From: a virus
Virus record (IMG/VR): IMGVR_UViG_3300035703_000357
Coordinates: 1 to 28,033 of that record
DNA: 28,033 nt
Direction: 5' to 3' (one strand)
Shown here: piece after piece, positions 1-28,033 of the stretch
Numbering within the stretch: position 1 is the stretch's first letter
Layout of the letters: every line of letters begins with the position of its first letter
Notes under the pieces: model-generated
Database searches by the model: none
What the model saw: only the letters and a program-made list of their open reading frames with translations
Told to the model about the DNA's origin: nothing
Program-made: the position numbers and the translations under genes

Positions 1-990
1 AACGACTTCTTCAAACCAATACACGGGCTCTGACGCGCCTCGGTCAGATCGACCAATAATTGCGGTGTTGTTAAGCGTTTTTGAATAAAAACAACGCTTG
101 GCGTGCAGCAGCGTGCTGACATTTTGATATGCCCAGTTACCACTAAACTCCGACCGCCAAATTGCGTTGAAAACCTTGATGGCGGTGCCGCACTCCAAAA
201 ACACAAAGTCGCGGATAATTAACCCCGCGTTCAAAACGGATTCGTTCGGCGCGCTCCAGTTGCTAGATCCGCCATACGAGTTGCCTGGCATACCCGTTTC
301 AAAAATTGAATGGGTGCCGACACCGCCGCCTGTAATTGCAAACTTATTGCCTAAGAGCGTAACGCCATATCCTTTTGGGGGGATATATACCGTTGAGTTT
401 ACTTTTGCAGCGCCGCCGTTCGGGAAATAAACCGTGCCACCGTTTGGGCCAAGGCTGTCAATTGCATAACGAATTGCGTTACTAATGTCGTAGGTGCTTG
501 TGCCATTGATAATTGCGTCTTGTTCGCCCGGCGGTACAAAGTCCAACACGTTAACAAACTGGCGCATTTTATTTTGCGCATTGCTGTTAACGGCTCCAGT
601 ACCGGCCTGCAAAAACGTCACCGCACCCGCGTCCGCAACCGACGACGTTTGCGTCTGTACGGTTGAGAACTTAACGACCGCACCGACGTGCAACCCTTGC
701 GTGAACGTGACCGTATTGTTGTCGGTCTCGATGTACGACAGACCTTCGTACTGGTTCACGCCATCAACGAACACTTGAAGGTTGTTCGCGCCAGCCGCAT
801 AGGTCATTGTCGTCAGATTAAAGACAGTCTGACCGGCGGTTGCGTACTGGATCTCTTCAAAGCCCACATAGGTTTGGATGTCGCTGGCGTACGCTTTCTT
901 CGTCACGTTGTCCTGAACGACAACGAACAGATCCGTTCCTTCGACCGGACTGCTAACAAGCGGAAGATCAGAGATTTTAACGATTGCCAT
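1..990 (-). CDS. Tailspike / tail fibre with pectate-lyase-like beta-helix domain (3' end beyond window)
   Basis: An open frame of 330 codons begins at an ATG at 990 and runs off the left edge without a stop. Residues 1 to about 115 form a virion-attachment-like N-terminal domain with the pattern VFVDGVNQ, then VTFTQGL, then GAVVKF, which is common at the N-termini of phage tail fibres. From about residue 140 a pectate-lyase-3-like start appears: VLDFVPPGEQDA, AIRYAIDSLGPNGGTVYFPNGG and YIPPKGYGVTLLG, as in tailspikes that bind or cut surface polysaccharide. A GGAG lies 6 bases before the start, and the stop of the preceding 54-residue gene is adjacent. The catalytic and C-terminal parts are not in view, so depolymerase activity is inferred, not seen. 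An ordinary non-enzymatic fibre is the main alternative. Confidence 0.85.
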   Translation of the reverse strand, partial: MAIVKISDLPLVSSPVEGTDLFVVVQDNVTKKAYASDIQTYVGFEEIQYATAGQTVFNLTTMTYAAGANNLQVFVDGVNQYEGLSYIETDNNTVTFTQGLHVGAVVKFSTVQTQTSSVADAGAVTFLQAGTGAVNSNAQNKMRQFVNVLDFVPPGEQDAIINGTSTYDISNAIRYAIDSLGPNGGTVYFPNGGAAKVNSTVYIPPKGYGVTLLGNKFAITGGGVGTHSIFETGMPGNSYGGSSNWSAPNESVLNAGLIIRDFVFLECGTAIKVFNAIWRSEFSGNWAYQNVSTLLHAKRCFYSKTLNNTAIIGRSDRGASEPVYWFEEVV

Positions 991-993
991 TCA

Positions 994-1158
994 TCACTCC
1001 AGCAGCAGCATGCCGCCGTCTTCCTGAACCAAGTTGTCGCCCGCTTCAGTCAGCAAGTTGCCGACCGAGGCTCCGCTGTCACGCGTGCCTGAAAACAGCG
1101 TAACTACACCGGCTAGGCCGATAGCTACGCTGTTTCGCAGTGCGACACCCCAACTCAT
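994..1158 (-). CDS. Small hypothetical protein (54 aa) between structural genes
   Basis: A 54-codon ORF starts at an ATG whose bases overlap the stop of the upstream 100-residue gene (ATGA), which suggests translational coupling. It ends in two tandem TGA codons just before the tailspike start. The N-terminal half, MSWGVALRNSVAIGLAGVV, is hydrophobic and glycine/alanine-rich. The C-terminal half is acidic and ends in MLLLE. I do not recognise a characterised family. The first 25 residues could be a weak membrane segment or a buried structural helix. Its place inside the virion module suggests a small structural or assembly role, but that is inference from context only. Confidence 0.6.
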   Translation of the reverse strand: MSWGVALRNSVAIGLAGVVTLFSGTRDSGASVGNLLTEAGDNLVQEDGGMLLLE

Positions 1159-1457
1159 CGGATATTGATGGGCTTCGCGTAGATAGCGCCATCATCCGAC
1201 ACGCGGATTGCACTCACTCGCCAGGGCGCGCCAGTGCCTTGCGGCACGATAAACGGAATCGGCGTATACGCCGGGATCGGCGTGCTGCTGGTCGTCGCCG
1301 TGACGCCTTCGCCTACCAAAACGTAGCAGGGGGTCGTTGCCCACACCACCACGCCTTGCGGGCCAGCGTTCCACGTCGCGGTTGAGCCCGCCGTGCCGGT
1401 GTAGGAGACCGTGCGGCCCGGAAATACACCGTCAGCCAGAGGATTAAGAAGTTCCAC
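1155..1457 (-). CDS. Hypothetical structural-module protein (100 aa)
   Basis: The start is a GTG at 1457 preceded by GAGG with an 8-base spacer, which supports this start. The protein is rich in Thr, Ala, Gly, Val and Pro, with no Lys cluster and no membrane segment. It reads as a small all-beta protein, with alternating segments such as TVSYTGTAGSTATW and GVVVWATTPCYVLVG. It lies downstream of the ferritin-like gene and overlaps the 54-residue gene by 4 bases. The beta-rich composition and position between portal and tailspike fit a head decoration or head-tail joining protein, but no family is recognised. Confidence 0.7.
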   Translation of the reverse strand: MELLNPLADGVFPGRTVSYTGTAGSTATWNAGPQGVVVWATTPCYVLVGEGVTATTSSTPIPAYTPIPFIVPQGTGAPWRVSAIRVSDDGAIYAKPINIR

Positions 1458-1467
1458 TATAATTACC

Positions 1468-1830
1468 TCACGCTAAGAAGCGTAGCTTATAAATCGTCGT
1501 CAGATACAGCGTAAAAATTTCATCCATCAAGTTCTGCAACGGAGAATCCTCCTTGTCGCAGACCTTGTAGCGCATCTCTTCCAACGTCTTTAACTCATCC
1601 TGCAAAAATTCCAGTACGTTGTTGGTTTTCTTAGCTGATTGCAAGGCAATCGGCCCGATCAACCCATACCGGCCTTGGTAGGCTTCAGCAAAGTCGTCTG
1701 CCAAGGGAATAATCCCCTCGTAAAACTTCTGCAACGCCTTGTGTTTTGCGTAGTTACGGGTATTTAAGTGCGTGGAATGGGTTACATCCCGCGCCAAAAA
1801 CAAATGCCCTATAAAGACTTCACAGGTCAT
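1468..1830 (-). CDS. DUF5856-like, predicted ferritin/Dps-like helical protein
   Basis: This 120-residue, almost entirely helical protein carries the pattern I associate with the phage DUF5856 family: FIGHLFLARDVTHSTHL, then YAKHKALQKFYEGI, then DDFAEAYQG. His at 9, 18, 21 and 30 and acidic residues near 45-50 are spaced like metal ligands in ferritin-like four-helix bundles, and members of this family are predicted to adopt that fold. Whether it binds iron or DNA is not shown. The ATG at 1830 overlaps the portal stop by 4 bases (ATGA), so it is probably translated with the portal. Possible roles are a virion-associated component or protection of DNA from oxidative damage. Both are inference. 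Confidence 0.75.
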   Translation of the reverse strand: MTCEVFIGHLFLARDVTHSTHLNTRNYAKHKALQKFYEGIIPLADDFAEAYQGRYGLIGPIALQSAKKTNNVLEFLQDELKTLEEMRYKVCDKEDSPLQNLMDEIFTLYLTTIYKLRFLA

Positions 1831-3995
1831 TGCGGTACACCTTCAGGCGGCACGGCCATCTCCCGTGGGGCAGACGGCGCAACCAGTTCCCCAGTTGACA
1901 ACATGCCACTCAATGTGCCCATCACAATATCCTGAATCTGCTCTTCGTTCAAGCCACTCTCAACCGCCTTAATGCGGTCGGTCTCGGCTTGGTACGCCTT
2001 GACCTGCGCCTCAAACTCCTTGACCTGCACTTCACGGGCGTCCATCGACTGCTGAATGTTCTGGAGCATTTGCTGCATCATCTGCATCTCTTGCGCCATT
2101 ACTTCCATCTGCTGATTGGCCGCCTGTAGCGCCGGATCTTCCTCATCCGCGAGCAGCTTCGGATCAATCATCTTCTGAAGCCGCTTGGCGATCTCCTGAG
2201 CGCCCGGCCAATCCATGTTCTTAACGAACAGGTCGCCAGCCACGCCCCAGAGGTTCGGGTTGGCTTGCAGAATCTGGCTCATCGCGTCCATTGCTTCCTG
2301 ACGCTTGGTGGCATAGGACGGGCCGGTCGTAACCGCCACATCGTACTTACCGACCGACGGGTTGTAAATCTTTTCAATCACAACGCCCGCCTCGTCCATG
2401 ATCTTGCGCACGGGTTGCGGCTGCATCGGGTCAATACGAACGGTCGAAGTCTCGCCGTCCATGCCGATGATGCGCGCAATGCGCTGCGTGTCATAGATCT
2501 TAGGAATAAGGTCAACGAGTTGACGCGTGCCGTAGCGAATGGCGCGAGCTAGGTTGTCTACGAAGTGGTATGTACCTGTGTCGCCTTGCTTCTCACGCGC
2601 CAAGATGGCCCGACCCGAACGCTCGTTAGACGTGGCGCCGAGGCTGGAGTCATATTGTCCCGTTGTTGCCTTAATGTCGTCCGCAGCGCCCATTTTCGCC
2701 TGAATCAAGCCTGTTTGGGCGAGCGGCGGCGGGGCGCGTTGCGGCAGCGGTAGGACGTTGCCCTGACCGTCTGTAACGTCTGGATTGACCTCCAAGTACG
2801 GCCAGTTGGTCGTGTTGGCGGTCTTCCATTGGGTCTCGTAGCCCTCAAACTGCCCGCCGTAGCCGATGAACGGCGCCTTCGGGGCAAGGGCGAGCATCTC
2901 AGCTTCCTGCGACACCCAATAGTTGTACATGCGCTGCGCGTCCTTGGCGTTACGCACGAGGCCCGAGGTGTAGAGACGCCCCTCAACCTCAAACTCGTTG
3001 CCAATGACGCGGATGACCGGGATCCATTTGCCCGGCCATTCTTGCTCTTCAAGGATCTCGTAGCCGTTGGTCTTGATCCACTTGACGCGCACGATGTCCA
3101 CTTCGCGTGAACGGATCGGCTTCAAGCCCAGCATCTCCAATTCTTTGGCTTCAGGCGAGTCCGCAAAAGCCGTTTGGTTGCCGGGGTACAGGTTTAATTC
3201 CGCTTTGGAGTGTTCTTTGTAGAAATACTCCGCAATGCGCACCGTATCTTCGTTAATCCACTGCTGTAAAGCCGCATCGCCCACACCACGAACGGTGACG
3301 GACGAGATCGGCTCTGCATTTGGGAACAAACGCTCAAAGTCAACCTTGGGCACATCTTCGGTAATGAAGCACCACTCCGCATCTGAGCCACACGGGTCTT
3401 GGATCATCGGATCCATGTACACGCTGAAGCTGTTGCGGATGCGACCGATGCGCAGGTCTTGATCAAACGTGTTCTCGTCGCAGTATTCCGTCAAAATGCG
3501 GAAATACCCTTCACCGTAGGTGACTTGGTTGTCACAAGCGGTGTCGTACGCTACGTCGGCATCTGAGATGTACTCAATGTGCCGTACGATGCCGTCAAAA
3601 ATTTCAGCGACTTCAACGTCGGCCTTGTCGTCTACAGGTATGACTTTGCCGGAGGGCCGGTTTTGTCGCTGATCGTTGGTGACTTGCCGGACGTGCTGCG
3701 GCAGTTTGTTGATGGTCAGACACGGACGTGCATTGACCGTCTGGCCTTGCACCGAACCGCGTGTCGCCAACACATCCTGCGGCCATTGCCACTGGTTGTC
3801 CGGGCTGCCTGCCATGAAGCGCAGGTCGTCAAGTTCATCCTCGCGGCTGTCTGAGTACGCCGCGAGCGCCATCTGCATCCGACTGCGGGCAGTGGCTAGA
3901 ATATCGGCAGGATCACGCGACTTCTTGCCGCGATCTTCGGGCGTGTTGGACACATAGCCCGCGCCCTTGATCCCTGTAGGGTCGTTGCGTGCCAT
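1827..3995 (-). CDS. P22-like portal protein
   Basis: At 722 residues it is nearly the length of the P22 portal (725). The N-terminal part carries portal-like segments such as INKLPQHVRQVTNDQRQNRP (about 97-116), a GEGYFRI segment, and DPMIQDPCGSDAEWCFI. A long C-terminal region from about residue 620 is very rich in Gln and Met and predicted to be coiled coil, matching the extended barrel helix of P22-type portals. The portal forms the dodecameric vertex ring through which DNA is packaged and ejected, and it docks the terminase. The start ATG overlaps the stop of the upstream 46-residue gene (TAATG). The order terminase, small basic genes, portal supports the assignment. Confidence 0.93.
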   Translation of the reverse strand: MARNDPTGIKGAGYVSNTPEDRGKKSRDPADILATARSRMQMALAAYSDSREDELDDLRFMAGSPDNQWQWPQDVLATRGSVQGQTVNARPCLTINKLPQHVRQVTNDQRQNRPSGKVIPVDDKADVEVAEIFDGIVRHIEYISDADVAYDTACDNQVTYGEGYFRILTEYCDENTFDQDLRIGRIRNSFSVYMDPMIQDPCGSDAEWCFITEDVPKVDFERLFPNAEPISSVTVRGVGDAALQQWINEDTVRIAEYFYKEHSKAELNLYPGNQTAFADSPEAKELEMLGLKPIRSREVDIVRVKWIKTNGYEILEEQEWPGKWIPVIRVIGNEFEVEGRLYTSGLVRNAKDAQRMYNYWVSQEAEMLALAPKAPFIGYGGQFEGYETQWKTANTTNWPYLEVNPDVTDGQGNVLPLPQRAPPPLAQTGLIQAKMGAADDIKATTGQYDSSLGATSNERSGRAILAREKQGDTGTYHFVDNLARAIRYGTRQLVDLIPKIYDTQRIARIIGMDGETSTVRIDPMQPQPVRKIMDEAGVVIEKIYNPSVGKYDVAVTTGPSYATKRQEAMDAMSQILQANPNLWGVAGDLFVKNMDWPGAQEIAKRLQKMIDPKLLADEEDPALQAANQQMEVMAQEMQMMQQMLQNIQQSMDAREVQVKEFEAQVKAYQAETDRIKAVESGLNEEQIQDIVMGTLSGMLSTGELVAPSAPREMAVPPEGVPQ

Positions 3996-4135
3996 TATTT
4001 GCCCTTCTTGCCTTGTGCCCGACGCTTGACCGAATACGCGATGGCGACAGCCTGCTTTTGCGGCTTGCCGGCTTTCATTTCAGCCTTCACGTTCTTGCGG
4101 AAAGCCGCTTTACTCGCTGATTTAACGAGGGGCAT
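3995..4135 (-). CDS. Small Lys-rich phage protein (46 aa)
   Basis: A 47-codon frame starts at an ATG at 4135 and ends in a TAA that overlaps the portal ATG (TAATG). The product begins MPLVKSASKAAFRKNVKAEM, followed by KAGKPQKQAVAIAYSVKRR and a Lys/Gly tail. The GKPQKQAVAIAYS segment resembles a motif seen in many very small phage proteins near terminase and portal genes, loosely DUF6496-like. It has no acidic patch and no Cys, and is strongly basic. It may bind DNA or act in head assembly, but no function is established. The overlap with both neighbours makes it a credible gene despite its size. Confidence 0.75.
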   Translation of the reverse strand: MPLVKSASKAAFRKNVKAEMKAGKPQKQAVAIAYSVKRRAQGKKGK

Positions 4136-4326
4136 TAGCGCATCCGTCCACGGTTGCGCATCGGCATCGGCGAAGGCCGAAAATCCGTCGTTGTACGTAC
4201 GATGTCCTCAGACACGCGCTTGCGCGGCATGGGCATACGGGGCTGTTTGGCCGCCGAAGCAGAGGGTTTTGCCAACATGTCGCCGATGGTTGCGCCTGGA
4301 GAGACGCCGATAGGGCCAAATCGCAT
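4135..4326 (-). CDS. Small basic Pro/Met/Arg-rich protein (63 aa)
   Basis: The ATG at 4326 opens a 63-codon frame whose stop overlaps the start of the next gene (TAATG). It begins MRFGPIGVSPGATIGDMLAK and ends in a low-complexity Arg/Met/Pro tail, MPMRNRGRMR. There is no recognisable domain. It is one of four consecutive tiny basic proteins between the large terminase and the portal. Stop-start overlap on its 3' side and only two bases to the upstream gene argue that it is real. A role in packaging or as a minor head protein is only a guess from position. Confidence 0.6.
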   Translation of the reverse strand: MRFGPIGVSPGATIGDMLAKPSASAAKQPRMPMPRKRVSEDIVRTTTDFRPSPMPMRNRGRMR

Positions 4327-4328
4327 GA

Positions 4329-4484
4329 TTACTTCCTCTTTTTAGCCGTTTTAGCCGACTCGCGGAACGCCTTAGCCGTTGGAGCCCCCTTGGCCCCCGG
4401 TTTGCGCATCTTTTCGCCCGATCCGGCCTTGATCCGTTCGCGTTTAGCGTGAATGTTAGCGTATAGACCGCGTTTGCTCGCCAT
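4329..4484 (-). CDS. Small Lys/Arg-rich phage protein (51 aa)
   Basis: The frame opens with MASKRGLYANIHAKRERIKA, continues with GSGEKMRKPGAKGAPTAKAF and ends in a Lys-rich tail. The GLYANIHAKRxRI and SGEKMRKPG patterns recur, as I remember them, in many unnamed small phage proteins encoded beside terminase and portal genes. It is very basic, with no Cys and no membrane segment. The SD is weak (GGAAGTG region), so translation may depend on coupling from the DUF6321-like gene one base upstream. Function unknown; nucleic-acid binding is plausible from composition. Confidence 0.72.
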   Translation of the reverse strand: MASKRGLYANIHAKRERIKAGSGEKMRKPGAKGAPTAKAFRESAKTAKKRK

Positions 4485-4485
4485 G

Positions 4486-4749
4486 TTAGCCACACTTCCA
4501 GCGTCTGAGCGACGCTTTTGCTCGTTCAGCCGGCCCCTTGGCCTTAGCCACCACGCCTTTCATTCTGGCACAGAACGACTTCTTGCGTCCTGCGTCCGCC
4601 TTCGTCTTCGGGCTCGGCGCTGGCGCCTTCAAGTTGCTGCCCGTCGCCCGATTGTACTTGGCGCGGCCCTTGGCCGTGAGCCCCGCACCCTTTGATACGG
4701 GCTGCTTCTCACCGCGACCGACTGACAGACTGACCGATTTGCGTGCCAT
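4486..4749 (-). CDS. DUF6321-like small basic protein with Cys residues
   Basis: I chose the ATG at 4749 (MARKSVSLS...) because it overlaps the terminase stop as TAATG. A longer frame from 4764 would overlap the terminase gene further. The 87-residue product carries the signature GLTAKGRAKYNRATGSNLKA, then a Lys-rich stretch, KSFCARMKG, and a C-terminal RRWKCG. These match my memory of the DUF6321 family. The two Cys (in FCARM and WKC) are conserved-looking and could bind metal or form a disulfide. The family is found next to phage terminases, but its function is unknown. Confidence 0.78.
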   Translation of the reverse strand: MARKSVSLSVGRGEKQPVSKGAGLTAKGRAKYNRATGSNLKAPAPSPKTKADAGRKKSFCARMKGVVAKAKGPAERAKASLRRWKCG

Positions 4750-6275
4750 TAGGCGCCCATCCAACTGTTAGTGACCCCGCCCCCGTCCGACATGCGTAGG
4801 GTGCGCGGTCGTTCCCGATACTCGCGGGTCGCTAGCGGATAGGCGAAGGTGACGGCGAGCGCGTCAGCCGCATCGGGCGACGCCAGTCCTCTAGCCTTCA
4901 TCTCCTTTTTGCCTTCCAAAAAGATCGTCCCCGACGAGTTCGGCTTCGTGTGCGGGCCAACGAGGTCGCTCTTAAGCTGTCGGTCGTTCGGGATGCTCGC
5001 CGAGCGTAACCACTCGCGCATCTCGCCCCACATCTCCGCTCGCTTATTGCCCCACATCACAGGGTTCTTGGCCTTCCAGCCAAAGTTTACCCCACGCACC
5101 TTATACCGCTGCTCTTTTAGCCGGTCAAGTATGCCGTAGCCTAGACCGCCTTCGTCGATGACTGTGAGCGCTGGGTTGTACTCTTCGATAGCGTCGATCA
5201 CGCGACCGACGGTCGTCATCGTATCGTCGCCTTGGTAGCGCTTGATCGCTATGATGTCGCGGCCTTGTCGCACGAGGATGACCGTCGAGTCTGCTCCACT
5301 TCGCGCAGGATCGACTCCGATAACGCGTGGCGCGCTCTCGTCCTTGTACCGTGGCCGTTGCATAGCCTCATCAACAATTCGAGGAGCAATGAACTGGTCG
5401 TCGCCATCCGAAGGGAACTCGCCGTAGACCTCGACTCGGGCTTGGGTGCTGTCGGCGCCGTACTCGGCGATGATCTGCTCGTAGACGGCTTTATCCGTAT
5501 CTTCAACTTGCCGGGCGTCGATGTTTTGCGAACGCCAGAAGGCTCGCTTGCCGTTGAAGCACTCATAGAAGTACCCCTCGTTGCGACGTGGGTTGCTGAA
5601 CGCACACCAGAAGCGGTGTGGTGTGTTCTCCGTAAAGAAGCCCGCCGTGACCGACCAGATGGCGTCCGGTATGCCCGACGCCTCGTCGAAGATGACCATC
5701 ACGCCGTCGTGGTTGTGCACGCCCGCGTACGCGTCAGGGTTCTCCTCCGACCACAGCCGCCCCTCGACTGACCAGTAGCGCGTACCTTTCTTGAGGTCAC
5801 GCTCCACCAGTTCTGCCAACCATTTGGCGGGCATGACCCGCGTGGCGGACACCTCAAACCAATGACTGTTGATCAGCAGCGCCAGCCACTTAGTCACCTC
5901 GGCCCATGTGACCGAGCGTAGCTGCGCTTCCGAGTTGGCCGACACGATGGTCGTCGAACCTATGCGCGTTGATAGCATCCACAGGATCAGCCAACTGACC
6001 AGCGCCGACTTGCCGATACCGCGCCCCGAAGCTGTCGCCATGCGCAGCACCTCGTACTGGGTCGCGCTCTTGTTGCGGGCTATGTGCGCGGCGATGTCCC
6101 GCAGCACTTGGCGCTGCCACTTGCGCGGGCCCGCGAAGTGCTCCAGCGGCGTGCCCTTCTGCCCCCACGGGAACGCAAACAGCACGAACGCCTCCGGGTC
6201 GTCCTTGAGGGAGGGCGACCACAGGCGCGTCATCAGCGCCTCTTCTTCTGTTGCGCTATAGATTGGCGTCTGCAT
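4749..6275 (-). CDS. terL: Terminase large subunit (ATPase-nuclease)
   Basis: The 508-residue packaging motor shows an N-terminal ATPase with Walker A SGRGIGKS at 83-90 and Walker B VMVIFDEAS at 192-200. The C-terminal RNase H-like nuclease has acidic residues in GVDPARSGADS (D322), VIDEGG (D374) and SPDAADALAVTFA (D468, D471). All key residues are present. The enzyme cuts concatemeric DNA and drives it through the portal. It overlaps the small terminase gene by 20 bases upstream and the DUF6321-like gene downstream (TAATG). Packaging mode (headful or cos) cannot be told from the sequence; headful would be typical for P22-type phages. Confidence 0.95.
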   Translation of the reverse strand: MQTPIYSATEEEALMTRLWSPSLKDDPEAFVLFAFPWGQKGTPLEHFAGPRKWQRQVLRDIAAHIARNKSATQYEVLRMATASGRGIGKSALVSWLILWMLSTRIGSTTIVSANSEAQLRSVTWAEVTKWLALLINSHWFEVSATRVMPAKWLAELVERDLKKGTRYWSVEGRLWSEENPDAYAGVHNHDGVMVIFDEASGIPDAIWSVTAGFFTENTPHRFWCAFSNPRRNEGYFYECFNGKRAFWRSQNIDARQVEDTDKAVYEQIIAEYGADSTQARVEVYGEFPSDGDDQFIAPRIVDEAMQRPRYKDESAPRVIGVDPARSGADSTVILVRQGRDIIAIKRYQGDDTMTTVGRVIDAIEEYNPALTVIDEGGLGYGILDRLKEQRYKVRGVNFGWKAKNPVMWGNKRAEMWGEMREWLRSASIPNDRQLKSDLVGPHTKPNSSGTIFLEGKKEMKARGLASPDAADALAVTFAYPLATREYRERPRTLRMSDGGGVTNSWMGA

Positions 6276-6732
6276 GAGCGTCCGTCGTTACGTAGGAGGG
6301 CAGGGTGGAGGGCGTGTGCTCTAGTGCAGCCTGTGTAGCCTGCAATACTCGGCCGTTAATGACGCGAGACTCCGCCTCTTGCAGCGCGGCAGTGATGCTG
6401 ATCTGCTGCGTGACATCGACCTGGACAGCGGTCTTGGCCGTCCAGCCATGCACGTGCTGGAGGATAGCCAGAGCAGCCTTTGAATCGCCATTGCGAGCCG
6501 CGTCACGCAACTGCCTCGCAGCCTCAGATTCACTATCCGCACGCCCCTTCGCCTCAGCCATCGCAGCCATCGGATCTAACTCACAGAGCCGGCGGTACTC
6601 CACAGGGAGCATCCCGGCAGCCAGAGCAAGACTATCACCCTTAAGACCGAGTGCGGCGGCTTCGTAGATGTCGAGCAGGCGCTGCTCGGTGGCCTTAATC
6701 TCGCGGGTCGTCAGCGGGAGCGATTTGAACAT
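6256..6732 (-). CDS. terS: Terminase small subunit (putative)
   Basis: A 158-residue protein lies immediately upstream of the large terminase with a 20-base overlap. Residues 16-50 (TEQRLLDIYEAAALGLKG then LALAAGMLPVEYRRL) look like a helix-turn-helix. A following Ala/Glu-rich helical segment ends at AALAILQHVHGWTAK, a pattern typical of TerS-type proteins. The C-terminal 50 residues are low-complexity Ala/Gln/Thr. TerS recognises the packaging site and stimulates the large subunit. Identification rests on size, HTH and gene order more than on a specific signature. The SD upstream of the ATG at 6732 is weak (TAGAG). Confidence 0.8.
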   Translation of the reverse strand: MFKSLPLTTREIKATEQRLLDIYEAAALGLKGDSLALAAGMLPVEYRRLCELDPMAAMAEAKGRADSESEAARQLRDAARNGDSKAALAILQHVHGWTAKTAVQVDVTQQISITAALQEAESRVINGRVLQATQAALEHTPSTLPSYVTTDAHADANL

Positions 6733-7124
6733 GCGCCAGAACTCTAGCCGCGTTGTAAATAAAAAACAAGCGATGTGCAGGGTTCACCTGCCGGGAGGCC
6801 GCGATCCCGAACAACCGTCGGGCCTGTGTGCCGGGGCGGAGATTGCCTTAGATGGTGGGCCATGGCCCTTCAGCTACCTCCCGGTCGCTACGTGCGCATC
6901 ACGTCAGACATCGCTAATAAAGGATAACTGCAAATCGTTTATTAGCAAAGCGCGTTAGTAAAGGATCGTAACATTTTGGGTTACAGGCTTGTGGCGGAAA
7001 GATAAAAAATTTTTTGTGACCCCTTAGTAAAAATGACCGGCCACCCCTTCGGCCCTACCCCCCCCATCGCTTGCAACAAAATCCTATTAGCCTGGCGTTG
7101 TGGGCAGTGTGGCTACGCCCACAG
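6733..7124. other. Intergenic region with inverted repeats and AT-rich segment
   Basis: About 390 bases with no convincing gene. Contents: a GCAGG/CCTGC stem at 6777-6791; a GC-rich block to about 6900 containing the palindrome GGGCCATGGCCC; a perfect 9-base inverted repeat GCTAATAAA (6913-6921) / TTTATTAGC (6938-6946); two further TTAGTAAA copies near 6955 and 7025; an A6T6 tract at 7004-7015; an 8-C run near 7058-7065; and an inverted TGTGGGC/GCCCACA pair at 7099-7123, directly after the regulator stop. The region lies upstream of the terminase operon and downstream of the regulator gene, so it probably holds late-operon control signals. No strong sigma70 promoter was seen; TTGCTA-16-TATCCT on the minus strand within the inverted repeat is a weak candidate. 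Confidence 0.6.
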
Positions 7125-7358
7125 CTATAGGTAACGGACTAAGCCCTTAGTCGTTATGCGCAGATGATGTTTGCTTGCACGCACGTGCAGCGCGTTGCCG
7201 ACTCGCTCGATGGTGATAGGCCCCGACTCGCTCACTAGCAGGCTGAGGACGCGGGCCTGCTTGCGTGTGATCAGATCGAACGCGAGCAGGTTGTCCAGGG
7301 CTGCGAGCAACTGATCAGGTTGCGAAATGGCGAGCGGTTCTGTGGGTTTTGTGGTCAT
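7125..7358 (-). CDS. Small winged-helix / MarR-like transcription regulator
   Basis: I place the start at the ATG at 7358 because AGGAT lies 7-9 bases upstream. The frame is open further upstream but would run through promoter-like sequence. The 77-residue product has a helical N-terminus (LLAALDNLLAFD) followed by LITRKQARVLSLLVSESGPI and TIERVGNALHVRASKHHL, then ITTKGLVRYL. This reads as helix, helix-turn-helix and short wing, as in minimal MarR/wHTH repressors. It is the only leftward gene facing the divergent rightward early operon and sits beside repeated operator-like sites, including one overlapping its own start codon. Autorepression and control of the early promoter are therefore likely, but inferred. 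Confidence 0.7.
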   Translation of the reverse strand: MTTKPTEPLAISQPDQLLAALDNLLAFDLITRKQARVLSLLVSESGPITIERVGNALHVRASKHHLRITTKGLVRYL

Positions 7359-7394
7359 GTGGGCAATCCTCGTGGGGTCGGGAAAGGAAGCCCG

Positions 7395-7423
7395 AAAATA
7401 CCAGTTTTTAAGTTTGTGGGCAA
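7395..7423 (-). promoter_or_regulatory. Candidate leftward promoter for the regulator gene
   Basis: On the minus strand TTGCCC (7423-7418) and TATTTT (7400-7395) are separated by exactly 17 bases, and a TGG extends the -10 box (TGGTATTTT). Transcription would start near 7388, giving a 5' leader of about 30 bases with the AGGAT ribosome site before the ATG at 7358. The -35 box lies inside a TGTGGGCAA motif, and a perfect palindrome lies just upstream. Each box matches consensus at only four of six positions, so this is a reasonable but unproven call. Confidence 0.4.
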
Positions 7424-7424
7424 T

Positions 7425-7438
7425 GTGGTCATGACCAC
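7425..7438. promoter_or_regulatory. Perfect 14-base palindrome GTGGTCATGACCAC (operator candidate)
   Basis: A perfect dyad immediately upstream of the leftward -35 candidate. Related sites are TGGTCATGACTA at 7639-7650, upstream of the rightward promoter, and a half-site GTGGTCATG at 7351-7359 that includes the start codon of the regulator. Recurrence at both promoters is what marks it as an operator. Confidence 0.55.
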
Positions 7439-7638
7439 CACCATTGACGCCAGCCCACAGCAACGGAATTGCCTAACCGCCTATCGGTCATTTAACATAA
7501 TATCAAGAGTTTCCAAGTTCAGATAAAAACATAACCATTTATACCCACAAAGCCCCCGCGCCCTATGTTTTCAGGCACTTGCTGTGGGCAGCCAAACTAC
7601 CCACACCACCACCCACAATACCCACAACATCCGCACAA

Positions 7639-7650
7639 TGGTCATGACTA
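7639..7650. promoter_or_regulatory. Imperfect palindrome TGGTCATGACTA (second operator candidate)
   Basis: Its core GGTCATGAC is identical to the core of the palindrome at 7425-7438, with one arm position changed. It lies about 20 bases upstream of the rightward TTGACA box, so a bound protein could activate or repress that promoter. Confidence 0.45.
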
Positions 7651-7671
7651 AACATTTGTAAGAAAATGTTT
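7650..7671. promoter_or_regulatory. Inverted repeat AAACATTT-6-AAATGTTT overlapping the -35 box
   Basis: Two perfect 8-base arms (7650-7657 and 7664-7671) are separated by six bases. The right arm ends inside the TTGACA box of the rightward promoter. This geometry fits a repressor dimer site blocking RNA polymerase. It differs in sequence from the GGTCATGAC and TGTGGG motifs, so a second regulator, possibly encoded elsewhere, may act here. Confidence 0.5.
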
Positions 7672-7698
7672 GACAACATTCCGCGACTCATGTTTAAT
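7670..7698 (+). promoter_or_regulatory. Strong sigma70-type promoter for the rightward early operon
   Basis: A perfect TTGACA (7670-7675) and TTTAAT (7693-7698; five of six matches to TATAAT) are spaced by exactly 17 bases. Transcription should start near 7705, just ahead of the first gene at 7732. This is the best promoter seen in the window. It implies host RNA polymerase transcribes the operon early in infection. Confidence 0.75.
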
Positions 7699-7731
7699 AC
7701 ATCCATCGACAACGTAACCAGGTGCAAACAG

Positions 7732-7863
7732 ATGAAATTCTCTACTCTCTTATTCTCACTCGCCGTCATCCTCACGTTTGGCGCCTGGATGGGCGCACCG
7801 ATCTTAGGACTGGCACTCTGCACGCAACTCGGCGCAGTCTTTTGTCTTGCGCTGAACGACTAG
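7732..7863 (+). CDS. Small membrane protein (43 aa), first gene of early operon
   Basis: An in-frame ATG at 7666 lies upstream of the predicted transcription start, so the ATG at 7732 (AGGTG about 8 bases before it) is preferred. The 43-residue product, MKFSTLLFSLAVILTFGAWM onward, is almost entirely hydrophobic with a short positively charged N-terminus. It looks like one or two membrane helices, or a signal anchor followed by LGLALCTQLGAVFCLAL. Two Cys are present. The family is not recognised. Its position directly behind a strong promoter suggests an early inner-membrane function, such as blocking superinfection or altering the host, but this is inference. Confidence 0.6.
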   Translation: MKFSTLLFSLAVILTFGAWMGAPILGLALCTQLGAVFCLALND

Positions 7864-7907
7864 CCTGCTGTAAACTAAACTCTGACAATCAACTGGAGTA
7901 AACGACA

Positions 7908-8219
7908 ATGAGCACTGACACCAAATACAACGGCTGGACTAACTACGCCACGTGGCGCGTCAATCTGGAAGTATTCGACGGGCTGGACATCCGCGACCAC
8001 TTCGACGACATCCCGAGCGCCTATGACGTGGCGCAATGGGCGCAAGGTTACGCTGAAGAGCTCCTAGACTCTGCCATGCGTGAGCCCGTCGGGATCCGTA
8101 GCCGCATGTTGACCCCTTGCGACATCGTAGACGGTTGGGCGCGTGCCTTTCTGTCTGATGTTGACTGGGCGTCCATCGCTCGCCACCTGCTCGATGACGT
8201 CCAGGCGGAGGCCGCCTAA
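7908..8219 (+). CDS. DUF7249-like phage protein
   Basis: The start at 7908 has TGGAGT 9 bases upstream. The 103-residue acidic protein begins with the signature YNGWTNYATWRVNLEVFDG (about 7-25), which I recognise from many small phage and plasmid proteins (DUF7249-like; the family number is from memory). The rest is helical and rich in Asp, Glu and Trp, ending DDVQAEAA. No catalytic motif or membrane segment is seen. Function is unknown in the family. Its acidity and early position would suit a protein that binds a host nucleic-acid protein, but nothing in the sequence proves this. Confidence 0.75.
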   Translation: MSTDTKYNGWTNYATWRVNLEVFDGLDIRDHFDDIPSAYDVAQWAQGYAEELLDSAMREPVGIRSRMLTPCDIVDGWARAFLSDVDWASIARHLLDDVQAEAA

Positions 8220-8220
8220 C

Positions 8221-8409
8221 ATGCAATATTTCGACATCGTATTGACGACAACTATCCGCGAGGTCGTGTCCGTCGGCGCACGCGATGAAGGCGAGGCCAT
8301 CGACGCCGCGCTAGCCATCGTCAAGGCTGGCAACACGACATACGATCAACTGGATTGGGACGTTGACGAGCTCTACGTCGGCGATCCATTAGATTTGAGT
8401 GACTACTAA
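8221..8409 (+). CDS. Small acidic hypothetical protein (62 aa)
   Basis: I chose the ATG at 8221, one base after the stop of the preceding gene, because reinitiation is natural there. Frames starting earlier would overlap that gene out of frame. The product begins MQYFDIVLTTTIREVVSVGA and continues with an Ala/Glu/Asp-rich helix (EGEAIDAALAIVKAGN) and an acidic end. The pattern of two beta strands, a helix and a final acidic tail is reminiscent of small dsDNA-mimic or ASCH-like helper proteins. No family is recognised. Confidence 0.65.
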   Translation: MQYFDIVLTTTIREVVSVGARDEGEAIDAALAIVKAGNTTYDQLDWDVDELYVGDPLDLSDY

Positions 8410-8431
8410 CTACCAACTGGAGATAATGACT

Positions 8432-8785
8432 ATGAAGACGATTCTTACCCTCGCGGCACTTGCCGCCACACTGACCACGGCTCACGCTGACACGTTCGCC
8501 ATCGGCGGCGTAAAAGGTGACAGCAAAGGCCGCACCGTGCTCACGACCGAGCCGTGCGAGTTCAAGGCTGACTCGTACCAGCAAGGCGTGAACAAGGCCT
8601 TGCTCGGCGACATGCGCCGCGCCTTTTACTATACGAGCACTGGCATGACTAACGAGGGATGCTGGAAGCACGACGCGGGCACGATCGTTCTGGTATGGCC
8701 TACCGAAAACATCATGCGCCGTTGGCCTGCTGACAACTTTAAGCTCGCCGAGCGTACGACGGCCTCGTGGGAGTCACTGCGATGA
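8432..8785 (+). CDS. Secreted/periplasmic small protein with two Cys (117 aa)
   Basis: Two ATGs are possible (8426 and 8432). The second is preferred because GGAG sits 9 bases upstream. The N-terminus, MKTILTLAALAATLTTAHAD, is a classic signal peptide with a predicted cut after AHA at residue 19. The mature domain of about 98 residues contains exactly two Cys, in TEPCEF and NEGCWKHD, placed to form a disulfide in the periplasm, and aromatic segments AFYYTSTG and TIVLVWPTE. There is no lipobox and no further membrane segment. The family resembles unnamed exported phage proteins. An envelope-directed role such as superinfection exclusion or inhibition of a periplasmic host factor is plausible, not shown. 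Confidence 0.75.
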   Translation: MKTILTLAALAATLTTAHADTFAIGGVKGDSKGRTVLTTEPCEFKADSYQQGVNKALLGDMRRAFYYTSTGMTNEGCWKHDAGTIVLVWPTENIMRRWPADNFKLAERTTASWESLR

Positions 8786-9000
8786 GCCGCCCGAACCAGT
8801 ACGTCATCCGTTATACGGGCGGCGGGGCTGAGTACGTTGGGCGCTATATGCTGCTAGAGCGTGACGCCGAGGGACGCTATACAGGCGTTGCCAAGCCCGT
8901 GCCACTGCCGCAGGACGCCACCAGCATGAGCAAGGCACAAGCCGAGGCCATTGCAAACGGTAACGGCAACTTCTGCGAGGCCGTGGAGCTCACCGCGTGA
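8782..9000 (+). CDS. Hypothetical protein (72 aa)
   Basis: The ATG at 8782 overlaps the stop of the secreted-protein gene (ATGA); an ATG 15 bases upstream is less likely. The sequence MSRPNQYVIRYTGGGAEYVG, then RYMLLERDAEGRYTGVAKPV, suggests a small beta-rich fold. It is followed by a helix SKAQAEAIANG and a final strand ending AVELTA. The pattern, a strand with internal charged turns and an Ala-rich helix, looks like a compact single domain. Family not recognised. It is the first in a string of ten genes joined by 4-base overlaps. Confidence 0.6.
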   Translation: MSRPNQYVIRYTGGGAEYVGRYMLLERDAEGRYTGVAKPVPLPQDATSMSKAQAEAIANGNGNFCEAVELTA

Positions 9001-9203
9001 GCCGCGCCACACGGCCCACCACCCAAGCCGCCCGCCCACGTTGTCCAACGTGTGGCGGTAGCGGCTACGATCCGCTGCTGCCGCCTGACGATCTGCTCGG
9101 CTCGTTCGATTGCTACAACTGCGACGGCACGGGCTACGATCAACGGATGCCAGAGCACTGGCTGCCCCCATTACTTGCAGACTATGAGGACAACACGCTA
9201 TGA
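8997..9203 (+). CDS. DnaJ-type zinc-ribbon small protein
   Basis: Starts at GTG 8997, overlapping the previous stop as GTGA. The 68-residue product has two CxxCxGxG-type knuckles, CPTCGGSGYD (about 16-25) and CYNCDGTGYD (about 39-48), as in the cysteine-rich zinc domain of DnaJ. Both pairs are intact, so one zinc site with four Cys ligands is expected. There is no J-domain. Such free-standing zinc ribbons are common in phage early operons and usually serve in protein or nucleic-acid binding; the partner is unknown. Confidence 0.75.
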   Translation: MSRATRPTTQAARPRCPTCGGSGYDPLLPPDDLLGSFDCYNCDGTGYDQRMPEHWLPPLLADYEDNTL

Positions 9204-9499
9204 CGATCAAAAACCTATGGCAACGCGTCAAAACATGGTGGCGCGGCGACTATGACGACCCTGCGCTGTATGTTGGCTCGGCCGACCAGGTTCCCGACCA
9301 TCAGTTTAAAGACTTGACACGCCGTCTGCGCGAGCAGCAAGAGGCCGCAAGGGACGCGCTCGGCGAGCGCCACCTGCTGCACCCCTCACACTCGCCTAAG
9401 CGCCGCAAGCCGCGCAAGCTGGGCGCGCCTAAGCCTCCAGCCAAAACCACGCGCAAAGCTAAGAGCAAGCGCAAGACGACCCCACGAGGCAAGCCGTGA
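9200..9499 (+). CDS. Small protein with long basic C-terminal tail (99 aa)
   Basis: ATGA overlap with the preceding zinc-ribbon gene sets the start. Residues 1-55 (MTIKNLWQRVKTWWRGDYDD, then a helical Arg/Glu/Gln-rich segment) look like a small amphipathic domain. From about residue 62 the chain is a Lys/Arg/Pro/Ala-rich low-complexity tail (PSHSPKRRKPRKLGAPKPPA and onward), histone-H1-like in composition. It therefore probably binds DNA or RNA non-specifically. Family not recognised. The basic tail contrasts with the acidic genes at the front of the operon. Confidence 0.6.
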   Translation: MTIKNLWQRVKTWWRGDYDDPALYVGSADQVPDHQFKDLTRRLREQQEAARDALGERHLLHPSHSPKRRKPRKLGAPKPPAKTTRKAKSKRKTTPRGKP

Positions 9500-9708
9500 G
9501 GCGCGTGATGTGGGGCGGCGTGACCCCTCGCATCACGCTGGAACAGTACAAGACACTGCGGGCACTGGCCGAGCGCAAGCGAGCCGCCGAGCATCGGCTA
9601 CGGCCGTCCTACGCCGAGCTCGCCGACGAGTGGGGCGTCTCTCTGAGCGCCGTGCTGAGCGCCGCGAATCGTGGGATTAAGCGATACGACTACGAGGTGC
9701 ACCGATGA
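9496..9708 (+). CDS. Small helix-turn-helix protein (70 aa)
   Basis: GTG at 9496 overlaps the previous stop (GTGA). The 70-residue sequence includes ITLEQYKTLRALAERKRAAE, then RPSYAELADEWGVSLSAVLS and AANRGIKRYDYEV. The second segment reads as a helix-turn-helix (SYAELADEWGVSLSAVLSAANRG) of the kind found in sigma-4 or phage excise/repressor-like proteins. It probably binds DNA and could act as a middle-gene regulator. The target is unknown; the repeats near 7.1-7.7 kb are candidates. Confidence 0.65.
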   Translation: MRRVMWGGVTPRITLEQYKTLRALAERKRAAEHRLRPSYAELADEWGVSLSAVLSAANRGIKRYDYEVHR

Positions 9709-10076
9709 CACGCCTGACGTTTGATGAGATGGAAGCCTTCGCCCGCGACCTCGGGCGACCGGATGACCCCGAGACCATGTACCGCGAGCCCTCGCCAAGC
9801 GCCAAGGCCGCACTAGATGAGCTCGCGGCCATGTGGCCGTACGCGCCACAGCAGCAGCCGCCGCAGGACGCCATCAACCCCGAGCACTACAAGGTCGGAG
9901 GGATCGAAGCCATCGACTACATGAGAGCTAAGAGCAGCGAGGCGGAGTTCACAGGGTATCTCAGGCTATCGGCGCTCAAGTATCTCAGCCGCGCAGGGCA
10001 CAAAGACGACGCGCTACAAGATTATAAGAAAGCGCATTGGTTCATCTCGCGTCTGATAGAGGAGCTAGAAAAATGA
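9705..10076 (+). CDS. DUF3310 protein (related to T7 gp1.7 family)
   Basis: Starts with an ATGA overlap. Residues 1-55 are a variable N-terminus. From about 55 the DUF3310 signature is clear: INPEHYKVGGIEAIDYMRAK, then EFTGYLRLSALKYLSRAGHK, then DDALQDYKKAHWFISRLIEEL. T7 gp1.7, which I recall as belonging to this family, is a nucleotide kinase-type protein, though most members are uncharacterised. Here the conserved His-Tyr-Lys and Lys-Tyr-xx-Arg-xGxK residues are intact. Nucleotide metabolism during phage replication is the best guess. Confidence 0.82.
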   Translation: MTRLTFDEMEAFARDLGRPDDPETMYREPSPSAKAALDELAAMWPYAPQQQPPQDAINPEHYKVGGIEAIDYMRAKSSEAEFTGYLRLSALKYLSRAGHKDDALQDYKKAHWFISRLIEELEK

Positions 10077-10426
10077 CCCGCGACGACATTACCGACCGCG
10101 AACTATTGGAACTTGCTGCGAAGGCGGCGGGTGCTACGTGGATTGATGACAACTGGCCGGAAGACTTGCCGGGACTGATGCTTGATTTTGGGAAAGGGAC
10201 TACGCAATGGAATCCCCTTACCAACGACGGCGATGCGCTGCGCTTGGCGGTGAAGTTGAGGATTGATGTTTTCTTTCACGCATCCAGAGTTGAAAGTCAT
10301 GTGGCTGGAGGTCGCATACCGCCTGTTCGTGCGATTGAACGAGAAGATTACGGAGACGACCCTTACGCCGCCACCCGCCGAGCCATTGTCCGAGCCGCAG
10401 CAGAAATTGGGAGGAATATGACATGA
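10073..10426 (+). CDS. MTRDD-start phage protein with NPLTDDGDALRLAVKL-type motif
   Basis: The ATG at 10073 (ATGA overlap) is preferred to an upstream ATG at 10037 that lies inside the DUF3310 gene. The 117-residue product contains DRELLELAAKAAGATWIDDN, WNPLTNDGDALRLAVKLRID and DDPYAATRRAIVRAAAEIGR. These segments recur, by memory, in unnamed proteins of Burkholderiales and Pseudomonas phages. No catalytic motif is visible. Its first 17 bases are identical to those of the next two genes, which encode a different family. This suggests its 5' end has been exchanged or duplicated with them. Confidence 0.72.
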   Translation: MTRDDITDRELLELAAKAAGATWIDDNWPEDLPGLMLDFGKGTTQWNPLTNDGDALRLAVKLRIDVFFHASRVESHVAGGRIPPVRAIEREDYGDDPYAATRRAIVRAAAEIGRNMT

Positions 10427-10686
10427 CCCGCGACGACATCATTCGACTGGCGCGAGAGGCTGGATGGCACGATGAACTTTTATCGGTGTCATTCACTGAG
10501 CCATTGCTTGAACGCTTTGCTGTCCTTATTGCCGCAGCCGAGCGGGAGGCGTGTGCGAAGTTGTGTGAAGAAAATTTGCGAGATGAGTATTTGCGCCAAG
10601 CCCGACCTATACAAGAGGAAGTTATGTTGTTGGCTGCTATTGCAGACTGCGCCGCCGCCATCCGTGCGAGGGGAGAAAGCAAATGA
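10423..10686 (+). CDS. MTRDDIIRLAREAG family protein, copy 1 (87 aa)
   Basis: ATGA overlap at the start. The product has an N-terminal segment MTRDDIIRLAREAGW, a middle LLERFAVLIAAAEREACAKL and a C-terminal AAIADCAAAIRARGESK. It is all helical and slightly basic. The family is frequent in phages of Proteobacteria, but I know of no function. The N-terminus and the AAEREA segment recur in the next gene, so this is one member of a tandem paralogue pair. Three Cys are present (in EACAKLCEE and ADCAAA). The variable centre, compared with its paralogue, suggests a scaffold that has diversified. Confidence 0.7.
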   Translation: MTRDDIIRLAREAGWHDELLSVSFTEPLLERFAVLIAAAEREACAKLCEENLRDEYLRQARPIQEEVMLLAAIADCAAAIRARGESK

Positions 10687-10922
10687 CCCGCGACGACATC
10701 ATCCGACTGGCGCGAGAGGCTGGATTTGGTGAACTTATGGATGCTTGGCCGCTTCCACTTGAACGATTCGCCGCCCTCGTTGCCGCAGCCGAGCGGGAGA
10801 AGAGCGAAATTTTGCTTGAGGGTTTGAGGCAAGTGATGGAATTACCAGAAGACTCACGCATCCATTACAAGGTCGCAAAAAAGGCGGTCAATAAAGCCGC
10901 TCAAGTAGGCGCAGCAAAATGA
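10683..10922 (+). CDS. MTRDDIIRLAREAG family protein, copy 2 (79 aa)
   Basis: Begins with the same coding bases as copy 1 (43 of the first 43 positions match apart from one) and also shares ERFAxLxAAAERE. After about residue 40 it diverges to EILLEGLRQVMELPEDSRIH and YKVAKKAVNKAAQVGAAK. The copy 1 tail AIRARG is missing here. ATGA overlaps join it to both neighbours. It is a paralogue of copy 1 with a replaced C-terminal half. Function unknown. Confidence 0.7.
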   Translation: MTRDDIIRLAREAGFGELMDAWPLPLERFAALVAAAEREKSEILLEGLRQVMELPEDSRIHYKVAKKAVNKAAQVGAAK

Positions 10923-11080
10923 ACCCCGGCTTAATCAAGGCTTTCCTATGGTGGCTGTGTGAGATAGTCGGGCATCCGCTTCCGCGCAAATCGTGGAGTT
11001 TCGACGGTCAGTATCACCGTGACTGCCGCTGGTGTGGACGTATTGTGAGCGACGCCATCCGTGCGAGGGGCACACCATGA
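10919..11080 (+). CDS. Small protein with CxxC pair and chimeric C-terminus (53 aa)
   Basis: A 53-codon ORF has ATGA overlaps at both ends. The product starts MNPGLIKAFLWWLCEIVGHP and contains HRDCRWCGRIV, a CxxC pair that with the earlier Cys or His could bind zinc. The last residues DAIRARGTP come from the 17-base sequence GCCATCCGTGCGAGGGG, which also ends copy 1 of the MTRDD family in the same frame. The 3' end therefore looks like a remnant of a deleted MTRDD gene fused to a zinc-knuckle-like N-terminus. Confidence 0.6.
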   Translation: MNPGLIKAFLWWLCEIVGHPLPRKSWSFDGQYHRDCRWCGRIVSDAIRARGTP

Positions 11081-11265
11081 CCGCGCTACCGAAGGCCGAG
11101 CTCGACCGGATCGTGCAGAACTACGTGGACGCTGTGCACACGCTCTGCCGCTATGAGGCCGCGTTGCATCGCATCGCCAACATGGGGCGCGACACGGCTG
11201 ATGACGCCCACACCATCGCCCGTGAGGCGCTAGCGGTGACTCGTGCCCAAGCTGACGCACACTGA
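11077..11265 (+). CDS. Small helical hypothetical protein (62 aa)
   Basis: The ATG at 11077 overlaps the preceding stop; an earlier frame start at 11032 would lie inside that gene. The product, MTALPKAELDRIVQNYVDAV, then HTLCRYEAALHRIANMGRDT and an Ala-rich end, is a single long-helix type protein with heptad-like spacing, probably a coiled coil or helical hairpin. No family is recognised. It is the last member of the ten-link chain of overlapping genes. Confidence 0.6.
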   Translation: MTALPKAELDRIVQNYVDAVHTLCRYEAALHRIANMGRDTADDAHTIAREALAVTRAQADAH

Positions 11266-11446
11266 GTGGTGGCGCCGCCGCATGGGGCGCTGGATCGACG
11301 TAGCGCGCAAACAGGTGCGCAAAAACGAAGGGCGCCGCTATCGGGCGCCCTCCCACTTACAAGCCACCATCAACCGATACAATCAACTAAAGGCCTCTAA
11401 GCGTGTCGTACTTACTCTTAACTATCGCCGCGACAGTCATCGTTGA
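11243..11446 (+). CDS. Small highly basic protein (67 aa), start uncertain
   Basis: The frame is open from GTG 11243, overlapping the previous gene by 23 bases; an ATG at 11281 is an alternative. No good SD is seen for either. The product is rich in Arg, Lys, Trp and His (TEWWRRRMGRWIDVARKQVR, then NEGRRYRAPSHLQATINRYN), so it is probably a nucleic-acid binder. Reality is supported by open frame and operon position rather than by a family. It ends 5 bases before the stop codon of the convergent primase-helicase gene. Confidence 0.45.
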   Translation: MPKLTHTEWWRRRMGRWIDVARKQVRKNEGRRYRAPSHLQATINRYNQLKASKRVVLTLNYRRDSHR

Positions 11447-11468
11447 GTGGTTACTTTCCGACGACTGA
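11403..11468 (+). CDS. Possible tiny membrane peptide (21 aa)
   Basis: A GTG-started 21-codon frame encodes a peptide that reads SYLLLTIAATVIVEWLLSDD after the first residue: one hydrophobic segment with an acidic end. It overlaps the end of the previous gene and the 3' end of the convergent primase gene. The absence of a clear SD and the tiny size keep confidence low. Small membrane peptides at the ends of early phage operons are known, which is why it is noted. Confidence 0.25.
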   Translation: MSYLLLTIAATVIVEWLLSDD

Positions 11469-13754
11469 CAATGCAGGCGTATTGCCCTCGGCCATCCGTC
11501 GAAGCTCTGAGCGCGTAAGGCCTGCAAACTGCGGGTGACAGAATACGTGCTTTTTGGTTGGAAGCTCACGCGAGTGAATTCGGCCACAGTCCACCCACTC
11601 AGCCTCACGCAGCGCGTGCAGTAGCGCGGCCTGTACGACCTTGACCCCACTCGGCGCGAGGCCTTGCAGACGATCACAGATTGAATAGAACGGCGCGCCG
11701 ATCACGCCACGGCTGAAGTCGCCTTGGCGCTGGCGGATCATCTCGACAAGGAACGACTCGGCTGTGCTCATGGCCGATTCGATCATAATCATCTTGGCTT
11801 CCGTCATCGGCGGCGCGGCGCCTGGATTGAACGCCGACACGTCACGGGCGTCGAGCCACGCAGCAACAGCCGCAAAGCCGCCTGCGTGATACCAGCGCCA
11901 GAGCTCGGCGGCCGCATCAGACTCTAAGCGCGGCGCGTCCGACCATACGACGAACCAGCGCCGATCATTGGACGGCAAGCTGATAGCCGCACGCTCGTTG
12001 CTGAACGACAAGACGAACACGCGATTAAGCGCTTCGTACGGGTGCAAGCCCTTGCGGTTAACTGAGAGCAATTCAGGCGGCGCAGCGATGATCGGCTTGA
12101 GGCTGTTCTCCAACGCTCTGCGATCTTTGGCCTCGGCCTGACGCAATTCGTTGATGACGATGACCTCAGACTCCAGCGCGTAGCCCCACTGACTGTTCAG
12201 TTCTTCATTTTTGATCGTAAAGACGTTGGTGCGGTCTCGCGCATCACCGCCGATTGACCAGATGAACGGAGCCCACAGCGTGTCCTTGCCTGAGCCTGGC
12301 TTGCCTGCGTGCAGCACGGCGTGGTTGATCTTCTGCTCGGGATGCTGGCGCTTGTAGGCCATCACGTTGAGAACGTGCTCGCGCTCGGTAGGATCCGGGA
12401 TCATCCGCTCGGCATGAGCGAGCCACGGGCTGACATCACCTGGCACGCCTTCGGGGCGAGCGTCGCGCCAGCGGTTGCCGTAGACGAGACCCGCACGCGA
12501 GCAGAGCACCGACTCGCCAGCGGCGAACGTGACGCCAGCCAACACGCGAGCGCCCTTGGCCTGACGGTTCTCGTCGTAGCAGATGGACGCCTCGATGCGG
12601 CGGTTATTGTGGACGCTGTGACAGGTAACGTGACGGAAGAGCGCGTTGAACGCACTACGGGCGATCTCTTGGCGCTCGTTAAGGTCAAAATAGGCGTCAT
12701 CGCTCACGACGTACGCAAAACGCTCGTACCACTGCGACTTCTCAACGCGCCCAAGCTCGCGGCGCTCGACCTCTTCAATGACCTTGGCCGTCTCATCGGG
12801 GTATTCTTCGGTCGGTGTGATCTTGCTCAAAGCGGCCTCCATCTTGCGCGCCAATAGGTCATCGCGCAGACCGTACTCGCTCTTGGGGCCGCCCTCGGCC
12901 TCCACCCATCGCAAGAACTTCTCGCTGTTCCACTCGCCGCAGTGGCCGTGAAAACAAGTGTAGCTGCGCGAGATGGGATTGTACCGCCCGCTCGGGTCGC
13001 CCGTCGTGTGCTCGGCGTGGTTGGGACAGACGACGCCATACCAGCCCTCGCCGTTGGCCTTCTCCAGCAGGAGCCCGCGCTCTTGGATCCACTCCAGCAC
13101 CTTGTCCATGCCGTCATCTTCAAGAGATACGCCGCGTATATACGCCGTATCCACAGGGCCGGGCGTGACGCCAAGGGCTGTAACGATCTGCGTTAAAGTG
13201 AACTCGCGCTCGGGGTAGAACTCGGTCAGCACCGAGGCGAAATTGTCGCGGCCTTCCTTGAGATTAATGCTGCCGGGGATGCGGAAATTACGCACCGGAT
13301 TCACCGCACCAGGATCGGTAAATCCCGCTTCAGCAATCGCTTTGATGGCCGCAGCGAACTCGCCCTTCAGCGGCTGATCGTCAAGGCCGAACGTGTAGCC
13401 CCACTGATAGTTGCCGGGGCTCGTTTCAATCTTCCACGTCGGCTCTAGCGGCGGCGCTTTGGACTTCGTACCGATGTCATCCAGCACCAAGAACGCCACG
13501 CGCTCGCAGTTGGCCGCAGAGGCCGAGAGGCCATCGCGGAAACGCTCAACAATGAAGCAGCCCGTGTTAGCATACCAAGCCCCCGGACGTCCCAATTTGG
13601 GACTAGTCGGTAGGAATGGCGGCCACACGTACTTCGGCGTTCCGTCCTTGTGGCACACCGGCTCCCCGCCGTAAACGACGGGCTTCTGCCGGACAAATAA
13701 AATAGTTTCCCCCTCGGGGGCGATGTTGGTAAGATAGTCAATGAACTCTTGCAT
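11451..13754 (-). CDS. Primase-helicase (AEP-type primase + SF3-type helicase, DUF5906-like)
   Basis: This 767-residue protein has an N-terminal archaeo-eukaryotic-like primase region: AFLVLDDIGTK with D92-D93, and NPVRNFRIPGSINLK at 152-166, a RepB-like primase motif. A Cys/His cluster follows (C243, H246, C267, H269, H271, C272), in CPNH and CFHGHC, which looks like a zinc site. The C-terminal helicase has Walker A GKPGSGKD at 484-491 and Walker B-like VIVINEL at 531-537. It would prime and unwind phage DNA alongside the polymerase encoded upstream. A GGAG is 9 bases before the ATG at 13754. Transcription is leftward and ends head-on against the early operon. Confidence 0.9.
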   Translation of the reverse strand: MQEFIDYLTNIAPEGETILFVRQKPVVYGGEPVCHKDGTPKYVWPPFLPTSPKLGRPGAWYANTGCFIVERFRDGLSASAANCERVAFLVLDDIGTKSKAPPLEPTWKIETSPGNYQWGYTFGLDDQPLKGEFAAAIKAIAEAGFTDPGAVNPVRNFRIPGSINLKEGRDNFASVLTEFYPEREFTLTQIVTALGVTPGPVDTAYIRGVSLEDDGMDKVLEWIQERGLLLEKANGEGWYGVVCPNHAEHTTGDPSGRYNPISRSYTCFHGHCGEWNSEKFLRWVEAEGGPKSEYGLRDDLLARKMEAALSKITPTEEYPDETAKVIEEVERRELGRVEKSQWYERFAYVVSDDAYFDLNERQEIARSAFNALFRHVTCHSVHNNRRIEASICYDENRQAKGARVLAGVTFAAGESVLCSRAGLVYGNRWRDARPEGVPGDVSPWLAHAERMIPDPTEREHVLNVMAYKRQHPEQKINHAVLHAGKPGSGKDTLWAPFIWSIGGDARDRTNVFTIKNEELNSQWGYALESEVIVINELRQAEAKDRRALENSLKPIIAAPPELLSVNRKGLHPYEALNRVFVLSFSNERAAISLPSNDRRWFVVWSDAPRLESDAAAELWRWYHAGGFAAVAAWLDARDVSAFNPGAAPPMTEAKMIMIESAMSTAESFLVEMIRQRQGDFSRGVIGAPFYSICDRLQGLAPSGVKVVQAALLHALREAEWVDCGRIHSRELPTKKHVFCHPQFAGLTRSELRRMAEGNTPALSVVGK

Positions 13755-13779
13755 TTCGTTTATTCTCCAGTGTTCCTTG

Positions 13780-13806
13780 GCCCGGCCTAACCCGCCGGGC
13801 TTTTTT
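13780..13806 (+). terminator. Rho-independent terminator reading rightward
   Basis: A perfect 7-base stem GCCCGGC (13780-13786) / GCCGGGC (13794-13800) with a 7-base loop is followed by six T residues (13801-13806) on the plus strand. No U-tract exists on the minus strand side. The genes on both sides are leftward, so it acts on rightward transcripts, most likely read-through from the early operon that runs antisense over the primase-helicase gene. It lies in the leader of that gene, near its ribosome site. Confidence 0.75.
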
Positions 13807-15763
13807 ATTTCCCGTAACGTTCCATAATCTTGACTTCGGCGTTAAGGGGGAACCCTTGAGCCCAAGCCGGCGCGGCGCACATCACATCATGCAGCCTTTC
13901 GGCTACGTGCTCGGCGACCTCGTTAACACATTCGATAACGATTTCGTCGTGTACGTGCAACACCACGCCTAACCCCTCAGCTTCTAGCGCCCGCAAACTG
14001 TGGCGCAGCAAATCATTGGCCGTGGCCTGCGTGATGTTCTCGCAAGCCAAGCCTTTCCAAAGACGCGCACGCGGCCATTCTTTGGCGTCGGCGGCAGGCT
14101 TCCAGGCGGCCTTCAGATAGGTTACGCCATCCTCCTCCAAACGTGCGAACGGATAACATAGCACGCGGCCCGACGGCAACGCATACCAAAGATGTTGACC
14201 GTCAAACATATACACCACGCGGCCAGCTTTCATTTCGTGGTTGACATTTCGCATGGCGCGGGTGTAGGCATCCTCCAGCTGTTGCCAGTAACGCACCGCC
14301 CACGGGTTCGCCCGCCGCCACGCGTCCACGATGCGCTGGGCGTCAGACTCGCTCATCTTGACGCCGTAGGCGCGGCTCATGTTGCCGAACGCACCAATGC
14401 CGCCAGCAAAGCCTAGGGACAAGATGGCGATCTTGCCGATCTGCCGTTGCTCGTCCGTCACGTCAGTGACCGCCACGCGGTAGATGCCAGCGGCCTCAAC
14501 CTTGTAAATGTCACCCCCTGTGCGGAATGTTTCAAGGACGGGCTCGGCCTGCGGGCTCGCTGAGAGCCACGGCGTCGCTCGCGCTTCGATGGCGCTCCAA
14601 TCGGCAACGACGAAGACGTTACCCTTGGACGGGATCAGCGCAGGGCGCAGCATGGACTTGAGTACGTCCGTGACGCGCTTACCGTATCGCGGAACGATAC
14701 TATGCCCACGCACGAGCGCCTGCCGCACGGCCTCGGGCTCCTTGCTGCACTTGCGCGTGAAGTTATGCACCTGCGCGCCGTAGCTTGACGCACGGCCGGT
14801 GGCGCTGCCGCCAGCGAAGACGAACGCACCGCGCACGCGGGCGTCCTCAACATCAGCAAGTTGCTTCAGCCGGTTGAACTTGGCGACCGACGAGGCCCAC
14901 AGGTCATCCGCACATTGGATGACATCGGCCACATCGGGTGGAACTTCATCGGCGTTGTCCATCGCCAATAAGTTGGCGCGGACGGTCTTGTCGATGCTGA
15001 ACTTTTTATCGCCGTCCTTGTAGACGGTCATCAGCTTCTTAGCCTCGGGGCCGACGCGCTCCAGCACCCACTCGCGCATCTTGGGCGAGCGGACAGTCTG
15101 TATCACACCTTGTGTGACCTCTGCGACGATGCGCTCAATATCTTGTAGCTCGTCCTCGGCGTAGCGGATCGCCGCTTCGCAAAGCGGCACGTCTACCTTC
15201 ACGCCACGGTCGTTGATGCGCTCGTTGGCGTGGTAGTCGGCGAGTTCTGTATCCGAAAGGATACGCATGGCCTTGCTGATCTCGCGCATGGCGCGCACGT
15301 CCTGCTCGCAGTACGCAATCATCTCAGCCATCAGGTCAGGGTCTTCGTTGAACGTCCCGTCTGCCTTTGGGATGGAAAGCAGACGGATCAACTGCGAGCC
15401 GCGATGGTCTTTCTTCATCTTGGCCGAGAGCGCACGGCCAATGTCTTCAAGGCTGCCAGGCAAGCAGTTAGCCCGCGCCTGTGCCGCCGTGCAGTAGAAC
15501 TGCGTGAGGTCGAAGTTGACCTGACACACATACCAAAGAATGAGCCGCTCAAAGGCGGCGTTGTGAGCGCGGATCTGGCCCTTGAAGTTAGCCACGCGCT
15601 CAGGGAACGGATGCTTCGGCAGCCACGTCGTGACAGGCTCGTCGTCGAACGCGTAGGACATGCAGAGCACCTCAGTGCTCAGGTCTTGCGCGTAGTTATA
15701 GACGCCTGCGGTCTTCAGATCACAGCGGCTGCGGGTTTCAAAATCTAGCCAAAGTATTGCCAT
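13805..15763 (-). CDS. DNA polymerase family A with 3'-5' exonuclease domain
   Basis: The ATG at 15763 (MAILWLDFET) is the start; an open extension upstream is out-of-frame shadow of the neighbouring gene. The 652-residue protein has exonuclease motifs: D7 and E9 in WLDFET, an N-xx-F motif in AHNAAFE (67-72), and D155 in YCEQD. Polymerase motif A is VVADWSAIEAR (D388), motif B RQIGKIAILSLGF (R440, K444, L448, F452) and motif C HVHDE (D606). All catalytic acids are present. L448 is at the position equal to F762 of E. coli Pol I, and F452 at Y766. Replicates the phage genome. A hairpin-spaced SD precedes it. Confidence 0.95.
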   Translation of the reverse strand: MAILWLDFETRSRCDLKTAGVYNYAQDLSTEVLCMSYAFDDEPVTTWLPKHPFPERVANFKGQIRAHNAAFERLILWYVCQVNFDLTQFYCTAAQARANCLPGSLEDIGRALSAKMKKDHRGSQLIRLLSIPKADGTFNEDPDLMAEMIAYCEQDVRAMREISKAMRILSDTELADYHANERINDRGVKVDVPLCEAAIRYAEDELQDIERIVAEVTQGVIQTVRSPKMREWVLERVGPEAKKLMTVYKDGDKKFSIDKTVRANLLAMDNADEVPPDVADVIQCADDLWASSVAKFNRLKQLADVEDARVRGAFVFAGGSATGRASSYGAQVHNFTRKCSKEPEAVRQALVRGHSIVPRYGKRVTDVLKSMLRPALIPSKGNVFVVADWSAIEARATPWLSASPQAEPVLETFRTGGDIYKVEAAGIYRVAVTDVTDEQRQIGKIAILSLGFAGGIGAFGNMSRAYGVKMSESDAQRIVDAWRRANPWAVRYWQQLEDAYTRAMRNVNHEMKAGRVVYMFDGQHLWYALPSGRVLCYPFARLEEDGVTYLKAAWKPAADAKEWPRARLWKGLACENITQATANDLLRHSLRALEAEGLGVVLHVHDEIVIECVNEVAEHVAERLHDVMCAAPAWAQGFPLNAEVKIMERYGK

Positions 15764-15799
15764 GAAAGATTGGGGGCTGTTGCCAGCCCCCGCTCCTTT
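15764..15799 (-). promoter_or_regulatory. Hairpin between Shine-Dalgarno and polymerase start codon
   Basis: On the minus strand the order is AAAGGAG (15799-15793), one base, stem GGGGGCT (15791-15785), loop GGCAAC, stem AGCCCCC (15778-15772), eight bases, then the ATG at 15763. There is no other SD. With the 20-base hairpin folded, the SD-to-ATG spacing becomes 9 bases, which is optimal. Such bridging is known for T4 gene 25. A weak attenuator is an alternative reading, since a short T-rich run ATCTTTC follows the stem. Confidence 0.6.
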
Positions 15800-16448
15800 A
15801 CGCAGCGCGACGCCGACGGCCAACCGCAGCGGCGTTAGCCGGTGGCGGTTCGTCTCCGTCATCGTTCGATGACAGTTCGCCGTCCATGCCGACCCACTCG
15901 ACGATCTCAAAGACCGGCGTGTAGATGCGACCATAGGACTTGTGCTGGTAGTGCTCCTTCTTGAGCGTGATGACCGGCACGGGCTTGTCTTGGTTGACTT
16001 CAACCTGCGCAGCGATGGCCGCAGCCAACGTCTGCACCGAGCGCTTACCGCCGACCGAAGTCGTCGTGTAGCGGCACTCAAGACCCGCGTCTTCACCGGA
16101 GATGCACTTCAGGCTCATGCCGACTTGCGTCTCCCAGCCCTTCTTGCTCTGCGGCGGAGCCGCTTCAAGTTCCGGCAACGGTTGCGTAACCGATACCATC
16201 TTCTCGCCGAGCACCTCGCCGTCGCCCCAAGCAATGAAGCCGTGAACGAACGAGAAAGGATTGACAGCCCAACGGCTGCCCTCTTCGACCTCGGTTTGAT
16301 CCGCGCCGAAGACCCAGTGACCCGTCTTGTCCATCTTCAGGATGGCGACCCCAACGGGGCCGACTTCCGATTGGATGGATCGAAGAGCCGTGGAGAGGGA
16401 TGACACAGCGGGCAGACCCGCCTTGCTGAACGTAGTGATATTGGACAT
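15798..16448 (-). CDS. Probable ssDNA-binding / annealing replication accessory protein
   Basis: A 216-residue protein has a central beta-rich domain: GPVGVAILKMDKTGHWVFGA, then RWAVNPFSFVHGFIAWGDGE, KGWETQVGMSLKCISG, and HKSYGRIYTPVFEIVEWVGM. An acidic/proline linker and a final GRRRRAA follow. I recognise the segments as recurrent in phages beside DUF2800 nuclease and PolA, but not as a characterised family; it is not clearly DUF2815. The beta-rich core, the acidic linker and the position between nuclease and polymerase fit an OB-fold ssDNA-binding or annealing protein. The 11-base gap to the upstream nuclease gene and the 3'-overlapping SD for the polymerase place it within the replication operon. 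Confidence 0.6.
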   Translation of the reverse strand: MSNITTFSKAGLPAVSSLSTALRSIQSEVGPVGVAILKMDKTGHWVFGADQTEVEEGSRWAVNPFSFVHGFIAWGDGEVLGEKMVSVTQPLPELEAAPPQSKKGWETQVGMSLKCISGEDAGLECRYTTTSVGGKRSVQTLAAAIAAQVEVNQDKPVPVITLKKEHYQHKSYGRIYTPVFEIVEWVGMDGELSSNDDGDEPPPANAAAVGRRRRAA

Positions 16449-16459
16449 GACTTTACTCC

Positions 16460-17584
16460 TTAGACAAGTTTAGAAAGGGCCGCAGTCAACTGCTGCCCGA
16501 TTTGCAACACGGCAGGCCGAGGATCGCTCTCCGGCGCTAACGTGGTGCCCGACGAGACAGAGACGACCTGACCTTCCGGTAAGCCGAGGTTCAGCTTTTT
16601 GAGCTTCTTCTCGGCTTGTGCCGGCGAGATCAAACTCGTCTCCGTCACTTCTGTGATCGGCAAGAGCGCGACGAGCGCAGCCTTTGCCGTTTCTTCGTCC
16701 ACCCACTTACGGGTAGCACGCTTCTGCACCAGCTTAAAGCCCGGCACAGGATTGCCAGACTCTAACACTTGCAGAGCAAGCCCGCGCAAGTCGCGGATCC
16801 AATCTTCTAAAACGTCCGCACGCTGGAGCATCTCGCCCAACTGGCTTGCGTTCAGTTCCTTGATCTGCTGCTGCAACGCACGGTCAACTGCACCCGTCAT
16901 CAGCGGGCAGATGGGCTTGGCTGCGCACCAGCGGCAGTGATCACCCGTGTGCAGCGGGGCGTCAGGGCGCTCGGACTGCTTGACAGCGTAGACGAGCTCG
17001 CGCTCAAACTGGCGGATGCGGTCAAACGAAGTCACCCATCGCTTGACCGACGGCGGCTGGACGATGATGCACTCAACCTCCTTCGCGCCGTCAAAGACCC
17101 ACTCTAGTTTCGGCGTGCGAATTGCCGCAGCCGCATAGAACATGAGTTGCGGATTTTCCTCAGCTTCGACCGACACGCCGTCACCGAATTTCCAATCCAG
17201 TATAACGGCGCGATCACCGATACGGCCAATAAGATCACAAGAGCCAAAAACACCCGGAAGGATTTCGCCGAAAGAGACGACCTCTTCAACCGCGAATTCG
17301 AGCCGAATCTCCGCGTCGATTTCATTGAGAGCCTCCAATGCAGGCAGAACCTTTTCGCCCGCTAATTCTGGGGTCAGGAAAATGCCGTTGAACTCCGTGC
17401 CAATAAGCTCACGCAGCGGCTTGTCTTGACCGAGCATCTCGGCCATGACGTTGTGCAGCAGCGTGCCTTCGTCGGCGTACTTGCTTGACGGCTTCGGGGG
17501 AACTTTTTGACAGAGCGCGACGCTGCCAGGGCAGTTGATGACGCGCTTGGCGGTAGACCCGCCGACGATAGTGCTATGACTCAC
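16460..17584 (-). CDS. DUF2800 protein: Cas4/AddB-like PD-(D/E)XK nuclease with Fe-S cysteines
   Basis: Starts at GTG 17584 with AAAGGAG upstream. The 374-residue protein has a PD-(D/E)XK core with GSCDLIG (D117) and ILDWKFG (D130, K132), and Cys residues C18 (INCPGS), C217, C220 and C226 (HCRWCAAKPICP) arranged as in the 4Fe-4S cluster of Cas4/AddB nucleases. The family is DUF2800. It probably processes DNA ends for recombination together with the adjacent ssDNA-binding candidate. The polypeptide runs on to a polar C-terminus rich in Ala, Thr and Lys. It is the first gene of the leftward replication operon. Confidence 0.85.
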   Translation of the reverse strand: MSHSTIVGGSTAKRVINCPGSVALCQKVPPKPSSKYADEGTLLHNVMAEMLGQDKPLRELIGTEFNGIFLTPELAGEKVLPALEALNEIDAEIRLEFAVEEVVSFGEILPGVFGSCDLIGRIGDRAVILDWKFGDGVSVEAEENPQLMFYAAAAIRTPKLEWVFDGAKEVECIIVQPPSVKRWVTSFDRIRQFERELVYAVKQSERPDAPLHTGDHCRWCAAKPICPLMTGAVDRALQQQIKELNASQLGEMLQRADVLEDWIRDLRGLALQVLESGNPVPGFKLVQKRATRKWVDEETAKAALVALLPITEVTETSLISPAQAEKKLKKLNLGLPEGQVVSVSSGTTLAPESDPRPAVLQIGQQLTAALSKLV

Positions 17585-17616
17585 AGTGAACTCTCCTTTA
17601 CGATGTTTGAGACAAG

Positions 17617-17643
17617 ACTATACGCGGCGATTAGGCTTGTCAA
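17617..17643 (-). promoter_or_regulatory. Candidate leftward promoter for the replication operon
   Basis: On the minus strand a perfect TTGACA (17643-17638) and TATAGT (17622-17617; five of six matches) are separated by 15 bases. The spacer is short for sigma70, but both boxes are strong and transcription would begin about 27 bases before the SD-bearing start at 17584. The palindromic TTGTCAA also lends itself to a divergent rightward promoter for the nuclease-helicase mini-operon, though no good -10 was seen there. Confidence 0.5.
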
Positions 17644-17671
17644 CTATTCTTTTGTGCCGTAGGATGAGGTC

Positions 17672-17959
17672 ATGCGTGAGAAGACGATTGAAGAGTATTT
17701 GACGTGGGCCGTTGAGCGGATCGGGGGCGTGACGTTTAAGTTTCGCTCGCCCTCGCAGCGGGGCGTTGCGGATCGGATCGTGTGCTTGCCGAACGGCGAG
17801 ACATGGTTTATTGAACTGAAGACAGACAGCGGCCGACTCTCGCCGCTGCAAAAGGTCTTCGCGTCTGTAATGCAGCAGACAAACCAAAAGTACAAAGTCC
17901 TATGGTCAACTGAGCAAGTCGATGCCTTCGTTGCGTCCGTATCAAGAACTCGCAGCTGA
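17672..17959 (+). CDS. VRR-NUC domain nuclease
   Basis: The start has AGGA 7 bases upstream. The 95-residue protein is a single VRR-NUC domain: GVADRIVCLPNG (D34) and WFIELKTDSG (E48-x-K50), with the following LSPLQKVFA helix typical of the family. All three active-site residues are present. VRR-NUC proteins are structure-specific or restriction-like nucleases and are often paired with SNF2 helicases in phage genomes. Its last 38 bases overlap the helicase gene, so the two are likely translated together and act as one repair or recombination unit. Confidence 0.9.
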   Translation: MREKTIEEYLTWAVERIGGVTFKFRSPSQRGVADRIVCLPNGETWFIELKTDSGRLSPLQKVFASVMQQTNQKYKVLWSTEQVDAFVASVSRTRS

Positions 17960-19259
17960 CTTTCTCTATGAGCACGACCGTGCAATGGTGCTGGCGCCCG
18001 TAGGCGCTGGTAAGACGGCGCTCACGCTGACGGCAATGCAGGACGCACTGCGCGATGGAATAGTCAAGCGTTGGTTGGTGGTGACGCCGCTGCGGGTGGC
18101 GCAGCACGTATGGCCGGTGGAGGCGCCGAAGTGGGCGCCGGGTTTGACCCTCTCTATCGCTGTTGGTTCGCCCGCATGGCGGACAAAGGCGCTAAAGTCT
18201 AACGCCCGTGTGGTGGTCACTAACTACGAGAACTTGCAGTGGCTCGTCAAGCAACGGCTGGACTTCGACGGCGTGGTGTTTGATGAACTCACGCGCCTGA
18301 AGAACCCCTCGGGCGTGCGCTACAAGGCAATTCTGAAGGCGCTGGAGCCGATCCAGATACGCTGGGGGCTGACGGGTAGCTTCACCTCCAACGGCCTTGA
18401 GGACGTGTTTGGGCAGTGCAAGATCATTGACCAGAGCCTGCTTGGCCGCGCCAAGGGTGCCTTCTTGCAGCAATACTTCATCTGCATCAACCGCGACTAC
18501 GGCGAGTGGACGCCGGCCACAGGCGCTCTGGAGCAGGTCATGGCACGCATCAAGCCTGCGACCTTCGTGCTGGAGCCTGGCGTCTACAAGGACAAACTGC
18601 CGCCTGTCCACACCGTGGAGATGCGCTGCGATTTAGTTGACCGCGAGCCGTACGAGAAGATGCGCCGCGACTTCATGGTGGAGTTTCCTGACGCCACGGC
18701 CATTGCCGCTAACGCTGCGGCTGTATCTTCTAAGCTACAACAGATGGCGAGCGGGTTCGTCTACGACACGACCCGCACGGCCTCGGATCGGCCGGGCAAG
18801 TTTGACACCGTACAGAAGACGGTGTGGTTCTCAGACCACAAGTTTGAACTGCTGGATGAACTGCTAGAAGAAAACCAGCACGCTAATACGATAATTGTTT
18901 ACAATTACCAAGCCGAGTTGGCAGAGCTACAGCGGCGCTATCCGCAAGCGGCCACGATAGACACGCCTGACGTGATCAATCGTTGGAATCGCGGCGAGAT
19001 CGAACTGCTGTTGCTGCATCCGAAGTCGGCAGGCCACGGCTTGAACTTACAGCACGGCGGCAGTCGCATGGTGTTCGTTTCGTTGCCGTGGTCGCTAGAA
19101 GAGTACGAGCAGACGATTGGTCGCCTGCATCGTAGCGGTCAGCAGCACGACGTGTGGGTGTACATCTTGCTGACGCAGAAGACGATTGACGAAAAGATTT
19201 GGGCGGCGCTGCACGACAAGCGCAGCCTGTCCGATGTAGCAATGCAGGAGTTGAAATGA
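17922..19259 (+). CDS. SNF2/Rad54-like SF2 helicase
   Basis: At 445 residues it carries the helicase core: Walker A APVGAGKT (25-32), motif Ia WLVVTP, motif II DELT at 121-124 in VVFDELTRLKN (in place of canonical DEAH/DEAD), motif III GLTGSF, motif V near HPKSAGHGLNLQ (366-377), and motif VI QTIGRLHRSGQQ (397-408). This arrangement is typical of phage SNF2-type proteins found with VRR-NUC. It probably translocates on DNA to remodel or repair it. It overlaps the nuclease gene at 5' and the next small gene by 4 bases at 3'. Confidence 0.92.
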   Translation: MPSLRPYQELAADFLYEHDRAMVLAPVGAGKTALTLTAMQDALRDGIVKRWLVVTPLRVAQHVWPVEAPKWAPGLTLSIAVGSPAWRTKALKSNARVVVTNYENLQWLVKQRLDFDGVVFDELTRLKNPSGVRYKAILKALEPIQIRWGLTGSFTSNGLEDVFGQCKIIDQSLLGRAKGAFLQQYFICINRDYGEWTPATGALEQVMARIKPATFVLEPGVYKDKLPPVHTVEMRCDLVDREPYEKMRRDFMVEFPDATAIAANAAAVSSKLQQMASGFVYDTTRTASDRPGKFDTVQKTVWFSDHKFELLDELLEENQHANTIIVYNYQAELAELQRRYPQAATIDTPDVINRWNRGEIELLLLHPKSAGHGLNLQHGGSRMVFVSLPWSLEEYEQTIGRLHRSGQQHDVWVYILLTQKTIDEKIWAALHDKRSLSDVAMQELK

Positions 19260-19438
19260 ACTGGCGTGAATTAAATGCTCAACTGAACAACATGAGCGAA
19301 GAGCAGGTCAAAGGATTGTTGGATGCCGAGCGCGTTGGCGCACGTCGCGTGACCTTCCTTGAGCGACTGCACCAGCGTTATTGTGCTCTGCGTGCCATCC
19401 GTGAGCGCGCAGAGATTCTGTCTGAAGTTAAACCTTAG
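19256..19438 (+). CDS. Small hypothetical protein (60 aa)
   Basis: ATGA overlap with the helicase stop sets the start at 19256. The product, MNWRELNAQLNNMSEEQVKG, then LLDAERVGARRVTFLERLHQ and RYCALRAIRERAEILSEVKP, is all-helical and charged with heptad-like spacing. It is a recurrent small phage protein type by memory, with no known function. It closes the nuclease-helicase operon and its 3' end overlaps the convergent metallophosphoesterase gene by 11 bases. Confidence 0.7.
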   Translation: MNWRELNAQLNNMSEEQVKGLLDAERVGARRVTFLERLHQRYCALRAIRERAEILSEVKP

Positions 19439-20498
19439 CCCGCTTCCGTAGGAAGGTCAGATAGTCTGCACCTTCCTCGGGATCCCACCAGACCTTGACG
19501 AGATCCGGGTGCTCGGGCGGCAACTCAGGATTGATGGTGGTGACGCAGCAGGGCGATAGCGCGTTGTCGCGAAAGCCCCGATCCTTCGCGTATCGGTCGT
19601 AGACCTTATAGCTTGCCACCTTACAGGCGTGCATGGTTATGCCAGATATTGCATCTTTTAGGACGCTGTAGGCGCTCTCATGCTTGTGCCCGGCGACGTA
19701 GATGTGATCGCGGGTGCCCATGATCGCGGCTTTCATTGGCCCGTGAGCCGGGTTCCAGATTGACGAGCCGCTGTGGTCGTGCCGTGCGTTGACACGCACC
19801 TCGGCGCCATTCGGAAACCTCAAGGCGATGCGGGCCTCGCTGGACTTGTAGAGCGCGTTTTGCTGCTTTGCGATCCATTTGAGCGGGTCTCCCGAACCTG
19901 ACCACAAGTCGTGGTTGCCGCCGATCATGTAGAGCCAATCGCAACGGTTGACGAACCATTCAGCGATCTTCCACGCTTGTGCCGCCGAGGTGCTCTGGTC
20001 GGCGTAAAGCCTTGCTAAACGTCCACACCAGTTGTTCGTCGTGTCACCGACGTTGGCTGCGAACAGCCCTTTAGTCTTGTTGACGAGCGCCGTGTGCCGC
20101 TCAATGGCTTCAATGTCGCAGCCGTCATCGTCAACGTGCGGGTCGCCGAAGTGCAGGATGCCGATGGCACCAGGCAACTTGACGCGGATCGGAATCAGTT
20201 TGGAGGCTTCCTCATGCTCGCGCTTGTGCTGGAACTTACGCTTGCGCTGCTCAATGAGCACTTCAATTGGAACGTCATCATCCGGCAGCGGGGTGAACTC
20301 GTAATCCGTCTTGTCAACGATAGGACGGCCGGGATGATAAGTGGATTCAGGGATGTCGTATCCTTTGGCCTTCATCTTTTTGATCCGCAGCAACAACGTG
20401 CGGTCGTTCATGCCGAGCTTGTCGGCGACGGCGGTACGAATGCCTTTAGCTTCCTGTAGCTCCTTTAGTATCTGATCGTCTGTAGCCTTAGAGTGCAT
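19428..20498 (-). CDS. Metallophosphoesterase with N-terminal HTH domain
   Basis: The 356-residue protein combines an N-terminal helix-turn-helix (DQILKELQEAKGIRTAVADK then LGMNDRTLLLRIKKMKAKGY, about 8-48) with a calcineurin-like phosphoesterase core: GDPHVDD (D119, H121), VGDTTNN (D152), GGNHDLW (N195-H196-D197), HDHSG (H240, H242) and GHKHES (H271, H273). All metal ligands are present. The HTH is Fis- or resolvase-like and probably directs the enzyme to DNA. The core resembles SbcD/Mre11-type nucleases more than protein phosphatases, but substrate cannot be told from sequence. It follows the small zincin gene after 4 bases. Confidence 0.85.
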   Translation of the reverse strand: MHSKATDDQILKELQEAKGIRTAVADKLGMNDRTLLLRIKKMKAKGYDIPESTYHPGRPIVDKTDYEFTPLPDDDVPIEVLIEQRKRKFQHKREHEEASKLIPIRVKLPGAIGILHFGDPHVDDDGCDIEAIERHTALVNKTKGLFAANVGDTTNNWCGRLARLYADQSTSAAQAWKIAEWFVNRCDWLYMIGGNHDLWSGSGDPLKWIAKQQNALYKSSEARIALRFPNGAEVRVNARHDHSGSSIWNPAHGPMKAAIMGTRDHIYVAGHKHESAYSVLKDAISGITMHACKVASYKVYDRYAKDRGFRDNALSPCCVTTINPELPPEHPDLVKVWWDPEEGADYLTFLRKRAKV

Positions 20499-20502
20499 TT
20501 GT

Positions 20503-20856
20503 TTACTCCATCGTCGTTAGCATTTGTTGTAGTAGATGACCGAGGCGATCTACCAGCGCTTCGTCGCTGGACAAGTCGTCATGCCCCGCAATCGAAAGCA
20601 AAGCATGGACGGCCTCGTGCGCCCACACCTGCTGACGATTCGTTCCTTTACAAGTGCTTATGATGTGAATCTCATACTTGTCTGGAAGGAACATTCCAAC
20701 ACAATTTTTGCCATGACGCCACTTTGATGGCGAGATGACCTTTACTTTGAGGGTGTGACCGGCGAGTTGAAAGCGTGCCGGGATGCCGTCGTGGCGCGTT
20801 ACGGGCTGCTCGCCCACTGCTGCAACGCTCGCAGTTTCGCGTTTTGTGCGTCGCAT
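20503..20856 (-). CDS. Zincin-like metallopeptidase-type protein (HEAVH)
   Basis: The 117-residue protein contains HEAVHALL at 80-87, an HExxH zinc motif (H80, E81, H84), followed by SSDEALVDRLGHLL with E99 and D103 placed like the third ligand of gluzincins. The rest is small for a protease. As recalled, similar proteins occur in many phages but I know of no tested activity. Its 5' end overlaps the i-spanin gene by 58 bases, and a GTG at 20817 is an alternative start. It lies at the end of the lysis block and might act on host or phage proteins; this is unproven. Confidence 0.65.
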   Translation of the reverse strand: MRRTKRETASVAAVGEQPVTRHDGIPARFQLAGHTLKVKVISPSKWRHGKNCVGMFLPDKYEIHIISTCKGTNRQQVWAHEAVHALLSIAGHDDLSSDEALVDRLGHLLQQMLTTME

Positions 20857-21257
20857 TGGGCGGCTAGCTCGCGGAGTTCGGGGCCGATGTCTGGCCCTTG
20901 TTCAAGATCTGCTCCAGCCGATCCTGCACTGCTCCCGGTGGAGGCGGCGGGATCATCAATTCTTTGGGGGGCTGGAGTGGCGGGCACTGCACTGGTGTCG
21001 CGGCACAACCGGACAGGAGCAGTGCGAACAGGACGGCTAGCAAGAGCAGCCAGTTCGGATGCGTACGCATTTGAAGCCACTTCAGCACGTACGCGATTAG
21101 CACGCTCGGCCCGTAGTTCAGCTTCCAAACGCTCCACTTGAGGGCGAATTTCTTCACGACCTTGCTCCCGAAAAGTATGTACCGCATAGATTGCCAGAAG
21201 GCCGAGGCCAGCGGTCAAGATCAAATGCGGCGCGTATTTCAGTAACCAGTAAGGCAC
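20799..21257 (-). CDS. Rz: i-spanin (Rz-like)
   Basis: Starts at GTG 21257, overlapping the endolysin stop. The 152-residue protein has one N-terminal membrane segment (LILTAGLGLLAIYAVHT, about 12-28) followed by a long charged coiled coil (REEIRPQVERLEAELRAERA and onward), as in inner-membrane spanins. The Pro/Ala/Ser-rich middle and a second helix at the end (ELRELAAQCDAQNAKLRALQ) match the family plan. An outer-membrane lipoprotein partner is nested in another frame. Together they fuse inner and outer membranes at the end of Gram-negative lysis. Confidence 0.88.
   Translation of the reverse strand: MPYWLLKYAPHLILTAGLGLLAIYAVHTFREQGREEIRPQVERLEAELRAERANRVRAEVASNAYASELAALASRPVRTAPVRLCRDTSAVPATPAPQRIDDPAASTGSSAGSAGADLEQGPDIGPELRELAAQCDAQNAKLRALQQWASSP
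20864..21070 (-). CDS. Rz1: o-spanin lipoprotein (Rz1-like), nested within Rz
   Basis: The chosen ATG at 21070 begins MRTHPNWLLLLAVLFALLLS, directly followed by the lipobox ending at C22 (LLSGC). The mature part is short and proline-rich, with PPLQPPKELMIPPPPPG, as in Rz1 lipoproteins. The whole gene sits inside the i-spanin gene in another frame. An ATG further upstream would add a long N-terminus and is not credible. The pair completes the spanin complex: Rz in the inner membrane, Rz1 in the outer. Confidence 0.85.
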   Translation of the reverse strand: MRTHPNWLLLLAVLFALLLSGCAATPVQCPPLQPPKELMIPPPPPGAVQDRLEQILNKGQTSAPNSAS

Positions 21258-21598
21258 TACTTTACACCATTGTGCTCAAAGGCGTAATGGTTCCCATCAT
21301 TAAATCGCCCGCCCCAGCGCGCTAGCGGATGCTGCTGCTCCCACCATTCACCTAGTGGACGATGGTCTTCGCTCTGCTCCAAGAATTCGCCGTCTTTGAA
21401 CAGGTTTAGATCAATAGCCAAACGAATCTTATGCGCGCTGCTCGGGTGGCTGTAGGACTTGCGTACGCCCATCGCGCCATGCACGCGAGGGTCACGGAAG
21501 GCATCGCCTAACGACACCTCAAATCCTAACTCATACGCTTTGTCGATCAGTCTGGCCACTAGGCGGGCAAACTGCCGCTGTTTCTGGCCTAGCGTCAC
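21257..21598 (-). CDS. M15-type L-Ala-D-Glu/D-Ala peptidase, endolysin
   Basis: This 113-residue protein has the small M15 (VanY/LysA-like) peptidase signature: SAHKIRLAIDLNL with H56 and D63, and WGGRFNDGNHYAFEHN with H104. These are the zinc ligands in the usual spacing. The N-terminal helix and GDAFRDPRVHGAMG segment also match. It cleaves peptide cross-links in peptidoglycan. It has no signal sequence, so release depends on a holin, and the candidate membrane proteins are encoded immediately upstream. Confidence 0.9.
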   Translation of the reverse strand: MTLGQKQRQFARLVARLIDKAYELGFEVSLGDAFRDPRVHGAMGVRKSYSHPSSAHKIRLAIDLNLFKDGEFLEQSEDHRPLGEWWEQQHPLARWGGRFNDGNHYAFEHNGVK

Positions 21599-21822
21599 GG
21601 CTTATCGGCCTTGGCGTCCAGTTTGTCGTTTATTCGCATCAACATCGTTTTGATTTCATCAATATCGACGCGGTAATCGGCACGGGTCACGTACGTCAAT
21701 GGCATGTTGCGCACGTCTTTATCCAAGCGTTCAATACTGCGGCTGATGTTGTTAAGGATCCAGCCGCCGAACAAGCCAGCAATGCCCACGATTATGTTAA
21801 ATAGAATCTGTCCGTCGTCCAT
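21595..21822 (-). CDS. Small membrane protein, holin-like or lysis accessory (75 aa)
   Basis: The start at 21822 is supported by GGGAG 7 bases upstream; an in-frame codon at 21855 lacks support. The product has one membrane segment (LFNIIVGIAGLFGGWILNNI, about 7-26) followed by a basic/acidic helical tail (MLMRINDKLDAKADKP at the end). It overlaps the endolysin gene by 4 bases, as lysis genes usually do. It may be a pinholin-type holin, a signal-anchor helper or a structural membrane protein. The single membrane segment with a soluble tail argues against a classical class I holin. Confidence 0.65.
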   Translation of the reverse strand: MDDGQILFNIIVGIAGLFGGWILNNISRSIERLDKDVRNMPLTYVTRADYRVDIDEIKTMLMRINDKLDAKADKP

Positions 21823-22001
21823 CACACGCTCCCTACCACCAGCGTTGCTAACCAACTAATGACGGCTCCCGCCGACAACCATAGTAGTTTCTCGACCCAA
21901 TCAAGTCGCCGCTCTAGGGAGCGTAGCTTGCCCTCCACTGCTCTAACGCGATGGGTGTAATCGGTCTTGAGCAGCTTTAGGTCTTTCGTTTCAATCGTCA
22001 C
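21822..22001 (-). CDS. Small TM protein with N-terminal helix, XhlA-like (59 aa)
   Basis: A 59-codon frame starts at GTG 22001, overlapping the previous stop as GTGA, and its TGA overlaps the next start (TGATG). The product has an N-terminal charged amphipathic helix (MTIETKDLKLLKTDYTHRVR, then AVEGKLRSLERRLDWVEK) and a C-terminal membrane segment LLWLSAGAVISWLATLVVG. That is the plan of XhlA-type hemolysin/holin accessory proteins: a coiled coil followed by one membrane helix. No sequence identity to XhlA is claimed. It sits in the lysis cassette. Confidence 0.6.
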   Translation of the reverse strand: MTIETKDLKLLKTDYTHRVRAVEGKLRSLERRLDWVEKLLWLSAGAVISWLATLVVGSV

Positions 22002-22192
22002 TTCGCTGACAGCGGCTGCGTCGTCACCGCCCGCAGCGCAAGGTTAGCGATAGCACCCGTCAGCATGATCGCCGCTGCGACCTGCGAGCCGAACAGCGTT
22101 GTCAAATGCGCACCCATCAATTCTAAACCGCCGAGGATGGCGATCAGGACGTTGAACCACACCGTTTTGGATTTGAATGCGCCTTGCAACAT
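21998..22192 (-). CDS. Putative holin (64 aa, two TM segments)
   Basis: Starts at the ATG 22192 with GAGG 7 bases upstream. The 64-residue sequence begins MLQGAFKSKTVWFNVLIAIL and has two hydrophobic helices separated by a short loop (GGLELMGAHLTTLFGSQ), the second being VAAAIMLTGAIANLALRAV. The end is polar, TTQPLSAK. Length and two-helix topology match class II-type holins, which form membrane pores for the endolysin encoded downstream. A dedicated family is not recognised, so function is inferred from topology and location. Confidence 0.65.
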   Translation of the reverse strand: MLQGAFKSKTVWFNVLIAILGGLELMGAHLTTLFGSQVAAAIMLTGAIANLALRAVTTQPLSAK

Positions 22193-22196
22193 GGGA

Positions 22197-24113
22197 TTAC
22201 CTCGCTAGTGCGTTGCGTTGTTCAGCCTGACCAAGTGCGTTGGTGATAGCGGCTGCCGGCGTGGCGCCACGCACCGCAGCGCCGCCAGCAGCGCGAACAG
22301 GCTCTAGCGCACCTTCAACACGACCCGCACGGCGTTGAGCGACTTCTAACGCTAGTGCAGCGCGCTCGGGATCCAACATGTCCGTAGCAATCTCAATCGC
22401 CAACTTGCGGTCAATCTTGCCCGCCAATCTTTTGACGATGGCGTTGGCAACCGTTGTCACGCGGTTAAGCAGCGTCGGGAACTGAGCGCCGCCAGCCACT
22501 TCCAAAAGCAACTGCGAACCGGCCGTTTCGGCGCTAGGGCCAGCAGGCCGTGCAGCGCGGGCCTGCTCGCGGAACTTTGCTTGACGAGCCAAGTCTTTGC
22601 GGATGTCCTCGACGATCTTGACTTGATCCGGCGTAAGCACGTCGGAAAGTTTTTCAAACCGAGTGCCACCCGTCGTAGCGCGCTGAATGGTCTGCGGCGC
22701 GGCTTCGACAGCCCCCGCAAATGCCGCAGGGCGCAGCTTCTCTTCGCCTTGCAGCGCCGAGGTCAACTTGCTTTCAAGATATTGGCCGACTTCCATCTGA
22801 TTGATGGGGCCGCTTTGACGTGCGAATGTTTCGCGGGCGCCTTTGTACGCGTCGGCTTTGCCTTCAAGCCAATTTAAAAACTCGGCCCGAGTACCCGTGA
22901 TGGCAGCGGCTTCAGATTTACCAATACCAAAAGTTGCCGGGTCGCGGATAAGATCGTCAAACGCCATTTTGACGTAGTGCAGGTTTTGCACGGGATACTG
23001 TGCTGTCTGTGCGGGGACAACGACTTCGCCCATAAGCGAACCGCCGGGAGCCGTAACACGCGTTTCAGGAGTGGTTCGCCCTATGACAAACTTTTGCCCG
23101 CGTTCAGCGGCCAAACGCGATGCACGCGCCAACACTTGATCCATAGACGGGCGGCTAAGTAACCCCGTAAACACTTCGTCAGCATCAACGAGTTGTTTTC
23201 CGGCAGCGCCGTAGTTAGTTTTAGCCGTAGCGTTGCGAACTTTCTTCGCGGTCTCTAACTCAAGCGGCGTGCCGCCCACTTGACGGATAGCCGCAGCACG
23301 AGCCGCATCCTGCGCTTGACGACGAGCCATGTACTCAGACGGCAGGATCTTCTCTGCCGACTCTTGCAGCGCGGCAAAGCGCGTCACGCCCGCAGGCGCC
23401 GCCGCTTCGCCAGCCGTCGGTGCAGCGCCCGGCACAATCTCCGGCTGATTGCGCAGCGCGTTGATGATCTCCGGCGCGCGACCTTCAGCCGCCTCTAGCA
23501 ATACGTTGGCCTTACCGCCCGTAGCGGCACGCTGCAACGCATTGACGCCAGCGCGACCGCCAGCAGCGAGAGGCGCCGTAACGACGCGCAGCGGATCGGT
23601 GACGCGTGAGGTAGCTGCGAGAACTTGCCCAGCGCGACCTGGCGCGACAGCAGCGCCAGCGCCCGTGATGGTGGACACGTCGGCCGCAAACCCTACCGGA
23701 TCGGTAGCGATGGTATTTTTGAGTGCCTCAACGCTGCCGTAGCGGTCGCGGTACACACCGCCGACGGCGTTAGCCTTCTGGATAAACTCTTGCGCCTTGT
23801 CAGGTCGGGCGAGCCACTCTTCAGGAATGAAACGAGCGTAGGCGCCGGTCAGCACCTCACCCAACTGTTCCAGCGTCTCACGCGGACGCGTGACGGCCGT
23901 ATACAAACCACCAAGCAACTGCGCTCCGCTTTCGGGGATGTTGGTTAGCGCCTCACGGCCAACTTGTGCCCAAGTGCGGCCTTGAGGAATCTCTCCGCCC
24001 GCAGCGCCGCGACCTTCAGCCGAGTCCCACACTACTTTGGCAGGATCAATCGGTTGATCTTTCTTGGGTTTAGCGGGCTCATCCCACTGAACCTTGCTCG
24101 GATCAATCGGCAT
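22197..24113 (-). CDS. Large internal virion / DNA-ejection protein candidate (638 aa)
   Basis: The ATG at 24113 is chosen because GGGAG sits 8 bases upstream; an ATG 18 bases before lacks an SD. The N-terminus holds a tandem motif (IDPSKVQWD and IDPAKVVWD, about 3-30). The rest is Ala/Arg-rich, mostly helical, with long amphipathic stretches and Pro-rich linkers. This is typical of large phage ejection proteins, like P22 gp16, that pass through the tail to help DNA entry. No catalytic motif was found. The neighbouring two ejection-type genes support the role. Confidence 0.7.
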   Translation of the reverse strand: MPIDPSKVQWDEPAKPKKDQPIDPAKVVWDSAEGRGAAGGEIPQGRTWAQVGREALTNIPESGAQLLGGLYTAVTRPRETLEQLGEVLTGAYARFIPEEWLARPDKAQEFIQKANAVGGVYRDRYGSVEALKNTIATDPVGFAADVSTITGAGAAVAPGRAGQVLAATSRVTDPLRVVTAPLAAGGRAGVNALQRAATGGKANVLLEAAEGRAPEIINALRNQPEIVPGAAPTAGEAAAPAGVTRFAALQESAEKILPSEYMARRQAQDAARAAAIRQVGGTPLELETAKKVRNATAKTNYGAAGKQLVDADEVFTGLLSRPSMDQVLARASRLAAERGQKFVIGRTTPETRVTAPGGSLMGEVVVPAQTAQYPVQNLHYVKMAFDDLIRDPATFGIGKSEAAAITGTRAEFLNWLEGKADAYKGARETFARQSGPINQMEVGQYLESKLTSALQGEEKLRPAAFAGAVEAAPQTIQRATTGGTRFEKLSDVLTPDQVKIVEDIRKDLARQAKFREQARAARPAGPSAETAGSQLLLEVAGGAQFPTLLNRVTTVANAIVKRLAGKIDRKLAIEIATDMLDPERAALALEVAQRRAGRVEGALEPVRAAGGAAVRGATPAAAITNALGQAEQRNALAR

Positions 24114-25272
24114 ATTCAACGCTCCCGTCATCGTATTCCACTACGCGGCGACCATCGACGGTACCGGTGCGTTTGATCTGACGAGCCACGTTGATTTCGG
24201 GGTAGTAGTCCTCAACTTCGGGTTCTTTCTTAGCCAACCGCGAACGCTCGTCGTTGTAACGCTTGATGACGTTGCGCGCCGATTCGTTGTTGATGCGCAC
24301 GATGCGACGGATACCTTCAGCCGTCGTAACCGGATTACCACCCGCGATGCTCTTGGCGAACTCTCGGTCAGCATCCGACAAACCGGTGCCAGCACCGAAC
24401 GCCGTGATGCGCTCGGCGACCTGTTGACCGATGCCTGCGAAATACGCTTCGGTAGATGCCACGTCGATGTTCGCGGCGCGAGCCAACGCCAAGCGTGCGT
24501 CTGCAAACGTGCCAGAGATAAACTTCGGATCGTCCAACAACGGCTGCAACTGCTGCGATGTTTGCAGCGTCTGCACCGCCGATTCAGCCTTGTCGCGGAA
24601 CGCATCCAAACGTTTACCAGCCGTTTCGCCCAGCGTCTCACTGAACTTCTTGCCGGCAGGCGGCAAGTTAACCGTAGTGCGAGCAGCGCCAGCACCAGCG
24701 ATGCGGGCTTTTTGTGCTTCAACTTCAGGCGACAAAGGAATAAACAGTTTAGCGCGCTCGGCCGGTGGAATCTGCGTCAAAAATTGCCCGCGCAATTTGG
24801 TTTGCAATTCGTTAGGGTCGTCCGGCAACTGTTCCGCAAACTGACGAAACTCAGGGCGAATGATCCCCGCTGCCACCATCTGATCAACCGAATCCAAAAC
24901 GTCCATTTTAGTCGCTGGACGGTCACCGTACGCAAAGTCACCAATCGCTTTTTGAAACCGACCGTAGTTATCGTCAGCCAACTTCATTTGCGCGGCTTGC
25001 GTTTCTACGCGGGTCTTGCCCAAACTAGCCATTGAAGTAGCCAACTCTGCGCCAGGTTTGCCGAATTGCAGAAGTTGATTCTGCGCTTCGGGTGTCGTCA
25101 GATCGGGCGTGTTAGCTAAGAAATTGCGCATCTCGGTTTCCCGAGCCGCCGCCGCAAGTTCTTGCGCTTCTTTAGTGCGGGCTAGTTTGTTGGCGCGAGC
25201 GGCTTCCAAACCCTGCACGTACGCGCCCAAAATGTTGGGCGTTTCAAGTTGAGTAGCTCCGACAACGGCCAT
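24103..25272 (-). CDS. DNA-ejection / injected virion protein candidate (389 aa)
   Basis: The 389-residue protein is Ala/Gln/Glu-rich and helical, with segments such as NILGAYVQGLEAARANKLAR, KRLDAFRDKAESAVQTLQTS, and GAGTGLSDADREFAKSIAGG, the last recurring in phage internal virion proteins. It overlaps the next gene by 11 bases. It is the middle of three adjacent ejection-type genes, comparable with P22 gp20. No membrane segment is seen. Like other such proteins it probably travels with the DNA into the cell; the detailed role is unknown. Confidence 0.75.
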   Translation of the reverse strand: MAVVGATQLETPNILGAYVQGLEAARANKLARTKEAQELAAAARETEMRNFLANTPDLTTPEAQNQLLQFGKPGAELATSMASLGKTRVETQAAQMKLADDNYGRFQKAIGDFAYGDRPATKMDVLDSVDQMVAAGIIRPEFRQFAEQLPDDPNELQTKLRGQFLTQIPPAERAKLFIPLSPEVEAQKARIAGAGAARTTVNLPPAGKKFSETLGETAGKRLDAFRDKAESAVQTLQTSQQLQPLLDDPKFISGTFADARLALARAANIDVASTEAYFAGIGQQVAERITAFGAGTGLSDADREFAKSIAGGNPVTTAEGIRRIVRINNESARNVIKRYNDERSRLAKKEPEVEDYYPEINVARQIKRTGTVDGRRVVEYDDGSVEYAD

Positions 25273-25274
25273 GA

Positions 25275-25973
25275 TTACGGCCCTCCTACGCGGTCAAAGT
25301 AACCGCCTTGAGCCAGACCATAGCCCATCGCACCTTGACCAAGCGCCTGACTAAGCGCGTTAGCCTGACCAAGATAGCCCGATGCGCGAGCTTGGCCGCT
25401 TTGCATGAGCAGGTTACCGACGTTGCTGCCGTATTGGCCGGCTGCGCCGATGACCTGTTGCGTACCCGTTTGACCGGCGCCATAAAGACTACCAAGAGCG
25501 CCAAGGCGGTTGCCGAGCAGCGCCTGAGCGCGGTTGAACGCGTTCTGATACTCCTGCGACGCCATCTCTTGACCGTAGCGTTGGCCGGCCTTGATGGCCG
25601 ATCCGCTTAACAGACCACCGCGAGCAGCCTGCATACGCTCTAGCGCCTTCTCCCCTTCCGCAAGACGGAATCCGTATCCCGGATCCATTTGCATCTGTTC
25701 GGCAGTAAACTGCTGGCCTAATGAGCCGTAGCCCGGTGTGCCAGGCTCGCCGCCGAGGCCCAGCATGCGCAGCAGTTCATTCTGTGAGGTAATCCCTGCT
25801 TGACGGAATGGTTCGGCCAGTTCCGTCTGCTTCTGGAAAATCTCGCGCTGGACTTGCGACGCCTGTTCGGCGGCCTGTTGCTGCGCTGACGCGGCTTTGC
25901 TCGCGCCTCGGGATGCGACAGCACCTCCGATAACGGCACTGCCTAAGATTGCTGCTGCGGTTCCAATGGCCAT
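25275..25973 (-). CDS. DNA transfer/ejection protein, P22 gp7-like (232 aa)
   Basis: The N-terminus, MAIGTAAAILGSAVIGGAVA, is a hydrophobic/Gly segment. It is followed by SRGASKAASAQQQAAEQAS and a Gln/Ala-rich helical part (VQREIFQKQTELAEPFRQAG) and a Gly/Ala-rich C-terminus. This pattern matches P22 gp7-type ejection proteins, which form part of the trans-envelope conduit. It is translated next to the two other ejection-type genes and two bases before the second. The stop-start overlap with the acetyltransferase gene (TAATG) ties the module together. Confidence 0.8.
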   Translation of the reverse strand: MAIGTAAAILGSAVIGGAVASRGASKAASAQQQAAEQASQVQREIFQKQTELAEPFRQAGITSQNELLRMLGLGGEPGTPGYGSLGQQFTAEQMQMDPGYGFRLAEGEKALERMQAARGGLLSGSAIKAGQRYGQEMASQEYQNAFNRAQALLGNRLGALGSLYGAGQTGTQQVIGAAGQYGSNVGNLLMQSGQARASGYLGQANALSQALGQGAMGYGLAQGGYFDRVGGP

Positions 25974-26431
25974 TACGCCACCTCTCTCATAAACGTGCGT
26001 TCCATAGGACGAAACCCTTTACGCGCATATAGACTTGCCATCTTGCCTGCGCGGTCATCTTCAAGGGCAATCATAAAAAGAGCTGTTGCATTTTTTGCGA
26101 TTGCCCACGATTCAATCATGTCGTACATGGCTTGACCTGCCCCTTTGCCCCGCGCTTCCGGGGTCAGCCACCACCACAACTCCTGCACTACCATACTGGA
26201 GGGGCTGAAGTACATAGGGTAAAACAATGCGCCGGCAATGCCAACGATTTCGCCGTTATCTTCGGCTAACCACACGCCCATATTGGGGTTGTGTACGGCC
26301 TGTAAGAAAAAGTCGGCATACCCTTCATTGTCAAAAGGGATGACGCCATGCACGGGGGACGCCGCGTGAAACGCCTGCGCCAGCGGCAGGTATCGCGGAA
26401 AGTCCTCGGCAATGGCGTTGCGTACGATCAC
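25973..26431 (-). CDS. GNAT-family acetyltransferase
   Basis: The 152-residue protein is a GNAT domain. The acetyl-CoA-binding motif A is WWLTPEARGKGAGQAMYDMI (R94-G-K-G-A-G99), preceded by the beta strand MVVQELWWW, and followed by the helix and a final segment LYARKGFRPMERTF typical of motif B. The N-terminus IVRNAIAEDFPRYLPLAQAF also fits. The substrate is unknown. It lies between the structural and ejection genes, with a TAATG overlap to the gp7-like gene, so it may modify a virion or host protein during late infection. Confidence 0.88.
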   Translation of the reverse strand: MIVRNAIAEDFPRYLPLAQAFHAASPVHGVIPFDNEGYADFFLQAVHNPNMGVWLAEDNGEIVGIAGALFYPMYFSPSSMVVQELWWWLTPEARGKGAGQAMYDMIESWAIAKNATALFMIALEDDRAGKMASLYARKGFRPMERTFMREVA

Positions 26432-26763
26432 GACACTTCCCGACCGCTGGATCGGATGTTGATCGCCGATGCCGTGCCTGCAATAGTTGAGATGTACCCG
26501 CCCGGCGCCAGCACTTGGCCGACGATCTCAGGAAAGGTGTACGTTTCCGACGGCAGCAACGTTTTGGCTTTAATGATCAAGTTCTGGTTGCCGGCGTTGT
26601 CAAAGCCCGTCACCAAATTGATCGACAGCGTAGCGGCCGAACTGCTGTAGTTGGTGGCCGTGAACTTGTCGATGATGGCCGACACGTTGGTCGCCACGTA
26701 CTGCGTCGTCTGACTGTTTTCGGCAATCTTGGCCGGAATCAGGACTTTGATGTTAACTGCCAT
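26428..26763 (-). CDS. Hypothetical structural protein (111 aa)
   Basis: The start has AGG-TGACGC before the ATG at 26763. The protein is rich in Ser, Thr, Ile, Ala and Asn with alternating hydrophobic strands (TTQYVATNVSAIIDKFTATN, then YSSSAATLSINLVTGFDNAG). It looks like a beta-sandwich, as found in head decoration or head-tail connector proteins. It overlaps the acetyltransferase gene by 4 bases. There is no recognised family. A small virion protein is the reasonable assignment from context. Confidence 0.65.
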   Translation of the reverse strand: MAVNIKVLIPAKIAENSQTTQYVATNVSAIIDKFTATNYSSSAATLSINLVTGFDNAGNQNLIIKAKTLLPSETYTFPEIVGQVLAPGGYISTIAGTASAINIRSSGREVS

Positions 26764-26771
26764 GCGTCACC

Positions 26772-27404
26772 TTAGAATGTAAAGACCATGCGCACGCGAC
26801 CAGCTTGGCCCGCATCGCCGTCAAAGAAGATCCCGCCGTCACCGCCAGCACCCGCCGTCAGCAAGCTATCGCCCGGCACGCCAGCCGCGCCTGACGGATT
26901 GTACGCCTCTCCACCGTTGCCGGTCGTGTTGGTCGTGTTGCCGCCGGTTGCCGTGCCGCCCGGCCCTTGGACGGGGTAGGAGCCATACGTACCGCCGCCG
27001 CCAGGATTGGCGGTCATTGTCGTGATCGTGTACGTACCGCTGAAGACGTTAGAGAACGTACCGTAGCTGCCATCCAGCGTGGAGCTTGTTGCGCCAGCGC
27101 CACCGGAACCGACCGTATAGTTAATCGTCTTATTGGCATCGCCACCAGACAATACGAGTACCGTCTTGCTGTAGCCGCCACCGCCACCACCGCCACCGGC
27201 AAAGACTTCAGGCTCGCCCGGCGCGATGAAGCCAACGTAACCGTAGCCACCGCCACCACCTGCACCCCAAACCTCAATCGTCACGCCCGTAGCACCTGAC
27301 GGGATCGTTACGAAACCCGTACCTGGCGTCGAGTAGTCGTACACACCCGCACCAGCACCGCCGGTCGTGCCGTTGATGAAAGCTGCTAGGGTTGCGCCGC
27401 CCAT
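26772..27404 (-). CDS. Glycine-rich adhesin-like tail protein (210 aa)
   Basis: The ATG at 27404 overlaps the tail-fibre stop (TAATG), so it is preferred to an upstream in-frame codon at 27434. The product has a beta-strand segment VTIEVWGAGGGGGYG, then long Gly runs such as AGGGGGGGGYSK, and further GGGGTYGSYP and AGAGGDGG, as in glycine-rich domains of phage adhesins and some bacterial surface proteins. Such polyglycine-II-type modules can mediate receptor binding. The position directly behind the tail fibre suggests it is a fibre tip or chaperone-like adhesin. Confidence 0.75.
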   Translation of the reverse strand: MGGATLAAFINGTTGGAGAGVYDYSTPGTGFVTIPSGATGVTIEVWGAGGGGGYGYVGFIAPGEPEVFAGGGGGGGGYSKTVLVLSGGDANKTINYTVGSGGAGATSSTLDGSYGTFSNVFSGTYTITTMTANPGGGGTYGSYPVQGPGGTATGGNTTNTTGNGGEAYNPSGAAGVPGDSLLTAGAGGDGGIFFDGDAGQAGRVRMVFTF

Positions 27405-28033
27405 TAGGACAAGCCCGCTCCGCTGATGAACCAAGAGGTCGCACCGACCTTGATTAACGTCGCCACGCCGTTCTGGGCAAGCGTCCGCGTGCCGGTCGTC
27501 GTGCTGTTGACGAGCGTCATCGTGTCGGAGGTGATCGCAATCGACAGCGCCGACGCGTTGAGGTTGATCACAATAATGACCGTACCGACAGCGTACGCCA
27601 CGTCAGCGTTAGCCGGCACGGTCAGCGTCACGCTGGAGCCGTTCATGACAACGGACTTGCCCGCATCCGAAGCGATCAGCGTGTAGTTGGTCGTCTTGCT
27701 GTTCTGCGGCGCGTCACGATAGCCAACCGGATAGTTGGTGCTAGACGGCGCGTTGTCAGGGATTAGCGCCGTGCCGGTGAAGGTCGGGCTCGCAATCGGC
27801 GCGTACTTGGCGTCCGATGCGGTCTTGGTGTAGGCGTCCGTGATGCCGTAGCCCGAGAGCGTTGTCGGGGTGCCGGTCACGTCCGTCCACGCGATACCTT
27901 CAATGCTGAAGTCGTTGACGCCCGACACGTCGTCGTACGTGCCGATCACGACGTTGGTTGAGGTCATCAGAACAAACTTGTACGAGACGCCTTCAGTCAG
28001 CCAAATCGCCTGTGCTGTCCGCCCTGCGGCGTT
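27404..28033 (-). CDS. Tail fibre protein (N-terminal part beyond window)
   Basis: A frame of 209 codons plus stop is open to the right edge, so the true N-terminus is missing. The visible part begins NAAGRTAQAIWLTEGVSYKF, continues with TYDDVSGVND and then the tail-fibre repeat TGTPTTLSGYGITDAYTK, TASDAKYAPIASPTFTGTAL, characteristic of trimeric phage fibres. The C-terminus is a beta-rich domain (SVTLTVPANADVAYAVGTVI, then SWFISGAGLS). It probably forms a host-contacting fibre with the glycine-rich adhesin behind it. Confidence 0.85.
   Translation of the reverse strand, partial: NAAGRTAQAIWLTEGVSYKFVLMTSTNVVIGTYDDVSGVNDFSIEGIAWTDVTGTPTTLSGYGITDAYTKTASDAKYAPIASPTFTGTALIPDNAPSSTNYPVGYRDAPQNSKTTNYTLIASDAGKSVVMNGSSVTLTVPANADVAYAVGTVIIVINLNASALSIAITSDTMTLVNSTTTGTRTLAQNGVATLIKVGATSWFISGAGLS

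Follow-up and report, generated by a model that had tools for sequence, protein, structure and literature searches.

Co-variation of a repeat array with the wing of a primase-helicase points to a probable self-read replication origin in a family of podovirus-like phages

The TGTGGG repeats that cluster upstream of terS in a phage genome fragment are most likely docking sites of the phage's own primase-helicase, judging from how boxes and protein change together across its relatives. We analyzed a 28,033-bp virus record, hereafter the window, which represents part of a genome from a large family of podovirus-like phages of about 37 to 38 kb. We consider it probable that the array is an iteron-type origin to whose boxes the primase-helicase binds with its C-terminal winged helix, wing residues 727 to 734 reading box positions 4 to 6. 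Evidence for this reading comes from co-variation between box and wing, the conserved place of the array, the predicted winged helix, and parallels with P4 and SaPIs.

All 11 TGTGGG copies listed in an earlier, sequence-only reading of this DNA were recovered, with every position and strand as given there (Table 1). The whole contig holds 23 copies, compared with a mean of 12.5 in dinucleotide shuffles, and CCCACA/TGTGGG is its most clustered hexamer, with 11 copies in 530 bp and 9 for the runner-up. Across 300 first-order Markov simulations, the maximum in any 528-bp interval was 4, versus the 11 observed. Elsewhere, the window has about 0.4 copies per kb and relatives have 0.3 to 0.6 per kb, and close relatives keep the cluster, so that neither of the two outcomes named in the earlier reading as refuting it was observed. 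The extended consensus put forward earlier was TTGTGGGYA; a better unit is a 9-bp box, TNRCCCACA on the opposite strand. The overlap with a start codon that had been pointed out is real, as the copy at 7358 shares one base with the ATG (7356 to 7358, minus strand) of a 77-residue open reading frame (ORF) for a wHTH protein. The array separates plus-strand early genes from the minus-strand terS-terL operon, with terS a few hundred bases away. A strand-skew switch was sought at this spot, and the array coincides with no GC-skew extremum in the window; GC skew is uninformative here because gene orientation also flips at the array.

Table 1. Features of the repeat array and of the primase-helicase gene in the window
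Feature	Position	Strand	Remarks
Array of 11 TGTGGG cores (9-bp boxes TNRCCCACA)	7099-7626		read as putative iteron array/origin; position conserved in relatives
Box CTGCCCACA	7099-7107	-	
Box ACGCCCACA	7115-7123	+	inverted relative to the 7099 box
Box AAACCCACA	7341-7349	-	
Box TTGCCCACA, perfect	7358-7366	-	
Box TTGCCCACA, perfect	7415-7423	-	adjoins TGTGGTCATGACCACC dyad at 7424-7439
Box CAGCCCACA	7451-7459	+	
Box ATACCCACA	7541-7549	+	
Box CTGCCCACA	7583-7591	-	
Box CTACCCACA	7597-7605	+	
Box CCACCCACA	7609-7617	+	9 bp from next box
Box ATACCCACA	7618-7626	+	
AT-rich stretch, 60-62% A+T, inside array	7460-7559		candidate unwinding element
77-residue wHTH ORF inside array	7125-7358	-	purifying selection (dN 0.35, dS 1.45 vs L015); not required for array
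Primase-helicase, 767 aa	11451-13754	-	N-terminal primase-like part, DUF5906 helicase, C-terminal winged helix; proposed array reader
C-terminal winged-helix domain, about residues 664-739	11538-11765	-	predicted; AlphaFold2 models, mean pLDDT 81 and 89.5
Wing loop, residues 727-734 (HSRELPTK)	11553-11576	-	residues 727 and 732 co-vary with box

Scanning IMG/VR with TerL recovered at least 599 relatives on contigs of up to about 38 kb. Among annotated public relatives, Phage DSL-LC05 (OR003940.1) has a portal with 73% DNA identity and leaves the window primase unmatched, and MW202483.1 has a primase at 51%. Close relatives carry 10 to 15 TGTGGG cores at the same place upstream of terS, and their boxes are mostly head-to-tail pairs with a 9-bp period (TTGCCCACATTGCCCACA), the usual tandem box being TTGCCCACA. 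The window array is less regular than these: exact 9-bp pairs are few, and it encloses the wHTH gene. The array of one relative (L133), read directly from its DNA, consists of TGTGGGTCA boxes. In more distant relatives, this place is likewise occupied by an array, but with a box that differs by lineage, including TTGTCCACA, TAGCCAACA, TTGCCTACA, TGACCCAAA, TACCCCAC, and others; a comparison of arrays by 7-mer spectra was too noisy for use. In four genomes for which no match to the window-type primase was found (L084, L085, L070, and L073), a compact array of CCGTAACA repeats occupies the same region upstream of the terminase, which suggests another initiator that has repeats of its own.

Many early genes are present in some relatives and absent from others. 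Many relatives (e.g., L133 and L079) have an early-region gene for a sliding-clamp-like protein of about 213 to 230 aa, which was not found in the window. Just upstream of terS, at 6770 to 6914 on the minus strand, lies a 145-nt element with a predicted closed, multi-stem RNA-like fold, in which both sides have changed in 6 of 39 predicted pairs across 12 relatives. Rfam searches returned no match for this element or for positions 6500 to 8000; the element may be an undescribed non-coding RNA or a leader of the late operon.

The window primase matches PHROG DNA primase at 7e-25, and its helicase domain is of the SF3/D5 type (Pfam DUF5906, 40.5 bits; cut-off, 27.6). Pfam gave no Toprim match in this protein; the N-terminal part matches PHROG primase families weakly and, in our reading of its motifs, appears AEP-like. 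AlphaFold2, run with 49 family sequences, places helices at residues 664 to 674, 689 to 699, and 708 to 717 and strands at 721 to 726 and 735 to 739, with the wing loop between the two strands. This C-terminal winged helix is confidently predicted and putatively DNA binding. Foldseek searches against the PDB returned only weak matches (best E value, 0.037), headed by winged-helix proteins, among them the replication terminator RTP and a PadR-like factor.

Co-variation between wing and box was assessed in 123 genomes with both an array and a primase. K727 combined with D/E732 is found in 15 of 15 genomes with GTCCA arrays and in 0 of 108 others. On a tree built from primase residues 1 to 690, i.e., without the C-terminal domain, the GTCCA trait switches ten times, and 7 of 7 supported independent pairs agree between trait and wing (p = 0.016). 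When all primase columns were scanned for this trait, the top rank went to D732 (phi 0.96) and the next to K727 (phi 0.67). A727 or G727 with Q732 goes mostly with GCCAACA arrays, S727 with Q732 with GCCGACA, H727 with P732 (the window's own group) with GCCCACA, Y727 with A732 with GCCTACA, and M727 with T732 with ACTACA, some of these classes being single clades or single genomes.

Switches are also visible between closely related proteins. The primases of L208, L197, and L201 have only 11 to 13 differences over residues 1 to 690, their C-terminal domains differ at 727 and 732 among other sites, and each has its own box: TTGCCTACA with Y727, ATGACTACA with M727, and TATTGCCAT with A727, respectively. 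L376 (A727, Q732; GCCAACA) falls within a group of K/D primases whose arrays are GTCCACA; it differs from L381 at 26 body sites and at 7 sites in 691 to 745, including A727K and Q732D, and the two arrays are GCCAACA versus GTCCACA. For a test in the reverse direction, the DNA pattern TTGTCCACATTGTCCACA was the sole criterion for retrieving arrays, and only distinct, previously unseen C termini were counted. Among primases linked to the TTGTCCACA tandem, K727 was present in 50 of 50 and D/E732 in at least 49 of 50, compared with 12% in the first set; these figures cover linked primases only, because 53 and 54 fetched pieces held no primase. Arrays fetched with TTGCCCACATTGCCCACA came with wings H, A, S, R, or K/D, and TTGCCCACA tandems go with wings H, A, S, or K/D. 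The rule is thus firm from GTCCACA to wing and loose in reverse. A GTDB contig from a Rhodoferax MAG (L390), with wing LKSRRHDSKK and about 15 copies of GTCCACA, fits it.

The rule is not uniform across the family. In one clade, position 6 of the box varies (RCC[A/C/T]ACA) although all members share the wing LASREYQTKK. Where a box, such as the window's GCCCACA, is restricted to one clade, the column scan cannot split wing columns from clade history, so the window case rests on the family rule. The primase body of L079 is identical to that of L265, which has a TACCCCAC array, yet the L079 array is TGACCCAT; L079 and L076 likewise share a primase and have different arrays. The 23-bp array motif of L079 occurs in nine contigs, eight of which gave a primase match, and seven of these eight primases are of another type, which marks L079 as the exception. 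This contig (IMGVR_UViG_3300044911_001532) was the only one found with a mismatch between primase type and array type and is possibly a recombinant, or chimeric or misassembled.

The earlier suggestion that the repeats are iterons of a replication origin gains indirect support from boxes that track the primase-helicase wing; by analogy with known systems, we infer physical binding, helicase loading, and the origin identity of the site. The primase-helicase would bind the TNRCCCACA boxes via its C-terminal winged helix, with the wing residues reading box positions 4 to 6. The bound protein would assemble at the array, its SF3-type helicase would be loaded where the DNA is AT-rich, this adjacent AT-rich DNA would be opened, and the primase-helicase would prime synthesis as replication starts.

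Alternatively, the array could be an operator or enhancer for divergent early and late promoters, bound by the primase-helicase or another phage protein, and not a replication start. Such a role would suit its place between the divergent early genes and the terS-terL operon, and 52 of 107 genomes have a LexA/SOS-like box, CTGT-N8-ACAG, in their array region, as a control region would. Nevertheless, we regard this reading as unlikely: the co-varying protein is a primase-helicase and no regulator, a consensus scan of positions 6900 to 7800 found no promoter-like site, and relatives that are matched only over the helicase and winged-helix part, or are unmatched, have another kind of array. The LexA-like box reads CTGTATATATATACAG in the TACCCCAC group, lies at the array centre in L018, L020, L065, and L076, for example, and was not seen in the window.

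It is very improbable that box and wing co-vary only through shared descent. Although the confinement of several box classes to one clade is what such hitch-hiking would produce, the ten GTCCA switches, the agreement of all supported sister pairs, and the ranking of the wing columns above every other primase column argue against it, and the previously unseen data fit the rule.

The sequence-only reading also proposed the copies as operators for the wHTH regulator encoded within the array. The gene lies among the boxes, has one of them over its start codon, and is under purifying selection (Table 1), but we find this explanation highly doubtful, since arrays persist where the gene is missing. 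Among 80 TerL-based loci, the gene was present only in L015 (50% identity) besides the window, and an IMG/VR scan with the wHTH protein found no relative. L133, whose primase and TerS are 98% and 99% identical to those of the window, has no wHTH ORF and keeps its TGTGGG array; L016, otherwise similar to the window and L015, has an uninterrupted array and no wHTH gene; and L010, L018, and L020 also keep TGTGGG arrays without it. The wHTH protein was therefore rejected as the array reader, since most relatives with a retained array lack its gene. In both the window and L015, the start of the ORF lies in box sequence, and the L015 protein begins MPTLPT, coded by ATGCCCACATTGCCCACA.

It is scarcely credible that the array serves TerS, the small terminase, as a packaging (pac) site, despite its proximity to terS, since near-identical TerS N-terminal regions go with TGACCCAT in L071, L078, and L079 and with TACCCCAC in L065, L076, and L077; TerS was rejected as a reader because the box does not follow it. 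Comparison of ORF families in the early region gave no gene that tracks the box independently of clade, and a 67-aa ORF (11243 to 11446), present in 41 genomes, is clade-confounded. The copies had been described as resembling but not matching DnaA boxes, a fair description of TNRCCCACA, which is not TTATNCACA. This difference, together with the switching of the box lineage by lineage with the phage primase, speaks against a host DnaA-box origin.

If the array is an origin read by the primase-helicase, these environmental phages may repeatedly re-target it, a few initiator wing residues and the whole iteron array changing together as a fast-switching identity tag under a partly readable rule (K727 with D/E732, A/G727 with Q732, S727 with Q732, and H727 with P732, each with the box given above); we hold this view to be evenly poised. 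Such a tag would let the phages escape satellites, co-infecting relatives, or defences aimed at the origin. That a helicase-primase can read an iteron origin is already known from P4 and SaPIs, but the hundreds of natural variants found here, with wing and box switching together, amount to a natural experiment on the evolution of initiator specificity. They allow a wing-to-base recognition rule to be tested directly and cheaply, provide a route by sequence alone to candidate replication origins of uncultured phages, and offer a clue to the forces behind origin switching. A full-text literature search, with subscription papers outside its scope, found no description of the arrays of this family or of a wing-to-box rule.

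The closest solved sequence relatives of the helicase domain, 6k9c and 6k9e (E value, 4e-4; residues 462 to 612), are entries titled 'Primase' that we take to be the primase-helicase of phage NrS-1; this match leaves the C-terminal winged helix of the window primase uncovered. In PLE RepA and ICP1 Odn, RepA and its iterons switch together as wing and box do here, and an origin-targeting nuclease has been proposed as the driver (PMC8263062). However, PLE uses a RepA_N initiator and semi-palindromic iterons of about 30 bp, and no nuclease was seen in the window family. The alpha protein of satellite phage P4 combines primase, SF3 helicase, and an origin-binding winged helix in one protein, which binds short origin repeats through the winged helix (PMC4234260; PMC9611036), as we propose for the window primase-helicase. 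P4 alpha has a bacterial-type (Toprim) primase domain (PMC4234260), whereas the N-terminal part of the window protein matches other phage primase families, and the papers found do not describe family-wide switching of the box with the wing. SaPI5 Rep and SCCmec Cch2 belong to the same D5/Primase-Cterm helicase class as the window helicase, and the C-terminal domain of SaPI Rep and Cch2 recognizes an iteron origin (PMC7581432), as proposed here. In contrast to SaPI origins, which lie directly downstream of rep, the window array is several kb from the primase gene and upstream of terS, and whereas SaPI and SCCmec elements are staphylococcal islands, the window family consists of podovirus-like phages.
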